64,000 nucleotides of DNA from Salinibacterium sp. UTAS2018. Lineage in GTDB: Bacteria > Actinomycetota > Actinomycetes > Actinomycetales > Microbacteriaceae. How positions within the stretch are numbered: the stretch's first letter is position 1; every line of letters begins with the position of its first letter. The position numbers and the translations under genes are program-made. The notes under the pieces are model-generated. The model was not told the DNA's origin, searched no databases, and was given only the letters and a program-made list of their open reading frames with translations. Positions 1 through 64,000 of this stretch are shown one piece after another. The DNA is taken from the NCBI RefSeq assembly GCF_004118935.1, contig NZ_CP035375.1:1116001-1180000 (forward strand), given 5' to 3'.

Positions 1-1185
1 CGGCACCCCGCCAAGGGCCCGACACGACTGCAGGGCGCAGCACCCGCCCTCGCCTCCCTCATCGGGCTGACCTACGGTGCCGGAGGCCTCGCCTCTGCGC
101 TGGCCCAGCTCATTGACGCTGCCGCCGATGCAGGCTCGCGGTCGGTCGTCGTCAGCGACCCCCTGTGGCAACTCGTCGCGCAATCTCTCGTGTGGGCTCT
201 CGGCGGCGTTATCTTGTGGCGTTGGCACTGGCTGCGCGTGGGCGTTCGAGACCAGACTTTCGGCTTCAGCACCGTGCTTCTCGTGTTCATCACGGGAATC
301 GCGTCGCTCGCGGTCTTCACGTTCGGCCTCATCATCCTGCTGTCCATCCTCCTTGAACTCGCGACGGGGCTACAGCAGCCGCTCACCACTCTTCTCGACC
401 CGCTGGGCGCTTCTATTGCCGGGGTCGCGATGGGCGCGCTCGTATTCGTTTATCACTCGCGCATCGTCGCCGAGCGCTCCGCCGGCGTGCGGGCCGCTAC
501 GGCTCTGTCGACAGCGGGTGTCTCGCTGGCCTTCGCTGCATCCGGCTTCGGGGTGACCGTCAACGCCCTGCTCGCCACCGCGAGCGAACCGCTGTTGGGC
601 GGCAACATCCGCAGCCTGCTGCTCGCCGGCCTCAGCGCCCTGGTGGTAGGCGGAGTTCTCTGGTGGCTGACGTGGCGCCCGCGAGAGGCGTCGCAACCCG
701 AGCGGGTAGCGACTCCGGGTCGCCGCGTTTTTCTTGTCATCATCTTCGGCTTGAGCGCCCTTGTAGCGCTCATCACTCTGCTCGTGATCGGCTTCCAGCT
801 GTTCTCGTTCCTCCTCGACGGCGGAAGCGGTGAGAGCTTCATCGAGCGATCGAGGCAGGCGCTCGGGCTCCTCACGGCAACCGGGCTCGTGGCGGCATAT
901 CACTTCATGGTCTGGCGCAAGGATCGGGCATCCGATGTCGACAGTGAACCGGTGCACCGCATTGGCCGGGTAACTCTCGTGTCGTCGGGCACCAACGTCG
1001 AGCTCGTCGAGGCCGTGCGGGCGGCCACCGGTGCGCGCGTGACAGTACTGCAGCGGGCCGAGCCCGTGACGAGAGAGCCGGATGTTGCGGCTGTAATCGC
1101 TGCGCTCGACGGTGTTGCCGCGCCTCATGTCCTCGTCGTGGCGGGCGCTAAGGGCAAGGTCGCGGTTATCCCGCTGGTTTCTTAG
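1..1185 (+). CDS. DUF5671-type polytopic membrane protein, 5' end outside window
   Basis: The frame is open from the first base of the window to a TAG at 1183-1185, so the true start lies upstream and 394 residues are visible. The sequence has at least six hydrophobic segments in three pairs, for example FITGIASLAVFTFGLIILL and LLAGLSALVVGGVLWWLTW. The pairs are separated by Arg-rich loops such as RVATPGRRVFL, which suggests internal repeats of a membrane unit. This arrangement fits DUF5671-containing proteins of Actinobacteria, whose function is unknown. The last 80 residues (from about VHRIGRVTLVSSG) are soluble, alpha/beta-like and probably cytoplasmic. The family call rests on topology and general resemblance only. 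The open frame and membrane character are certain. Confidence 0.75.
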   Translation, partial: RHPAKGPTRLQGAAPALASLIGLTYGAGGLASALAQLIDAAADAGSRSVVVSDPLWQLVAQSLVWALGGVILWRWHWLRVGVRDQTFGFSTVLLVFITGIASLAVFTFGLIILLSILLELATGLQQPLTTLLDPLGASIAGVAMGALVFVYHSRIVAERSAGVRAATALSTAGVSLAFAASGFGVTVNALLATASEPLLGGNIRSLLLAGLSALVVGGVLWWLTWRPREASQPERVATPGRRVFLVIIFGLSALVALITLLVIGFQLFSFLLDGGSGESFIERSRQALGLLTATGLVAAYHFMVWRKDRASDVDSEPVHRIGRVTLVSSGTNVELVEAVRAATGARVTVLQRAEPVTREPDVAAVIAALDGVAAPHVLVVAGAKGKVAVIPLVS

Positions 1186-1250
1186 CCGGCGTCGCTAGGT
1201 CAGCGTCGCGTTGTCAGCGTCGCGATAGCTTTTCCTGAGAAGCTTGGCGC

Positions 1251-2962
1251 ATGACCGAACTGCTGATCGTGATGGTGGCCACGCTTGTGGTGATCGCAAC
1301 TGCCACCCTCCTCGGTCCGCGTTTGGGGGTGGCCTCGCCGCTCGTGCTCGTGGCCATTGGAGTCGTGGCGAGCCTGGTGGTGCCGGCGTTCAGCGACATC
1401 CAGATTGACCCGGAGTTGATTCTGCAGGGCATCCTTCCTCCGTTGCTCTACTCGGCGGCGGTCTCGCTGCCCACGATGAACTTTCGCCGCGAGTTTGGCG
1501 CAATCAGCGGGCTCTCGGTCATTCTCGTCATCGGCACCGCCGTCATTCTGGGCTTCTTCTTCATGCTCGTGCTTCCGGGGCTCGGCTTTGCGTGGGGTCT
1601 CGCCCTCGCGCTGTGATCAGCCCGACGGATGCCGTAGCCGTGTCGATCATCAAGCAGACTCCGGTGTCGAAACGCGTGGTCGCGATGCTCGATGGCGAGA
1701 GCCTGCTCAACGATGCGACCGCCCTCACCCTGCTCCGCGGAGCGATTGTCGCGACGGCCGCCACCTTCACTCTCGGCAACTTTGCTGTCTCGTTCTCCTA
1801 TTCGGTCGTGATCGCGCTGCTGATCGGTGGTGTGATCGGCTGGCTCAATCTGGTGATTCGCAAGCGCGTTACCGATCCGACGGTGAACACCGTCATGTCG
1901 TTCACGGTGCCGTTCGTGGCAGCGATTCCGGCTGAGCTCGTGGGCGCCTCGGGTCTAGTCGCTGCCGTGGTCGCCGGCCTCGTGACCGGCATCCGGGCGG
2001 CCCGCGTGTTGTCGCCTCAGAATCGGCTGTCGGATGCTCAAAACTGGCGCATGATCGAGCTCGTGCTTGAGGGCGCCATCTTCTTGCTCATGGGATTGCA
2101 AATTTCGAGCATCCTCACCGATGTCGAAAACGACGATGCCGGTATCCGAACGGCCGTGCTGATCGCTGTCGGAGCACTCGTGATTACGATTCTGGTGCGC
2201 ACACTCTTCGTCGCTGTGTTGCTGTGGTTTCTCGCTCGACGCTCTCGCCGGCACGCCCGAATACGACCGCGCATGGAAACTATTCAGGAGCGGCTGGGAT
2301 CACCGAACGACATCTTGCAGGCTCCGGAGCATCCGAGTGGCCTGAGCCCCACGAAGTCACCCCGCTACGTTCGCCGGGTCACCTCTCTCGTCACCCGGTC
2401 ACTCGCCGACCTTGACTACTTTGCACGGGAGCCCCTCGGCTGGCGCGAAGGAACGACGGTGGTGTGGGCGGGAATGCGCGGCGCGATTACGGTCGCGGCC
2501 GCCCAGTCGCTCCCCTCCGATACTCCGTTGCGCTCCACCCTCGTGCTCATCGCGTTTGCGGTTGCTGCACTCTCGCTCACGGTGCAGGGCGGCACGATCG
2601 GTGCTCTCGTGCGCCGCATCTCCCCCGCCACCGATCAGGCAGCAGAGCGCGAGCGTTCGGTCGCGGAGCGCACACGGCTGTTCGCGCTGCTGAAGGAAAG
2701 CGCGGATGCCGTGCCGCAGCCCGCGAGCGATGAGCTACTGAACGGCGATGACACCGCTGAGGAGACGGACGATGTCGAGTCGCGGGGCGAGCGCTTCGAG
2801 GCAGACAAGGCCCACCGCATTGCTGTCCTGGTTGCTCAGCGCACCGCGCTTCTCGATGCGCGTGACGATGGCATCTTCGACGCCGACCTGCTGGAGAACG
2901 CCCTCGACAATCTCGACGCCACGCAAATGGCGCTGGAGTTGCGGGGCCGCCCGAGCTCGTGA
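1251..2962 (+). pseudogene. Na+/H+ antiporter (CPA1/NhaP type) interrupted by an apparent one-base deletion
   Basis: CPA1 antiporters exchange cytoplasmic Na+ for external H+. Here the N-terminal part (1251-1616) stops at a TGA just after the motif beginning LGFAWGLAL. The C-terminal part continues in another frame with ISPTDAVAVSIIKQTPVS, then ESLLNDATALTLL and later membrane segments, ending at 2962. Adding a single G after 1607 restores LALGAVISPTDAVAV, the uninterrupted family sequence, and gives a normal protein of about 570 residues. No programmed-frameshift signal (slippery heptamer or SD stimulator) is evident at the junction. The lesion could be a real inactivating mutation or an assembly error. 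The hydrophilic tail after about residue 420 is typical of the family. Both halves keep intact, well-conserved motifs, so any damage is recent. Confidence 0.85.
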
Positions 2963-3075
2963 GCGGGCCGGCCAAGGTTATCGAGGCAAGCGAGAGCCTG
3001 CCCCCGCGAGCCCCGTTATGGGGCTGATGAACATCTATCGCTTCTGAGAAAGTTAGGACGACACCGGAGGATCAC

Positions 3076-4470
3076 ATGTCGTGGCTACGCCTACTCATCA
3101 ATCAACCACCCAAGGCTCCTCAGGCACCAGCGGGCTGGTACGACGACGGTTCGGGTAAGAATCGCTGGTGGGATGGCACCCAGTGGAGCAACAAATTCGC
3201 CGCAAAGGATGCACCGGTCCCACACCGCGCGCCGGAGTGGTTCAAGCCGACGATGAGCACTTGGATCGTCGGCGCCTTTCTGGTTCTGTTCGCCTACCTA
3301 ACCCTCATCTCCGCTGGTATCGCGGCCGTATTGGTTCTCGCGGCATTCTTCGGACTATTCACGGGCCTTTACGTGCTGATTAGTGGCCGTCGCTCCTGGG
3401 CGTCAGTGCCTTCGCGAAAAGCGGGTGCAATTGTCATCGCGGCGAGCCTCTTCGCCACCGTCATTGGCGGCACGGTTGGCGCCGGCAACGCTCCGGTCGA
3501 CGTGGTCGCGAATGCGGAACAAGTCGCCGAAACCGCCGCTCCATCGCCGTCGCCGACCCCGTCCGCGACGCGAGCTGCAAGCCCAAGCGCTACTTTCAGC
3601 GTGGATGCTCCCGCCGATCCCGACAAAGCAACTGCGCCCGCATCCGATGCCGCCGTAAGCATCCTCGACACCTCGTTCACCGATACGACGGCGCTAGCGC
3701 TGTTGGCGACCCTGCCGATCAAGGGCAAAGCACCGAAGACCGGGTATGCCCGAACGGCTAAGTTCGGTGCGGCGTGGTTAGACGTTGATCGCAACGGCTG
3801 CGACACTCGAAACGACATCTTGGCAAGGGACTTGAGCGCTCTTACGAAGAGCGGATCGTGCAAGGTACTCACTGGCACGCTCGTCTCGCCCTTCACCAAT
3901 ACGTCGATCGATTTTCTCCGAGGAAATACGACGTCAGCGTTAGTTCAGATCGATCACGTGGTGTCGCTCTCCAACGCTTGGCAAACTGGCGCACAGCAAT
4001 TGACGCAAGAGCAACGAATCACGCTGGCGAATGATCCCATCAACCTGCTGGCAGTTGACGGCAAGTCGAACGCTCAGAAGGGTGCTGGCGATGCGGCAAC
4101 CTGGTTGCCGTCAAACAAGAGCTTTCGCTGCAACTATGTCGCCGCCCAAGTTTCGGTCAAGGCTACCTACGGGCTGTGGGTGACGACAGCTGAGCACGAT
4201 GCGATCGAGCGGGTACTCGACTCGTGCCCCGACCAGCGCGCGCTGACCTCGTCGTTTACGCCGGCTCCGGAGCCCAAACCGGTCGTGGCCGCCCCCGACC
4301 CCGCCCCCGCGCCCGCGCCCGCTCCAGCACCGGCACCGGCACCGGTCGCTGCGTATTATGCCAACTGCACGGCCGTGCGTGCCGCTGGGGCAGCTCCGCT
4401 CTATGCTGGCCAGCCTGGATACGAAACACCGCGACTCGACCGCGATGGTGACGGGATCGCCTGCGAATAG
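3076..4470 (+). CDS. membrane-tethered HNH nuclease: DUF2510 + TM + DUF1524 + Excalibur
   Basis: A 464-residue modular protein. Residues about 18-40 (GWYDDGSGKNRWWDGTQW) form a DUF2510 domain, usual near the N terminus of actinobacterial membrane proteins. Two or three hydrophobic segments follow at about 60-140, then a Ser/Pro/Thr-rich linker. Residues about 215-390 resemble the DUF1524 HNH fold, with the characteristic QIDHVVSLSNAW and the downstream NLLAVDGKSNAQKG motif. After a Pro-Ala linker the protein ends in an Excalibur calcium-binding motif (ANCTAVRAAG to DRDGDGIACE). I infer an extracytoplasmic, Ca2+-dependent nuclease, possibly for nutrient DNA. A strong ribosome-binding site (CCGGAGGATCAC) precedes the ATG. 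The gene follows the broken antiporter with no obvious functional link. Confidence 0.85.
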   Translation: MSWLRLLINQPPKAPQAPAGWYDDGSGKNRWWDGTQWSNKFAAKDAPVPHRAPEWFKPTMSTWIVGAFLVLFAYLTLISAGIAAVLVLAAFFGLFTGLYVLISGRRSWASVPSRKAGAIVIAASLFATVIGGTVGAGNAPVDVVANAEQVAETAAPSPSPTPSATRAASPSATFSVDAPADPDKATAPASDAAVSILDTSFTDTTALALLATLPIKGKAPKTGYARTAKFGAAWLDVDRNGCDTRNDILARDLSALTKSGSCKVLTGTLVSPFTNTSIDFLRGNTTSALVQIDHVVSLSNAWQTGAQQLTQEQRITLANDPINLLAVDGKSNAQKGAGDAATWLPSNKSFRCNYVAAQVSVKATYGLWVTTAEHDAIERVLDSCPDQRALTSSFTPAPEPKPVVAAPDPAPAPAPAPAPAPAPVAAYYANCTAVRAAGAAPLYAGQPGYETPRLDRDGDGIACE

Positions 4471-4509
4471 CGCACCTCGACTCAGGCGGGCAGAAAGTAG
4501 GCTCAACCT

Positions 4510-4965
4510 ATGACGCAACTGATTGTGCTCGACACGATGTTCGATGCCCCCATCGCTGAGGTGTGCGCGTTGTCACTGAGCGTCAATCTGCATCTCGACT
4601 CAATGACGCACCACCGTGAAAAGGTCGTCGCGGGCCGCACCACGGGCCACTTCGTCGAGGGCGACGTCGTCACCTGGCAGGCCCGCCACTTCGGCCTACC
4701 GCTGCGCCTGACCGTGCGTATTTTTGACGTGGATGCCCCGCACAGCTTTGCGGATGAACAAGTGCGCGGCCCTTTCGCCGCCTACCACCACGAGCACCTC
4801 TTCACCGAGGTCGACGGCCGCACCCACATGCAGGATCGCCTCACCTTCGCGGCCCCCTTCGGGCCGCTCGGGCGCTTCGTCGAGAAGCTGTTCCTGCGGC
4901 GCTACATGCAGACGCTGCTCGAGGAGCGAAACCGAGTATTAGCGGCAGCAGCCGACACGAACTGA
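4510..4965 (+). CDS. SRPBCC (START/Bet v1-like) family protein
   Basis: The 151-residue protein has the alternating pattern of the SRPBCC fold. An N-terminal strand (QLIVLDTMFDAPIAEVCAL) leads into the short first helix, then come antiparallel strands (VVTWQARHFGLPLRLTVRI, HEHLFTEVDGRTHMQDRLTF), and a long C-terminal helix closes the pocket (FVEKLFLRRYMQTLLEERNR). These proteins bind hydrophobic ligands. No substrate can be inferred here and there are no catalytic residues to cite. The gene is transcribed towards the reverse-transcriptase island and ends about 200 bases before that island's terminator. It is probably the first native gene on that side of the insertion. Confidence 0.8.
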   Translation: MTQLIVLDTMFDAPIAEVCALSLSVNLHLDSMTHHREKVVAGRTTGHFVEGDVVTWQARHFGLPLRLTVRIFDVDAPHSFADEQVRGPFAAYHHEHLFTEVDGRTHMQDRLTFAAPFGPLGRFVEKLFLRRYMQTLLEERNRVLAAAADTN

Positions 4966-5167
4966 TTGTTCGCACGCGAGGCACAACCGAGTGCAGCACG
5001 TATCGTGCCGGCCCGTTGCTTGCTCGCGCTCGATCTAGCGACGAAGTGGCGGAGTTGCCCGCGCCTCTCCTCAATGGAGAAAGCATTTCGCCGCGTTCGT
5101 GACCATATAGACAATTGTCGGATGCCCGCATACTAGCGCACGCAAGCAGAGGTAAGAGCGACCGCCC

Positions 5168-5203
5168 AAAAAAGAAAAGGCCTACTTGTCTTTGCCACAA
5201 GGA
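5168..5203 (-). terminator. Rho-independent terminator candidate after the RT operon/ncRNA
   Basis: Read on the minus strand, CTTGT (5201-5197) and ACAAG (5189-5185) pair across a seven-base loop. Flanking CC/GG pairs extend the stem across a two-base bulge, and a T-rich tract (5179-5168) follows. It would end transcripts coming from the two reverse transcriptases and the structured segment after them. The stem is short, so confidence is moderate. Confidence 0.5.
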
Positions 5204-5435
5204 TCTTTCCCTGCGCTCTTAGGCAGTTGAAATCGACGATAGATAGCATGATCAGGCAAATGGGAAGGCCGGAAACAGCCAAGGCGGCAAGGCGGATTGA
5301 ACATCTCCGTTAAACACCAAAGTCTCCCTTACTGCGGAGACTTTGGGTGGAGGAGTAGATCGCGATACCTCCAGCGCCAGTGTGTGGGCAAAAGGTGGCA
5401 AGCCACTTTTAACCTTCGTTGCGACCTGCGCGCAG
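5204..5435 (-). ncRNA. candidate DRT3 non-coding RNA with ACACAC template-like stretch
   Basis: This segment starts at the stop codon of the second reverse transcriptase and holds no plausible gene. On the minus strand it folds into successive hairpins. The first, at 5414-5388, has a GTGG-CTTG-CCAC core extended by an A4/T4 helix. Next, CACACACT at 5386-5379 lies in a loop closed by GCC/GGC. A GGAGGTA...TAC..CTCC hairpin follows at 5372-5349, then a perfect 11-bp stem (CCAAAGTCTCC/GGAGACTTTGG) with an eight-base loop at 5346-5317, and finally a terminator at 5203-5168. DRT3 systems are known to need a non-coding RNA, and I recall that its conserved ACACAC serves as template for Drt3a. The structure and motif are seen directly. 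The identity as the DRT3 RNA is inference, and its exact ends are unknown. Confidence 0.55.
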
Positions 5436-7475
5436 TTAATATACCATTCGGGAAGATTTGAGCAACAATCTCTCAAAATAATGGTCGTTGACGCCCCAAT
5501 CGAATATCAACGTGCCAGTCGAGCCTCGCAATTCCAAAACCTGAGAGGGCAAAAGCCCCAGCGAATCACCTGCTTCGCTCGGCGTCAACGTCAAGTTTTC
5601 CGAAAGCGCTAAACGCAGGAGAGCTCTCTGCGTGGCATAGTCCGGATCGTTGGCACCCAAATCAATAATTTTTCGTACGCGCGCGAGCAGCTGGTCGCGC
5701 ACACTTTTAGTCTCAGCCCGTGCACCTACTGCTCTAAAGAGGCTGAGTATCGGAAAAACTTCGAGATCCTCAGTGGTCACATGCCGCGATTCGAGTAGCG
5801 CGCGCAACTGATCGGCCGAAAGCTCCCCTCCAAGGAAGACAAAGCAGTCGACCAAATTGAGCGTGTGCATGCCCAGCGATTTCTCGTTTTGGACGGCGAG
5901 AACTTGCGCCAACAACTCGCGGCGAACTTTATCTTTGAACGCGGTCATCGCCAGAAGCGGCAACCCAGCGTCGGCAAGTTGACGGACGCTGCCAACGATG
6001 ATCTGACAAAGCTTAAAGCTATGAGACGCAGACGGTGCACCCGCGTACGCGAAGAAAGCAACTTCTAGTACCGAATTGAGATAAGTAGCGAAGGAACTAG
6101 TGAAACGTCGACGCTCATGCTCTGTAGCAGCCGATGGCGAAAGATCAACTAAGAATCTCGCATATTTTTCGCAGGTGACATCCATACGGCGCCCCAGTGA
6201 ATACAGGTAGTAGTTAGCGAGCTCACCGTGTGATAGCTCGGCATCAATCAAGACTGATTTGTATTCAGCGATTACCTTGTTCGCGGAGAAATACACCGAT
6301 GCTGACGCGTTTTTGGAGTCCAGCTCACACTTCGTTAGTTTCTTGAGATCCTTCCTAATCTTGTGTTTTGCTACCGACATATTCGACCGCAACGGGGTCG
6401 AGAGGATTTCCTTCTTGCGTTCGTTAAGGTGGAGTTTGAAGTGAGTGAGGTGCTTTGATATGACTTCTTCTAGGAGGACTGTGTCACTCGATCTGCTCAG
6501 AAATACGAAGTAATCATCTACGTAACGCATGATTTCGTAGTCTCGGCCCGTGACGAGACCAAGACCTTCGAGTTCGCGCTCAATCCGGACGTCTATTTCC
6601 TGAAGTATCACTTCCGCGAAGATTCGAGAAAACTCTGGCCCAATGACGATTCCACTCGTTTCTCCGTAGTTCACGGCCTGGAGCAGACCATCGAACTTCC
6701 CACCGAAAGTATCCGACGTCTTCATGCGCGTCTTGGAGGCTTTACTGACATGACGGCCGTTGGTGACCCAAGAAAGCGTGTGGGTGTACACGCTCGGAAA
6801 GCAATTCGATACGTCAGCGCGCATGAGCGTCGGATACTTGCGCTCGCACGCGCGGAACTCGGACGATGTGTAAAACCGATTTATGTTGCTATACCTTCTA
6901 TAAGAAAAATACGAGGTTGCATGGTCGTACTCCAGATTGTGCTGTTCAATATCAAACGAGTCTCGGTCGCGACTTCGGTCGAATACGCCGTCTCGTTTGA
7001 CCTCGACCTTCGCGACGCGAGCCGGATGTCTAATCGAAAAGCTACTTCGGTTCGTGAAGAAGAGAATCAAGTCCCGGTAGTCGTGAACAAACCGAGATAT
7101 CTCGAGCATCGATTGTGGATGTAGAACTGAGAGCTCTCTAATCTTGCCGTTGTTGCCACGCAAACTGAAGCGATACGGATGAACCACCCGGGCCTTATCG
7201 CCACGAGTTACGCAATAAACAGCCCAATCCCCATCATCTGCTTCTCTCACGAGATCGGTGCCATCGAAAATCAGACGAAGCCGCAGATCTTGCGCTGTAC
7301 GAAGTCGCGCGCTCAAGACTCGGAATCTCTTAGTATCGCCAATCCACTCGAACCCGACCTGCCGAAGAAAGCGGTACAAGCCCACCGTCCCGAATGGCAA
7401 TGGAACCTCATAGGGCAAGACTTCCGACACAAGAGCTCGAATCGGGTCTCGCTTTACCCTGCGCATTTTCGTCAC
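5436..7475 (-). CDS. drt3b: defence-associated reverse transcriptase, Drt3b-like (UG8)
   Basis: A 679-residue reverse transcriptase. Motif A is LMRADVSNCFPSVYTH (Asp221). Motif B is GIVIGPEFSRIFAEVIL, with IGP in place of the usual PQG. Motif C is MRYVDDYFVFL (Asp320/Asp321). An extended N-terminal region containing EVLPYEVPLPF precedes the polymerase core. About 300 mostly helical residues follow it, as in UG/Abi reverse transcriptases, and there is no maturase or HNH endonuclease domain. Pairing with a second, smaller reverse transcriptase points to DRT type 3. I chose the GTG at 7475 because GGAGGAG lies six bases upstream and the GTG overlaps the previous gene's TGA (GTGA), implying coupled translation. 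A TTG at 7490 and an ATG at 7466 are alternatives. Base composition is visibly poorer in G+C than the neighbours, indicating horizontal transfer. Confidence 0.82.
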   Translation of the reverse strand: MTKMRRVKRDPIRALVSEVLPYEVPLPFGTVGLYRFLRQVGFEWIGDTKRFRVLSARLRTAQDLRLRLIFDGTDLVREADDGDWAVYCVTRGDKARVVHPYRFSLRGNNGKIRELSVLHPQSMLEISRFVHDYRDLILFFTNRSSFSIRHPARVAKVEVKRDGVFDRSRDRDSFDIEQHNLEYDHATSYFSYRRYSNINRFYTSSEFRACERKYPTLMRADVSNCFPSVYTHTLSWVTNGRHVSKASKTRMKTSDTFGGKFDGLLQAVNYGETSGIVIGPEFSRIFAEVILQEIDVRIERELEGLGLVTGRDYEIMRYVDDYFVFLSRSSDTVLLEEVISKHLTHFKLHLNERKKEILSTPLRSNMSVAKHKIRKDLKKLTKCELDSKNASASVYFSANKVIAEYKSVLIDAELSHGELANYYLYSLGRRMDVTCEKYARFLVDLSPSAATEHERRRFTSSFATYLNSVLEVAFFAYAGAPSASHSFKLCQIIVGSVRQLADAGLPLLAMTAFKDKVRRELLAQVLAVQNEKSLGMHTLNLVDCFVFLGGELSADQLRALLESRHVTTEDLEVFPILSLFRAVGARAETKSVRDQLLARVRKIIDLGANDPDYATQRALLRLALSENLTLTPSEAGDSLGLLPSQVLELRGSTGTLIFDWGVNDHYFERLLLKSSRMVY

Positions 7476-8884
7476 AACGTGCTCCTCCAACAGGCAACAA
7501 TTCGATCGATTCGAGGTTGTTTCGCGCGGAAGAACGTTTTTTCGCGAAAACCTTCTTCGAACGAAATTTGTTCGATTCGTTTGCGTAGCTCGCTTGTCAT
7601 TCGCACTCGGGTAGCGGTGACTAAACGCGCGAGAATCGCATCCAATTCGGATAGCTGCGAAGACCCGACGTCCAGGGCGCTATTGGAGAAGTAAATCCCC
7701 ACCACTACGTTGCTTTTGGAGTGACGTAGCCGCAGATTCCCCGCGAGGTACCTAAGCCTGTCAACGAGTAGAGCATCGAGACCATGGTTTGGGCGGCGCG
7801 GGTCGGGGCCATGCTTGCTCCAGGATTGGAACGCGAGCTCTATTCTCTTCTTTCTGGCCGCCATTCTGCGGTCACTAATCATCGTGCTCAACTTCTTCGT
7901 CTCATTGCTGAAGCGGTAGCCGAGATACTCAAGTTGATCGCCGTTCGAGAAGCGGCCACCAGCGTAAGACCCGTCCTCTGCAGTGTCGAATTCTTGGCGC
8001 TTCCTAGCGTTCTCGACCAGTTGGAGGCTCGCGAGCTCAAAGCCAATCTTGGTATCGACAAGTGCCCGGTTTTCGGGCGAGTCGATGACAATCACTATGT
8101 CGTCCACATAGCGGGAATAGAAGGTCACTCCTTCGAAGGAGCGGATAGTACGATCAAAATCAGAGAGGTAGAACTCCGCGAGTTGCGAACTGAGACCAAC
8201 CCCCTGCGGGACGCCGCTGGAGACCCCCGCAATCCGACGAAAGTTTTCAAGGAGCTTTGAAACTAACGTCAGGGAAATCGAATCGATCGCTCCGTTTGAC
8301 CCCAATTTTGTCAAAAGTTTTTCATGAGGAATGCTGCCAAAGAAATCTTGAATGTCCAGCTTCAGTATCGAATGCCCGTAATAGCGACGCAGACTCTGCT
8401 GTAGTGCTCGCACGACACTATTTCGGCTTTGAGGAGTCAACTTTGCTGCTTTTCTCACTACCGCGGAAACCTGGAGATGAGGTAGGGAATGCCCCAATTC
8501 GCTCGGAATCTGAAACGTCTGTCTGCTAGCTCCGGGCCCGGGCTTGGCCAACTCCGGACCCGCCTTCAAACCCCACGAAAACGCGCCGCCGGAGAGAGAC
8601 TTCTCAAAATCGGTGACTCCGTTTTCGATAGCGGACTGAATCGCAACGTCGCGTTTCTTCCGAAGTTTCTTACGACGCTTCTCGTACTTTTTTTTAAGAT
8701 TTTCGAGGGCTGCATCGTCTCCGGCGTGCAGCTTCCGATTCGACCTATAAAGCTCACGTGACTTTGAGAGCGTTTCGAAGCACAAATCCACCCCTGGGTC
8801 GATCCTCGTTGGGTCGTGCCCTTTGCGTGATTTCCGCGCAGATAGGCGGGTGAGAGCGTCTACCGAGTACGGGAGAGAGCTCAT
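7472..8884 (-). CDS. drt3a: defence-associated reverse transcriptase, Drt3a-like (UG3)
   Basis: A 470-residue reverse transcriptase and the first gene of the pair. Motif A is LKLDIQDFFGSIPHEKL (Asp177). Motif B is SGVPQGVGLSSQLAEF (about 223-238). Motif C is YSRYVDDIVIVID (Asp261/Asp262), followed by the LEYLGYRF segment. A very basic helix (KKKYEKRRKKLRKKRD, about 64-79) precedes the fingers and is a plausible RNA-binding element. The C-terminal 120 residues are helical, with no endonuclease or maturase domain, which argues against a group II intron. In DRT3 this subunit copies an ACACAC template in the partner RNA (recalled from the literature, not shown here). The start at ATG 8884 fits the expected N terminus, but its ribosome-binding site is weak. 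A TTG at 8959 would add 25 residues. The two genes overlap by four bases. Confidence 0.82.
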   Translation of the reverse strand: MSSLPYSVDALTRLSARKSRKGHDPTRIDPGVDLCFETLSKSRELYRSNRKLHAGDDAALENLKKKYEKRRKKLRKKRDVAIQSAIENGVTDFEKSLSGGAFSWGLKAGPELAKPGPGASRQTFQIPSELGHSLPHLQVSAVVRKAAKLTPQSRNSVVRALQQSLRRYYGHSILKLDIQDFFGSIPHEKLLTKLGSNGAIDSISLTLVSKLLENFRRIAGVSSGVPQGVGLSSQLAEFYLSDFDRTIRSFEGVTFYSRYVDDIVIVIDSPENRALVDTKIGFELASLQLVENARKRQEFDTAEDGSYAGGRFSNGDQLEYLGYRFSNETKKLSTMISDRRMAARKKRIELAFQSWSKHGPDPRRPNHGLDALLVDRLRYLAGNLRLRHSKSNVVVGIYFSNSALDVGSSQLSELDAILARLVTATRVRMTSELRKRIEQISFEEGFREKTFFRAKQPRIDRIVACWRSTL

Positions 8885-9040
8885 GGAAAAACTCGTTTCA
8901 AGTCGGGGAGTGTGTTGACCAAACCATATACGAGTGCATCTCGCTTCCGCACCACGCAAACTCGTCTCAGAGCAGCGCGCCCGGTCTCTCAGCTGGTGTC
9001 GATTCGACTTTACAAGACGTTTTGGACAGCATTACCGACG

Positions 9041-9065
9041 CAAAAAGCCCGGCGTGAGCCGGGCT
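9041..9065 (-). terminator. Rho-independent terminator of tRNA-Gln
   Basis: On the minus strand a perfect 8-bp stem AGCCCGGC/GCCGGGCT with a TCAC loop is followed by a run of five T. It lies 29 bases past the 3' end of tRNA-Gln. It also separates that gene from the promoter region of the reverse-transcriptase operon. Confidence 0.85.
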
Positions 9066-9093
9066 GAGCGGGAGTTGCTCCCTAGTTGTTTTG

Positions 9094-9165
9094 CTGGGGT
9101 ACCTGGACTCGAACCAAGAACAAAAGAATCAGAATCTTCCGTGTTGCCAATTACACCATACCCCA
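9094..9165 (-). tRNA. tRNA-Gln (anticodon CTG)
   Basis: The acceptor stem TGGGGTA/TACCCCA, D-stem GTGT/ACAC, anticodon stem GAAGA/TCTTT with loop TTCTGAT (anticodon CTG), and T-arm CTTGG-TTCGAGT-CCAGG give a complete cloverleaf. The discriminator is G and CCA is not encoded. The gene borders the low-GC reverse-transcriptase island, a common position for inserted defence genes. I found no second copy of its 3' end that could mark an attachment site. Confidence 0.95.
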
Positions 9166-9232
9166 CAGGATTCAGTCGGAACCGAACCGATTTACTACTT
9201 TAGCGCATCCTGAGCGGGCTGTGGTTCACTCC

Positions 9233-9261
9233 TTGACGCCATATAGGACTTGTCCTATATT
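9233..9261 (+). promoter_or_regulatory. padR promoter with overlapping perfect operator; probable leaderless start
   Basis: TTGACG (9233-9238) and TATATT (9256-9261) are spaced by exactly 17 bases, a near-consensus sigma-70 promoter. The 20-bp inverted repeat ATATAGGAC-TT-GTCCTATAT (9241-9260) fills the spacer and most of the -10 box. Bound repressor would block polymerase directly, as expected for PadR autoregulation. The padR ATG begins six bases after the -10 box, about where transcription should start, so the mRNA is probably leaderless. Confidence 0.8.
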
Positions 9262-9267
9262 CGAGTC

Positions 9268-9819
9268 ATGTCCCTCCTCCATGCCGTGCTCGGTTTCGTC
9301 GCGATTCAGCCGATGACGGGCTACGAACTCGGCAAGGCGTTCTCGACCACCGCGGCACACTTTTGGCCCGCCGATCAATCGCAGCTCTATCGCACCCTCC
9401 ACCGCGCCGAAGCTGACGGACTCGTTGAAAGCACCACCGTCGAGCAGGCGTCTCGCCCCGACCGTCGCCTCTACTCGATTCTCGAATCGGGGCGAGCGGC
9501 ATTGGAGACGTGGCTGGCCTCGCCGCTGGAACCCGACACCTCCCGCGAACCTTTTCTCCTGCGGCTATTCTTCGCCGGCTCGCTCGGCTCAGCGGGAGTG
9601 ATCGCACTGCTGGACCAACGTCGCTCCGCTGCCGTCGAGCTCCTCACCACCCTCGACGCTCTCGCAGCGAGCGCACCCCCGAAACTTTCGAAAGCAGCGC
9701 TCGCCACTCAGCTGCAATACGCAACGCTCGAATCGGGACGAGCCCACGCGCACGCCGAGATCACGTGGCTCGATGAGCTTCGCGCTCAACTCGCCGACCA
9801 CAAGGAGACAGCCCCATGA
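9268..9819 (+). CDS. PadR family transcriptional regulator
   Basis: A 183-residue protein. It begins with the PadR winged helix-turn-helix (MSLLHAVLGFVAIQPMTGYE, QSQLYRTLHRAEADGLVEST, then the wing RPDRRLYSILESGRAAL). A C-terminal helical Vir-type dimerisation region follows and ends near residue 180. PadR proteins repress by binding palindromes upstream of their own operon. A perfect palindrome overlaps this gene's promoter at 9241-9260. The ATG at 9268 is preferred over a TTG at 9250, because the TTG lies inside the operator and upstream of the predicted transcription start. The stop overlaps the next gene's ATG (ATGA), so the membrane protein downstream is very likely its co-regulated target. 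Confidence 0.9.
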   Translation: MSLLHAVLGFVAIQPMTGYELGKAFSTTAAHFWPADQSQLYRTLHRAEADGLVESTTVEQASRPDRRLYSILESGRAALETWLASPLEPDTSREPFLLRLFFAGSLGSAGVIALLDQRRSAAVELLTTLDALAASAPPKLSKAALATQLQYATLESGRAHAHAEITWLDELRAQLADHKETAP

Positions 9820-10382
9820 GTAAAGACACCGCAGTATCTCAGTCGCACGCCGTCGGATCGCGCGGCGAGCGTGGCCAAAACAGCGGTGGCCTCAATGACC
9901 GCAGCGACTCGCATCCGAGCAGCCGCGCGGCCCACGTCGGAGCAGGAGCCGCCTCCGCGATCTTCGCCCTCATCGCCGCGTTCCACCTCGCTGTCGCCGC
10001 GGGAGCCCCTCTCGGCGAATACACTCAGGGCGGCGCCAATCAGGGCGTCCTCCCCCAGCAGGGACGCATCATCGCGGGCGTATCCGCCACCATCGTTCTC
10101 GTTCTGGCAGCAGCAATTCTGGCGCGGGGCGAGCAGGGGGCGCTGCGGAAGGCGCCTCACCGACTCAGCGCCGTGTTCAGCTGGATCGCCACCACGTATG
10201 CCGGTGTCGGCATCGTGCTGAACCTCATCACCCCAAGCGCGACCGAGCGCGCCATCTGGGCACCCGTGACGATGGTGCTCTTCGCGGCCTGCCTTGTCAC
10301 CATGCTTGCGACTCGCCGCACCAGTCGCTACTCGCGCGCGAGCCTGACAGTCGTAGTGGTCCCGAGCGCAGACGCCTCGTAA
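9816..10382 (+). CDS. four-helix membrane protein co-transcribed with PadR
   Basis: The protein has 188 residues. The first 40 are hydrophilic and Ser/Arg-rich. Four hydrophobic segments then follow at about 44-62 (SAIFALIAAFHLAVAAG), 85-103 (IIAGVSATIVLVLAAAILA), 117-138 and 147-165. I do not recognise a family. Its ATG sits in the padR stop codon (ATGA), so translation is coupled and expression should follow the PadR switch. The layout suggests a sensing or transport role in whatever stress or ligand PadR detects, but nothing in the sequence names the substrate. The last 55 bases overlap the 3' end of the convergent lipoprotein gene. Confidence 0.75.
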   Translation: MSKDTAVSQSHAVGSRGERGQNSGGLNDRSDSHPSSRAAHVGAGAASAIFALIAAFHLAVAAGAPLGEYTQGGANQGVLPQQGRIIAGVSATIVLVLAAAILARGEQGALRKAPHRLSAVFSWIATTYAGVGIVLNLITPSATERAIWAPVTMVLFAACLVTMLATRRTSRYSRASLTVVVVPSADAS

Positions 10383-10795
10383 CTGATCTCATCGTTATCG
10401 AAGGTGAACGTCTTGGAAGGGTCACCGGACGCGAGCATTGCGGAATCTGTCTGGGAGGTATCGTTTTCCGAGTCCCAAGAAAATGCTCCCGGTTCAGTCG
10501 GTGCCTCGTAAGTGCCCGCCCAATACAACGACTTGGAATCTCCGCCGTTGCTGACCCAATAGATGGTGATTTCATCTGCGGTGATTGTCGCTGCCTGGTA
10601 GGCGTCGTCAGATTGGCTGTTCGTCTGCTTCCACTCTCCCATCAGGTCTGCTGCAGCTTCAGGTGCCGCAACGTCACCGGAATCCGAAGATCCCGTCGAG
10701 CCCGCAGACTCGCCCGCGGAACATCCCGTCAGACCGAATCCAGCCAGCGCAATGGCCGCTATCGCGATGATGGTCTTGGAACTTGACTTCTGCAT
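10328..10795 (-). CDS. small secreted lipoprotein, unknown function
   Basis: A 155-residue protein. It starts with a lipoprotein signal peptide: basic MQKSSSK, hydrophobic IIAIAAIALAGFG, then lipobox LTGC. A Ser/Gly-rich linker and a compact domain follow (DLMGEWKQTNSQSDDAYQA, then ITADEITIYWVSNGGDSKSL). The pattern G-x-W near the start of the domain and alternating strands recall small beta-barrel lipoproteins. No family is assigned. The ATG at 10795 was chosen because TAGGAGAACC precedes it and the signal peptide begins there. An upstream in-frame start would spoil the signal. It is convergent with, and overlaps, the PadR-linked membrane protein gene. Confidence 0.7.
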   Translation of the reverse strand: MQKSSSKTIIAIAAIALAGFGLTGCSAGESAGSTGSSDSGDVAAPEAAADLMGEWKQTNSQSDDAYQAATITADEITIYWVSNGGDSKSLYWAGTYEAPTEPGAFSWDSENDTSQTDSAMLASGDPSKTFTFDNDEISYEASALGTTTTVRLARE

Positions 10796-10926
10796 GGTTC
10801 TCCTACTATCTATTTGGCACGAAATTAAAACTGGCATGTACTTGGTGAACTATTAGCAACGGCCTAACCGCCGGATGTAGTTAATAAAACCGTTGGCCGC
10901 GTGAAACCGCGCGGCTGGTGCCTGAC

Positions 10927-11691
10927 TTAGGAGAAGTAACCGCTGACGCCCACCACAAAGGACGGGCACACGCCGCTTTTGTGGCGTGTGGAAAACGTAA
11001 CCGTGCCGCCCTCAGCGATGTCGCCCTTTTCTTTTGCGAAGTCGGTGAACTGCGAAACGAGATTGTCACCGTCGAAGCAGTAGACGGTGATCCTATAGGG
11101 GCTGGTGGTCTCCGCCCCTGTCCCGTTCGTGGCAGTGCCGACTATGGCATCACCCACCAGACTCACTTCCGTCACCGCGAGCGGCGCTGTGTTATCCGGG
11201 GCGGTATCCACAGGGCTGCCGCTAACGGAGAACTCATAATCAGCGTCGTCAGGGACTTCCGAATTACCCTCAAAGTAAATAAATGCAAGACCAACCTCAC
11301 CGGGCTGAATCTGGGCCGGGGCCACGCCTTGGCTACCGCCTGTCGCGACCAAGGAACCACCGCTCGGTGCGGTTGCGGTCCAGTCGACATGCGAAATCCC
11401 GTCGCTGGTGTTGTTCCTGAACGCGAACAACAAAGTGCCGCTGTCTGCGTCGAGTGGCCCGATTTGAACTACCGAGACCTCGCCCGCCTCGCCGTCTGGG
11501 AAACTAGGCCGCGCAGTGCCGCCCAGCAAATTGCTCGCGTTAAAAGGCAACGATTCGACCACGGCTGCTTCCTCAGTCGGGGCTGCAACTGGGGTCGACC
11601 CGGTGGCCGTCTCGCCGCCGGAAGGGCTGCACGAGGTGAGCAAAAGCACAGCAGTAACGGCGATTGCGACTCGCAAGAGAGTATTGTTCAT
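10927..11691 (-). CDS. secreted lipoprotein, unknown function
   Basis: A 254-residue protein with a lipoprotein signal peptide: MNNTLLRVAIAVTAVLLL followed by the lipobox LTSC. A Ser/Thr/Glu-rich linker precedes a mature region that looks like two beta-sandwich halves. The first contains VVQIGPLDADSGTLLFAF and DWTATAPSGGSLVATGG. The second contains LAVTEVSLVGDAIVGTAT and RITVYCFDGDNLVSQ. The C terminus has CFDG and KSGVCPSF cysteines that could form a disulfide outside the cell. No family is recognised. It lies in the same orientation as the preceding lipoprotein, 131 bases away, but the two are not evidently paralogous. The 200 bases upstream (11692-11892) hold no gene or clear terminator that I can see. 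Confidence 0.7.
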   Translation of the reverse strand: MNNTLLRVAIAVTAVLLLTSCSPSGGETATGSTPVAAPTEEAAVVESLPFNASNLLGGTARPSFPDGEAGEVSVVQIGPLDADSGTLLFAFRNNTSDGISHVDWTATAPSGGSLVATGGSQGVAPAQIQPGEVGLAFIYFEGNSEVPDDADYEFSVSGSPVDTAPDNTAPLAVTEVSLVGDAIVGTATNGTGAETTSPYRITVYCFDGDNLVSQFTDFAKEKGDIAEGGTVTFSTRHKSGVCPSFVVGVSGYFS

Positions 11692-11892
11692 CTCTGCCAG
11701 CTTATACCCGATTTGCCCGCAGATTCGAACTGCGCTCGGCCTCAACGGCTAGATGGTCGACGTTCGATTCGCTGCGCCCAATGAACGCACAGCACTATTG
11801 AGTCTCTTGCTGAATCCTTGCCGAATCAGCGCTCTCCGCTGGGAGCTATTTCGCCGTTGAACTCCCACGAAATCCGGCCAAATATCTATCCC

Positions 11893-12861
11893 CTAGAGCA
11901 GGTCGCGGTTGATGACCGCGGCAACCTCAGCGCCGTCGCCCGCGGCCACGATAAGTTGCTGCGGGCCGGGCGGGGTGGCATCACCGATCGCATAGGCTCC
12001 CGGTGCGCTGGTGCGGCCGGCAGCGTCCACGACGATGAGACCCTCCGGGTCAAGCGCGAGCTGCAAGCCTGCCGCATAGTCGAGCGCAGTCTCATAGTCG
12101 GGGCGCACAAACGCGGCTTCGCGCGCAATAGTTTTGCCGTCGGCAAGAACAACGCCGGTGAGGCCATCACGGTCGCCCGCAACATCCGCCACTTCACGAC
12201 GATCCACTCGGATGCCACGCTCCGCCAGCATCGCCTCGTCAGCCTCGCTCACGTGGCCGACGCCCTGCGTGAAGACAATCAGGTCGCGGCTCCACTGCGA
12301 GAGCAGCAGCGCCCGCTCCGCCAGGTCATCCGTATGCCCGATGAGCGCAATCGGCTTATCCGCATACTCGTAGCCGTCACACTCCATGCACGAGTGGATG
12401 CTCGTACCGTAGAACGCGCGCAGCAGCGGCAACTTCGGCAGCACTTCGCGCAGGCCCGTCGCGATGAGCACCGTGCGGGTCGTGACCGCTCCCCCGCGAT
12501 GCGTGACGGTGAAGCCCGCGCCAACGGTCGCCGAGGCGCCGTCGACAGCTCCATCGTCGGCAGCGCCAGCGGCATCCGGCCCGCCAACAGCACCGAGCGG
12601 CTCAATGCTCTCCACAATCGTGCGCTCGAACGAGACGTTCGGATACTGCTCCAGCTCCTGCCGGCCCATCTTGCGAAGCTCGAGAGGAGAAATACCATCG
12701 CGGCTCAAAAAGCCGTGAGAGTGGAACGTCGCCGAGTTGCGGGGGCGATTGCTGTCGAGCACGAGAGTGCGTCGACGTGCCCGCGCCAAGTTCAGGGCAG
12801 CGCTGAGTCCGGCCGGTCCGCCGCCGACAATGACAACATCCCAGTCGAACTGCTCACTCAT
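11893..12861 (-). CDS. thioredoxin-reductase-like FAD/NAD(P)-dependent oxidoreductase
   Basis: A 322-residue flavoprotein of the low-molecular-weight thioredoxin reductase fold. It has an N-terminal FAD-binding motif ([20 protein letters not shown]), the ATG motif [10 protein letters not shown], a redox motif CMECDGYEY (Cys-Met-Glu-Cys, against CATC in TrxB) and a C-terminal [12 protein letters not shown] motif. The NADPH-side glycine motif is replaced by [18 protein letters not shown], so pyridine-nucleotide binding may differ. About 25 extra Ala/Gly-rich residues sit near position 95. It probably reduces a disulfide or a small molecule rather than being the main TrxB. The ATG overlaps the gltX stop (ATGA), so it is translated with gltX at the end of the leuB-ilvE-FAH-gltX run. 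Confidence 0.85.
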
Positions 12862-14348
12862 AGCAGGGCGCGCAACGCCTTCAGGCGAACCAGCGTGGAC
12901 TCTTTGCCCAGCAGCTCCATCGATTCGAACAGCGGCGGGCTGATGCGGCGACCAGCGATCGCACTGCGCAACGGACCGAACGCAAGACGCGGCTTCATTT
13001 CCTTCACGTCAATAAGTTCGGCGCGCAGGGCCGTTTCGATTGCATCGTGCGTCCACGCGTCAAGATCCGTGAGCACCGCAATGGACGCATCCAAAACTTC
13101 GGGGCCTTCGGCCTTCGGCATGGCATCGGCGTCAACCGTGAGCTCAGCATCCGGAGTGAACAAGAACTGCAGCAGAGCCGGCGCATCGCCCAGCAGCTGC
13201 ATGCGCTCCTGCACGAGCGGTGCGGCAGCTGTCAGCGTCGCGAGCTCAGCCTCCGTCGGCTCCGCCGAAATCACGTCAGCAGCCACGAGGTACGGCACCA
13301 GACGGCCCGCAAACTCTTCTGCCGAGAGCAGACGGATGTGGTCGCCATTCAGTGACTCCGCCTTCTTCACGTCGAAACGGGCCGGGCTCGGCGTGACATT
13401 CTCCACGTCGAACGCCGCAATCATCTCTTCCGCCGAGAACACGTCGCGGTCGGGCGCAAGCGACCAGCCAAGAAGCGACAGGTAGTTGAGGAGACCCTCG
13501 GGGATGAACCCGCGGTCACGGTGGTGGAAGAGGCTCGCCTCCGGGTCGCGCTTGGAGAGCTTCTTGTTGCCCTCGCCCATCACGTAAGGGAGGTGGCCGA
13601 AGCGCGGGATGGCATCCGTGAGGCCGATCTCGATGAGGGCCGTGTAAAGGGCGATCTGGCGCGGAGTGCTCGAGAGCAGGTCTTCACCGCGCAGCACGTG
13701 CGTGATGCCCATGAGCGCGTCATCCACCGGGTTCACGAACGTGTACAACGGAGCACCGTTCGGGCGCACCACCACGAAGTCCGAGAACGAACCAGCGGGG
13801 AACGTGATGTCACCACGAACCAGGTCGTCGAAGCTCAAGTCGGAGTCCGGAACGCGCAAACGCAGCGCCGGCAGGCGACCCTCTTCTTTATACGCCGCGA
13901 TCTGCTCAGCAGTGAGGTCGCGCTCGAAGTTGTCGTAGCCCTGCTTGGGGTCGCGACCGTTAGCCACGTTGCGGGCCTCGATCTCTTCACCCGTCGCAAA
14001 AGACTCGTAGAGGTGACCAGAAGCCTTCAGCTTCTCGATGACCTCAAGGTAAATGTCGGTGCGCTGCGACTGACGGTACGGCGCGTGCGGGCCACCCGTC
14101 TCCACGCCTTCGTCCCAGTCAAGACCCAACCAGCTCATCGCGTCGAGAAGCTGCAGGTAGCTCTCTTCGCTATCGCGAGCAGCATCCGTATCTTCAATAC
14201 GGAACACCATCTTGCCGCCCATGTGGCGCGCATACGCCCAGTTAAACAGGGCAGTACGGATCAGCCCGACGTGGGGCGTACCGGTAGGTGACGGACAGAA
14301 CCGAACGCGAACGTCGGAAGCGGTTGCAGTAGAAAATGGCGCAGACAT
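12858..14348 (-). CDS. gltX: glutamyl-tRNA synthetase
   Basis: A 496-residue class I synthetase that charges tRNA-Glu with glutamate. The HIGH-like signature is [20 protein letters not shown], the second catalytic signature is [14 protein letters not shown] (KMSKS class), and the C-terminal helical anticodon-binding region ends at LKALRALL. The length is normal for the bacterial discriminating type. The ATG at 14348 is preferred over a GTG six bases upstream, though neither has a good ribosome-binding site. The gene lies 54 bases after the FAH-family gene, with a strong hairpin in the gap. It overlaps the downstream oxidoreductase by four bases. Confidence 0.97.
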
Positions 14349-14362
14349 TGCCACTATTCTAA

Positions 14363-14397
14363 GCCGCAGAACCGCCCATTGCGGGCGATTCTGCGGC
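14363..14397. terminator. strong hairpin between the FAH-family gene and gltX
   Basis: GCCGCAGAACCGCCC pairs with GGGCGATTCTGCGGC across a five-base loop, with one mismatch in 15 positions. There is no T-run on the minus strand. It may attenuate read-through or stabilise the processed mRNA end rather than act as a full terminator, since both flanking genes run in the same direction. Confidence 0.5.
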
Positions 14398-14402
14398 GAC
14401 GC

Positions 14403-15173
14403 CTACTTGGCGATAGAACGAACCGGGTTGCTCAGTGTGCCGATGCCCTCGATCGTGATGTCGACGGTGTCGCCGTTCACGATCGGACCAACACCAGCAG
14501 GCGTACCCGTGAGGATGATGTCGCCGGGCAACAGAGTGAACGCCGCCGACGCGTACGCCACTTGCGCTGCCACCGAATGGATCATCTGGTCAACAGTGCC
14601 GTCTTGCTTGAGGTCACCATTCACCGTGGTGCGGATGCTCTGCGAACCCACCTCGAACTCGGTTTCGATTACGGGGCCGAGCGGGCAGAACGTGTCGAAG
14701 CCCTTGGCGCGTGACCACTGGCCATCCTTCTTTTGAAGGTCGCGAGCGGTGACGTCGTTGGCGATCGTGTAGCCAAAGATGACACTCGCGAAGTCGGCCT
14801 CGGCCACGTTCTTAGCGATGCTGCCGATGATCACGGCAAGCTCCCCCTCAAACGCGACTTCTTCGGACTGCGGCGGCAGCATGATCGCATCACCGGGGCC
14901 GACGACAGACGTGTTCGGCTTGATGAACATCATGGGAGCATCCGGAACCTCGTTGCCGAGCTCCTTGGCATGCTCGGCATAGTTACGACCGAACGCCACG
15001 ACCTTTGAGCGCGGGATGACCGGCGCCAACAGCTTGATGTCCGCGAGCGGCAAACGCTCGTCGGTGGTCTCAAAGCCGTTGAACATCGGGTCACCGGTCA
15101 GAACGACAATCTCGTCGCCGTCAATGATTCCGTAGCGGGCTCCGGTGCCAGCGCTGAAACGAGCTACCTTCAT
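14403..15173 (-). CDS. fumarylacetoacetate hydrolase family protein
   Basis: A 256-residue enzyme of the FAH fold. The metal-binding and catalytic pattern is visible: KVVAFGRNYAEHAKELG, FIKPNTSVVGPGDAI, then EVAFEGELAVIIG with the acidic metal ligands, and TARDLQKKDGQWSRAKGFDTF. The C terminus carries LLPGDIILTGTPAGVGPI. Such proteins are acylpyruvate hydrolases, oxaloacetate decarboxylases or 5-oxopent-3-ene-tricarboxylate enzymes, and the sequence does not decide between them. It overlaps ilvE by four bases (ATGA) and sits in an amino-acid biosynthesis operon, so clearing a keto-acid by-product is a reasonable guess but no more. Confidence 0.92.
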   Translation of the reverse strand: MKVARFSAGTGARYGIIDGDEIVVLTGDPMFNGFETTDERLPLADIKLLAPVIPRSKVVAFGRNYAEHAKELGNEVPDAPMMFIKPNTSVVGPGDAIMLPPQSEEVAFEGELAVIIGSIAKNVAEADFASVIFGYTIANDVTARDLQKKDGQWSRAKGFDTFCPLGPVIETEFEVGSQSIRTTVNGDLKQDGTVDQMIHSVAAQVAYASAAFTLLPGDIILTGTPAGVGPIVNGDTVDITIEGIGTLSNPVRSIAK

Positions 15174-16276
15174 GCGTCGAGCCTCATCATCCAGCCGTGC
15201 GTGTCTTCGCGACGGCCATATTGGATGTCGGTGAGCTCTTCACGCAGCGACATCGTCAGTTCGCCGGCGGGAGCATCCGCCGACCCAATTTCAAAACCTT
15301 CGCCCTTGAGCAGAGCAATAGGCGTGATCACGGCGGCAGTGCCACACGCGAACACTTCGGTGATGTCGCCCGAGGCCACACCCTCACGCCACTCTTCGAG
15401 AGTGACGCGACGACGTTCAACCTTGTGACCGCGATCTTCAGCAAGCTGAAGCACCGAGTCGCGCGTGATGCCTTCCAAAATCGACTCCGACTGCGGGGTG
15501 ACGAGGGTTCCGTCTTTCTTGACGAGAACCACGTTCATGCCACCGAGCTCTTCGATGTACTTGCCCTCTTCGGCATCCAAGAACAGCACCTGAGCACAGC
15601 CCTGCTCTGCTGCCTCTTGCTGCGCGATGAGCGACGAAGCGTAGTTGCCGCCCGTCTTGGCAGCCCCTGTTCCGCCCTTGCCGGCACGCGTGTAGTTCGT
15701 GGAGACCCAGATCGACACTGGCGCAACGCCACCCGAGAAGTACGGGCCGGCGGGGCTGGCAATCACGTAGTAGTTGACCTTCTTGGCTGCGCGCACGCCG
15801 AGGAAGGCCTCTTTCGCAAACATGAAGGGGCGCAGGTACAGGCTCGTCTCGGGAGCACTCGGCACCCAGTCGCCGTCGACGGCAACGAGCTGCTTGAGCG
15901 AGTTCACAAACTCGTTCACGGGCAGCTCGGGAAGCGCCATGCGGCGAGCCGAACGCTGCAGGCGAGCACCGTTGGCTTCGGGGCGGAAGCACCAGATCGA
16001 GCCGTCTTCGTGACGGAATGCCTTGAGGCCTTCAAAGATTTCTTGGCCGTAGTGCAGCACGGCAGCAGCCGGGTCGAGCGCGATCGGGCCATACGGCTGC
16101 ACGCGGGGGCGGTGCCAGCCGCCCTGCTCCGACCAGCAGATGTCGACCATGTGGTCGGTGAATTTCACACCAAAACCGGGGTTCTCCAGAATCGCGTCGC
16201 GCTCCTCCACGGAGCAGGGTTCCTGGTTCTTCTTCACGAGGAACGACAGGGGGCGATCAGCCAAAAGATTCTTCAT
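15170..16276 (-). CDS. ilvE: branched-chain amino acid aminotransferase
   Basis: A 368-residue class IV PLP aminotransferase, type II branched-chain form. It transfers the amino group between glutamate and the keto-acids of valine, leucine and isoleucine, the last step of their synthesis. Visible features are MVDICWSEQGGWHRPRVQPY near the N terminus, the PLP lysine in TGAAKTGGNYASS, and LGGMNVVLVKKDGTLVTP and SILEGITRDSVLQLAED in the cofactor-binding C-terminal domain. The ATG at 16276 follows AAGGACA. A TTG one codon upstream is not needed. It lies 39 bases after leuB and overlaps the FAH gene, so leuB and ilvE appear to be co-expressed. Confidence 0.96.
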   Translation of the reverse strand: MKNLLADRPLSFLVKKNQEPCSVEERDAILENPGFGVKFTDHMVDICWSEQGGWHRPRVQPYGPIALDPAAAVLHYGQEIFEGLKAFRHEDGSIWCFRPEANGARLQRSARRMALPELPVNEFVNSLKQLVAVDGDWVPSAPETSLYLRPFMFAKEAFLGVRAAKKVNYYVIASPAGPYFSGGVAPVSIWVSTNYTRAGKGGTGAAKTGGNYASSLIAQQEAAEQGCAQVLFLDAEEGKYIEELGGMNVVLVKKDGTLVTPQSESILEGITRDSVLQLAEDRGHKVERRRVTLEEWREGVASGDITEVFACGTAAVITPIALLKGEGFEIGSADAPAGELTMSLREELTDIQYGRREDTHGWMMRLDA

Positions 16277-16315
16277 CAAATGTCCTTAGTGACGTACAGC
16301 CGTGGCGGCTGTGGG

Positions 16316-17362
16316 TTAATTCTGCGCTACAGCGTCGGCAATTGCACTGCCGATTTCAGACGTGGACCGTGCGGTGTCGCCACGGGCGCCGAGATCGGCC
16401 TGCACGGCCGCCGTGACCTTGGCCGCGGCATCCGTGTGACCGGACTGTGAGAGCAGCAATGCAATCGACAGGATTGCCGCCGTGGGATCAGCGAGTTGTT
16501 TGCCCGCAATGTCGGGCGCTGAGCCATGAACCGGCTCGAACATGGAGGGGAATTCCCCGCTCGGGTTCAAGTTGCCGGAGGCGGCCAAACCAATGCCGCC
16601 GCTGATGGCTGCTGCGAGGTCTGTGAGGATGTCACCGAAAAGGTTGTCGGTGACGATAACGTCAAATCTACTCGGATTTGTGACGAGGTAAATAGTCGCC
16701 GCATCGACATGCATGTAATCGACTTCAACCTCGGGGAACTCTGCCGCCACCCGGTCGACCGTCGTCTGCCACAAACCGCCCGCGTGAACGAGCACGTTGG
16801 TCTTGTGCACGAGCGTGACCTTCTTGCGGTCGCGCTCCATCGCGTGAGCGAATGCGAAGCGCACAACGCGCTCGACACCGAACGCTGTGTTGATCGAGAC
16901 CTCGGTGGCGATCTCGTGCGGTGTACCGGTGCGGATGCGCCCGCCGTTACCCACGTAGGGGCCTTCGGTGCCCTCGCGCACAACCACAAAGTCGACGGCG
17001 CCGGGGTTAGCCAGCGGCGACGTGACACCGGGGAAAATTGTGGTGGGGCGCAGGTTCACGTGATGATCGAGCGCAAAACGCAGCTTCAGCAGCAGACCTC
17101 GCTCGATGATGCCGCCCGTGAGGCGAGGGTCGCGCGGGTCTCCCCCGACTGCTCCCAGCAGGATCGCGTCGTACTTCGCGAGTTCTGCGATGTCGGAGTC
17201 TTCAAGGATGGTGCCCGACTCCAGGTAGTGAGCGGCGCCAAAGGGGAACTCAGTGGGGGCGACATCCACCCCCGTTGCTTTCAGAACCTTGAGGGCCTCG
17301 GCCACAACTTCGGGCCCAATTCCATCACCGGGAATGACTGCAAGCTTGATCTGAGAAGGCAT
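16316..17362 (-). CDS. leuB: 3-isopropylmalate dehydrogenase
   Basis: A 348-residue NAD-dependent enzyme of leucine synthesis that oxidises and decarboxylates 3-isopropylmalate. Family features are [20 protein letters not shown] at the N terminus, the substrate segment [19 protein letters not shown], the catalytic tyrosine in [13 protein letters not shown], the lysine in [14 protein letters not shown], and the metal-binding [18 protein letters not shown] contacts lie in [13 protein letters not shown]. The ATG at 17362 gives the expected N terminus. It is the first gene of the minus-strand run through ilvE, FAH and gltX. The 145 bases upstream, up to the divergent DUF6458 gene, must hold its promoter, but I could not pick one with confidence. 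Confidence 0.96.
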
Positions 17363-17507
17363 GTAAATACAGTACCGCTGCGGGGCTGGTTGCGGCGTCG
17401 AACTGCACCGTAGTCGCATCCACTTCGAGTTCCGGGCGCTATGCCGCCCGGACTTTTCTGAACGTTACCTGATTGCACGCTGGATTAGAGGCGCTAAAAT
17501 TGGGCTT

Positions 17508-17765
17508 ATGAGTATTGGAACCGGAATTGTCCTTGTCGTTATCGGCGCGATTCTTACTTTCGCGCTCGATTTCCAAGTCGAAGGAGTCAACCTTGACCTC
17601 ATCGGCTACATCCTGATGGGCGCCGGAGTCGTCACGTTCATCATCGGTCTCGTGCTGACGCTGCGCAATCGCACGTCAGTCACGACCGTGCACAACGGTA
17701 CCGACGGAGCGAATGGCTCCGTGAGCGAGCGTCGCACCTCGACGCGATCAGACGAAACTTTCTAA
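17508..17765 (+). CDS. DUF6458 family small membrane protein
   Basis: The protein has 85 residues with two transmembrane helices (GTGIVLVVIGAILTFAL and LIGYILMGAGVVTFIIGLVL) linked by DFQVEGVNLD. A short hydrophilic tail rich in Thr, Ser and Arg follows. The helix-DFxVxxVNLDxIGxILM pattern is the hallmark of DUF6458, common in Actinobacteria and of unknown function. It stands alone between divergent leuB and convergent serA. A shared strong terminator follows. Confidence 0.85.
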   Translation: MSIGTGIVLVVIGAILTFALDFQVEGVNLDLIGYILMGAGVVTFIIGLVLTLRNRTSVTTVHNGTDGANGSVSERRTSTRSDETF

Positions 17766-17787
17766 CAGCCGCAACGTTCAACGCACG

Positions 17788-17822
17788 AAAGGCGCGTCCC
17801 GATTGCTCGGGGCGCGCCTTTC
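17788..17822. terminator. bidirectional terminator between DUF6458 gene and serA
   Basis: AAAGGCGCG-T-CCCGA and TCGGG-G-CGCGCCTTT form a 14-bp stem with one internal mismatch around a TTGC loop. It sits between convergent genes, so it can serve both, with A/T ends on both strands. Confidence 0.85.
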
Positions 17823-17857
17823 GCGTTGCTCACACCAAGATGGTGCGAACGAAGTGA

Positions 17858-19450
17858 CTACGCGTCGACGATGTCGATCGCGTGCACGTAGCGAGCGTCA
17901 ATGCGCTCCCCGACGGTCGCGAGCACATCCGCGGATGCCTGCGAGTCGACCGTGAGCACGGAGAGGGCGTTGCCGCCTTCGCTTTCACGCGCGATCTGCA
18001 TGCCGGCGATGTTGATGTTGGCGTCGCCGAATTCTTTACCGAAGACGGCAACGATTCCGGTGCGGTCTTCGTACATCATGACGATGAGGTGGTCCGCGAG
18101 CGGAACCTCGATGTCGTAGCCGTTGATCTCAACGATCTTCTCGAGCTGTTTGTTACCGACCAGGGTTCCTGAGACGGAAACCTGCGAGCCGTCAGCAAGC
18201 GAACCACGGATGGTCAGCAGATTGCGGTATTCGGAGCTCACGGCATCCGTAATCAAACGAACCGTGAGACCACGCTGGTCAGCGAGCAACGGGGCGTTGA
18301 CGTAGCTGACTGTCTCGGACACCACGTTAGTGAAGATGCCCTTGAGCGCGGCAAGCTTGAGCACGTTGACATCGTGTTCGACGATCTCGCCGCGAACCTC
18401 GATGTCGACGTTGGTGACGGGGCTGTCGGAAAGACCCGAGAAGACCTGGCCGAGTTTTTCCATGAGCGGGATGCCGGGGCGCACGGTCTGGTGAATGACT
18501 CCACCAGCAACGTTCACGGCGTCGGGCACGAGCTCTCCACCGAGGGCAAGACGAACAGACTTGGCTACCGAAACGCCAGCCTTCTCTTGCGCTTCAGCGG
18601 TCGAAGCACCGAGGTGAGGCGTGACGATGGTGTTCTCGAGATCGAGAAGCGGCGACCCCGTGGGCGGCTCGCTCACGAACACGTCGAGGCCAGCGCCGGC
18701 AATGCGACGCGACTTGAGGGCCGTGTAGAGAGCGTCTTCGTCGACGAGGCCACCACGGGCAACGTTGACGATGTACGCGCTCGACTTCATACGAGCAAAC
18801 TGCTCGGTCGAAATCATGCCCGTAGTTTCGGGCGTCTTCGGCATGTGGATCGTGATGAAGTCCGAACGCTCGAGCAGCTCATCGAGCGACACGAGCGTAA
18901 CGCCCATCTGCTGCGCGCGAGCGGCCGTGACGTAGGGGTCGTAGGCAATGATGCTCGTGCCGAAGGCCTGCATCCGCTCGGTGATGAGACCACCGATACG
19001 GCCGAGACCGATGATGCCGATCGTCTTCTCGAAGAGTTCGGTACCGGAGTACTGCGAGCGCTTCCACTGCCCCTGCGCGAGAGCGCTGGAGGCGGCCGGA
19101 ATGTGACGCGCGAGGCTCAAAATGTGCCCGACGGTCAGCTCGGCAGCCGAGATGATGTTGGAGGTAGGAGCATTCACGACCATGACACCGGCAGCGGTAG
19201 CCGCCTTGATGTCCACGTTGTCGAGGCCAACACCGGCGCGAGCAATGACCTTCAGGCCAGGCGCGGCCGCGAGAGCATCGGCATCCATTTGGGTCGCAGA
19301 GCGGATGAGAACGGCCTGCGCGTCCGAGAGCGCAGACTTCAGTGCGTCACGGTCAGTGCCGTCCACATTTCGAATCTCAAAGTCGGGCCCGAGAGCGTCG
19401 ACTGTTGCGGGGGAAAGTTCTTCGGCGATCACGACGATCGGCTTAGCCAC
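17858..19450 (-). CDS. serA: D-3-phosphoglycerate dehydrogenase (long, ACT-containing form)
   Basis: A 530-residue enzyme catalysing the first step of serine synthesis. Domains in order are: the N-terminal part of the substrate domain (VVIAEELSPATVDALG); the NAD Rossmann domain with IGIIGLGRIGGLITERM; catalytic residues in VARGGLVDEDALYTAL and the histidine of TPHLGASTAEAQEKAG; an allosteric substrate-binding domain (about 315-450); and a C-terminal ACT domain beginning DHLIVMMYEDRTGIVAVFG. This is the long actinobacterial type, in which serine feedback acts through the ASB and ACT domains. The gene is transcribed alone, towards the terminator shared with the DUF6458 gene. Confidence 0.97.
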   Translation of the reverse strand: MAKPIVVIAEELSPATVDALGPDFEIRNVDGTDRDALKSALSDAQAVLIRSATQMDADALAAAPGLKVIARAGVGLDNVDIKAATAAGVMVVNAPTSNIISAAELTVGHILSLARHIPAASSALAQGQWKRSQYSGTELFEKTIGIIGLGRIGGLITERMQAFGTSIIAYDPYVTAARAQQMGVTLVSLDELLERSDFITIHMPKTPETTGMISTEQFARMKSSAYIVNVARGGLVDEDALYTALKSRRIAGAGLDVFVSEPPTGSPLLDLENTIVTPHLGASTAEAQEKAGVSVAKSVRLALGGELVPDAVNVAGGVIHQTVRPGIPLMEKLGQVFSGLSDSPVTNVDIEVRGEIVEHDVNVLKLAALKGIFTNVVSETVSYVNAPLLADQRGLTVRLITDAVSSEYRNLLTIRGSLADGSQVSVSGTLVGNKQLEKIVEINGYDIEVPLADHLIVMMYEDRTGIVAVFGKEFGDANINIAGMQIARESEGGNALSVLTVDSQASADVLATVGERIDARYVHAIDIVDA

Positions 19451-19582
19451 AGATCTGATCCTTCAATTCGCGGGGACTTCGCGCTAACACAACGAAGGCT
19501 GCTGGAGTAGACAACTACTGCAACTTTAGCGGCGACGGGACGCCCCCGTTGCCATGTGACAGCGCAGTGCGACGATAGACCC

Positions 19583-19975
19583 ATGACGGATGCCGTACAG
19601 ATCGCCCAGTGGGCATTGCGAATCACTCTCGCGCTCGCGTTTATCGCGGCGGGCGTGAGCCACTTTGTGGCCGCTCCTGCCCGCACGATGCGGGCCATGA
19701 TCCCGCCCGTTTTGCGACACCCCCGCCTGCCCTCCCCGGCGGCTCTCGTGACGATTACCGGACTCTGTGAAATCGCTGGCGGTCTGGGGCTGCTGTGGGA
19801 ACCGGTGCGGTTCATTACCGCGATCGCACTTATCGTGTTTCTAATCGCCGTGTTCCCCGCCAATGCCTACGCGGCCGATCATCCGGATCGCTTCGGAAAG
19901 GCCGCCCTGCCGTTCTGGCCACGATACTTCGGGCAACTCGTGCTGATCGTGCTCGTTCTGCTCGCTGCGCTCTGA
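19583..19975 (+). CDS. DoxX family membrane protein
   Basis: A 130-residue protein with four hydrophobic segments (ALRITLALAFIAAGVSHFV, ALVTITGLCEIAGGLGLLW, RFITAIALIVFLIAVFPAN, YFGQLVLIVLVLLAAL) and the DoxX-typical LAFIAAGVSHF and ITGLCEIAGGLGLL motifs. The proline-asparagine end of helix 3 (FPANAYAA) is also usual. DoxX-like proteins are linked to membrane redox or oxidative-stress functions in mycobacteria, but the role here is unknown. The ATG at 19583 removes nine unconserved upstream residues. It is divergent from serA. Confidence 0.85.
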   Translation: MTDAVQIAQWALRITLALAFIAAGVSHFVAAPARTMRAMIPPVLRHPRLPSPAALVTITGLCEIAGGLGLLWEPVRFITAIALIVFLIAVFPANAYAADHPDRFGKAALPFWPRYFGQLVLIVLVLLAAL

Positions 19976-20060
19976 TCATCCCGCTCGCCGCGCTCTAAAA
20001 GTAGCCGACGCCGCCCAACGAAATGGTCCACCTCTTCGTCTACCTAGGTAGGAGGAAACA

Positions 20061-20576
20061 ATGATCAAGAAATCAATGTTCGCGAGACTTACGCCGCTAC
20101 TCGCCGTCAGCTTGCTCGCTCTGGCCGCTTGTGCCGGTCCGGCAACTTCGGGTGGCTCTGATGAGCCGCCGCTCGACAGCGGTCCGGGGCTCGGCGAAGA
20201 ACAGACCCCCGGCGACTCCATGCCCGTTGACGGCATCGGCGGCACCTGGATCTATGCCGAAGGCACCGATAGCACTGGCGATCTCACCACGACCGCCGAG
20301 GTCACCATCATGATCACCGACGAGGACATGATGGGCGCTGGGGCCTGCAACAGCTACAGCGCACCCCTCACGGGCGAACCGCAGAATTTCACCGTGAACG
20401 ACCTCGTCTCTACTGAGCGAGCGTGCGCTGAGACCGCGCTGATGGACTTCGACGAACGCTACTTTGCCGCCTTGGCCGTGACGACAACCGCCATACCGAC
20501 CGGCGGCAGTCTTGTACTGCAGGGCGACGGCGTGAATCTCACCTTCCTGCCGTCGAATTCCCTGCCCTTGGGGTAA
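20061..20576 (+). CDS. META-domain lipoprotein
   Basis: A 171-residue lipoprotein with signal peptide MIKKSMFARLTPLLAVSLLALAAC (lipobox LAAC). A Gly/Ser/Pro linker follows, then a single META (HslJ-like) domain from about residue 58 (GGTWIYAEG) to the end. Typical features are GAGACNSYSAPLTGE, the later ERACAETALMDFDERYF, and the final SLVLQGDGVNLTFLP strand. The two cysteines CNSY and ERACAE are conserved in this family and probably pair. A strong GGAGG lies before the ATG. The palindrome CTACCTAGGTAG (20040-20051) overlaps the start of this ribosome-binding site. The 3' end overlaps the convergent TetR gene by 38 bases. Confidence 0.88.
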   Translation: MIKKSMFARLTPLLAVSLLALAACAGPATSGGSDEPPLDSGPGLGEEQTPGDSMPVDGIGGTWIYAEGTDSTGDLTTTAEVTIMITDEDMMGAGACNSYSAPLTGEPQNFTVNDLVSTERACAETALMDFDERYFAALAVTTTAIPTGGSLVLQGDGVNLTFLPSNSLPLG

Positions 20577-21186
20577 TCGCCGAGCCGAGAACGGCGTCAA
20601 GCGAGGCAGCAAGCAGCTCGGTGATCTCCTCATCACTGGCCCGCGCCAGCGCCGGCACCTTCACCACGTAGCGCGCCATCATCAGACCAACGACCTGACT
20701 GCCCACCAGCGCCGCTCTCAGATCGGGCTGGTCAATCTCAAGTTCGCGCGCGATCGGAACCAATAGCCGGTTCGTCAGCAGGGCCCGAATTCGTTCCGCA
20801 GCAAGCGGTTGGCTTGTTGCTGCCCGGATGACGCCCAACATCGTCATTCGCGAGAGCGCGTTGCTCTGCATCCCGATCACAATTCGTGCCAAACGGTGCC
20901 CCAAGGTTTCCTCGCTCGGCACCCGCAGTTCTGCAACGACCTCTCCCGGCGTCAGCGGAAGCTCCACGACGGCAGCAAAGAGAGCTTCCTTCCCACCGAA
21001 ATAGTGGTGGATGAGTTTAGGGTCGACCCCCGCCTTCCGCGCCACTCCGCGCACGCTGACCCGTTCGTAGCCAAGGTCAGCAAACTGCTGTCGCGCCACT
21101 GCTTCGATTTCTTCGCGTGCACCGCTGCCGGCCGCGCTCGCGGCGGGCCGGCGTCCTGCTCGTTTGGGGGAATCTGACGCCGCCAT
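20539..21186 (-). CDS. TetR family regulator of the adjacent MFS exporter
   Basis: A 215-residue protein. After a basic Ala/Gly-rich extension comes the TetR DNA-binding domain: EAVARQQFADLGYERVSVRG, VARKAGVDPKLIHHYFGGKE, then ALFAAVVE. The ligand-binding domain is helical with no fixed motif (LGHRLARIVIGMQSNAL). The gene is divergent from the MFS transporter, and a near-perfect 18-bp palindrome lies at the transporter's predicted transcription start, so it most likely represses the exporter until a ligand binds. ATG 21186 is preferred, with a GTG three codons upstream as an alternative. The 3' end overlaps the META lipoprotein gene. Confidence 0.9.
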   Translation of the reverse strand: MAASDSPKRAGRRPAASAAGSGAREEIEAVARQQFADLGYERVSVRGVARKAGVDPKLIHHYFGGKEALFAAVVELPLTPGEVVAELRVPSEETLGHRLARIVIGMQSNALSRMTMLGVIRAATSQPLAAERIRALLTNRLLVPIARELEIDQPDLRAALVGSQVVGLMMARYVVKVPALARASDEEITELLAASLDAVLGSAITPRAGNSTAGR

Positions 21187-21219
21187 GGGGAACACCTTGT
21201 CGTCTCGTCGTTCACAGTT

Positions 21220-21275
21220 TTGCGGAATTGTCGCCGCATCCGTATTATTTCATCACATGGGGAATTAATTCACCA
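21220..21275 (+). promoter_or_regulatory. MFS promoter with TetR operator candidate
   Basis: TTGCGG (21220-21225) and TATTAT (21243-21248) are separated by 17 bases. At the predicted transcription start lies TGGGGAATTAATTCACCA (21258-21275), an 18-bp palindrome with one mismatched pair and a perfect GAATTAATTC core. This is the natural place for repression by the divergent TetR gene product. Confidence 0.7.
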
Positions 21276-21287
21276 GAGGGAAATACT

Positions 21288-22859
21288 ATGACCAACACCC
21301 CTGCACCATCTGCCACCCACCCGACGCACGGTGCTCACGCAGAACTCAGTCCACTCCGTCGACGGCTGATCCTCATCACTATGGCGCTCTCGCTCATGAC
21401 GGTCATGTCGGCTGTCAGCGGGCTCAACGTGGCCCTGCCGAGCCTCGCCCGCGAGATTGGCGCCACTCAGACCGAGTTGACCTGGATCGTTGACTCCTAC
21501 ACGGTCGTTTTTGCTGGCCTGCTGTTGGCGGCCGGGGCCATCGGGGACCGGTTCGGCCGCAAGGCGATCCTCATCGTAGGACTCAGTATTTTCGGTGCCG
21601 CAGCCGCCGCTGCCACCTTCACAACCGACGCGAACTCACTCATCATCTTGCGTGCCGTCATGGGCATCGGTGCCGCGGGAATCATGCCGACAACTCTTTC
21701 TGTCATCACCACCAGCTTTCCCGACGCCGAGCGCCCCAAAGCGGTCGGCGTGTGGGTGGGAGTCGCTGGCAGCGGAGCAGTACTCGGCCTCTTCGGCACT
21801 GGCTTGCTCCTTGAAGTATTCGAATGGCACTCGTTCTTCTGGCTCAACGTCGTGCTTGCCATCCTGGGAATTGTCGGGGCCGTGCTCGTGGTGCCGCCGA
21901 GCAAAGATGCCATCGCATCCCGCTTCGATACGGTCGGCGCCGTGCTGTCCCTGATCGCGGTCAGCACTCTCGTCTACGGAGTCATCGAGATCGCCGATAC
22001 CGCGGGCGAAGAAGCACTGCCCTTCGTTGTGCTCGGTAGCGGCCTGCTGGCTCTCGTGGCGTTCGTGGTGTGGGAGCGCCGCCACCCCGATCCCCTCCTC
22101 GACCCGCGACTCTTCACCATTCGCGGTTTTTCGGCCGGCAGCCTCACCATCTTCATCCAGTTCTTTGCCGCCTTCGGGTTCTTCTTCACGATGTTGCAAT
22201 ACTTGCAATTCGTCGTCGGCCTCAGCCCGCTGCAGGCCGCCGCGTGCATGCTGCCGATGCCGCTCTCGATGGTTCCGCTCGCGCGACTGGCACCGTCGAT
22301 CGCCGAACGCATCGGCTACCGCAAGGTCGTTCCCGCAGGTCTCGTACTCATGGCAGTGGGATTCGGCATCATGTCGCTGCTGACGGTCGATTTCAACTTC
22401 TTCCATTTCGCCGCTGGCCTCGTCGTGTTTGCCGCCGGAATGGGCTTGGCCGGTACCCCGTCCACGACCGCCATCACCCAATCCCTCCCCCGCGAAAAGC
22501 AGGGTGTCGCCTCTGCCGTCAACGACGTTGCGCGAGAGTTCGGAAGCGCCCTCGGGATCGCGGTGCTCGGCGGCGTCCTCGCCTCGGTCTATCGCACCAC
22601 CGTCAGCGACGCCACGACCCAACTGCCCGCGGATATCGCCGACAAAGTTCAAGAGTCGATCGCCTTTACGCAGTCGCCCATGATCTCCTCGTTGGGGCCC
22701 GCAGCGGATGCCGTGACCGTCGCAGCCCGCGCCGCTTTCGTCGACGCCACGGCCACATCTCTGCTCGTTGCGGCCGCCGCGCTCGTGGTGACGGCGGTTG
22801 CGACCGCAGTCATTGGGCCTCGACATGTGAGAGCGTCAGCGGTCTCCACGCCCGAATGA
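21288..22859 (+). CDS. MFS drug exporter, DHA2 (14-helix) type
   Basis: A 523-residue secondary transporter. The proton-antiporter signature GDRFGRKAILIVGLSIFG follows helix 2 and motif C-like VGVWVGVAGSGAVLGLFGTG is in helix 5. The LTWIVDSYTVVFAGLLLAAG segment is typical of the EmrB/QacA branch. Fourteen hydrophobic segments can be counted, and the C-terminal half contains the DVAREFGSALGIAVLGGV motif common in this subfamily. ATG 21288 is preceded by AGAGGGA. Substrates are probably amphipathic drugs, but the sequence does not specify them. Control by the divergent TetR gene is likely. Confidence 0.93.
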   Translation: MTNTPAPSATHPTHGAHAELSPLRRRLILITMALSLMTVMSAVSGLNVALPSLAREIGATQTELTWIVDSYTVVFAGLLLAAGAIGDRFGRKAILIVGLSIFGAAAAAATFTTDANSLIILRAVMGIGAAGIMPTTLSVITTSFPDAERPKAVGVWVGVAGSGAVLGLFGTGLLLEVFEWHSFFWLNVVLAILGIVGAVLVVPPSKDAIASRFDTVGAVLSLIAVSTLVYGVIEIADTAGEEALPFVVLGSGLLALVAFVVWERRHPDPLLDPRLFTIRGFSAGSLTIFIQFFAAFGFFFTMLQYLQFVVGLSPLQAAACMLPMPLSMVPLARLAPSIAERIGYRKVVPAGLVLMAVGFGIMSLLTVDFNFFHFAAGLVVFAAGMGLAGTPSTTAITQSLPREKQGVASAVNDVAREFGSALGIAVLGGVLASVYRTTVSDATTQLPADIADKVQESIAFTQSPMISSLGPAADAVTVAARAAFVDATATSLLVAAAALVVTAVATAVIGPRHVRASAVSTPE

Positions 22860-22968
22860 GGGAAACCGGGCTCAGTGCACGCTCCCAGAACCCCCAGTTC
22901 ACGGGCAGAGCGGTGTGCCAGACCGTTTTTCGGGGCCACTCTCAGGACCGCAGTGTAACAATCAGATC

Positions 22969-23757
22969 ATGGATCAGCGGTTTAGCCGCCAACTCGCGCT
23001 AACCCACTTTGGCGAGACGGCGCAAAATAATTTGGCGCGCACTCGCGTGCTCGTGATTGGCGCGGGTGGCGTCGGCAGCACGGTCATTCCGTCGCTCGCT
23101 GCCGCCGGCGTTGGCACTGTCGGTGTCATTGACGATGACCGCGTTGAGCTGAGCAATTTGCACCGCCAGCACATCCACCGTCTCTTGGATGTCGGCCACA
23201 AGAAAGTCGTGTCTGCCGTTGAACGCGTCGCTGATCTCAGCCCCGCCACCACGGTCATTGCGATCGATGCCAAGCTCACTCCGCACAACGCTCTGGAGCT
23301 GTTCGCCGACTACGACCTCGTGGTCGATGGCAGCGACAACTTCGCCACTCACTATTTAGCGGCCGATGCCGCGGAGATCACGGGGATTCCGCTCGTGTGG
23401 GGCGTCGCCTGCGAATTCGGCGCTCAAGCGGGAGTGTCTTGGCCTGCCCGTGGCGCAGGATTCCGCGATCTATACCCGCTGCCGCCCGCGACAGCGACCG
23501 TTGATACGAACGTGACGCACGGAATCTTCCCCGGCGCCGTGAGCGTCGTGGCCTCTATCGTGACGAGCGAGGCGATCAAGATCGCAGCACAGATCGGCAC
23601 GACCCTGCTCAACCGAACCACAAACTACGACGCTCTCGCTGGCGAATTCTCTGAGGAACGGTTCGAACGCGCAGCCGATGCCCCTGCGATTACCGAGCTC
23701 GCAGACTATCGCCACTTATTCGCCTACTCACCAGCCGACGAGTGGCCCACGAGCTAG
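22969..23757 (+). CDS. ThiF/MoeB-like E1 adenylyltransferase without the usual cysteines
   Basis: A 262-residue protein of the ThiF/MoeB/HesA superfamily, which adenylates the C terminus of ubiquitin-like sulfur carriers. The nucleotide-binding part is intact: VLVIGAGGVGSTVIPSLAAAG (about 28-48), DDDRVELSNLHRQ, and DLVVDGSDNFATHYLAADAA with the catalytic aspartate. However, the region that normally carries the zinc cysteines and the sulfur-transfer cysteine reads GFRDLYPLPPATATVDTNV, with no cysteine, before HGIFPGAVSVVASIVTSEAIK. There is no rhodanese domain. The carrier partner is not in the window. The enzyme may only adenylate, or may belong to a divergent subgroup. Confidence 0.85.
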   Translation: MDQRFSRQLALTHFGETAQNNLARTRVLVIGAGGVGSTVIPSLAAAGVGTVGVIDDDRVELSNLHRQHIHRLLDVGHKKVVSAVERVADLSPATTVIAIDAKLTPHNALELFADYDLVVDGSDNFATHYLAADAAEITGIPLVWGVACEFGAQAGVSWPARGAGFRDLYPLPPATATVDTNVTHGIFPGAVSVVASIVTSEAIKIAAQIGTTLLNRTTNYDALAGEFSEERFERAADAPAITELADYRHLFAYSPADEWPTS

Positions 23758-23767
23758 ATTCTCAGCA

Positions 23768-24490
23768 CTACTGGTTCGACCAGGTGACGCGATCTTGGAT
23801 AGTCCAGCGCGCCCATTTCGCACGACTGATCGCGATGAGGCCGACCGCAATCGCGATGATGAACGCCGCGATGCCGAGCACGTAGACGAGCACGCCGCCC
23901 CAGCCGTCGGGCCCATTCGGCTCCAAGAAGGGGTACGGAAACCAACCGCCGAGCAGCCCGCGCACGATCGTGAAGGCCAGCCACGCAACCGGGTAGATGA
24001 CCACAATGCGCACGTCGCGCATCCGCAACACCGGTCGTGACGGCGAGAACAGCCAGTCGAGCAGCAAGAACAGCGGCACCCACACGTGAATGACCTCGTT
24101 GGGCCACTGGATGCCCACGTAGCCCTCGTCGGGCAGCCCGCGCAGCAGCACGTTGTAGACGACGGCGGTCACGACCGCATACGAGACGACGGATGCTCGC
24201 AGCACGCCCAGCAGGGACGACTCGCGCTTCAGGCGCACGGCCACCAGCCCGCTCAGCGCAAGAATCACGATGTTGATCAGGCTCGACTGGATCGTGAAGT
24301 AGCTGTAGTACTCCACGGCCACGAAGTCGTTGTGAATCGACTCGTCGATGACCTGGGTCGCAATGCTCGCCAGCACGAGCGTCGAGGCAATGAGCCGCAA
24401 CGCCCCGACGTAGCGAAGAGATTTCGACGGCCCGCCCACAAAGGCGAAGTCTCGGGAGCGGGGGGATTTGCGCTGCGCGTTCGTCGTCAC
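23768..24490 (-). CDS. Pr6Pr family membrane protein
   Basis: A 240-residue protein with six predicted transmembrane helices, including LRLIASTLVLASIATQVI, SSLINIVILALSGLVAV, EVIHVWVPLFLLLDWLF and GVLVYVLGIAAFIIAIAVGLI. The features NDFVAVEYYSYFTIQSSLIN after helix 1, the histidine and tryptophans in IQWPNEVIHVW, and YPVAWLAFTIVRG with WFPYPFLEP are typical of Pr6Pr membrane proteins. That family is named from a FAR-17a/AIG1-like (androgen-induced gene) relationship, and its bacterial function is unknown. It is convergent with the ThiF-like gene, with only 10 bases between the stop codons. Confidence 0.85.
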   Translation of the reverse strand: MTTNAQRKSPRSRDFAFVGGPSKSLRYVGALRLIASTLVLASIATQVIDESIHNDFVAVEYYSYFTIQSSLINIVILALSGLVAVRLKRESSLLGVLRASVVSYAVVTAVVYNVLLRGLPDEGYVGIQWPNEVIHVWVPLFLLLDWLFSPSRPVLRMRDVRIVVIYPVAWLAFTIVRGLLGGWFPYPFLEPNGPDGWGGVLVYVLGIAAFIIAIAVGLIAISRAKWARWTIQDRVTWSNQ

Positions 24491-24536
24491 TCCGACAGAC
24501 TAGTCTGCAGACGCACGATCAACCGAGGAGTTCAGC

Positions 24537-25301
24537 ATGCCGTTCACGGATCACGACGGGAACGAGCTGCGCAGCCTGCCACTGGTCTACCGTCTGGACC
24601 GCGACTTTCAGGTCGCCGAGGCGTTCTGCTGGCGCGACCCACGCCCGGGCGGCCTGGTCATCGAAGTTCCGGCGCATGATCCTGCACTGCCTCCCACCGA
24701 GGGCAACAGCACAGACTTCGCCTCGGTTCCCCCGTTTCTATGGGGGCTCATCGCCAGCTACGGCAAGCAAACTCTCGCCGCGATTCTGCATGACCACCTC
24801 ACTCACCAGACCCGGCTTGCGCCCGCTGATGAGCGACTGGCGCTACGCCGCGTCGCTGACGAAACGTTCCGAGTCGCCCTCGCCGATAGCGGTGTTCACC
24901 AGTTGCGCGCCCGCGTCATGTGGGCAGCCGTCGGCATCGAACGCTACGCCCACCACGGAGGCGTGCTCGGCTGGCTCATCATCGCGCAACTAACGCTTGG
25001 CATTGTGGCGCTAATCGCCGCAGTGGCGCTGGGAGTTGCCGCGCATCCACTCTGGTTCTTGCTCGCCGCCGCGCCCGCCGTACTCGCGATTGTCTGGGGC
25101 AGGAACGCTAATCTCGTGCTCGCCTCGACCTATCTTGGTGCGCTCTACGCTCCCCTAGTCGCCGCCGCCTTCATCGGCTCACGCCTCGAACAGTTCTTGG
25201 CGTTCATCATCTGGGTTGCCTCTGGAACCCCCGGCCCCGCCCCCAAGGCCGAGCCGACCCTGCGCTGGCCCGACCACGGCACGACGCTGCCGCCGCTGTA
25301 G
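24537..25301 (+). CDS. DUF1353 protein with C-terminal membrane helices
   Basis: A 254-residue protein. Residues 1 to about 130 form a DUF1353 domain, with the diagnostic STDFASVPPFLWGLI segment, the AAILHDHLTHQ motif (two histidines and an aspartate) and a basic-acidic helix RLALRRVADETFRVAL. DUF1353 is often phage- or cell-wall-linked, but its activity is not established. Residues about 150-230 add three or four hydrophobic helices (LIIAQLTLGIVALIAAVALG, LWFLLAAAPAVLAIVWG, YLGALYAPLVAAAFIGS). This membrane tail is unusual for the family and would tether the domain to the cytoplasmic membrane. It is divergent from the Pr6Pr gene. Confidence 0.82.
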   Translation: MPFTDHDGNELRSLPLVYRLDRDFQVAEAFCWRDPRPGGLVIEVPAHDPALPPTEGNSTDFASVPPFLWGLIASYGKQTLAAILHDHLTHQTRLAPADERLALRRVADETFRVALADSGVHQLRARVMWAAVGIERYAHHGGVLGWLIIAQLTLGIVALIAAVALGVAAHPLWFLLAAAPAVLAIVWGRNANLVLASTYLGALYAPLVAAAFIGSRLEQFLAFIIWVASGTPGPAPKAEPTLRWPDHGTTLPPL

Positions 25302-25373
25302 TTCACGGGGCACGCGGCTCGCCAGCACGACTGTGCCCGCGCCCACGCCCCGACTGCCGCCACTCCCTAACGA

Positions 25374-25409
25374 CCAACGGCCACCCCGCAGATGCGGAAC
25401 GGCCGTTGG
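25374..25409. terminator. terminator-like hairpin between DUF1353 gene and ilvC
   Basis: CCAACGGCC and GGCCGTTGG form a 9-bp outer stem, with a CCGCA/TGCGG inner stem inside. It lies between two convergent genes. There is no T-run, so it may work with Rho or as a bidirectional block. Confidence 0.6.
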
Positions 25410-25424
25410 CGTGACGAGCGAAAG

Positions 25425-26468
<1,044 letters not shown>

Positions 26469-26479
26469 TTATTGTTCTG

Positions 26480-26986
26480 TTAGTTCTTGAAAACTCGGTC
26501 AGTGATGCTCTTCGAACCGCGGCCCATGGCCAGCAATCCGCTCTGAGCAATCTCTTTGATCCCGTAAGGTTCGAGCACTCGCAGGAATGCTTGAATCTTG
26601 CCCGAATCACCGGTGGTTTCGATGATGAGCGCATCGGATGCGACATCAACCACACGGGCACGGAACAGGTTTACCGCTTCGAGAATTTGTGAGCGCGTCG
26701 TATTGTCGACGCGCACTTTGATCAGCAAGTGCTCGCGGGTAACCGACTGTTCTGGGTCGAGTTCCACGATCTTAATCACGTTGATGAGCTTGTTGAGCTG
26801 TTTCGTGACCTGTTCAAGGGGAAGTTCTTCGACATCCACCACGACGGTGATGCGCGAAAGGCCTTCGATTTCGCTCGAGCCAACAGCCAGCGACTGGATG
26901 TTGAAGCCGCGGCGTGCAAACAGGCCAGCGACTCGCGTGAGCAGACCTGGCTTGTCTTCAACCAGCAGGGAAAGTACGTGTCCCAT
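26480..26986 (-). CDS. ilvN: acetolactate synthase small (regulatory) subunit
   Basis: A 168-residue regulatory subunit with two ACT-type domains. The first is VLSLLVEDKPGLLTRVAGLFARRG with the valine-binding pattern NIQSLAVGSSEIEGLSRITV. The second begins after HLLIKVRVD. Binding of valine here inhibits the catalytic IlvB subunit. The start at 26986 follows GGAGTAGAGCC, and the gene begins four bases after the ilvB stop, so the subunits are co-translated in stoichiometry. A large amino-terminal extension in the same frame is unconserved and is excluded. Confidence 0.97.
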   Translation of the reverse strand: MGHVLSLLVEDKPGLLTRVAGLFARRGFNIQSLAVGSSEIEGLSRITVVVDVEELPLEQVTKQLNKLINVIKIVELDPEQSVTREHLLIKVRVDNTTRSQILEAVNLFRARVVDVASDALIIETTGDSGKIQAFLRVLEPYGIKEIAQSGLLAMGRGSKSITDRVFKN

Positions 26987-26990
26987 GGCT

Positions 26991-28775
26991 CTACTCCTCT
27001 TCCCACTCGGGGGCATGGTCGCGGGCATACTGCACGCTTGAATTTCCGACGCCCTGCGGCACCATCGGCCACACCATCGAGTCACGGCTCACCACGAAGT
27101 CAATGACGACGGGGCGATCGTTGGTCTCGAGCGCAAGCTTGATGGCCGGGTCGATTTCCTCTTTTTTCGTGACGCGGATGGCGAGGCATCCGTAGGCGTC
27201 AGCCAGCTTCACGAAGTCGGGGATCATGACGGTGTCGTGGCCGGTGTTGAGGTCGGTGAACGAGTGACGTCCGTCGTAGAACAGCGTCTGCCACTGACGA
27301 ACCATGCCGAGGCTTGAGTTGTTGATGATCGCGACCTTGATCGGGATCTTGTTGATCGTGCAGGTAGCAAGCTCCTGGTTGGTCATCTGGAAGCAGCCGT
27401 CACCGTCAATCGCCCACACCGGACGATCAGGGTTGGCAACCTTGGCGCCCATGGCGGCGGGTACGCCGTAACCCATCGTTCCGGCACCACCCGAGTTGAG
27501 CCAAGAGTTGGGGCGTTCGTGCTTGATGAACTGAGCGGACCACATCTGGTGCTGGCCAACGCCGGCGGCAAAGATACCCTCCGGCCCGGTGACCTCACCG
27601 ATGCGCTGAATCACGTACTGCGGCGACAGTAGTCCGTCATCCGGCTCGGTGAAGCCGAGGGGGAACTGGTTGCGCAGCGAGTTGAGGCGCTCCCACCACT
27701 CGGTGTAGTCAGGCTTCGTCGTGGTGATCGTGTCGGTGAATGCCGCGGTCAGGTCGATGATGACGTCTTTCGCGTCACCCACGATCGGCACTTCAGCCGC
27801 ACGGATCTTTCCGATCTCAGCGGGGTCGATGTCAACGTGAACGACCTTCGCGAGAGGCGCGAACTCACTCGGCTTGCCCGTGACGCGGTCGTCGAAACGT
27901 GCACCGAGCGAGATGAGGAGGTCGGACTCTTGGATCGCGAGAACGGCGGGCACGGACCCGTGCATTCCCGGCATGCCGAGATTCAATTCGTTGGAGTCGG
28001 GGAACGCACCGCGCGCCATCAGCGTGGTCACGATGGGTGCACCCACGAGGGTCGCGAGTTCGAGCAGTTCAGCGGACGCGCCGGAGCGAACAACGCCGCC
28101 ACCAACGTAAAACACGGGACGCTCGGCCTCGGCCAGCATTTGTGCCGCGGCCTGAACCTGCTTGCCGTGCGCCTTCATGACGGGGCGGTAGCCGGGCAGG
28201 TCAACCTTGGGCGGCCAAATGAACGGGGCGGATGCCTGCTGACAGTCTTTCGTCACGTCAACGAGCACCGGACCAGGACGGCCCGTTGTGGCGATGTGGT
28301 ACGCCGCCGCCAGAGTGGCCGGAATGTCTTCCGGCTTCGTCACGAGGAACGAGTGCTTGGTGATCGGCATCGTGATGCCCGAGATATCGACCTCTTGAAA
28401 AGCGTCGGTTCCCATCGAGGTCGAGAAGACCTGTCCGGTGATCGCCAGCAGCGGCACGGAGTCCATGTGGGCATCCGCGATTGCCGTGACAAGGTTTGTG
28501 GCGCCGGGACCCGAGGTCGCGATACAGACACCGAGTTTTCCGGATGACGAGGCGTAGCCTTCAGCAGCGTGGCCGGCACCCTGCTCGTGGCGAACCAGAA
28601 TGTGACGAATAGCAGTGGATGCCATCAGTTCGTCGTAGAAGGGCATGATGGCGCCGCCGGGCAAGCCGAAGACGTCTTTCACACCCAACTTTTCCAGACT
28701 GCGCAGAATGGCACCTGAGCCGGTCAAGATGTCCGGCGTAGTGCTCTTCGGCCGCGGTGCGGTTTCAGAGGACAT
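26991..28775 (-). CDS. ilvB: acetolactate synthase large (catalytic) subunit
   Basis: A 594-residue TPP-dependent enzyme that makes acetolactate from two pyruvates, the first common step of branched-chain synthesis. Visible domains are an N-terminal PYR domain ([20 protein letters not shown] and the catalytic glutamate of [13 protein letters not shown]), a central FAD-type domain, and a C-terminal PP domain with the thiamine motif beginning [17 protein letters not shown] and ending NNSSLGMV. The start ATG at 28775 is preceded by AAAGGATC. A 55-residue in-frame extension upstream lies over the ilvD end and is rejected. It sits 34 bases after ilvD and four bases before ilvN. That short gap leaves no room for a leader-peptide attenuator. 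Confidence 0.98.
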
Positions 28776-28809
28776 GTGTAGATCCTTTAAGTCGAATGGT
28801 GAGCGAGCG

Positions 28810-30513
28810 CTAACTGGTGACCGCGCCGCGAGCGGCGGACTGCACAAGCTTCGAATACTTGGCAAGAACGCCTCGCGTGTAACGCGGAGGAAGGGGGGCC
28901 CAGCCGTTTCGGCGAGCTTCGAGCTCAGCGGAGTCGACAAGTAAGTCGAGCGAGCGAGCTGCGATATTGACCCGTATCAGATCACCATCGCGCACGAAGG
29001 CAATAGGACCTGCGTCTACTGCTTCGGGAGCTATGTGGCCGATGCACAGTCCGGTTGTGCCGCCTGAGAATCGTCCGTCCGTCAAGAGTAGTACATCTTT
29101 GCCGAGTCCAGCGCCCTTAATGGCCGCCGTGATCGCGAGCATCTCGCGCATACCGGGGCCACCCTTGGGGCCTTCATACCGGATGACAACAACAGAGCCG
29201 GCCTTGATGGTGCCCGCGGTGAGAGCATCCAGAGCTTCACGCTCGCGTTCGAAGACGCGCGCGGGGCCTTCGAACTCCGAGAGGTCGAAGCCGGCGGTCT
29301 TCACCACAGCACCCTCGGGAGCCAATGAACCCTTGAGGATCGTGAGGCCACCGGTGGGGTGGATGGGGTTGTCGAAGGTGCGCAGAACTTCACCGTCGAG
29401 AGGATCGATATCCATCTCGGCGAGGTTCTCGGCAACGGTCTTGCCGGTCACAGTGAGCGCGTCACCGTGGATAAGGCCCTCTTCCATGAGTGCCTTCATC
29501 AGCACGGGAAGTCCGCCGTGACGGTCGACGTCGTTCATGACGTACTTACCGAAAGGCTTGAGGTCAGCAAGGTGCGGAACCTTGTCACCGATGCGGTTGA
29601 AGTCATCGAGGGTGAGCTCAACTTCAGCTTCGCTGGCGATAGCAAGAATGTGCAGCACAACGTTCGTCGAACCGCCGAGGGCCATGGCGACCGTGATGGC
29701 GTTCTCGAATGCCTTCTTCGTCATGATGTCGCGCGAGGTGATACCGAGGCGCAAGAGGTTGACGACGGCTTCGCCCGAACGGTGCGCGAAGTAATCGCGA
29801 CGACGGTCGGCGGATGCGGGGCTCGCCGAGCCGGGAAGGCTCATGCCCAGGGCTTCCGCCACGCTTGCCATGGTGTTGGCCGTGTACATACCGCCACAGG
29901 CGCCCTCGCCCGGAGCGAAGGCACACTCGATGCGCTTGGCATCCGCTTCCGTCATCCGGCCAGCCTTGACTGCGCCCACAGCCTCGAACGAGTCAATGAT
30001 CGTGATGTCTTTTTCGGTGCCATCGCTGAGCTTGACCCAGCCCGGAGCGATCGAACCGGCGTAAAGGAAGACGGAGGAAAGGTTGAGGCGGGCTGCCGCC
30101 ATCAACATGCCCGGGAGCGACTTGTCGCAACCGGCGAGCGTGACGGAACCGTCGAGGCGCTCGGCCTCCATGACGACCTCAACCGAGTCAGCGATGACCT
30201 CGCGGCTGACGAGCGAGAAGTGCATTCCCTCGTGGCCCATCGAGATACCGTCGGAAACGCTGATGGTGCCGAACTGCAGTGGGTATCCCCCGCCAGAGTG
30301 AACACCCTCTTTCGCGGCCTGCGCCAGGCGGTCAAGCGAAAGGTTGCACGGCGTAATCTCGTTCCACGAGCTCGCAATACCGATCTGCGGCTTTTCCCAG
30401 TCCGCGTCTCCCATGCCCACCGCGCGGAGCATTCCGCGCGACGTTGTCGCTTCAATTCCGTCAGTGACAGTGCGTGAACGTGGCTTGATATCGATCGAAT
30501 TGCTCTCAGACAT
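28810..30513 (-). CDS. ilvD: dihydroxy-acid dehydratase
   Basis: A 567-residue iron-sulfur dehydratase that makes the 2-keto-acids of valine and isoleucine. Family signatures are visible: [20 protein letters not shown], the [15 protein letters not shown] motif, the cluster cysteines in CDKSLPG and [14 protein letters not shown], and late [18 protein letters not shown]. Length and ends are normal. It begins only 27 bases after otsB, with no terminator between them, so it may be read through from the trehalose genes unless a promoter lies inside otsB. Putting ilvD first, ahead of ilvB and ilvN, differs from the usual ilvBN-first order. Confidence 0.97.
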
Positions 30514-30540
30514 GCTTCGAGTTTAGGGCTTCGCGAAACC

Positions 30541-31338
30541 TCAGTTTGTCCGCGCTGATACCACGGCTTGCCGTCGATCAGCCAAAATCGCCAAAATTTG
30601 TGCAATTTCCGTCGTTCCCGCGACTCTCAGCTGCGCGGCCGAAGGAGCATCTCCCACTCGAACTCCGAGGTCGTTCGGCCCGAGAACAACAATCGCATCT
30701 TCGTCAGTGGTGTCATCGCCCGCGAAGAAAACGGCATCCGCGCCCGTGTACTCACGCAGGCGTGTGATCGCATCGCCTTTGTCGGCGTCATGTATCGCGA
30801 ACTCCACAATGTTCTTACCGAAGCGCGTCGTGAGACCAGGAATCTCGGTCTCGACTCTCGTGACCGCAGCGTTCGTCAGCCGCTCGGCATCCTCGGCACT
30901 CGTCATACGCACGTGCAGAGCGCGGCCAGCAGGCTTGAGCTCTACCCACGCGCCCTCGGCGCTATCAGCGAGTTCGTGCATGAGCGCGTCGAGACGTTCG
31001 AGCGCAGCGGTATTCTCGGCGCTCATCGGCAAGGGAGAATCACCCTCGTCGAGCCGGTACTCGAGCCCGTGTGATCCGCCGAAAAGCACGCGGTCACCGA
31101 GGTGAGCTACGTGTTCGAGGCTGTCGATTGCGCGGCCTGACACCAGTGCCACTCGCGTGTCGGCGAGCTCGATCATCCGCAACAATTGTTCTTGCGCGGC
31201 AGGAATGGCGCGTGCCTCTAGCGGGTCATCGACCTCGGGCGCCAGCGTGCCGTCGAAGTCGAGAGCGATAAGCAAAGTGCGGGCCGCGACGAGCTGCTCA
31301 ATGGCCGCCTCAATCTCGGACGCAGTCGAATAGGTCAC
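30541..31338 (-). CDS. otsB: trehalose-6-phosphate phosphatase
   Basis: A 265-residue HAD-type phosphatase that dephosphorylates trehalose-6-phosphate to trehalose. The nucleophile motif [13 protein letters not shown] (Asp27 and Asp29) is near the N terminus. The second HAD motif follows in [10 protein letters not shown], with the trehalose-phosphatase [16 protein letters not shown], and the late acidic motif is [14 protein letters not shown] chose GTG 31338 because it overlaps the otsA stop codon (GTGA), so the two enzymes are translationally coupled. An upstream GTG would overlap otsA more. Trehalose serves as an osmoprotectant and a stress and storage sugar. Confidence 0.94.
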
Positions 31339-32849
31339 GGCTTCTTGACTCGCTTTCGTTCGATAGTCCACTCGACCTCTTCGGCCATTTCTAGCGGAGC
31401 AATACGGCGGTGGCGATCGGAGCGCGTCGCCGCCAAGTTCTTGAGGAACGCGTTCGACCAGCGCTCTACGTCGTGTTCAAGCACACGCTTGCGCATGGAA
31501 CGCATCCGCAGTGCCCGATCAGCCTTGGGCATGTTGATGGCCTTCATCATCGCGTCTTTCAAACCGTCGATGTCATGCGGATTAACAAGTAGTGCCTTGC
31601 GAAGCTCTTCTGAGGCCCCCGCGAATTCGCTCAGGATGAGCACACCATCGTTATCGAATCTGGCCGCCACATACTCCTTGGCTACCAAGTTCATGCCGTC
31701 ACGAAGCGCCGTCACGAGCAGCACGTCTGCGGCGAGGTACAGCGCAACCATCTCTTCGCGAGGGAACCCCTGATGCAAATAGTTGATGGGCGAATGACTC
31801 AGCGTGCTGAATTCACCGTTGATGCGACCAACCGTCAGCTCAATCTCGTCGCGCAGGTGCATGTAGGCCTCAACGCGTTCGCGGCTCGGGCTCGCGACTT
31901 GAATGAGCGCAACATCGCCGACCTCGATCGAGCCATCTCGCAACAGTTCGCCATAGGCCTTCAGGCGATGACGGATGCCCTTGGTGTAATCAAGGCGGTC
32001 AACACCGAACATGACCGTCTTCGGGTTACCGAGCCCCTTGCGGATGTCGCGAGCACGTTGCTGAATCGCGGGGTCGCGCGCCATTTTCTCAAAGCTGCGC
32101 GAATCGATGGAAATGGGGAACGCTTTCGCAACGACACGACGAGTCGGTTGACCCTCAATCGTGACCTCAATCGCGGGATTTTTGGTCGGGTGATTAGTGA
32201 GACGGCGAACGGCCGATGAAAAGTTTGAGGCGTCAGCCGAACGCTGGAAGCCGACGACATCCGCCCCCAACATGCCCTCAATGATCTGCGTGCGCCATGG
32301 AAGCTGCGCGAAAATGCCGTAGGGCGGAAACGGTATGTGGTTGAAGAAACCGATGGTGAGATCGGGTCGCTGTTCGCGCAGCATGCGCGGCACGAGCTGA
32401 AGTTGGTAGTCCTGAACCCACACGACAGCGCCCTCGGCGCTAATCGCGGCCGCGGCATCCGCGAACCGCTGGTTGACCGCAACATAGTCGTCCCACCATT
32501 CACGGTGGTAGGCCGGCGGCGCAATAACGTCGTGATAGAGCGGCCACAGAGTGTCATTGCTGAAACCCTCGTAGTACTCCTCGATATCTTGCGAGCTGAG
32601 AGGCACTGGCACGATCTGGATGCCATCTTGGTGAAACGGCTCAATGTCAAGATCGGGGCGGCCCGCCCAGCCAACCCACGCACCATCGGCCTTCTGCATG
32701 ACCGGCTCGAGGGCGGTAACGAGACCACCTGGTGAGCGCTTCCACGTGAGGGATCCGTCGTCTTCGACCGTGCAATCCACGGGAAGCCGGTTCGAAACCA
32801 CCACGAAGTCATATTCAGCGGGAGAAGAATTCTTCTGTGATTCCGTCAT
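31335..32849 (-). CDS. otsA: trehalose-6-phosphate synthase
   Basis: A 504-residue GT20 glycosyltransferase that joins UDP- or ADP-glucose to glucose-6-phosphate. Features are [18 protein letters not shown] at the start, [38 protein letters not shown], and the nucleotide-sugar region [18 protein letters not shown] and [20 protein letters not shown]. The C-terminal helix includes [10 protein letters not shown]. It is the first gene of the otsA-otsB pair and, by spacing alone, of a longer run that continues into ilvD, ilvB, ilvN and ilvC. The promoter should lie in the 110 bases before 32849. No clear box was identified. Confidence 0.97.
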
Positions 32850-32963
32850 GTAGCTAAGTTAGCAGCGAGGTCTGCAATACGGCTGAAGATCGCGTTACTA
32901 GACCATTTCTTTCCTGTGACAGAACCGAGACATCGGCTTGCCTGAGCCAGAGTCGACTGCCCG

Positions 32964-33287
32964 GTGTACTCCGAATTTGACGGCTGCCCGTTCGATGACT
33001 CCTACCTATTTGCGTACTACAGCGAATTCTGGCCTGACTTCAGCCTCGACGACTTAGAAGCTGAAACCGAGGAGGATAAGGAAGAGCGCTACACCCCCGA
33101 AGAGTTCGTGACCGACTACGCCGCTACGATTCCCAGCGAAGACGCCGCTGAAGTTTTCGCTGAGTGGGTTCTTGCCGACGAACTTCCCAACGGAGACACG
33201 ATCGTCGATGAGAAGCTGCGCTTCTTCGAGGACTACCCCGAGCTCGTCGAACTGCGCGACACCATTCGCGAAGGACTCTTCAGCTAG
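32964..33287 (+). pseudogene. C-terminal remnant of a secreted gluzincin-like peptidase
   Basis: The 107-residue, highly acidic frame matches the C-terminal end of a secreted, putative zinc metallopeptidase or lipoprotein family of Actinobacteria as I recall it: DGCPFDDSYLFAYYSEFW, then FVTDYAATIPSEDAAEVFAEW with the glutamate that would be the third metal ligand, and KLRFFEDYPELVELRDTIREG. The N-terminal signal peptide and HExxH motif are absent. The frame is closed 20 bases upstream by TGA (32943-32945), just past the otsA promoter region. A GTG at 32964 has no ribosome-binding site. I therefore read this as the tail of a deleted gene, although a small independently expressed protein is possible. 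Confidence 0.55.
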
Positions 33288-33316
33288 TCACTCTTTCGCA
33301 TCACCCGTCGCTCTCG

Positions 33317-35056
33317 CTAGAGAGCACGAGAATCGGCCGCCGACAGGATCGCTCCCGTGGCGGCCGATTTTCGTATCCGCTTCACAGCAAAGACCGAGAG
33401 CGCGACGCTCACAAGACCGAGAGCGAGCAGAGCGACAGCAGCGGTGATCGCAGACGCCGGGCTTCCGCCCGAAAGAATGGTGTACATCCCTTCAACGGCA
33501 TAGGTCAGTGGCAAGAATGGGCTCACGGCCTGGAACGGTGCCGCCAGGGCCTCGATCGGATAAACACCGCCGGTGGAGGTCAGCTGGATCGCAAGCAAGA
33601 AGAGCGAAATCACGAGCCCACCACGCCCGAGTGCTGCGATCAAGAAGTAGTGGAACGCGGCGAAAGCTAGCGCCATGAGAAGAGCGAACCCGGCCGTCGC
33701 CGGAGCAAGGGCCCAGTCGACGCCGACAACAACGTGCAGCAAGAGCACGAGCAGCACCGCCTGCACGACGGTGACGATGGATGCCCGCACCAGTGTCGCC
33801 GCCACAATCCGTCCATTTCTGGCTGTGGATGCCAGCGAACGATATGACGGCAGCGTCAGCACTAGGAACACGGCAAGCGCCCCCAGCCAGAGCCCGAGTG
33901 GGATGAAGAAGGTCGCGATTGCCTGTGCCGGCTCCGACACCTCGTTGTCTGTCGTGACAGAAAGCGTGATTGGCTCGGCGGCAATGTCGGCGCTCGTCGT
34001 GGTGTCGGTGGAGTCATCCGCGGTCGGCACGAGAGCAGCGCCCTCGCTCAATCCCGTGGCGAGCTCTTTCGCGCCCGAGGTGAGCGCGGTGGCTCCGGTC
34101 GTGAGCTCCCCTGATCCGTCAGCGAGCTGAGAGGCCCCCGCCGCGCTCTGCGAGATTCCGTATTGAATGCCGCCGACGGCATCCGCTGTTTGGGTGTTCA
34201 GCGTCCCGCCACCCGCAGAGGCCTGATTGAGGCCATCGACGACAGCCTGAAGCGTGCCCTTGAGTTGCGGGTCAGTGATTTGCGCCTGGATGGCGGGGTT
34301 GATCGCTGCGAGCGTCGAGGCAAGCTGCGAGACACCGGCGGTGTACTCGTCGACTCCGGCGGTGAGCCCGTCAAGATTGCCCGCACCATAGTTGAGATCC
34401 GCGAGTCCAGAGGAGAGTGAACCGACACCCTCCGAGTAGCTCTCGAGCCCCGTAGAGAAATCGCTCGCCCCATCCGCTAGCTCTGTCGCCCCGTCAGCCG
34501 CGTCAGAGAGTGCTCCGCCCAGCTCGCCCACGCTCGCGTAAATACCGTCGATGTACTGCGAAGTAATCGCGCGACCAAAGGTATCGGTCATCGACTGGCC
34601 CACCACCTGCGCCACCGAACCGGTGAGATAGCTGTGCGAGTCATCCGTGCGAATCGAGATTTGAGCTTGCGAAGGCGCATCTGTCGACAGCGAGAGGATC
34701 GATTCGGAGAACTCGGTCGGCACGGTGAGAATCGCGTAAACATCACCGCGAGCGAGTGCGTCTTCGGCGTCGTTCGAATTCGTGATGGTCCATTCGAAGC
34801 CATCGGCGCCCGTCAGCTCCGTCACCAGCTGACGGCCCGCAAAGACGATCTGTTCCTCGCCCTCGGCCGTAGTCGTCGTTTGAAGCTCATCGTTGTTCAC
34901 GAGCGCTACCGGAATGTTGTCGATCGCGCTTTCGCCATCACCCGCTGCGGCGACGAAAAGCCCGGTGAACGCGAGCGGGAGGAGCGCAACAGCGACGAAC
35001 CCGCTAATGGTCAACCAGCGTCGACGTGGAATGGCTGTGGGGTATGAGGTGCTCAT
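33317..35056 (-). CDS. YhgE/Pip-family membrane protein (ABC-2-like)
   Basis: A 579-residue protein. One N-terminal helix (LTISGFVAVALLPLAFTGLF) leads into the extracytoplasmic YhgE N-domain (IDNIPVALVNND). A long region of pseudo-repeats rich in Ser, Gly, Ala and Leu follows (SDAADGATELADGASDF, LADGSGELTTGATALTS), characteristic of this family and probably coiled coil. At least five C-terminal helices make the ABC-2-type membrane domain (IATFFIPLGLWLGALAVFLV and following). Family members are linked to phage infection, ESX-like export and drug resistance. It overlaps the MMPL gene by four bases (ATGA), so the two are co-expressed. Confidence 0.88.
   Translation of the reverse strand: MSTSYPTAIPRRRWLTISGFVAVALLPLAFTGLFVAAAGDGESAIDNIPVALVNNDELQTTTTAEGEEQIVFAGRQLVTELTGADGFEWTITNSNDAEDALARGDVYAILTVPTEFSESILSLSTDAPSQAQISIRTDDSHSYLTGSVAQVVGQSMTDTFGRAITSQYIDGIYASVGELGGALSDAADGATELADGASDFSTGLESYSEGVGSLSSGLADLNYGAGNLDGLTAGVDEYTAGVSQLASTLAAINPAIQAQITDPQLKGTLQAVVDGLNQASAGGGTLNTQTADAVGGIQYGISQSAAGASQLADGSGELTTGATALTSGAKELATGLSEGAALVPTADDSTDTTTSADIAAEPITLSVTTDNEVSEPAQAIATFFIPLGLWLGALAVFLVLTLPSYRSLASTARNGRIVAATLVRASIVTVVQAVLLVLLLHVVVGVDWALAPATAGFALLMALAFAAFHYFLIAALGRGGLVISLFLLAIQLTSTGGVYPIEALAAPFQAVSPFLPLTYAVEGMYTILSGGSPASAITAAVALLALGLVSVALSVFAVKRIRKSAATGAILSAADSRAL
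33331..33371 (+). terminator. terminator inside the 3' end of the YhgE-family gene
   Basis: AATCGGCCGCC and GGCGGCCGATT form an 11-bp perfect stem with a 17-base loop, followed by TTTT in the plus direction. It therefore ends plus-strand transcripts coming from 33287. It lies within the last codons of the convergent minus-strand gene, so those bases do double duty. Confidence 0.7.
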
Positions 35057-37956
35057 CGAAGGAGTCCTTCCGGGGCAAGCAGATAAAGATCGACGACGAT
35101 CACGGCTCGTTCGCCGTGATCAATTTCGCTGGCAGCAGTGACGTGCCTGCCGGTACCGAACAGGATGGTCACACCGGGGTCAGCCAGTCGCGTGACGGCG
35201 GTGAGGAACACTGCCTCATCCTCCGCTTCGGCAAACTGATCGAAACGATCGAAGAAAACGATCTCCGTCCCCTCGGCCAAGCCGATAGCGGCGAGCGCCA
35301 CCGACCGTTCCAATTGGGGCAGCGCGTTCACGTTGGTGTCGGCTGCGATCGGGATGGTGCGGCGAGTAGTCACTTCAGAGAGCACGCCGTTGACGCGCGC
35401 AATCCAGGCAGCAACGGCAGTCGAGGTGTGCGGAGTTCGCTTCCAAGGCTGCGTCATCTCGATGCGCTCACGCAGCATGGCATCCATCGACGCAGCATCT
35501 TCGCTGTACGGCGTTCCCCCGATTTCTGACAGAGCAACTCTCTTGTTCACCTCATCAGAGTGAGACGGCAACGGGTACCCGAGCACCTGCACCATTCCCG
35601 AGACGGGAGGCAGGATGCCCGAGAGTGTGGCTCCCATGATGCGTCGGTCGTGGCGGTCCCCCGATGCGATCACGACGGCACCACGGGGCACGGCGAGAGA
35701 GATCGGGCCGAGCCCATGCTGGGCAGTACCCGCTACAAGGTATTCAGAGCTCATCGAGAGCGCGGACTGAGTGGAGGCCCATTCCAGTTCGCGACGATGC
35801 TCTCGTAATAGCTCTCCCTCGATGTCCACGTTGGGAAGCAACCGGTTGAGCCAGGCGGGCAGCCACCAGGCGGCGTTGCCGAAGAGCGCCATGAGGGCGG
35901 GAACGAGCGTCATCCGCACCAGAAATGCGTCGAACGCGATACCGACGGCGAGTCCGAGAGCGATGGGTTTGATCGTTCCGCTGCCTTCTGGCACAAAGGC
36001 GAAGAAGACGAAAAACATGATGAGCGCGGCGGCCGTGACGACGCGGGCACTGCTCGCGAAACCATGGCGTACCGAGGCGAGAGCATTGCCGGTCTTTACG
36101 AACTCTTCGCGCATCCCTGAAACGAGGAACACCTCGTAGTCCATCGCGAGGCCAAAGAGCACCGCCATCAACAGGATGGGCATAAAGCTCAGGATGGGGC
36201 CGGGGTTATCGACGCCGATCAGGTCACCGAGCCATCCCCATTGGAAGACCGCAACGACGACACCGAACGACGCAACGACAGAGAGCAAGAAGCCGACTGC
36301 CGCTTTGATAGGCACCAGCACCGAACGGAACACCATCATGAGCAGCAGAATCGACAGCCCCACAACGATCAGCCCGAAGGGCACCAGCGCGTTGCTGAGT
36401 CGGTTCGAGATGTCGATAGCGATCGCGGTGGTGCCTGTCACAAAGATCGGGATGTCGTACGTGCGCTCTAGCTCTGGAGCGAGATCACGGATCTTTTGCA
36501 CGAGCGCTTTCGTCTGTTCCGAATCAGGAGAACTCGACGGCGTCACTTGGATGATCGCGGTGTCGAGCCCCTCATCGGGGAAGCCCTGCGACACAAAGTC
36601 AACGTCATCCAACTTCTCGAGGTCAGCCGCGATCGCCTCCAGATCATCCTGAATGTCGATTGTTTGCGTGATGTCGAGCGCGACAACGAGTGGACCGTTA
36701 TAGCCGGGGCCGAAGCCCTCTGTGACGAGGTCGAACGCTTCGCGTTGCGTGGACCCTTCGGGCTCTGAACCACCATCGGGCAGGCTCAGCGTGAGACTAG
36801 CGGCCGGAATCGCGACCGTACCGAGAATTGCCACGACCGCGATCGTCGCCAACCACGGGTGCCTGGTCACTCCACGCACCCAGCGCGCTCCCATGCTGCG
36901 GCTTTCATCCGCGGATGCCATGAAACGTCGCTGCGCCCGTGAGCCGGTCTTGGGGATCAGCCGCGCTCCCGCCAGCCCCAACAGGGCAGGCAACAGCGTC
37001 GTAGCAACCCCCATCGCGATGAAGACTGCGACGGCGGCGCCGATACCCATCACGCTCAGGAACGGGATGCCAACGACGAGCAATCCGAGCAGCGCGATGA
37101 TGACGGTAACTCCGGCGAAGATCACGGCGCTACCGGCGGTGCCGACTGCCATCGCAGCCGACTCTTCAGGCTCTTCGCCGTGCGCGAGCTGCGCTCGATG
37201 CCTCGACACAATGAACAGGGCGTAGTCGATTCCGACCGCCAACCCAATCATGAGTGCGAGCAGCGGTGCCGAACTCGACACCGTAGTGAAGGCGGAGAGG
37301 GTCGTGATGAGGCCCATCACGATTCCCACTCCGATGAGGGCGCTGAGCAGTGGCATGCCGGCAGCGAGCAGCGACCCGAAGGTGATCACCAACACGAGTC
37401 CGGCGAAGACGACGCCGATCACTTCGGTGACAGTGAGACCGAAGGAGGTGTCTTGAAAGACTTGGCCGCCAAACTCGACGCGCAGATCGGCATCTTCGCC
37501 GATCGTGGCGGTCTCGATGAGTTCCTCGAGGGTCGCCTCCGTCACGTCGGTTGCCACACCCTCGAATTGCACCCGGATGATGGCCATGCTGTGGTCATCC
37601 GAAATCGCCTTGCCGGCGTACTCATCGAAGGGGCTCACCGCCGAGTCGATACCGTCGATGCGGTCAATGGCGGCCGTAATCGCTTCGATCACCGTTTCGG
37701 AGTTCTCAATGCGCGATCCATCCTCATCAACGATCACTGCCGTGGCGGATGCTCCTGCCACAGAGGGGAAGACCGCTTCGAGCCGGTCGAGGGCCGCTTG
37801 TGACTCGGTGCCGGGAATCTCGAATGATTCCTGAGTTTGCCCGCCCAGCGCGATGCCGCCGCCGAGGGTTCCGCCCACGAGCAGCAGCCACACCACGAGA
37901 ACGCGCCACGGATGACGGTACGAGAATCGACCGAGTCGGTAGAGAAGAGTTGCCAC
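35053..37956 (-). CDS. MMPL (RND-like) exporter fused to a degenerate ABC-ATPase tail
   Basis: A 967-residue protein. Residues 1 to about 708 are a full MMPL transporter: an N-terminal helix (HPWRVLVVWLLLVGGTLGGG), two extracytoplasmic domains and two six-helix bundles with the family's GIDYALFIVSRHRAQLAHGE and GLAMDYEVFLVSGMREEFVK motifs. Residues about 738-967 resemble an ABC nucleotide-binding domain by layout. The sequence following LAVPRGAVVIASGDRHDRRI stands where Walker A should be but lacks GKS/T. LPQLERSVALAAIGL resembles the signature region and IVFFDRFDQF the Walker B region. The tail probably does not hydrolyse ATP. GTG start with CGGAG upstream. It lies between a TetR gene and YhgE. 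Confidence 0.9.
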   Translation of the reverse strand: MATLLYRLGRFSYRHPWRVLVVWLLLVGGTLGGGIALGGQTQESFEIPGTESQAALDRLEAVFPSVAGASATAVIVDEDGSRIENSETVIEAITAAIDRIDGIDSAVSPFDEYAGKAISDDHSMAIIRVQFEGVATDVTEATLEELIETATIGEDADLRVEFGGQVFQDTSFGLTVTEVIGVVFAGLVLVITFGSLLAAGMPLLSALIGVGIVMGLITTLSAFTTVSSSAPLLALMIGLAVGIDYALFIVSRHRAQLAHGEEPEESAAMAVGTAGSAVIFAGVTVIIALLGLLVVGIPFLSVMGIGAAVAVFIAMGVATTLLPALLGLAGARLIPKTGSRAQRRFMASADESRSMGARWVRGVTRHPWLATIAVVAILGTVAIPAASLTLSLPDGGSEPEGSTQREAFDLVTEGFGPGYNGPLVVALDITQTIDIQDDLEAIAADLEKLDDVDFVSQGFPDEGLDTAIIQVTPSSSPDSEQTKALVQKIRDLAPELERTYDIPIFVTGTTAIAIDISNRLSNALVPFGLIVVGLSILLLMMVFRSVLVPIKAAVGFLLSVVASFGVVVAVFQWGWLGDLIGVDNPGPILSFMPILLMAVLFGLAMDYEVFLVSGMREEFVKTGNALASVRHGFASSARVVTAAALIMFFVFFAFVPEGSGTIKPIALGLAVGIAFDAFLVRMTLVPALMALFGNAAWWLPAWLNRLLPNVDIEGELLREHRRELEWASTQSALSMSSEYLVAGTAQHGLGPISLAVPRGAVVIASGDRHDRRIMGATLSGILPPVSGMVQVLGYPLPSHSDEVNKRVALSEIGGTPYSEDAASMDAMLRERIEMTQPWKRTPHTSTAVAAWIARVNGVLSEVTTRRTIPIAADTNVNALPQLERSVALAAIGLAEGTEIVFFDRFDQFAEAEDEAVFLTAVTRLADPGVTILFGTGRHVTAASEIDHGERAVIVVDLYLLAPEGLLR

Positions 37957-37999
37957 GGGTGCTCCGGTTCTGGGTGCTGTGCAGTGGTGAAATGCAGTC

Positions 38000-38026
38000 G
38001 TGCTGGTGCAGGTGCAGGTGCTGGTG
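38000..38026. repeat. short GGTGC(A/T)-type tandem repeat in the TetR-MMPL gap
   Basis: The 114-base gap between the TetR and MMPL genes contains GTGCTGGTGCAGGTGCAGGTGCTGGTG, with five near-identical six-base units that read much the same on the other strand. It could be a replication-slippage product. It could also form a weak hairpin in the mRNA leader of the MMPL gene. No known element was recognised. Confidence 0.5.
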
Positions 38027-38070
38027 TTTCGGCTAGTGAAGTTTCGTTTTGCTGACGCCGGGCGTCGCGT

Positions 38071-38628
38071 CTAGTCAGCGCGAACGGGCGCGAGAAGCTC
38101 GCTCATTATCTCCACGAGCGCCCGACGAGTTTCTTCGTCAGACTCGATCGGCATTGCGAGGTTGTCTGCCGTGCAGAGCATGTATGCCGAACCGCCGAGG
38201 GCAATGCCAAAGCGCATCTTGTCGCGTGGATTTGATGTCAGGGCCGCGAAACATTCGACCAGACGTCGAACGGTGTCGTTGGCGCGGTCAATGACCGCAA
38301 GGCCCACGAGCGAGGGTCCCTGATTGATAAAGAGATGCACCTCTTGTCGACAGTCGAAGATGAAGTCCACGAAGCTCTCGATGAAAGCTGCTCTATATTC
38401 GGCGTTGATTCCGTTCGTCTCGAGTCGACTTACGAGCTCATCGAGGCGTCCCACTGCGGGGCCTGCCGCGGCTTCTAGCAGGGCCTCTTTCGACGCGAAA
38501 TGGTAGAGAACGCTGGATTTCGAGAGGCCGGCCAGTTCGGCAATTCTTTGAATAGAGGTGCCGGTGTAGCCGGCGATGGCGAACTCGGCGAGCGCGATGC
38601 GCTGCAGCTCTTGTTGACTAGACACCAC
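38071..38628 (-). CDS. TetR family regulator of the MMPL-YhgE operon
   Basis: A 185-residue TetR protein. The helix-turn-helix is IALAEFAIAGYTGTSIQRIA plus ELAGLSKSSVLYHFASKEAL. The ligand domain is helical, with AAFIESFVDFIFDCRQEVHL and LVGLAVIDRANDTVRRLV. A perfect 24-bp palindrome (CTAACTGACCGA and its complement) lies 6-30 bases upstream of the start, so the protein very likely represses its own gene together with the MMPL exporter downstream. The start is a GTG, and a second in-frame GTG lies just upstream. The adjoining transport genes suggest that the ligand is a substrate of the exporter. Confidence 0.9.
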   Translation of the reverse strand: MVSSQQELQRIALAEFAIAGYTGTSIQRIAELAGLSKSSVLYHFASKEALLEAAAGPAVGRLDELVSRLETNGINAEYRAAFIESFVDFIFDCRQEVHLFINQGPSLVGLAVIDRANDTVRRLVECFAALTSNPRDKMRFGIALGGSAYMLCTADNLAMPIESDEETRRALVEIMSELLAPVRAD

Positions 38629-38634
38629 TTGAGA

Positions 38635-38658
38635 CTAACTGACCGATCGGTCAGTTAG
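38635..38658. promoter_or_regulatory. 24-bp perfect TetR operator
   Basis: CTAACTGACCGATCGGTCAGTTAG reads identically on both strands. The central TGACCGATCGGTCA matches the common operator style of TetR proteins of the AcrR branch. It is just upstream of the minus-strand tetR start. A shared promoter on the plus strand for the small membrane protein at 38775 is possible. Confidence 0.88.
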
Positions 38659-38774
38659 GGAATTGCGACCAATTTCCCAGCGCAGTTGCAGGGATCGAGC
38701 CACTTTCGGGCGCCAGTCGCTGGTCGCACCCAGCATCTCACGCTACCGTTAAGGCACCCAACCCCGGAGGAAAA

Positions 38775-38966
38775 ATGCGCAAATACTTGTTCAACGGCAG
38801 TCTCCTCAGTGCGGTCGCTGGCGGCTGGAGCATCTACCAGACCACGAAGCAGGGCCCGCGCGACTGGCGCCTGATTCTGATGTGGATCAGTTGGGGCATC
38901 ACTGTCGCTATCGCGGTCGGCACTATCGCCAAAGAAGCGCAAGACTCCTACGAACTCGAGGACTAA
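38775..38966 (+). CDS. small two-helix membrane protein
   Basis: A 63-residue protein with two hydrophobic segments: YLFNGSLLSAVAGGWSIY and LILMWISWGITVAIAVGTIA. An acidic tail KEAQDSYELED follows. A very good ribosome-binding site (CCGGAGGAAAA) directly precedes the ATG, which together with the helix pattern makes this a real gene. The family is unrecognised. It is divergent from the TetR-MMPL operon and the palindrome lies between them, so it might share that regulation. Confidence 0.72.
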   Translation: MRKYLFNGSLLSAVAGGWSIYQTTKQGPRDWRLILMWISWGITVAIAVGTIAKEAQDSYELED

Positions 38967-39042
38967 CCGCGAGCAGATCTCCGCAGCGCCGTTGCCGCGG
39001 CGGTCGTCGCCGCGCTAGTCGCTGGTCGTCGGTCGGAGCGGC

Positions 39043-39804
39043 CTAGGCCTTCGGAGCGTGTTGGGCGTTCTGGGCGCGATACCGGGCGGCCGCGTCTACG
39101 ATTCCGCGGAACAGACGCGCGTCTTGTTTGGCATCCTCTTCGGGGTGCCACTGCACCGCCACGCCAAAATCGACGCTCGGAAGCTCGACCGCTTGAATTA
39201 CGCCGTCATCGCCGCGGCCCGAGACCACGAGGCCCTCGGCAAGGTCACCAATCGCCTGGTGGTGGTACGACTTCACCGCAATGGTGCTGTCGCCCCCCAA
39301 CAATGATGCGAGTGTGCTGCCCGGCTCGACCGCGACATCGTTCACAAGGAACGTGCCGCCGCCCGCTCCGTAGCGCTGGGAACCGATTACATCGGGAAGG
39401 TGCTGAATGATTGTTCCGCCCAGCGAGACGTTGAGCACTTGAGCTCCCCGGCAGATTCCCAGAAACGGCACGTTGGCGTCAATTGCCGCGCGCAACAGCG
39501 CATCTTCGAAAGCGTCGCGATCTTTACGCGGTACGTCGGTGGTGGGATGCGCTTCGTGACCGTAACGCGCCGGGTCAACGTCCTTGCCACCGGTGAGAAT
39601 GAGGCCATCGAGGCCCTGGATGAGCGAGCTTGCGATCTCGGCATCTACTGGCTGCGGCGGCAGAAGTACGGCGATTCCGCCGGCATCCGTCACTGCTTCG
39701 AAGTAGATCTTGGGCAAGAACGATGCCGGGAGATCCCACACGCCAGTCTGGGCCTGCTCGAGGTAAGACGTGAGGCCGATAATTGGACGTGAACTGGTGC
39801 CCAT
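39043..39804 (-). CDS. class I glutamine amidotransferase (gamma-glutamyl hydrolase type)
   Basis: A 253-residue class I GATase-fold enzyme. The nucleophile is the cysteine of PFLGICRGAQVLNVSLGGT, and the His-Glu pair lies in AVQWHPEEDAKQDA. Upstream, LDGLILTGGKDVDPARYG is the family's oxyanion region. It matches the PuuD/gamma-glutamyl-gamma-aminobutyrate hydrolase group, which hydrolyses gamma-glutamyl amides in polyamine breakdown, but no polyamine genes are near. ATG 39804 lies behind GGGGAGGGG. An upstream extension is dropped. Confidence 0.88.
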   Translation of the reverse strand: MGTSSRPIIGLTSYLEQAQTGVWDLPASFLPKIYFEAVTDAGGIAVLLPPQPVDAEIASSLIQGLDGLILTGGKDVDPARYGHEAHPTTDVPRKDRDAFEDALLRAAIDANVPFLGICRGAQVLNVSLGGTIIQHLPDVIGSQRYGAGGGTFLVNDVAVEPGSTLASLLGGDSTIAVKSYHHQAIGDLAEGLVVSGRGDDGVIQAVELPSVDFGVAVQWHPEEDAKQDARLFRGIVDAAARYRAQNAQHAPKA

Positions 39805-39934
39805 GCGGACCCCTCCCCATCGAAAGAACAGAACGTTTGCCCCCAAAGGATATAGGGCGAGGGCAGCAAATTGTTGGTTCCTGAGTACCGTTCTCAGGTT
39901 TGTTCGTTATTTTTTAGGTCTCACTAGCCTGTCT

Positions 39935-40019
39935 AACCGCATCGAAGCGGTTTCGGCCCGTGCGTTGCAATCCGCCCCATTCGGCTTTTACGTCGCTCAC
40001 ACCCCCTGAGCGTAAAGCC
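39935..40019 (+). promoter_or_regulatory. structured 5' leader of the M23 peptidase gene
   Basis: The 280 bases before the peptidase gene hold no ORF. AACCGC-ATCGAA-GCGGTT (39935-39952) is a 6-bp hairpin. A larger imperfect hairpin runs from GGCTTTTACGTCGCTCA to TGAGCGTAAAGCC (39983-40019) around a C-rich loop, with about 13 pairs. The large hairpin is followed after 64 bases by the start codon. No known riboswitch consensus is recognised. It may be a cis-acting RNA or a UTR processing signal. Confidence 0.45.
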
Positions 40020-40083
40020 ACAACCAGATGGTGCCTTCCCCCGGATTCAGCTACAACTTTCTGACCACAACCAAGGAACGCTG

Positions 40084-40740
40084 TTGAAACGACCAATTAC
40101 CATGCTCGCCATAGGGGCGATCCTTATCGGCGGCACGGTACCGGCAGCCGTGTTCCCCATAGTGAATGACGACGCGTACACCGCGGATGCCACGCTGCTC
40201 GCCCAAGCGCCCGCCGTCGGCACTGGCCCCGGTGACACCCCCTCCGACGATATTCAAACCTTTGCGTCCCCCGGCACCAGCGCTCCCGCTCCCGTCGTTC
40301 GCGATAGCTTCGACGTCGAGCAGGTTCAGCAGCAAGTCGTCGTGACGGCAGCAGGGCTCACCGGCACCCTCGAGCTCTTTCCCGCCGATGGTCCCATCAA
40401 CGACGGCTTCGGCTACCGAGACGGTGGAGAGTTCCACGGCGGCATCGACATCATGGCCCCGGAAGGCTCCGACATTATCGCCGCTTCCCCGGGAACAGTG
40501 GAGAGCGTGACCGACGGTGGTGGCTGGGGCCGCCACGTCATCATCGATCACGGCAATGGAATCAAAACGCTGTACGGGCACATGATCGAAGGCTCACAAG
40601 CAGTAGTTGCCGGGCAATGGGTAGCGGCGGGTACCGTTCTCGGTTCTGTCGGAAACACCGGATACTCGACCTTCCCCCACCTCCACTTCGAGGTCTACGT
40701 CTTCGACACTCGAGTTGACCCCGAACCGTGGCTGCCCTAA
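40084..40740 (+). CDS. M23 family (LytM-type) cell-wall endopeptidase
   Basis: A 218-residue secreted protein. An N-terminal hydrophobic segment (PITMLAIGAILIGGTVPAA) acts as signal or anchor, then comes a Ser/Thr/Pro-rich spacer. The peptidase domain runs from about residue 100, with metal ligands in GGEFHGGIDIM and TFPHLHFEVYV and the GNGIKTLYGHM segment. M23 enzymes cleave peptide cross-links in peptidoglycan, and this copy retains all zinc ligands, so it is likely active. The start is a TTG behind AAGGAACG. An ATG six codons later would leave a shorter signal. A structured leader precedes it and a strong terminator follows. Confidence 0.9.
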   Translation: MKRPITMLAIGAILIGGTVPAAVFPIVNDDAYTADATLLAQAPAVGTGPGDTPSDDIQTFASPGTSAPAPVVRDSFDVEQVQQQVVVTAAGLTGTLELFPADGPINDGFGYRDGGEFHGGIDIMAPEGSDIIAASPGTVESVTDGGGWGRHVIIDHGNGIKTLYGHMIEGSQAVVAGQWVAAGTVLGSVGNTGYSTFPHLHFEVYVFDTRVDPEPWLP

Positions 40741-40805
40741 CGCTCGACCGCACCCGCTGACCTGAGCTCGGGCAGCCGCCGGCGTCGAGCCGGTTCGCCT
40801 GCGCC

Positions 40806-40843
40806 GCTGTGGCCCCGACACACACTCGTGTCGGGGCCACAGC
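40806..40843. terminator. bidirectional terminator between M23 peptidase and surface-protein genes
   Basis: GCTGTGGCCCCGACAC and GTGTCGGGGCCACAGC form a perfect 16-bp stem around ACACTC. It lies between convergent genes and serves both. There is no T-run in either direction. Confidence 0.85.
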
Positions 40844-40857
40844 GCTTCCACTCTCGG

Positions 40858-42738
40858 TTACAGAGCGTCCGCATCCATTCGGCGTCGAACGATGACCGCC
40901 GCACCACCGAGCACGATCATGCTCAGCGGCACAAGCCACCACCCGGCCGAGCTTCCGCCACCGCCGGTGTATGCCAAAGTCGGCAGCGTCGGAAGTTGCG
41001 CGGTGACCGCACTGGGAAGAACGCAATCTTCAGTGGTTATTGCGACGAACTCGAATGCCGCGGGATCGCTCCAGTCAGCTTCAAGCTCATTCGGCTCCAC
41101 GGGATCAGCGGTGACCGCCACTGATCCAGATTCCTTGACGGTATAGGTGCCAGACAGGATGCCCGGCTCTCCATTGACCGTGAAGGTAACGAGGGTGTGG
41201 TCGTAGCCGTCCGCTGCGCCGAGCGTGTAGCTTGCGTCGACATCACACGTAGCTTGCGTAAATGACACGACAGGGAGGACCAGCCGTGGCATGACTACTT
41301 CGCACTCCGGGTCACCGGCGTCGAGCTGCGGGTTGAGCACTCCGCTAAACGTTAGCGTCGTGATCGGCTCCGCAATCAGGGCCCCGTCAACCATTTCGGG
41401 GAAATGTGCGCCATTGATCGCCGTCGCGGTCACGCTGTAGTTGTCGGCCCCTTCAGGGTCAGTAACCGCACCCCACACCGCGTTCACGAGCGAACCAAGA
41501 ACCAACTCCTGCGGAGCAGCGCAGGTCGCGTCAACAAAGCTCACTGCGGCCGTCGCGATCACGTCGCCGCCGACCTCGGGGCAGTCAGCGCGTTCGTCCT
41601 CTGTGAGTTCCCGCACCTTCTCCACGGTGCGCTCCTTTACTTTGATCGACCCATAGAAGAACGAGCGCACAATGGTCGTCGTCGCAAAGCCTTCGTCATC
41701 CCCCGCAGGGCACGCAATCGCCGTTGAACGCTCCACAGTCTTCGAGGCACATAAAGCGCTGTCGTCGCTCGCGACGATGAACGACGGAGTCTCGGGGTCG
41801 AAGTCGCCGGTCGCGTTGACCACGCCCTCAAGGGCGTCATCCCACATCAAAACAGGTTGAGTGCCTGGCGCAAGTACCCAGCCGCTGGGATGACTCTTAC
41901 TGGGAACGAACTGGCAAACATAGACCTCGACGGGTGGCGGCTCGCACTCGACCAATTCCTTCTCCGTCAAGTGACGCGTACTTGTCGTTTGAGAGGACTT
42001 TACTACTTTCGTCCCATAAAACAGGGTCGTTGAAGTCGTGATGTTCACGACGCCAGCGCCGTCATCGCTGGGGCACACAACCTCCTCGTCGACGGTTACC
42101 ACGGTGCGAGAACACAGGCTTGAATCATCTTCAGCCACGACGAACGATGGTTGTCGATCATTGAAGTCACCGGTGGTATTGACGTCGTTGCCGAGCGCGT
42201 TCTTGCTGACGTGAATCGGCTGCTTGCCCAGCTTGAGTCGGTAGCCCGAGGGTGAGTTCTCGCTGGCCACGAACTTGCACACCCACACCTTTTTATTGTC
42301 CTGAGGGCGGGATTGCGATTCGGGTTGCACTGACCGCGCAGCAAACTCAGGCGCTGCCTCGGGTTCAGCATCCGCCGGCTCGCTCGCCAGCTCTTCAGGA
42401 TCAGCGGCAGAACTTTCCGGGGCAGCCTCTGTCACCGCAGCGTTCACAGGCGCCGGCTTGACCGAAGGCGCGGGTTGAGCGGGGGCGAGTTCGGCAAGCA
42501 CCTCGGATGCGGCAGGCACCTGCTCTTCGGGATCAGGCTTCGGTTGGGGCGACGCGGGCTCGACGCTCGGAGCGGGTTCGCCGCCCTGCGTGGCGGGAAC
42601 ATCAGCGATGGTTTGAGTCGCTACGGGATTTGAAACGAGGGAGCTATCGTCGGCGAAGGCCGGGGCCGAAACACCCAAAAAAGCACCGGTCGTGAGGGTG
42701 AGACTGGCAACGCCTGCCAGTAGTTTTTTTACGGACAT
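40858..42738 (-). CDS. secreted repeat-containing surface protein with LAYTG sortase motif
   Basis: A 626-residue exported protein. It has an N-terminal signal peptide (MSVKKLLAGVASLTLTTGAF, likely cleavage after AFA), then a Pro/Ala/Glu-rich stalk to about residue 150. Two homologous repeats of about 116 residues follow (151-266 and 272-387). Each starts VWVCKF/VYVCQF, contains NTTGDF/NATGDF and PSFVVA/PSFIVA, and has a conserved cysteine set. Two beta-rich domains follow. The C terminus has LAYTG (588-592), a membrane helix (LVPLSMIVLGGAAVIV) and RRRM, the layout of a class E sortase substrate. I expect cell-wall anchoring. No sortase gene is in the window. The start at 42738 gives the intact signal peptide. 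Confidence 0.85.
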   Translation of the reverse strand: MSVKKLLAGVASLTLTTGAFLGVSAPAFADDSSLVSNPVATQTIADVPATQGGEPAPSVEPASPQPKPDPEEQVPAASEVLAELAPAQPAPSVKPAPVNAAVTEAAPESSAADPEELASEPADAEPEAAPEFAARSVQPESQSRPQDNKKVWVCKFVASENSPSGYRLKLGKQPIHVSKNALGNDVNTTGDFNDRQPSFVVAEDDSSLCSRTVVTVDEEVVCPSDDGAGVVNITTSTTLFYGTKVVKSSQTTSTRHLTEKELVECEPPPVEVYVCQFVPSKSHPSGWVLAPGTQPVLMWDDALEGVVNATGDFDPETPSFIVASDDSALCASKTVERSTAIACPAGDDEGFATTTIVRSFFYGSIKVKERTVEKVRELTEDERADCPEVGGDVIATAAVSFVDATCAAPQELVLGSLVNAVWGAVTDPEGADNYSVTATAINGAHFPEMVDGALIAEPITTLTFSGVLNPQLDAGDPECEVVMPRLVLPVVSFTQATCDVDASYTLGAADGYDHTLVTFTVNGEPGILSGTYTVKESGSVAVTADPVEPNELEADWSDPAAFEFVAITTEDCVLPSAVTAQLPTLPTLAYTGGGGSSAGWWLVPLSMIVLGGAAVIVRRRMDADAL

Positions 42739-42971
42739 GATGGGCAGCTTTCTGCAGGAGGAATGCATTTCGACGCATCCGCACGCAACTGCAGAATCGG
42801 GGCCGCCATCGGCTCAGGAAAGGGAGTGCGAGCTCATTTACGGGGGTAAATTGCGTCGCTGGAAGTGATTCGGGCACCACCTACTTTCTCGCCTTCGGGT
42901 TGTGCAGCCATCGCCGCACTAGTAGTGCTCAGAAGATATCATGTCCCCCAAAAGGAGGACACTAGACGACG

Positions 42972-43373
42972 GTGTCTCGTTCATCGCGGTGGTATAGCCC
43001 AACTAAGGCGTATTACCACTCCAAGCTTGCGCAGGTGATGACAGCCGTCACGCTCGCGGAACGCGTGCCGCCCCACGTCAATGTCAGCTGCATTCGCGTC
43101 CCTGCGGTGCGGCTCGATGCCGGTCGGCTTGCCTCGCAACCGGGGGTTCTCCGCGCTCTCTACGCCCCCAAAAATGCCGCAGCAGTACTGCCCGGCTCTC
43201 TAGCGTCAACGTACGGGCGCGCCGCGACCCGGGAAACACCATTGAGCGCCGTCTACATCGACGAAAGCGACGCCGCAGTGCCGATTCCACGCTCGGCCCG
43301 AGGTGGCGACGCACGCGACCGTCTGTGGGCACTGACCTCGACAGCGACGGGCGATATCGACTGGGCCTGGTAG
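42972..43373 (+). pseudogene. truncated short-chain dehydrogenase/reductase (C-terminal half)
   Basis: The reading frame (133 codons) starts abruptly at the active-site region of an SDR enzyme. KAYYHSKLAQVMTAVTLAER matches the catalytic Tyr-x-x-x-Lys segment, followed by HVNVSCIRVPAVRLDAGRLA and the downstream GVLRALYAPKNAAAVLPGSL of retinol-dehydrogenase-like SDRs. The N-terminal Rossmann half with the GxxxGIG cofactor motif is missing. An in-frame TAG lies nine bases before the GTG. A purine-rich AAAGGAGGACAC precedes it, but a product without cofactor binding would be inactive. I treat it as a decayed fragment, followed by a terminator and tRNA-Lys. Confidence 0.7.
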
Positions 43374-43412
43374 AGATCCGCGCGCAGCCCGAAGCGTTCG
43401 GGCACTAAAACC

Positions 43413-43447
43413 AAAAACCCCCGCGATCACAATGATCACGGGGGTTT
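43413..43447 (-). terminator. Rho-independent terminator downstream of tRNA-Lys
   Basis: AAAAACCCCCG pairs with CGGGGGTTTT around an inner GATCA/TGATC stem, with a T-run on the minus strand from the leading A-run. It ends the tRNA-Lys transcript and may also terminate plus-strand read-through from the SDR fragment. Confidence 0.85.
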
Positions 43448-43455
43448 TCTTGCTG

Positions 43456-43528
<73 letters not shown>

Positions 43529-43599
43529 GTGGCTTGGTTTTCCCTCTCAGGGCAACCGAGGAACAACGTTACCATGAGTTAAAGCGACTAAGGAGCACA

Positions 43600-44079
43600 A
43601 TGACCACTGAATCTTCTCGACTTGCCAACGGCACCCCTGCACCGGGCTTCACACTGCCTGATCAGGACGGTAATTTGGTGTCCCTGAGCGACTTTTCCGG
43701 CAAGAAAGTGATTCTTTATTTTTATCCTGCAGCCATGACTCCCGGATGCACGAAGCAGGCGTGTGACTTCCGCGACCAGCTTGGTTCGCTGCAGTCAGAG
43801 GGCTATGTCGTGCTCGGTGTTTCTCGCGATACTCCCGAGAAGCTCACCAAGTTTCGCGAGCAGGAAGCACTGACCTTTCCGCTGCTCAGCGACCCCGATC
43901 ACGAGGTGCATGAAGCGTATGGAGCCTGGGGTGAAAAGAACCTCTATGGCAAGCAGGTTGTTGGCGTCATCCGCTCCACTTTTGTGATCGATGAACAGGG
44001 AACCATCTCGCTCCCCCTCTACGCCGTGAAGGCCACCGGGCACGTTGCTTCGCTGCGCAAGAAGCTCGGACTCGACTAA
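43600..44079 (+). CDS. bcp: thioredoxin-dependent peroxiredoxin, BCP type
   Basis: A 159-residue AhpC/TSA-fold peroxidase that reduces hydroperoxides using thioredoxin. LANGTPAPGFTLPDQDGN opens the fold. The active-site motif FYPAAMTPGCTKQACDFRD holds the peroxidatic Cys50 and resolving Cys55, typical of atypical two-cysteine BCP enzymes. YGKQVVGVIRSTFVIDEQG near the C terminus is conserved. ATG 43600 follows AGGAG. The gene is convergent with, and shares stop-codon bases with, the minus-strand membrane protein at 44076. Confidence 0.95.
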   Translation: MTTESSRLANGTPAPGFTLPDQDGNLVSLSDFSGKKVILYFYPAAMTPGCTKQACDFRDQLGSLQSEGYVVLGVSRDTPEKLTKFREQEALTFPLLSDPDHEVHEAYGAWGEKNLYGKQVVGVIRSTFVIDEQGTISLPLYAVKATGHVASLRKKLGLD

Positions 44080-44495
44080 CCGTCGCGACGGGTGGTTGCT
44101 TCCAGAACCGGTTTGGTAAACAGCAGCACCAACACCACGATGGCCGGCGTCAACAGCAACCACCCCACGTCTGGGCGGGCGAACACGCCTTGAAAGCTGC
44201 CGATAGCGACTGAAATTTGCAGCACCTGCCAGACCACGGCCGCGCCCCGGATCCACGCTTGATTTCTGAGCGTGCTTATACCGATCACGGCGACCCACAC
44301 TGCCGCAATCGCTGTCAGTACAGTGAGCGCGATTGCGCTGGGATAGGACTGCGGCGTCTCAGCCCCCAACTCGAAAATCAGATACGCGAGCGCAGCAAAA
44401 AGCACGGCACTCTCGAGGAAGATCACTCCAGCGAGAGCAATCAGATACGGATGATGACGTCCCGTTTTTTCTTCTGGGACAAGTTCGTCTACCAT
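44076..44495 (-). CDS. small four-helix membrane protein, unknown
   Basis: A 139-residue protein with four hydrophobic segments (LIALAGVIFLESAVLFAALA, AIALTVLTAIAAVWVAVIGI, AAVVWQVLQISVAIGSF, WLLLTPAIVVLVLLFTKPV). The ATG at 44495 was chosen for its GGGGAGCGA ribosome-binding site. A longer form starting at 44525 would add ten hydrophilic residues. The family is unknown to me, but this type of protein is widespread in Microbacteriaceae. Its stop overlaps that of bcp, so the two genes are tightly convergent. Confidence 0.75.
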   Translation of the reverse strand: MVDELVPEEKTGRHHPYLIALAGVIFLESAVLFAALAYLIFELGAETPQSYPSAIALTVLTAIAAVWVAVIGISTLRNQAWIRGAAVVWQVLQISVAIGSFQGVFARPDVGWLLLTPAIVVLVLLFTKPVLEATTRRDG

Positions 44496-44677
44496 TCGCT
44501 CCCCGTTAAATCGCTGAAAAACCATTGCTTTGGCTTTACCGATATGCGATTCTAGTTGAGGTTGATTTCTGGCTCCCAGTGTTGCGAGCGAGACCCACAC
44601 AATTTCTCAAGCTTGACGCCGATCAGGGCAATTTTTTTGCGCGCTCAAGCACCGCAACACACTGTAAGGAGCAACAC

Positions 44678-44926
44678 ATGGACTGGCGCGATAACGCTGC
44701 ATGCCTCACCGCTGACCCGGAGCTTTTCTTCCCGGTAGGAAACACCGGTCCGGCCGTTGACCAGATCGAAAAAGCGAAAGCTGTCTGCGGTCGCTGCTCG
44801 GTCACCGAAATGTGCCTCCAGTACGCCCTCGAAACCAACCAAGACTCCGGAGTCTGGGGCGGTCTCAGCGAAGACGAGCGTCGCGCTCTCAAGCGTCGCG
44901 CTGCTCGCGCACGCCGCGCTTCCTAA
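44678..44926 (+). CDS. whiB1: WhiB1-type iron-sulfur regulator
   Basis: An 82-residue WhiB protein. The four cluster cysteines lie at 9 (DNAACL), 37 and 40 (CGRC), and 46 (TEMC). The turn SGVWGGLSEDERRALKRR supplies the DNA-binding or sigma-contact tail, ending in a basic stretch. Short length and sequence point to WhiB1, which binds a [4Fe-4S] cluster and interacts with the primary sigma factor region 4, responding to nitric oxide. TAAGGAGCAACAC precedes the ATG. It stands alone, divergent from the membrane protein gene. Confidence 0.93.
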   Translation: MDWRDNAACLTADPELFFPVGNTGPAVDQIEKAKAVCGRCSVTEMCLQYALETNQDSGVWGGLSEDERRALKRRAARARRAS

Positions 44927-45120
44927 GAAGCCACACTCTCTCCGAGCCCTATTTTTGTAGCTCACGCAGCAGGCCGGTCGGCCACGACACTTCGCATCAT
45001 CCCGAGAACATGGGGTGACGATCTTCGTTCCGATCGGCCTTTGCTTTGTCTCCGGCAGGTGCTGCCGCAAGCGCGCTTACCGGATCCGCAGCACCGTGCG
45101 CAGCCTACCGGGTGCACAGC

Positions 45121-46620
45121 TCACTTAGCGCGCGTGAGCCACGTGAGGGGAATGTCGATCGTCACTTCGGTTCCGCTACCCATAAGGGTGTGCCAGTCGA
45201 TAGTTCCGCCGAGCTCGCCCTGAATAAGAGTGCGCACAATTTGCGTGCCGAGTCCCTCGCCCACTCTGCCTTCTCCGAGGCCAACGCCGTTGTCGCGCAC
45301 CTGAACCGTCAACTTATCGGCGGTTCGTCGTGCATCGATCTCGACCGTGCCATCCGCCTTGCCCGCGAGCCCGTGCTCGACGGCATTTGTTACAAGCTCC
45401 GTGAGCGCCAGCGCCAGGGGCGTTGCGTACTCACTGGGTAAAGCCCCGAAGCTACCCACCGACGTGGGGTGAACCGTGGTGTTGTGGCTCGACGCGACCT
45501 CTGCGATCAGCTTCAACACTCGGTGGAAAACCACATCGAAGTCGACGTTTTGGTTCAAGCCTTCAGACAGGGTGTCGTGCACGACAGCGATCGCTGCGAC
45601 CCGACGCATAGCCTGGCCGAGGGCCTCTCGCGCCACTTCGCTGTGCGTACGACGAGCCTGAATACGCAACAGCGACGCTACAGTCTGCAGATTGTTCTTC
45701 ACACGATGGTGAATCTCGCGAATCGTGGCATCTTTCGTGATCAGTTCGCGCTCCTGATGCCGCACCTCGGTGACATCGCGGCACAGCACGATGGCTCCCA
45801 CTCGCTCGCCGCGGTCCCGGATGGGGATGGCACGCAGCGACACCGTCACGCCGCGCGCTTCGATGTCAGTGCGCCACGGTGCGCGACCGGTGACCACCAG
45901 CGGAAGGGATTCATCCACTTCAGGCTGGCCGGCAATCAGAGTGGTGGTGACATCGGCGAGAGATTCTGCTTCGAGTTCGCCGGAGAAGCCGATGCGGTTG
46001 AACGCTGACAGAGCGTTCGGACTAGCGAAGGTGACGAGGCCGTCGACATCCAGACGGATGAGGCCGTCGGAGGCACGGGGTGCACCCCGGCGCGGCGCGG
46101 CGGGGGCTCCCATGTCGGGAAAGTCTCCCGCTGCAATCATCGCGAACAGGTCGTTTGCACAGCCGTTGAAGGTGAGCTCTTGACGGGACGGCGTGCGAGC
46201 ATCGCCCAGGTTAGTGTGTCGCGTGATAACGGCGATGGGCGTTTCTGTCGTGGCATTACCTGTGGCGTTGAGCCGACGCAGCACGGGAACCGCCCGCACG
46301 CGGGTGGGCGTCTCTTCGTACCACGCGGGTGCAGCGGTATCGACGATGCGCGAGGTTTCGTACGCTTCGGTGACTTGAGCGAGCCACTCGGGTTTGATCT
46401 GTTGCCCGACGAAGTCACGGTAAAAGAGGGTGGCCGAGCTGCTGGGACGAGCATGCGCTACGGCAACAAACTGGTTATCGTCGCTCGGCACCCACAGCAC
46501 GATGTCCGCAAACGCGAGGTCGGCGAGAAGTTGCCAGTCGCCGACAAGCATGTGCAGCCATTCGATGTCCGCCTCACTGGAGCGGCCTTGTTCTTGGACT
46601 AGATCACTGAGTGTCGACAC
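45121..46620 (-). CDS. pdtaS: PdtaS-like sensor histidine kinase (HisKA_2)
   Basis: A 499-residue soluble sensor kinase. Order of parts: N-terminal GAF-like domain (WLHMLVGDWQLLADLAFADIV, about 20-165); a PAS domain (GLIRLDVDGLVTFASPNALS, about 185-290); the HisKA_2 dimerisation helix with the phospho-accepting histidine in REIHHRVKNNLQTVASLL; and the HATPase_c domain with the N box ELVTNAVEHG, DNGVGLGEGRVGEGLG and a GSGTEVTIDIPL G2-type end. The architecture matches PdtaS, a cytoplasmic kinase that signals to an ANTAR RNA-binding regulator (PdtaR), which is not in the window. It starts nine bases after the CpaE-like gene, in the same operon. Confidence 0.9.
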   Translation of the reverse strand: MSTLSDLVQEQGRSSEADIEWLHMLVGDWQLLADLAFADIVLWVPSDDNQFVAVAHARPSSSATLFYRDFVGQQIKPEWLAQVTEAYETSRIVDTAAPAWYEETPTRVRAVPVLRRLNATGNATTETPIAVITRHTNLGDARTPSRQELTFNGCANDLFAMIAAGDFPDMGAPAAPRRGAPRASDGLIRLDVDGLVTFASPNALSAFNRIGFSGELEAESLADVTTTLIAGQPEVDESLPLVVTGRAPWRTDIEARGVTVSLRAIPIRDRGERVGAIVLCRDVTEVRHQERELITKDATIREIHHRVKNNLQTVASLLRIQARRTHSEVAREALGQAMRRVAAIAVVHDTLSEGLNQNVDFDVVFHRVLKLIAEVASSHNTTVHPTSVGSFGALPSEYATPLALALTELVTNAVEHGLAGKADGTVEIDARRTADKLTVQVRDNGVGLGEGRVGEGLGTQIVRTLIQGELGGTIDWHTLMGSGTEVTIDIPLTWLTRAK

Positions 46621-46629
46621 CCTTACAGA

Positions 46630-47862
46630 TTACCCGCGCGCCAACATCCTGCTGAACAATGACTTGCGAGGCGCCAGCTCTTGCTGCTCCGGCACAAGCC
46701 TCGAGACCACTAAGTCACGAATCGCTGCCCGTGCGCTCGAACGGGGCACCGCGTCTACGAGAGTTTTTCCGCTGAGCACTGCACCGTCAAAGCCCTGCAA
46801 ATCGTGGGGCACGAGAATCGGATGCTCGATGCCACCAAACCGCGAGAGTGTCTGAGTGATTTGCCCGTGCGGGTTCATTCCGCTGGCGCTGACTCGAATC
46901 TTGTTCATGACGACGCTCACGCTGCGCGTCGACACAGTCTCGAGTAAATCAACGTGTGCCCGCAGAAATCGTGCCAGCCCCACCGGGTCAGCGGCGCCGA
47001 CCGCGATTACGTGGTCGGCGGCGCGCACCGCTGTGACCGCAGCCGCATTTCTTCGCGGGGCAAAGAGATCGCTCGTGATCTCTTCATCATTTTCCAGACT
47101 CGAGCTGGTGTCGAGCACCGTGTAGTCGACCCACTGCCTGCACTGAGCGATCGTGGTGCCGACCCGTTCAGAGGAAAGCTCCGGCCAGCGGCTCGGACGA
47201 CCGATTCCGGTCAGCACCCAGAACGACCCCACCGGCGATTCATACCGCTGACCGATTCGTTCGAGCTCCTCGGAGGTGAGAGTTTCAGTGCCCGCTAGCC
47301 GGCACGCAGCCGCGAAGCCAGGCGCTTCATCGAGCATGCCGAGAGCGGGGGCAACAGACGCCCCGTGCGTATCTACGTCGGCGAGCGCCACCCGATAGCC
47401 CAGAGCAGCAAGCTCCGCCGCAACTGAGATGGCAATGGATGTTCGCCCCGGCGCCCCGCCAGGACCCCACACCGCGATCACTTGGCCCAGCGCGGAACGC
47501 TCATCCGCCGACGTTTGTGCGCCCCACGGAGCTTGGGAGAGCACGGCCTCCAGCCCACCCCAACCCGCTGCGGCATCCACTATGTCAAAGAGACCGAGGT
47601 CGCTGGCGTAGCGCTGCTCACGGTCACTGCTTGCGATGGCAATCAGGCGTACTCCGGCCTGATCGCACGACGCGATTAGCCGGTCGGTCAAGTAGCGAGC
47701 CTCGGCCGCAACGAGAGCGACATCGGCATCGGCCCCGGCAATACGAGACGCCAACTCGGGCGCGCTCACTGCGCGCAACACGATCTCGTGGCCGTGTTGA
47801 GCGGCGTCGAAGGCGAACTGGTCTTCCAGAGTCACGGGCATGGCGAGAGCGAACGCGGTCAT
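46630..47862 (-). CDS. CpaE/MinD-like ATPase with unusual P-loop
   Basis: A 410-residue protein. An N-terminal receiver-like domain without obvious phospho-acceptor (about 1-125) precedes a MinD/ParA-fold ATPase domain. VIAVWGPGGAPGRTSIAISV stands for the deviant Walker A (KGGxGKT/S), with Arg where Lys is expected. LADVDTHGASVAPALGML gives the A'/Walker B segment. SVVMNKIRVSA is the late nucleotide-binding segment. It resembles CpaE-like proteins linked to Tad pili or to surface polarity. The SAF-domain gene just upstream (one-base gap) supports that kind of role. No other pilus genes are present. Confidence 0.78.
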   Translation of the reverse strand: MTAFALAMPVTLEDQFAFDAAQHGHEIVLRAVSAPELASRIAGADADVALVAAEARYLTDRLIASCDQAGVRLIAIASSDREQRYASDLGLFDIVDAAAGWGGLEAVLSQAPWGAQTSADERSALGQVIAVWGPGGAPGRTSIAISVAAELAALGYRVALADVDTHGASVAPALGMLDEAPGFAAACRLAGTETLTSEELERIGQRYESPVGSFWVLTGIGRPSRWPELSSERVGTTIAQCRQWVDYTVLDTSSSLENDEEITSDLFAPRRNAAAVTAVRAADHVIAVGAADPVGLARFLRAHVDLLETVSTRSVSVVMNKIRVSASGMNPHGQITQTLSRFGGIEHPILVPHDLQGFDGAVLSGKTLVDAVPRSSARAAIRDLVVSRLVPEQQELAPRKSLFSRMLARG

Positions 47863-47863
47863 G

Positions 47864-48511
47864 CTAGCCCTCCGCCGGGAGGTTGGCGGGGATTACGGAG
47901 AGCACATCACCGTTAGCCATCGCTTCCAGTAAACGGGCAACTCGCGAACGAGGAACCAGCAGCTCGATGGCGCTGCCCTGAGCAGACGAGACCAAAGAAT
48001 CATCGTCGAGCAGCCGCACGACGACCGCCCCAGAAATGATCACACCAGGCGCAGCGTACTGACCGTTGTCGTCTTCAGGACTCGCCCACACATCTACCGA
48101 AGCGCCGGGAGCGACAGAGCCGGAGAGGCCACTCTGGGGCGCCACCACCACAGAAGTGAGCGAAAGGCCGTCATGACTGCCCAAAGACGACGTCGGCACC
48201 AACTCCCCCACTTCAATGGAGCGGGTCGCGACGAATCCTTGTTCTGGAAGCTCGCCCCGGACGATGTAGTGGTCGGCCGCCTCATTGAGCTTGACGCTGC
48301 GCACCACGAGATCCGAACTCAGCACGCGGTCACCGGGAGTGAAAGTAGCCCCCGCGGCATAAACCTCGATTGAATCATCAGTCGCGGCCACCAGCGAGAC
48401 AACACCCACAACGGATGCCGCCACAAGCACGACGCCAATGGCAAGTCGCGGGTCGAGAACAAACGCTCGCGCACGAGCTTGGGACTGAGTACGGCCGGAA
48501 CGGCGGCTCAT
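47864..48511 (-). CDS. SAF-domain protein (CpaB/RcpC-like), membrane-anchored
   Basis: A 215-residue protein. An N-terminal basic stretch and one membrane helix (LAIGVVLVAASVVGVVSLVA) precede a SAF domain (about 58-120: YAAGATFTPGDRVLSSDLVV, GFVATRSIEVGELVPTSSL). A further beta-rich region follows, GLSGSVAPGASVDVWASPED, the RcpC-like end. CpaB/RcpC proteins act at the base of Tad secretion systems. The ATG follows GGAGCGCG. It is the first gene of an operon with the CpaE-like ATPase and the kinase. An extension to 48601 is rejected because the signal-anchor pattern begins at 48511. Confidence 0.8.
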   Translation of the reverse strand: MSRRSGRTQSQARARAFVLDPRLAIGVVLVAASVVGVVSLVAATDDSIEVYAAGATFTPGDRVLSSDLVVRSVKLNEAADHYIVRGELPEQGFVATRSIEVGELVPTSSLGSHDGLSLTSVVVAPQSGLSGSVAPGASVDVWASPEDDNGQYAAPGVIISGAVVVRLLDDDSLVSSAQGSAIELLVPRSRVARLLEAMANGDVLSVIPANLPAEG

Positions 48512-48630
48512 CGAGCGCGCTCCACAAGTCGGGTCTTGATCATGGCACCATCGTTCGCCACGCCTCGGGTGTGGCGCCATAGTTATCCACACAAGCCCCA
48601 TTCCCAGCTTCGTGCGCGCATAATCGATGC

Positions 48631-48912
48631 ATGAACGCGATCACCCCTGCAGAAGGCCTCGGGAGATTTCTCACCTTGGCCGATACTGCCGAAGTGCTCA
48701 GCGTCTCTCCGCACGAGGTTCTGGAGCTCGTGCGTTCGGGCGAACTGCCCGCCATCAAGGTCGGCAGCAAGGGCCAGTGGCGTATCGAGAACTCAATTCT
48801 CGAGTCCTATATTGAAGCTCTCTATGAAGAGACTCGGCGCATGAGCCTCTGGAACCAATCGGATATCGCCACGGTTACAGAAGTGAACTTCGGAGAACCG
48901 CGCAAGCGCTAA
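48631..48912 (+). CDS. excisionase-type helix-turn-helix DNA-binding protein
   Basis: A 93-residue protein. FLTLADTAEVLSVSPHEVLE, LVRSGELPAIKVGSKGQWRI and ENSILESYIEALYEETRR form the winged helix-turn-helix of MerR/excisionase-like proteins. A short tail, WNQSDIATVTEVNFGEPRKR, ends basic. It is similar in size and style to actinobacterial BldC-like developmental regulators, but the resemblance is not enough to name it. No integrase or prophage genes are near, so it is more likely a chromosomal regulator than an excisionase. It is divergent from the SAF operon. Confidence 0.82.
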   Translation: MNAITPAEGLGRFLTLADTAEVLSVSPHEVLELVRSGELPAIKVGSKGQWRIENSILESYIEALYEETRRMSLWNQSDIATVTEVNFGEPRKR

Positions 48913-48960
48913 CGTTCGCGCTCTAGCGTTTCGGCCGCACCGAGTTACGGCAGCACGAAG

Positions 48961-49560
48961 TTACGGCCGCACTAGGACAAGGCTCGCGAACGGCACTAGG
49001 CGATACTCCGAAACCGCCGTCTCCCGTCGCACCGCTCCGCGTTCGTGCACAGCGATGTCCAGATGATCGCGGCCTACCCGATCGATCGTGCCGTGCACTT
49101 CTCCCGTCGCCAGCAGCAAAGTGACCGCTCGGCGTCGCCGGCACAGGTCACGTAAGACATAACTCAAGCTCAATCGCTGCGAAAGACTCGGGTGCCCCGT
49201 AGACGCAGTAGTAGCGAGGCTCGGCGTGATGTGACGCGCGCCCAGCGAAATACCCGCAAGCGCGGCAAACGGGATGATGCACTGCGCCGGGCGCCCGGTT
49301 TCGTCGACGATATCGGCGGACATCCAGTCACGACCGATAATTACGGGGCGTACCGCCACCCGAGCGCCAGTCGTGAGCATCACGGCGATCGTCAGTGGCG
49401 ACTCCGTCGTGCTGCGCTCGTGAAGAGCCACGATGCGATCCCGGATGCTCAGCCGCCCCAAGCGCAAACGCTCTTCTTCGGCATCGACCTCGAGATCCTC
49501 CGCCGTTATTTCGCGCTCAAGCTGACTCTCGAGGTCGTCAAACAGATTGTCCCAGCGCAT
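48961..49560 (-). CDS. conserved hypothetical protein, Microbacteriaceae type
   Basis: A 199-residue protein. The N-terminal 45 residues are acidic and helical (FDDLESQLEREITAEDLEVD). The rest is basic and beta-rich, with two Sm-like or PRC-barrel-like halves (LTIAVMLTTGARVAVRPVII and VTLLLATGEVHGTIDRVGRD). No catalytic motif or family is recognised. It lies between the excisionase-type gene and the Rv3235-family gene in the opposite direction to both, a common layout upstream of secA in this family. Confidence 0.7.
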   Translation of the reverse strand: MRWDNLFDDLESQLEREITAEDLEVDAEEERLRLGRLSIRDRIVALHERSTTESPLTIAVMLTTGARVAVRPVIIGRDWMSADIVDETGRPAQCIIPFAALAGISLGARHITPSLATTASTGHPSLSQRLSLSYVLRDLCRRRRAVTLLLATGEVHGTIDRVGRDHLDIAVHERGAVRRETAVSEYRLVPFASLVLVRP

Positions 49561-49710
49561 GGACTGACGGTACTAATGCCACCCGCTGACTCCGGATTGT
49601 TATCCACAATTGAACTTTAGTCATAGACATTTGGTCCGGATGCTGATTAAGTGTGGTCTACCCCCTTAAGGGGGTGAACGTCGCCGTCTTGACCTTTTAC
49701 CCGGGAGATC

Positions 49711-50199
49711 ATGAGTACCGAGCCCCTTCGCACCTCCTTACCGAGTGTGGACTTACCCCCACAGCTGCGCCCGCGCACTGGCACACTGCCTTCTAAAGTC
49801 ATTCGGCCACGTTTCGTTCCCGACGAATTCTTCGGCCACCAGCCGACTTCCAGCGCAGAGCTACCCGACCCCGCGCCCCTCGTCGAGAACCTCACTCGCT
49901 GCGTAATCGAGGTGCTCGCTGGCGCTCGAGACTTGGATCAGATGGCGCGTTGGGTCACCGACGATGTCTATCGGCACCTGCTCAAGCGCGTAGTCCTTTC
50001 GGCTCGCGCCCGCCGGGCGAAAGGCCAGCCTGTGACGCGCCCCAGTTTTACTATGGGCTCAATCAGAATTTGCGAACCACGCGATGGCGCTATCGAAGCC
50101 GTTGTCATTGTTCGCGGTCGCGCCCGCACGCGCGCTGTCGCCGTGCGCCTCGAAGGCCTCGACAAGCGCTGGCGCGCCACCGCGATCAACGTTCTGTAG
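49711..50199 (+). CDS. Rv3235 family protein
   Basis: A 162-residue protein. The first 55 residues are Pro/Arg-rich and probably disordered. The folded part begins near PAPLVENLTRCVIEVLAGAR and contains the pattern RPSFTMGSIRICEPRDGAIE and AVVIVRGRARTRAVAVRLEG, ending DKRWRATAINVL. This matches the Rv3235/DUF6459 family, frequently encoded near secA in Actinobacteria and of unknown function. It starts at an ATG behind GGGAGATC and is convergent with secA across a very strong terminator. Confidence 0.88.
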   Translation: MSTEPLRTSLPSVDLPPQLRPRTGTLPSKVIRPRFVPDEFFGHQPTSSAELPDPAPLVENLTRCVIEVLAGARDLDQMARWVTDDVYRHLLKRVVLSARARRAKGQPVTRPSFTMGSIRICEPRDGAIEAVVIVRGRARTRAVAVRLEGLDKRWRATAINVL

Positions 50200-50221
50200 C
50201 CTCACACCCCTACAGCGCACA

Positions 50222-50266
50222 AATAACGGATGCCCCGCTCACTGAGTGAGCGGGGCATCCGTTATT
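50222..50266. terminator. 45-base perfect inverted repeat between Rv3235 gene and secA
   Basis: AATAACGGATGCCCCGCTCA and TGAGCGGGGCATCCGTTATT flank a five-base CTGAG loop. Even the loop bases are symmetric, so the whole 45 bases form a perfect palindrome around the central G. It is a textbook bidirectional terminator for two convergent genes. Confidence 0.92.
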
Positions 50267-50300
50267 AACGATTAACCTCTAGAGCGAGGCTACTTCGGAG

Positions 50301-53120
50301 TTACTTCTTACGTTTTTCTTGCGCACGACGCTGCGAACGGTTGAGGGGAGCCTCAGGTTCCGCTCCCTCCGCACGCTGTCCGAACGCACCGCGCTCGTTC
50401 GACTGCGGCTGAGCTGCGGGTTGAGCCTGTTGCGGTGCACCCTGGCTCGCTTGACGCTGCTGCGCTTGAGCTGTCGCTGCGCGCTCGACCTGGCCGCGGT
50501 CGTTACGCACTTCGACCTCACCCGACGCATCAGCGCTTGGCGCGGAGTAGCTGAGCTGAGCCGCGGGGGCGTTCGCTCCGTCTAGGCCACGGGCCTGAAC
50601 CGTTGTAGCTTCCCCGCCGCCATTCACTTCGACATCGAGGTTGAAGAGGAACCCGACGGTTTCTTCACGAATCTGCCCCATCATCGTCTGGAACAACGCG
50701 AAGCCTTCGCGCTGGTATTCGATGAGCGGATCGCGCTGAGCCATCGCTCGCAGTCCGATTCCGTCTTTCAGGTAGTCCATCTCGTAGAGGTGATCGCGCC
50801 AACGGCGGTCGATCACACTCAGCACAACACGTCGTTCGAGTTCGCGCGTTGCCGCTTCGCCCAGTTGCTGTTCTCGGCGCTCGTAGGCAATCACTGCATC
50901 CGAGTGAATTTCCTTTGCGAGGAACGCACTCGTCATCTTGCCGCGCGAGCCAGCCTCCGTCAGAACCTCATCGACGCTGATCCCCACGGGATACATCGTC
51001 TTCAGTTCGGCCCAGAGCCCTTCGAAATCCCATTCTTCTGAATGACCTTCGGCAGTGTGAACATCAACCACCTCGGTGACGACGTCCTTCAGGAAGCGCT
51101 GAACGCGATCCTTAAGGTCATCTCCCTCGAGAATGTGGCGACGGTCACCATAAATAGCCTCACGCTGACGATTCAGAACATCGTCATACTTGAGCACGTT
51201 CTTGCGAATCTCAGCGTTCCGTGATTCCACCTGTGACTGAGCGCTGCGGATGGCGCGGCTGACGACCTTCGATTCGATAGCGAGGTCATCGGGTACCGAC
51301 GATCGCCCCATCAACGCTTCAGCAGCACCGCTGTTGAAGAGTCGCATGAGGTCATCCTGAAGAGACAGGTAGAAGCGGCTCTCGCCCGGGTCACCCTGTC
51401 GACCGGAACGACCACGCAGCTGGTTGTCGATGCGGCGAGATTCGTGGCGCTCGGTGCCGAGCACATAGAGCCCACCAACGTCGATGACTTTCTTGGCTTC
51501 TTTCTCTACGCCGGTTTTGACCTCGGCGAACACGTCATCCCACGCGGCTTCGTATTCCTCGGGAGTTTCCGAGGGGTTGAGGCCCCGTGCATTCATCTCG
51601 GCCACAGCCAAGAACTCCGCGTTTCCGCCGAGCATGACGTCAGTTCCACGACCAGCCATGTTCGTGGCGACCGTGACAGAACCCAATCGGCCTGCCTGCG
51701 CGACGATCGCTGCTTCGCGAGCGTGGTTCTTGGCGTTGAGCACTTCGTGCTTGACGCCCTTCTTAGCCAACATGCGCGAAAGCAGTTCGCTCTTCTCAAC
51801 GCTGGTTGTTCCGACAAGCACTGGCTGGCCTAGTTCGTGGCGCTTAGCGATATCGGCGACTACCTGCTCGAACTTAGACTGCTCGTTCTTATAGATGAGG
51901 TCGGACTGGTCGATGCGCTGCATCGGACGGTTGGTCGGGATAGCAACGACGCCGAGCTTGTAGGTCGACATAAATTCGGCCGCTTCAGTCTCAGCGGTAC
52001 CGGTCATGCCCGAAAGCTTGTTGTACAGGCGGAAGTAGTTCTGCAGGGTGACGGTAGCCAGCGTCTGGTTCTCAGCCTTGACCGCTACGCCCTCTTTCGC
52101 TTCGATCGCCTGGTGAATACCTTCGTTGTAGCGACGGCCAGCCAGGATACGACCGGTGTGCTCATCGACGATGAGCACTTCGCCGTTCATCACGACGTAG
52201 TCCTTATCTTTCTTGAAAAGCGCGCGAGCCTTGATCGAGTTGTTCAAGAACGAGATCAGCGGGGTGTTAGCCGATTCGTAGAGGTTGTCGATGCCGAGGT
52301 AATCCTCGACTTTTTCGATACCGGGCTCGAGAACGCCGACAGTGCGCTTTTTCTCGTCGACCTCAAAGTCAGTTTCTGGGTCGAGCTTCTTCGCGAGGTT
52401 CGCGAACTCGGTGAACCAGCGGTTGGCCTCGCCTGACGAAGGGCCAGAAATAATCAACGGGGTACGGGCCTCGTCGATAAGGATCGAGTCGACCTCGTCA
52501 ACGACAGCGAAGTAATGACCGCGCTGCACCATGTCGCTTGCCTGCCACGCCATGTTGTCGCGCAGGTAGTCGAAACCAAACTCATTGTTGGTTCCGTACG
52601 TAATGTCTGCCGCGTATTGTTCGCGGCGTTCGAGCGGCGTCTGACCGGAGATAATGCAGCCGGTAGTCATGCCGAGGGCACGGAATACACGCCCCATAAG
52701 TTCTGATTGGTAGCTCGCCAGATAGTCGTTCACCGTAATAACGTGAACGCCCTGGGCCGCAATAGCGTTGAGGTAGGCCGCGAGCGTCGCGACGAGAGTC
52801 TTACCCTCACCGGTCTTCATCTCGGAAATGTTGCCCAAGTGAAGCGCAGCACCACCCATGAGCTGAACGTCGAAGTGACGCATACCGAGGGTGCGGCTTG
52901 CCGCTTCGCGCACGGCAGCGAACGCTTCGGGCAGCAGGTCGTCGAGCGACTCCCCCGCGGCGTAGCGCTCACGCAGCTCTACTGTCTCGTTCTTTAGCTC
53001 GTCATCAGTGAGGGTCTTGAAGTCATCCTCGAGATGGTTGACCGCCTGCGCGTAGGCTTTCAAGCGTCGAAGAAGTCGACCCTCACCTACGCGAAGAGCG
53101 CGTTCTAAAACATTCGCCAC
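50301..53120 (-). CDS. secA: preprotein translocase ATPase SecA
   Basis: A 939-residue motor that pushes unfolded preproteins through SecYEG. DEAD motor 1 holds [20 protein letters not shown] (Walker A) and [15 protein letters not shown] (DEAD box variant). The preprotein cross-linking domain is inserted around residues 225-370. Motor 2 contains [20 protein letters not shown] and [21 protein letters not shown]. The helical scaffold and wing domains follow. The C-terminal tail is Gln/Ala-rich and basic ([12 protein letters not shown]) and lacks the zinc-binding CxCxSG motif, as is usual in actinobacterial SecA1. It is the last gene of the block after hpf. Confidence 0.98.
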
Positions 53121-53198
53121 CGAATACTCCCATTCTTGTCGGACGGGTCCGACGCTGGCACTGCTCGACGAAGCGCAGTCTTTTAGACGCTTACGTCA

Positions 53199-53240
53199 CG
53201 GTAACGCGGTGCGTGCAATCAGCGCACAGCCGCGTTACCG
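53199..53240 (-). terminator. strong hairpin between hpf and secA
   Basis: CGGTAACGCGG and CCGCGTTACCG form an 11-bp perfect stem, and the loop contains a further TGCG/CGCA pair. It lies 41 bases after the hpf stop and 79 bases before the secA start. No T-run follows, so it may be a processing or stability element or a secA leader element rather than a full terminator. Confidence 0.6.
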
Positions 53241-53281
53241 GTTCGTAATCGTATCAACTCCAAGCCAAAAACTTGGTGTAC

Positions 53282-53980
53282 TTAGCCGTTGGCCGCCTTG
53301 CGCTTGCGCGAGCGACCACCCTGAACCGCGTCGTCGGCCTCTTCTTCGAGACCAATTACGCCGTAATCCCAGCCCTTGCGGCGATACACGACGCTCGGAC
53401 GGTCGGTTTGGCTATCGACAAAGAGGAAGAAGTCGTGGCCCACCAGCTCCATGTGATCAAGAGCCTCCTCTACTGTCATGTGACTCGAGGGGAATACCTT
53501 GCGTCGGATAACGACGGGCGAGTAGTCCTCGTCGCCGGGCTCCGGCGCCTCATCCTGAATCGGCACCGCTCCGGTCGCAACCTTTTCGATCACTTCGGGA
53601 CTAGCGGGCGTGATGTCGACAACAGCGAATCCACCGGCGCTCGCCTCACGGAGTGACGTGGGGCGGTGGTTTCCGCGGTGAACCTTCTTGCGATCTTTCG
53701 ACTGGCGAATGCGCTCAATGAGCTTCGCCATAGCCAGATCAAAAGCAACATACTTATCTGAACCAGCAGATTCCGCTCGAACAAGCGGCCCTGGTCCGAT
53801 CAACGTCAACTCGACACGGTCGTCTCCACTGGAACCTTTGGTTTCGTGGTGTCGCGTCACTTTGATCTCGAAGGCGATCGCCTTCTCGGCCAAGTGAGAG
53901 ACCTTTTCAGACTTTTCGATCGCGTACTCACGGAAACGATCCGTGACTCCTACATTTCGTCCGTTGACGGTGATTTCCAC
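53282..53980 (-). CDS. hpf: long-form ribosome hibernation promoting factor
   Basis: A 232-residue protein. The N-terminal HPF/RaiA domain (MEITVNGRNVGVTDRFREYA to KLIERIRQSKDRKKVHRGNH) inserts at the ribosomal decoding centre. A linker rich in Ala, Pro and Glu leads to the C-terminal dimerisation domain (about 170-232; VIRRKVFPSSHMTVEEALDH, FVDSQTDRPSVVYRRKGWDYGVIGL). The long form allows it to join two 70S ribosomes into an inactive 100S dimer in stationary phase. It lies 45 bases after comF and before secA. Confidence 0.96.
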   Translation of the reverse strand: MEITVNGRNVGVTDRFREYAIEKSEKVSHLAEKAIAFEIKVTRHHETKGSSGDDRVELTLIGPGPLVRAESAGSDKYVAFDLAMAKLIERIRQSKDRKKVHRGNHRPTSLREASAGGFAVVDITPASPEVIEKVATGAVPIQDEAPEPGDEDYSPVVIRRKVFPSSHMTVEEALDHMELVGHDFFLFVDSQTDRPSVVYRRKGWDYGVIGLEEEADDAVQGGRSRKRKAANG

Positions 53981-54025
53981 GGCGACCTCCTAGCAATAAT
54001 GCGCGGCTGCCCCGTGAGGCAGCTA

Positions 54026-54784
54026 CTATTTCGCGCCCTTTTCCATACCGTAGCCCTCGCCGCTGGCAATGTCACGAACCGTCAGCCTTCTTGGAGTGAA
54101 CCCGATGGTTGCAGCACCCACAACTGTTGCGCCCGCAGCGGAAATTGCTCTCGCCGCTTCATCGATCGTGGCACCCGTCGTGAGCACGTCATCCACAATG
54201 ATTACGCGGATGCCAGCGAGAGAATGCGTCGCGATGAACGCGCCGTGAACGTTGCTGGCGCGCTGTTGCGCGCTCAGCAATTTTTGGCTGCGAGTTTCTT
54301 GGGCAACTCTTAACACCCGGGCGTGGCGCACTCCCGCCGCGCGGAGTATGAGTGCCATCGGGTGATACCCCCGCGTGCGGAAGGCTCCGCGGCTGCTCGG
54401 CACGGCAACGATCTGAACAGGGTGCGTTGCCGGGTCTGACGATGACGCCGCATCGATCGCTTGCAGTAACGCCGGCAGGAACGATGCCGACAGGGCTCGC
54501 GCGAGATCGGTGCGGTGATGATTCTTGAAGGCCAGCAGCACCCGGCGTGCCCGCCCTTCGTATCGCAGGGCGTAGTGCACGGCGAGGTGCTGCGGAGTCG
54601 AGTGGATGCTCGGCTGCGCCACTAAGCGGCGCGCACACTCATCACACAGAGCACGGTCGACCCGCTCGCAGCCGGCGCACTCCACGGGCATCAGGAGCGC
54701 CCAGGCGTCGCGGAGAGCGTCGATGAGGGCTCCGTGCCACCACGCTCGCTTGTCGTCGTCGTGAGGCTGCTGTGAGGGCGTCAT
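54026..54784 (-). CDS. comF: ComF family phosphoribosyltransferase-like protein
   Basis: A 252-residue protein. The N-terminal CxxC pair motif (PVECAGCERVDRALCDEC) suggests a zinc finger, followed by the type I phosphoribosyltransferase fold. The PRPP-binding loop is GIRVIIVDDVLTTGATIDEA. The LLSAQQRASNVHGAF segment ahead of it is typical of ComFC. ComF proteins help transform DNA taken up by competence systems, and a homologue is usual in this position in Actinobacteria. It lies between lpqB and hpf, 62 and 45 bases from them. Confidence 0.93.
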   Translation of the reverse strand: MTPSQQPHDDDKRAWWHGALIDALRDAWALLMPVECAGCERVDRALCDECARRLVAQPSIHSTPQHLAVHYALRYEGRARRVLLAFKNHHRTDLARALSASFLPALLQAIDAASSSDPATHPVQIVAVPSSRGAFRTRGYHPMALILRAAGVRHARVLRVAQETRSQKLLSAQQRASNVHGAFIATHSLAGIRVIIVDDVLTTGATIDEAARAISAAGATVVGAATIGFTPRRLTVRDIASGEGYGMEKGAK

Positions 54785-54846
54785 CCCCCGATCGTGTCGT
54801 TGACAGCCCCCAACGCCGCACTCAGCGACGGATCCGTGGACAACGG

Positions 54847-56526
54847 CTACTGCTGCACTGCCATGAAGGAGGCGTCGAGCCCGGTACGCACCCAGGCTTG
54901 GCTTCCTTGGGGTCGCCAGACTTCACCTTCCGAAAGCACCCGGAGCCCATCCGTGTTGGATCCCGTCGTTACGATCTGGGATGCTCCGTCAACAGTGCCC
55001 AGATCTTGCGAAGGGCCGCCAAGGTTGTAGGCGGTCACTTCGACCGAGTCATCAACCGCGGTCAAGGTGGCAACGCTGCTCGTTCCCACCCACGCGGCAT
55101 CGATCGCAACCCCGGTGGGTACCGGCAAGGCGACGGGCTCCACGAGCTGAACGGGAACATTGCCCTGTTGGCGCACGATGCCGTAGACGAGCAATTGCGG
55201 ACCAGAGGGCGTCGAGAGATACACGAGCAAGCGCGCACCATCGCGCGAGACATCGAGCGACACGATTTGAGAGTCTGCGGGTAGTGCCGACTGCACCGGA
55301 TGCTCAGTGCCGTCAACCGCGAAGGTCGTCAGTGACGCCGCATTCGCTCCCTGCGCAGACCACACAAACCGGAACGGATCGAGCGACGGCGCCACGAGCT
55401 CGTCTCGCGAATCGATGACACGAGGTGCGACGCCGACCGATGCAAAGTAGACCGCGTTATCCCCCGCGCGATAGGCCGCTGAAAGACGATCGGCTGAGAG
55501 GGCGACGGCCGTAGCACCCGCCGCCGTCACGACGTCACTGAGTTCGGTGATCGCGCTGAGTCCATCACTCGTACTAAACCCGAACTCATCACCCGTTCCC
55601 ACGACGAGAGGCCCCGCCGAACCGGGTTCAATTACTGCGGCATTCTGACCCGACGTTGTATCCGGAAGCTCTCGACCGTCGACCGTGATGAGCACAATGG
55701 GGGTGTGCAGCGTTGCCGCCAACTGCTGACGCATACGGTCGCGCGCCACGTTATTGGCAGCGAGCGCCTCAGAACTCAGGTCAACGACCGCACGGCCAGA
55801 AGTAAGGCTACTTGTTGTCCCGAGCGTCGTGGATGGCGGGAATGCGGTGAGCACGACGCCCTGTTGCACCCACGCCGAATCGGCGACCAATAATGCTTGA
55901 ATCGCCCGCGTCTGCGACGACTCCCGCACAGCAAACCAGCGGGTATCGGGGATGAGGTAGGCGAAGCTGGGATCAAAGTAGTACAACACTTGCTCTTCGA
56001 AACTCACTTCGAAACCACTAAGAGTAAGCACTACCCCCGGTGGCGCTGTCGAAATGCGCCATTCGCCGCCGACGCGCTCAAACTCGAACGCGAGAGTTTG
56101 CGACACGGGAGAACGAAGCTCGGAGTAGATCCCTCTCTCGTCGACCACTGCCTGAGCAGAAAACGAATAGGTCAACGAATCTTCGTCGATCGCCGGTGCA
56201 ATAGTCGGCAGCTTGTCGCGCTCACGAACGGTCGCGCTGGCAGCAGGATTCCACGCCTCGCTCATCGCTCCCGTAAGAAATTCGCGGGCCACGGAGTAGT
56301 CCCGCGACGGCGAACGTACGGCGTTCATGAAGTCGGTCAGGATCTGCTCCTGAGTTGAGCCCGCGACCGGCCCAGACGCGACGATCTCGTACTGGGCGCC
56401 ATCCTGTTCGTCGATACGCGGGCCGGTTTGAACCTCACTCGCCATCGGCACACCAACACAGCCGGTCAGCACGACGGCCACGACGGCAATCAGCGCGAGG
56501 TATGCGCCCTTGGAGAACTTAGGCAT
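54847..56526 (-). CDS. lpqB: LpqB lipoprotein, MtrAB accessory
   Basis: A 559-residue lipoprotein. A signal peptide ending in lipobox LTGC precedes the mature protein. The GerMN-type domain lies at about 140-300 (YFDPSFAYLIPDTRWF, the strand TLGTTSSLTSGRAVVDLSS). The C-terminal half has the LpqB beta-propeller pattern, repeats of about 45 residues such as RLLVYLSTPSGPQLLVYG and VAIDAAWVGTSSVATLTAV. LpqB binds the extracellular part of MtrB and tunes MtrA phosphorylation, linking the cell envelope to division. Its ATG overlaps the mtrB end by eight bases, with GGAGG upstream. An N-terminal extension in the same frame is unconserved. Confidence 0.95.
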   Translation of the reverse strand: MPKFSKGAYLALIAVVAVVLTGCVGVPMASEVQTGPRIDEQDGAQYEIVASGPVAGSTQEQILTDFMNAVRSPSRDYSVAREFLTGAMSEAWNPAASATVRERDKLPTIAPAIDEDSLTYSFSAQAVVDERGIYSELRSPVSQTLAFEFERVGGEWRISTAPPGVVLTLSGFEVSFEEQVLYYFDPSFAYLIPDTRWFAVRESSQTRAIQALLVADSAWVQQGVVLTAFPPSTTLGTTSSLTSGRAVVDLSSEALAANNVARDRMRQQLAATLHTPIVLITVDGRELPDTTSGQNAAVIEPGSAGPLVVGTGDEFGFSTSDGLSAITELSDVVTAAGATAVALSADRLSAAYRAGDNAVYFASVGVAPRVIDSRDELVAPSLDPFRFVWSAQGANAASLTTFAVDGTEHPVQSALPADSQIVSLDVSRDGARLLVYLSTPSGPQLLVYGIVRQQGNVPVQLVEPVALPVPTGVAIDAAWVGTSSVATLTAVDDSVEVTAYNLGGPSQDLGTVDGASQIVTTGSNTDGLRVLSEGEVWRPQGSQAWVRTGLDASFMAVQQ

Positions 56527-58132
56527 GCGGAGCCTCCAAGCGGGGAATCTCGTCATTCGGTGGCAGTTCGAGCGGTGAGGACCGCAGGTCAGCTCCGCGT
56601 TCGCGCGGAATCGTAAGCCGGAAGCAGGAGCCGTGGTCTCCATCCGACCACGCTTCGAGCCAGCCGCCGTGAAGCGCAGCGTCTTCGAGAGCAATAGCTA
56701 ACCCCAGACCGGTGCCACCAGTGGTGCGCTGCCGCGACGGGTCGGCGCGCCAGAAGCGGTCGAAGACGCGCTCGAGAGCTGCCTGGCTCATTCCCACGCC
56801 ATAATCGCGAACAGCGATGGCGATGGCGTCTTGATCGCTGTCTACCCACACAACGATCGGCAGCCCGTCACCATGATCGATCGCGTTGCTCACTAGGTTT
56901 TGAAGAATGCGACGGATGCGCCGCGGGTCGACATCCGCCTCGAAATGGCCGCCGGGGGCCACAAGCCGCAATTCTGAGCCTTTGCTCTCGGCGAGTGACG
57001 TCAGGCTCTCGATAGCGTCTTCGACGAGGCGCACGAGGTTGGTCGGCTCGGTTTCCATATCGACCGCTCCCGCGTCGTATCGACTCATTTCGAGCAGGTC
57101 GGCGAGCAAGAGTTCGAACCGTTCGACCTGAGTGTGCAACAGCTCAGCAGTGCGCGCCGTGGCCGGTGGAAAATTTTCGCGTTGATCGTAGAGAACGTCA
57201 CCCGCAAGTCGAATTGTGGTGAGCGGAGTACGAAGCTCGTGGGAGACATCCGACACAAAGCGTTGCTGAACCTGCGAGAGCGCCGCGAGTCGCGTGATCT
57301 GCTGTTGCATGCTCGTAGCCATGCCGTTGAACGATCGCGCCAAAGTCGCAATTACGTCGTTGCCCTGCACCGGAATGCGGACCTCGAGCTCACCGGCCGC
57401 CAAGCGTTGACTCGTTTCGGCGGCTAAGCGAACAGGGCCAACAACGAGGCGCACCACCACGAACGTGACAACGCCAATGAGTGCGAGAAGCGCGAAACCG
57501 CCGAGCCCGAGGGTCTGCTGAACCAGCACGAGGGTGTCTTGAGTGTCTTGAATGTCGTAGACCAAATACAGCTCATATTGGCTACCCCGAATGTCGAGCG
57601 TCGATCCGACCACGAGCCCGGGATGCACCGCACCATCGGCCTCTTGCTCCAGCGCAACCGACTGCCAGTAGGTGCGCTGCTCGGTCGACTGCGAGACGAT
57701 ATCGCGCAGTTCTTCAGAGATGAGAGCGGCGGAGCCTAGCCCCAGCGTTTGAACATCAGAAGGAACGCGGGGCCCCTCCTGAGCCGGGGTGCGCAAGATT
57801 GCGTAACTCGTGCCGCCCGTGCTGGAGGCCACACTCTCGATGACCTTCGCGGCCTCCCCCATCATGACGTCGAGGTCCTCAAGGCCGAGGCCCTCATCTG
57901 CGGCGTCGAACACCTGTTGGCCTGCCAGGGTGGCATTGGCCGATGTGCGCGTGAGCTGGTCGCGGCTCGCATCGAAGAGGTTGGCCCCGACACTCAGCGA
58001 CATGTAGCCGGCGATCACCGCGACCACTACCGATGACAACAGCACCGTGATCGCGACAGTGCGCAATTGAAGCGACGAGCGCCAGAGCGCAGCAGCTCGC
58101 TGCACCCAGCCGCGCCAGTCAAAATCGCGCAT
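56519..58132 (-). CDS. mtrB: MtrB sensor histidine kinase
   Basis: A 537-residue kinase. There are two membrane helices (VAITVLLSSVVVAVIAGYMS and FALLALIGVVTFVVVRLVVG) with a folded extracytoplasmic sensor domain between them. A HAMP segment (VRLAAETSQRLAAGELEVRI) follows, then HisKA with the phospho-histidine in FVSDVSHELRTPLTTIRLAG. The HATPase_c domain contains LVSNAIDHGDG, DYGVGMSQAALERVFDRFWR and TGGTGLGLAIALEDA. It begins five bases after mtrA, and lpqB is read from its 3' end. The MtrAB pair controls division, peptidoglycan and osmotic adaptation genes in Actinobacteria. Confidence 0.97.
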   Translation of the reverse strand: MRDFDWRGWVQRAAALWRSSLQLRTVAITVLLSSVVVAVIAGYMSLSVGANLFDASRDQLTRTSANATLAGQQVFDAADEGLGLEDLDVMMGEAAKVIESVASSTGGTSYAILRTPAQEGPRVPSDVQTLGLGSAALISEELRDIVSQSTEQRTYWQSVALEQEADGAVHPGLVVGSTLDIRGSQYELYLVYDIQDTQDTLVLVQQTLGLGGFALLALIGVVTFVVVRLVVGPVRLAAETSQRLAAGELEVRIPVQGNDVIATLARSFNGMATSMQQQITRLAALSQVQQRFVSDVSHELRTPLTTIRLAGDVLYDQRENFPPATARTAELLHTQVERFELLLADLLEMSRYDAGAVDMETEPTNLVRLVEDAIESLTSLAESKGSELRLVAPGGHFEADVDPRRIRRILQNLVSNAIDHGDGLPIVVWVDSDQDAIAIAVRDYGVGMSQAALERVFDRFWRADPSRQRTTGGTGLGLAIALEDAALHGGWLEAWSDGDHGSCFRLTIPRERGADLRSSPLELPPNDEIPRLEAPHA

Positions 58133-58137
58133 AGAAG

Positions 58138-58818
58138 CTAAGCGCTGGCGCCAGCGCGGTAACCAACACCGCGAACAGTCATGACAATCTTCGGGTTGTC
58201 GGGATCTTCCTCGACCTTTGCGCGCAGGCGCTGCACGTGAACATTCACCAAGCGGGTATCAGCCTTGTAGTGGTAACCCCAGACCTGCTCCAAGAGCATT
58301 TCGCGGGTGAAAACTTGCTCCGGCTTCATGGCAAGCGCCAACAGGAGCTCAAATTCGAGCGGGGTCAAATTGATTCTGGCGTCACCTCGACGCACTTCGT
58401 GGCCCGTGACATCCAATTCAAGGTCGCCAACGGTCAAGGTGCCGGTGGCAGCATCGCTGGCGGGGCGCAGGCGAGTGCGCACGCGCGCCACAAGCTCTTT
58501 GGGATTGAAGGGCTTGACCACGTAGTCGTCAGCGCCGCTCTCGAGACCCTTGACGACGTCTGCTGTGTCGCTCTTGGCGGTGAGCATGATGATCGGCACG
58601 CCCGACTCTTCGCGGATGCGCGAGCAGATCTCAATGCCGTCCATGCCGGGCAGCATGAGGTCGAGCAACACCAAATCGGGCGCGGCCGACTTGAAAGCGT
58701 CGTACGCTAACGCGCCGTCTTGGCAGAAAAATGGTTCGTAACCTTCAGTGCGGAGAACGATTCCGATCATTTCTGCCAGGGCAGTGTCGTCATCTACTAC
58801 AAGAATTCGCGGGTTCAC
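58138..58818 (-). CDS. mtrA: MtrA response regulator (OmpR family)
   Basis: A 226-residue regulator. The receiver domain has acidic VVDDDTALAEMIG, the phosphorylated Asp53 in LVLLDLMLPGMDG, and lysine in YVVKPFNPKEL. The winged-helix effector begins after VGDLELDVTGHEVRRGDARI and ends in QRLRAKVEEDPDNPKIVMTV. Length and sequence are typical of MtrA. Translation starts at a GTG. It is the first gene of the mtrA-mtrB-lpqB unit and diverges from the membrane protein gene at 58940. Confidence 0.97.
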   Translation of the reverse strand: MNPRILVVDDDTALAEMIGIVLRTEGYEPFFCQDGALAYDAFKSAAPDLVLLDLMLPGMDGIEICSRIREESGVPIIMLTAKSDTADVVKGLESGADDYVVKPFNPKELVARVRTRLRPASDAATGTLTVGDLELDVTGHEVRRGDARINLTPLEFELLLALAMKPEQVFTREMLLEQVWGYHYKADTRLVNVHVQRLRAKVEEDPDNPKIVMTVRGVGYRAGASA

Positions 58819-58939
58819 TGTTCCTCGTTACTTTCTAGCTCTCGGGCGAACTGAGTGAGAAGCTTTCGCATAAGAGTAGTCGAGTGTGAAAACATGAGGG
58901 AGATTGAAATATTTGCAGTCACCCAATCGAGGATGAGAC

Positions 58940-60166
58940 GTGAGCGACAACAGCCCCTGGCAGTCACCCGATAGCAGCAGCGCCGCTGGCGCCGGGTCGC
59001 TTGCACCTCCCACCGCGGCGTCGGCGTATAGCCCCGCTGAAACTGCACCGGTAGCGCCGGGGACGCCGGGTGCAACTCCGCCATTCGTGGCTCCGACTGC
59101 CGGCTGGACTCCGCCGCCTAAACCGGGCCTCATCCCGCTGCACCCGCTCGGTCTCGGCGCAATTCTCTCGGCGTCCCTCATGGTGCTGCGCCGCAATCCT
59201 CGCCCGACCTTTGGGCTCGCGCTACTCATCATGAGTCTCGTTATGGTCGGCTCTCTCGTTCTTGTCGGCGTTGTGACCTTCAGCGGAATCGAACGTTCGC
59301 TGAGCGCCAGCGATGGGGATGCCGCAGCTATCGAAGCCGGCGCTACCGCCGGCGTGATCCTCTCCGCCCTGTTCGCTGTGGCCCTCTCTCTCGTCGGTGG
59401 CGCGATTCTGCAGGGGGTCATCTCGCTCGAAGTTGCTCGCGGAACCGTGGGCGAGCGTCTTCGCCTGCGCGGTCTGTGGAACGCCGCCAAAGGCCGCATC
59501 GGCGCTCTCATCGGCTGGTCAGCGCTCGTCATGCTCGCGGTCATCGTGGGGATTGCGATTGTGGCTGGCGTATCGGTGTTGTTATTCGCTATCGGGGACA
59601 CCGCCGGAATCGTGTTTGGAGTTCTGACGATGCTTGGCGGGCTCCTCGTTGCTCTCTTTCTGGCGGCGTGGCTCGGTACCTTCTTCGCGTTTGTACCCAG
59701 CGCCCTCATGATCGAGCGTTTGCCGCTGATGCTTGCTATTCGCCGTTCGTGGTCTCTCGTCAAGGGAAACTTCTGGCGTACCTTCGGCATTTTGCTGCTC
59801 ATCTTGGTCATCGTGAACACGGTGTCGAGCGTCGTCACGGCTCCAGTCAGCTTCTTTGGCGGTCTCGGCATCGGCCTGCTTAATCCGACGGGCAACGAGG
59901 AAACAGCTGTCGTGGCATTCGCCGTGATCTACATCGTGTCCATCATTCTTTCGGTCATCATCAGCGCCGTCACCATCGTCATTCAGTCTGCTGCTCCAGC
60001 GCTGCTCTATATCGACATGCGCATGCGCAAGGAGGGCTTCGATCTTGATCTGACGCGATTCGTTGAAGCTCGCAATGTCGGCGACCACTCGGTTCCTGAT
60101 CCCTATCTCACGGCGCAGAGCACGCCGAGCCGAGCCACGCCTGCGTCACCGAACGCTGCTTCATGA
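58940..60166 (+). CDS. polytopic membrane protein (GPDase-membrane-domain-like)
   Basis: A 408-residue protein. The 65-residue Pro/Ala/Thr-rich N terminus (PPKPGLIPLHPLGLGAILSA) leads into six to eight hydrophobic segments, ending with a hydrophilic tail. The pattern IPLHPLGLGAILSASLMVLR at the start and MIERLPLMLAIRRSWSLVKG in the middle is common to an actinobacterial family annotated with a glycerophosphoryl diester phosphodiesterase membrane domain. No catalytic domain is present, so it is not an enzyme by itself. A GTG start follows GAGGATGAGAC. It leads the MoxR/DUF58 cassette and overlaps the DUF4129 gene by four bases. Confidence 0.82.
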   Translation: MSDNSPWQSPDSSSAAGAGSLAPPTAASAYSPAETAPVAPGTPGATPPFVAPTAGWTPPPKPGLIPLHPLGLGAILSASLMVLRRNPRPTFGLALLIMSLVMVGSLVLVGVVTFSGIERSLSASDGDAAAIEAGATAGVILSALFAVALSLVGGAILQGVISLEVARGTVGERLRLRGLWNAAKGRIGALIGWSALVMLAVIVGIAIVAGVSVLLFAIGDTAGIVFGVLTMLGGLLVALFLAAWLGTFFAFVPSALMIERLPLMLAIRRSWSLVKGNFWRTFGILLLILVIVNTVSSVVTAPVSFFGGLGIGLLNPTGNEETAVVAFAVIYIVSIILSVIISAVTIVIQSAAPALLYIDMRMRKEGFDLDLTRFVEARNVGDHSVPDPYLTAQSTPSRATPASPNAAS

Positions 60167-60861
60167 CAGTGATCGACTCCGCGGTTTCGGCCTGGGTAGG
60201 GCTCGCGGGGTTCTCTGCGCGGTCGCTCGCGGGTGACGTACCCGTGGACCCTGACTCCGGCGATGCAACCGGATGGCTCATCGACGAACTCTCGAAAGCT
60301 CCCTATCAGGCCGCAAAGCCGACGCTCTTCGACCGGGCATCCAAAGCATTCAGCGACTGGCTAGCGAGCCTTACGATCGGTGACGGTAACGGGATTCCGA
60401 CTTTCGTTTCCATTGTGCTTCTCTCGCTCGTGGCCATCGCGATCATCGCAGCGATTGTCGTCTACGGGGTGCCGCGGCTCAACCGTAAGAGTCGCCATCA
60501 GGACATCTTGTTTGGTGAAACCGACTATCGATCTGCCGCGCAATTGAGAGCGGCAGCCGAGCAATCGGCGGCGCGTGACGACTTCGTAGCCGCTATCGCA
60601 GACATGTTCCGTTCCATCGCCCGCGGATTATCAGAGCGCACGCTCGTCACGATGACTCCGGGAACGACCGGGCACGGTTTCGCTGCTCGGGCTTCACGTG
60701 TCTTCCCCGAACTCGCTGCGGAATTCGCCAGCAGTGCCGACACCTTCGACCTCATTCGCTACATGCGCAAAACCGCTACTCGCGAGCAATATGAACAACT
60801 CCGCGCGCTTGAAGCTCGCGTGCGCGCGACCAAACCCGACTTGGCCGAGGCGACGCTGTGA
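60163..60861 (+). CDS. DUF4129 domain protein
   Basis: A 232-residue protein. One transmembrane helix (FVSIVLLSLVAIAIIAAIVV, about 80-105) separates a short extracytoplasmic N-terminal part from the cytoplasmic DUF4129 domain. The domain is helical, with the characteristic FVAAIADMFRSIARGLSERT and TPGTTGHGFAARASRVFPEL segments. DUF4129 proteins are common partners of DUF58 and MoxR proteins, where they are thought to be part of a regulated envelope complex. It overlaps both its neighbours by four bases (ATGA and GTGA), so the whole cassette is translationally coupled. Confidence 0.9.
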   Translation: MTVIDSAVSAWVGLAGFSARSLAGDVPVDPDSGDATGWLIDELSKAPYQAAKPTLFDRASKAFSDWLASLTIGDGNGIPTFVSIVLLSLVAIAIIAAIVVYGVPRLNRKSRHQDILFGETDYRSAAQLRAAAEQSAARDDFVAAIADMFRSIARGLSERTLVTMTPGTTGHGFAARASRVFPELAAEFASSADTFDLIRYMRKTATREQYEQLRALEARVRATKPDLAEATL

Positions 60862-62048
60862 GCGAATCCGGCACCGATTCGACGGTGCTTACCCCACGCT
60901 TGCGCACCACCACTCGCCGCTCGCTGTTCTGGATCGCCGCTGCCATCCTGCTCGTGGTCGTTGCCGTCATCACCCTCAATCTTGCGGGCAATGCCGTTGA
61001 GGGCCCGCCGCTAGACCCCACAAGTCCCTACGAAGCCGGAACCCAAGCGGTGGCAGAAGTTCTCCGCGATCAGGGCGTCGACGTCGTGGTGACGACTACC
61101 TTGGACGATGCCCGGGCCGCAGCGGATCTCGCGGGAGAAAGCACGCTCATTTTCTCCAACTACGAGGGCTACCTGACCGAAGAACAAGTAAAGGACGCTG
61201 CCGGGCTGACCAGCACCGTGATCGTCGCCGAACCTGTGCTCAACGAGCTCCTCGCGATCGCACCCGAGGTAGCGCAGGCGGGCACAAGTTCCGAGACCGT
61301 TGCCGCCGGATGCACGGCATCCACCGTCGCTCATGCTCCTCAGATCACTGCCGGCCCCAGCGGCTATCGAGTTATCGAGCCGAGCCCCGACATCACCTCC
61401 TGCTACGGAAACGATGACGACGGCTACGGGCTCATCATTCTCGATCGGGGCGACACTGAACTGAAGATTCTTGGTGCCACCGACGCCCTAACCAATGGCG
61501 GTATTACCGCCGCGGATAACGCGGCGTTCGCACTGCGTCTGCTCGGTGAGAACGACACGCTCATCTGGTACACGCCGAGCTTCCTTGACATTGCCGACGG
61601 CGGCGGCACCGCCACCCTCGACGAGCTCGCCCCCGGCTGGGTGCTGCCGGGAACCTGGTTGTTCCTTCTCACCCTGCTGGCCGGCGCACTGTGGCGAGGA
61701 CGCCGCTTTGGGCCGCTCGTCATCGAAAAGCTTCCCGTGACGGTGCGCTCGAGCGAAACGATGCAGGGTCGTGCACGGCTGTATGCGAAGTCCACCGCCC
61801 GGCTTCACACGCTCGACTCACTGCGCATCGGAACCATCCGCCGCCTCGCAATGCTGTGCGGAATGCCATCCACAGCATCCGTCGATGATGTGATCAACCG
61901 GGTCTCACCGCTCGTTGGCCAGCCTCTCGCGCAACTCCAGCACCTGTTGCTCGACGCCGACCCCTCCACGGACAACGAGCTCATTAGCCTGTCCGACGAA
62001 TTGCTCGCACTCGAAGATCGCGTGCGCACCATCATCCGCCCCGCCTAA
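60858..62048 (+). CDS. DUF4350 domain membrane protein
   Basis: A 396-residue protein. An N-terminal helix (SLFWIAAAILLVVVAVITLN) anchors an extracytoplasmic DUF4350 domain with the family pattern SPYEAGTQAVAEVLRDQGVD, then TTLDDARAAADLAGESTLIF and IILDRGDTELKILGATDALT. A second helix (PGTWLFLLTLLAGALWRGRR) leads to a cytoplasmic helical tail with RARLYAKSTARLHTLDSLRI. DUF4350 proteins resemble glutamine-amidotransferase-like domains without the catalytic triad. The GTG start overlaps the DUF4129 stop. A MoxR ATPase follows after 42 bases. Confidence 0.88.
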   Translation: MSESGTDSTVLTPRLRTTTRRSLFWIAAAILLVVVAVITLNLAGNAVEGPPLDPTSPYEAGTQAVAEVLRDQGVDVVVTTTLDDARAAADLAGESTLIFSNYEGYLTEEQVKDAAGLTSTVIVAEPVLNELLAIAPEVAQAGTSSETVAAGCTASTVAHAPQITAGPSGYRVIEPSPDITSCYGNDDDGYGLIILDRGDTELKILGATDALTNGGITAADNAAFALRLLGENDTLIWYTPSFLDIADGGGTATLDELAPGWVLPGTWLFLLTLLAGALWRGRRFGPLVIEKLPVTVRSSETMQGRARLYAKSTARLHTLDSLRIGTIRRLAMLCGMPSTASVDDVINRVSPLVGQPLAQLQHLLLDADPSTDNELISLSDELLALEDRVRTIIRPA

Positions 62049-62090
62049 TCGCTTAGCCCCACCGAGCCAGAGATAGAGAAGAATCGAGAT

Positions 62091-63047
62091 ATGACTGACG
62101 AGCAACTGCGGCACGCATTCACTCAACTACGCACAGAAGTAGGCAAGGCTGTTGTTGGCCAAGATGCGGCTGTCACCGGGCTCACCATCGCGCTGCTCAC
62201 CGGGGGTCACGTGCTGCTGGAGGGCGTTCCGGGCGTCGCGAAGACGCTGTTGGTGCGCACCCTCAGCCGAGCGCTTCAGCTCGACACCAAGCGTGTGCAG
62301 TTCACCCCCGACCTGATGCCTGGCGACGTCACCGGATCACTCGTTTATGACTCCAAATCTGGAGAGTTCGAGTTTCGCGAAGGCCCCGTCTTCACGAACA
62401 TTTTGCTGGCGGATGAGATCAACCGCACGCCACCCAAGACCCAGTCATCGCTGCTGGAAGCCATGGAAGAGCGTCAAGTCTCTGTCGATGGCCAGTCGTT
62501 GAAACTGCCCGTGCCCTTCATGGTGGCTGCGACGATGAACCCGATCGAATACGAAGGCACCTACACGCTTCCCGAAGCTCAGCTCGACCGCTTCTTACTG
62601 AAGCTCGTTCTCGACCTCCCCGAGCGAGACACCGAGATTGAAGTTCTTACCCGTCACGCCGCAGGCTTCAATCCTCGCGATCTCGCCGCGGCCGGCGTTA
62701 CTCCCGTGCTCGATGCGGCAATGCTCGCTGCGGCCCAGGCCGCCGTCACGAAGGTCGGCGCAAGCCCCGACGTCATCGCGTATGCCGTTGACCTTGCTCG
62801 CGCCACCCGCCAGAGCCCCTCAGTGAAGCTCGGGGTAAGCCCCCGCGGTGCGATCGCGCTGATCGCGGCCGCCAAGGCGTGGGCTTGGCTCACGGGCGCC
62901 GATGCAATCACGCCCGACCACATCCAGAGCATGGTGCTGCCGGTGCTTCGCCATCGGATTCAGTTGCGTCCCGAAGCCGAGCTCGAAGGGGTGTCGGCCG
63001 ACGTCATTTTGCGATCGATCGTGCAGCAAGTGCAGGTTCCGATCTAA
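62091..63047 (+). CDS. MoxR family AAA+ ATPase
   Basis: A 318-residue ATPase of the MoxR/RavA branch. The P-loop is LLEGVPGVAKTLLVRTLSRA and Walker B is ILLADEINRTPPKTQSSLLE. The sensor-1 region is PFMVAATMNPIEYEGTYTLP, followed by arginine-finger and lid segments (EAQLDRFLLKLVLDLPERDT, GVSPRGAIALIAAAKAWAWL). MoxR proteins act as chaperones that assemble or insert metal-containing and envelope complexes, generally with the DUF58 protein encoded beside them. It is followed by DUF58 with a two-base gap. Confidence 0.95.
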   Translation: MTDEQLRHAFTQLRTEVGKAVVGQDAAVTGLTIALLTGGHVLLEGVPGVAKTLLVRTLSRALQLDTKRVQFTPDLMPGDVTGSLVYDSKSGEFEFREGPVFTNILLADEINRTPPKTQSSLLEAMEERQVSVDGQSLKLPVPFMVAATMNPIEYEGTYTLPEAQLDRFLLKLVLDLPERDTEIEVLTRHAAGFNPRDLAAAGVTPVLDAAMLAAAQAAVTKVGASPDVIAYAVDLARATRQSPSVKLGVSPRGAIALIAAAKAWAWLTGADAITPDHIQSMVLPVLRHRIQLRPEAELEGVSADVILRSIVQQVQVPI

Positions 63048-63049
63048 CA

Positions 63050-64000
63050 ATGGCAATTTCTGGATGGTTCGTTGCTCTCGTGGCGCTCGGCATAGTGCCG
63101 ATCGTCGTCACCGGCGAACCCATCGTGCTCGTGTACTGGTTACTCTTCGTAGCGGTTCTCAGCACGCTGGACCTGATTCTGGCCGTATCGGTGCGCGGGC
63201 TACGATTCGAGCGCACCTCGCCCGACCGAGTGCGACTCGGCGAGACCACAGGCTCTGCGCTGCGAATCACGAACCCCACCCCTCGACGCCTGCGCGCGAT
63301 CGTGCGCGACGGTTGGCAGCCGTCAGCGGGAGCCCAGAGCAATCGCGCAACGCTGACCATCCCCTCGGGCGAACGAAGGGAACTCACTACGGTTCTCACT
63401 CCCCTTCGCCGGGGAACTCGAGAAGCTGCTCACGTGACGGTGCGGTCGTACGGGCCCTTGCGACTCATCGCCCGGCAAACCACCGTGAGCGTTCCGGGAA
63501 GCTTCACGGTGCTGCCGCCGTTCAACTCGCGCAAGCATCTCCCCTCTCGCCTCGCTCGCCTGCGCGAACTCGATGGCGCCACAAGCGTAATGATCCGCGG
63601 CCAAGGCACTGAGTTCGACAGCCTGCGTGATTACGTTCGCGGCGACGATGTTCGATCGATCGACTGGCGTGCCACTGCGCGCCGCTCTGAACTCGTGGTG
63701 CGCACGTGGCGACCTGAGCGCGACCGACGTGTGGTGATTGTCGTCGATAGCGGCCGCACATCCGCTGCGCGAATAGACGATGAACCGCGCATCGATACCG
63801 CTTTCGAATCTGCACTTTTGTTGGCGGCACTCGCCTCCAGTGCCGGTGACCATGTCGACTTCATGATTTACGATCGCCGAGTGCGTGCTCGTGTTCAGGG
63901 TGCGACTGGCCCCGATTTGCTCTCGAAAATGGTCAACAGCATGGCGCCAGTTCAGCCCGAACTCATCGAGATGGACTGGAACGCCGTGCCGAACCTTGTG
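63050..64000 (+). CDS. DUF58 domain protein (partial, runs past window end)
   Basis: The frame is open for 317 codons from the ATG at 63050 to the window edge. Two N-terminal membrane helices (WFVALVALGIVPIVVTGEPI, VLVYWLLFVAVLSTLDLIL) precede an Ig-like beta domain. The DUF58 signature begins LRELDGATSVMIRGQGTEFD and continues with SLRDYVRGDDVRSIDWRATA. The von Willebrand-like part starts RRVVIVVDSGRTSA with the MIDAS-style DSG. DUF58 proteins are the usual partners of the MoxR ATPase and appear to regulate membrane or envelope complexes. Two bases separate it from the MoxR stop. Confidence 0.93.
   Translation, partial: MAISGWFVALVALGIVPIVVTGEPIVLVYWLLFVAVLSTLDLILAVSVRGLRFERTSPDRVRLGETTGSALRITNPTPRRLRAIVRDGWQPSAGAQSNRATLTIPSGERRELTTVLTPLRRGTREAAHVTVRSYGPLRLIARQTTVSVPGSFTVLPPFNSRKHLPSRLARLRELDGATSVMIRGQGTEFDSLRDYVRGDDVRSIDWRATARRSELVVRTWRPERDRRVVIVVDSGRTSAARIDDEPRIDTAFESALLLAALASSAGDHVDFMIYDRRVRARVQGATGPDLLSKMVNSMAPVQPELIEMDWNAVPNLV

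Follow-up and report, generated by a model that had tools for sequence, protein, structure and literature searches.

A complete DRT3 locus in Salinibacterium sp. UTAS2018, with a proposed AC-template RNA whose sequence suggests a compact pseudoknot

DRT3 systems have been described in E. coli and are known to us from the available text of Wang et al., 2026 (PMC13174585), from Deng et al., 2026 as reported in papers citing it, and from the structures 9z6y and 26cz. The available text of PMC13174585 reports that in E. coli Drt3b residue E22 (with R71) favours dATP, R241 favours dCTP and Y666 primes synthesis; that GreA is required for defence; and that a DRT3 plasmid could not be propagated in E. 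coli lacking RecBCD components. In the same text, the preprint's own RNA model comprises 41 systems by legend and 32 unique hits by methods. DRT10 (UG17) and DRT9 share RNA-templated repeat synthesis with DRT3, and the DRT10 RNA has a stem-loop directly 5′ of its template, as in DRT3 RNA (PMC12632851, text available in part). However, their templates are unlike that of DRT3, being variable in DRT10 and poly-U in DRT9, and DRT10 has a SLATT protein where DRT3 has a second reverse transcriptase (RT). Whether DRT3 systems share one architecture or include subtypes with other outputs is described as open in a 2026 review (PMC13314766, section 7, in the part available). DRT3 from actinobacteria is as such not new, being already named in databases for Brevibacterium antiquum, Brevibacterium gallinarum, Aurantimicrobium minutum, Microbacterium sp. 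and Scrofimicrobium, and no description of the RNA of these systems was found in the available parts of the literature consulted.

The DNA analysed here (the window) is a stretch of 64,000 nucleotides from Salinibacterium sp. UTAS2018 (NZ_CP035375.1, positions 1,116,001 to 1,180,000), and a complete DRT3 locus occupies window positions 5317–8884 on the minus strand. As in E. coli, the order is drt3a–drt3b–RNA, both RT families are represented, an AC template follows drt3b, and Drt3b carries the glutamate and arginine base selectors and a C-terminal priming tyrosine; unlike the E. coli systems, the locus is actinobacterial and its predicted RNA is compact, with a helix (c/d) beginning 6 nt after the template. 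The drt3a gene (7472–8884, minus strand, ATG start) encodes a Class 2 (UG3) RT of 470 residues, a predicted RNA-templated poly(dTdG) polymerase. The drt3b gene (5436–7475, minus strand) begins at a GTG codon preceded by GGAGGAG and encodes a Class 1 (UG8) RT of 679 residues, a predicted protein-templated, protein-primed poly(dCdA) polymerase. The two genes share GTGA (7472–7475, minus strand), which holds the drt3a stop and the drt3b start. A longer drt3a reading frame reaches 8959 and starts with TTG; the ATG at 8884 was preferred by comparison with relatives, since, among the five nearest relatives in the alignment, four have methionine before PYT and the fifth (L012) has a valine codon there. 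YVDD and the motif A aspartate are intact in both proteins, RVT_1 is the only Pfam family in either at an E-value of 0.001, and no maturase or endonuclease domain is listed at this threshold. An earlier note on this DNA, which described two adjacent, overlapping and complete RTs without maturase or endonuclease domain, is thus borne out. The lower bound of that note, 5168, takes in the non-coding RNA, which it had left unplaced.

The same note had called the pair DRT3 (UG3 plus UG8) and proposed comparison with the Drt3a and Drt3b profiles. PADLOC and NCBIfam profiles were run on the longer reading frames (drt3a 7472–8959, drt3b from 7490). Drt3a scored 298.7 bits (E-value 2.4e-89) against the PADLOC Drt3a model and 270.5 bits against NCBIfam NF041747 (cut-off 200), and Drt3b scored 496 bits (4.8e-149) against the PADLOC Drt3b model and 449.5 bits against NF041748 (cut-off 350). 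Sequence matches to solved structures were 26cz and 9z6y for Drt3b and 9z6y for Drt3a. Best matches to group II intron or retron RTs had been named as evidence against DRT3, and these models score far lower: the group II intron model TIGR04416 gave just 74.7 bits with Drt3a (cut-off 300) and 37.2 bits with Drt3b, and the retron St85 model gave just 48.6 bits with Drt3a (cut-off 235). The pair also recurs, with an upstream reading frame of at least 330 codons in 105/117 non-duplicate loci, each with YVDD, FVDD or YADD, and an upstream RT reading frame in 102 of the 109 loci whose Drt3b has a C-terminal tyrosine. The DRT3 call is therefore supported by family models, specificity residues and an AC-template RNA, and its sequence identifies it as a true and complete DRT3.

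Alignment with 26cz, after working out the numbering offset, placed E23, R113 and R284 of Drt3b at E22, R71 and R241 of the E. coli protein; the last residue, Y679, was equated with Y666 by its C-terminal position, as the 26cz alignment stops earlier. Conservation was read from 120 listed homologues, including the window's own, drawn from 741 matches. Among these 120 the E23 column holds glutamate in 113/113 rows with a letter, the R113 column arginine in 113/114, the R284 column arginine in 120/120, and the terminal residue is tyrosine in 117 of 118 rows with a letter. Y679 is also invariant across the 31 sequences of a smaller alignment (A1), in which the window translation is joined by 30 of the remaining 119 homologues. 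In a 109-row alignment of loci, which takes in the query, the copy from its own genome and duplicate genomes, the corresponding counts are E 108 and D 1, R113 and R284 each 109/109, and Y 106, F 2 and A 1 in the terminal column. The sole glutamate-to-aspartate variant at the dATP-selecting position is an IMG/VR contig (L105), the template of which is still ACACAC; such a change is reported to retain partial poly(dCdA) synthesis (PMC13174585, available text).

The proposed DRT3 RNA (5317–5435, minus strand) was placed by position, template and helices, with its boundaries inferred to run from the drt3b stop to the end of the last hairpin. Its CACACAC template (5380–5386, minus strand) follows the drt3b stop at a distance of 49 nt. 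Immediately 5′ of it, a stem-loop (5390–5410, minus strand; pairing by sequence, with one single-base bulge needed) is the candidate template boundary and occupies the same place as the covarying stem of other DRT3 RNAs. The likely 3′ end structure, judged from geometry and coordinates, is an 11-bp hairpin, CCAAAGUCUCC/GGAGACUUUGG (5317–5346, minus strand), which has no strong T-run after it and is absent from the output of the terminator scan. A search of Rfam (E-value 1) over 4400–9300 returned a tRNA and one sub-threshold riboswitch match overlapping that tRNA, and nothing else.

A scan of bacterial genomes yielded the best 80 of 436 matches, viral contigs yielded 25, and three loci were taken from plasmids. 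Removal of five duplicate entries left 117 loci, of L110 (too little sequence) 116, and of seven lacking the tyrosine 109, each with a tyrosine among the last three residues of its Drt3b reading frame and no less than 150 nt of sequence beyond it. ACACAC or CACACA occurs no more than 230 nt past the drt3b stop in 109/109 loci (ACACAC in 105), compared with an average of 10.4 loci and a maximum of 18 in dinucleotide shuffles; other repeats are found in few of the same loci (AG 6, CT 16, GT 7, AT 6, CG 8). As the loci are akin to one another, 109/109 is to be read as breadth and not as 109 independent events. None of the seven loci without the terminal tyrosine (L100, L103, L104, L107, L109, L111 and L112) has an AC repeat. 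The shortest form, CACACA, occurs in four loci, two actinobacterial (L007 and L120), one from Schmidhempelia (L032) and one from Gilliamella (L051). Apart from these four and the single glutamate-to-aspartate change, no template or residue variants implying another repeat were found among the 109 loci; hence, with the AC template in every tyrosine-ending locus, no DRT3 with another repeat was found.

The fold of the RNA was examined in an alignment (A2) of 56 of 65 candidate non-actinobacterial loci, aligned by sequence, with nine loci of unusual length left out (L032, L050, L051, L067, L071, L073, L089, L091 and L113) and six further loci skipped for their hairpin position. Three elements covary in A2: the helix at the base of the template loop (paired in 82.0% of cells), the stem-loop immediately 5′ of the template (90.0%) and the 3′ hairpin (99.1%). 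A fourth covarying helix, P1, joins the segment after the drt3b stop to the apical loop of the 3′ hairpin, and crosses both the template-loop-closing helix and that hairpin, creating a pseudoknot; it is paired in 84.7% of cells, in an alignment that leans somewhat towards the structure because the hairpin ends were picked with the help of P1 pairing. The window RNA and its clade appear to share this topology in a compact form. Here the 5′ arm of P1, AGGUCGC (5421–5427, minus strand), pairs with GCGAUCU (5357–5363), which lies within the loop of helix c/d, and helix c/d itself is formed by UGGAGG (5368–5373) and CCUCCA (5348–5353), all on the minus strand. An additional pairing is available to the final hairpin, whose loop (GCAGUAAG, 5328–5335) is complementary to ACUGC at the drt3b stop (5432–5436), again on the minus strand, in an arrangement that resembles the longer RNAs of other phyla and might compete with P1 or add to it. 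In L096, whose Drt3b is closely related to the solved one, the predicted arms are GUAACCU/AGGUUGC for P1 and AAGGG/CCCUU for helix c/d.

This pseudoknot might be an artefact, the 3′ hairpin being merely a terminator whose loop pairs with the 5′ segment by chance or as a phylogenetic echo. A blind test, in which the strongest hairpin was taken and P1 ignored, lends some weight to such a reading: the locus's own loop beats 95% of foreign loops in 38/99 rows, or 16/67 when counted by distinct loops, against 12/67 in the loop-shuffle control. Likewise, two of the five measures for P1 alone lie within the shuffles, the count of pairs with changes in both arms (seven of seven) being reached by 110/500 and that of further pair types by 140/500. 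In the actinobacteria, represented by all 20 non-duplicate loci of the collection, a two-helix set under loose geometry fits 12/20 loci against 6.0 expected (P 0.003, with rows treated as independent), 137/380 swapped halves match too, and in the window clade 5/6 own combinations match against 17/30 swapped ones. Set against this, double changes for P1 alone occur in 53 cells of A2 compared with 20.5 after shuffling, its percentage paired or covariation score is matched by 0/500 shuffles, and sliding the helix by 1–3 columns lowers pairing to 43–57%. When the spacing was fixed, which was done after seeing the data, the actinobacterial count became 11/20 against 0.44 expected, with 45/380 swaps matching. 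L003, L005, L006, L014, L015, L020 and L119 did not pass the actinobacterial two-helix geometry, and L008 fits, by eye, just with a bulge. On balance we regard an artefact as unlikely, and the sequences suggest an RNA with a covarying pseudoknot, of which the actinobacterial form is a compact version.

A first pseudoknot search was dropped as too permissive, since it frequently chose terminator hairpins. The single-sequence minimum-energy fold of the window RNA is a different, nested fold without a pseudoknot. A covariance model built from the 56 non-actinobacterial loci ranked the correct window site first, yet at a non-significant 6 bits (E-value 0.83), and gave no significant match on actinobacterial RNAs (best of 17 sources, E-value 2.4); the earlier suggestion of a divergent partner RNA was right. 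In the literature, as far as available and leaving aside figures and Deng et al., pseudoknots are mentioned for DRT2, DRT10 and DRT1 and none was found for the DRT3 RNA; the word itself is absent from the available text of PMC13174585, figures aside.

The protein search with Drt3b gave 741 proteins at an E-value of 0.001 among 7999 candidates scored. Among the 120 matches listed, no full-length homologue other than its own record exceeds 60% identity with the window Drt3b, and one match of 83% identity covers just 68%. Relatives in the plasmid and phage collections (165 and 9 records) are all below 60% identity. The named actinobacterial systems belong to the same Drt3b clade (45–50% identity) and have the same template and the compact RNA layout (in L008 with the bulge). 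Genome sampling at an E-value of 1e-40 found DRT3 in 7/299 genomes of the family, 1/394 of the class and 7/396 of the order, own genome included each time, so DRT3 is rare and scattered in these taxa. One E. coli plasmid locus (L148, CP083496.1, match H1) is DRT3-like, lies downstream of an annotated integrase gene and has a drt3b match spanning more than one annotated reading frame; it was not used.

The locus lies within a variable segment of about 4.1 kb (4933–9041), delimited by BLASTN breakpoints in seven congeners at 4931–4932 and at 9042 (9089 in one locus). It is bordered by a tRNA-Gln(CTG) gene (9093–9165, minus strand; ARAGORN and Rfam) on one side and, on the other, by a polyketide-cyclase-like gene (4510–4965), which is found in 8/27 genomes of the genus, own included. 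Between the same flanks the congeners (L142, L143, L144, L145, L146, L147 and L134) hold 694 bp (three genomes), 1864, 2028, 3027 or 5088 bp of other DNA. Nine cargo proteins were scanned, those of L147 and L134 not included. They comprise the products of ThsB-like TIR and SLOG genes in L142 (Thoeris-like), a NERD nuclease domain protein with weaker helicase matches in L144 and a SIR2 protein matching PDC-S25 in L145; the 192-aa frame of L143 and the 556-aa frame of L146 had no family match, and no integrase was recognised among the nine. From these comparisons the region looks like a defence hotspot with exchangeable cargo. Near it, at 3076–4470 on the plus strand, lies a gene for a protein with DUF2510, GmrSD C-terminal and Excalibur domains, without a PADLOC match. 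GC content is 0.49–0.54 over the four kb of the locus, compared with 0.60–0.64 in the two kb on each side, and together with the hotspot this supports the horizontal acquisition that had been proposed earlier.

One alternative is that the DRT3 locus has fallen silent or into decay in its present host. The foreign GC content and the rarity of DRT3 in the family are compatible with silence, as is the promoter scan, which found no sigma-70-like site in the region against 2.3 in shuffles. Both reading frames, however, are intact, the residues for catalysis, templating and priming are all present, the RNA helices are preserved, and P1 and helix c/d have diverged from their counterparts in relatives without loss of pairing; we judge a silent or decayed locus to be improbable. 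That the two genes are a different defence RT pair merely resembling DRT3, for instance a UG17/DRT10-like RT with an AbiK/DRT4/DRT6-like RT, is very improbable. In its favour, folds are shared across such RTs (the Drt3b model superposing best, among the matches listed, on DRT4, DRT6, UG15, AbiP2 and AbiK). Against it, Drt3a scores 298.7 bits with its own PADLOC model against 104.6 with RT_UG17, with the Drt9 model likewise far below, Drt3b scores 496 against 155.5 with Drt6 (differences of roughly 190 and 340 bits), and the AC template and C-terminal tyrosine are both present. The predicted Drt3b structure (pLDDT 82.4; Foldseek and VIA-align) is closest, among the matches listed, to these Class 1 UG RTs, and its residues 398 to 675, after the RT domain, are nearly all helices, which fits an alpha-helical repeat domain. 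The Drt3b entries 9z6y and 26cz are absent among the fold matches listed, from a library ending in April 2026, and this was not counted as evidence.

Taken as DRT3, the locus very probably encodes a complete, and probably working, abortive-infection system, for which the following two-polymerase mechanism is proposed. By analogy with the E. coli systems, Drt3a would copy the AC repeat of the RNA again and again, up to the 5′ stem-loop, yielding poly(dTdG); the pseudoknot may keep the template loop in place within the Drt3a complex. Synthesis by Drt3b would start from its C-terminal tyrosine and produce poly(dCdA), with E23 admitting dATP and R284 dCTP, again as inferred from E. coli. Annealing of the two strands would give a repetitive duplex. 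A dsDNA exonuclease, here most likely an AdnAB-like complex and not RecBCD, would keep this duplex scarce in the resting cell; a phage that disables the nuclease, or another trigger, would let the duplex build up, and growth would stop before phage release.

The GltX protein of the host is 90% identical to its nearest named counterpart, from Rhodoglobus vestalii, so the host is Rhodoglobus-like (Microbacteriaceae). It differs from the host of E. coli DRT3 in its nucleases. No match to RecC was found in the host genome, the E. coli control being detected, and the best RecB match reached 77.6 bits against a cut-off of 696. Instead, two adjacent, overlapping proteins (longest reading frames 1033 and 1100 aa) each combine UvrD helicase and PDDEXK_1 nuclease domains, which we take to be the layout of AdnAB. 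The published restraint by RecBCD may therefore not apply unchanged. Judged by presence alone, the AdnAB-like pair is a candidate restraint if the E. coli logic holds. By the RecB and RecC searches, the host situation of a RecBCD-restrained DRT3 does not obtain here, which is a feature of the genome around the locus and not of DRT3 as a family. A GreA homologue in the host scored 122.7 bits, below the NCBIfam greA cut-off of 139 and over both Pfam cut-offs.

The AC template in 109/109 loci and the matching glutamate and arginine, with one E-to-D change in 109 rows, argue that the output is locked by a need for complementarity. More tentatively, we can imagine that actinobacterial DRT3 forms a distinct RNA subtype, in which a compact double pseudoknot directly wraps an invariant AC template, and that it guards AdnAB and not RecBCD; DRT3 might then sense the loss of its host's own end-resection nuclease, with the repeat frozen across phyla since an RNA template and an unrelated protein template have to remain complementary to each other. 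For the family, this locus adds a comparison that combines an apparently invariant output, a divergent and compact RNA and a host for testing the nuclease-guard idea. The covarying pseudoknot gives the DRT3 RNA a testable fold, and a host without RecC, and without RecB over its cut-off, makes the nuclease-guard model directly testable.
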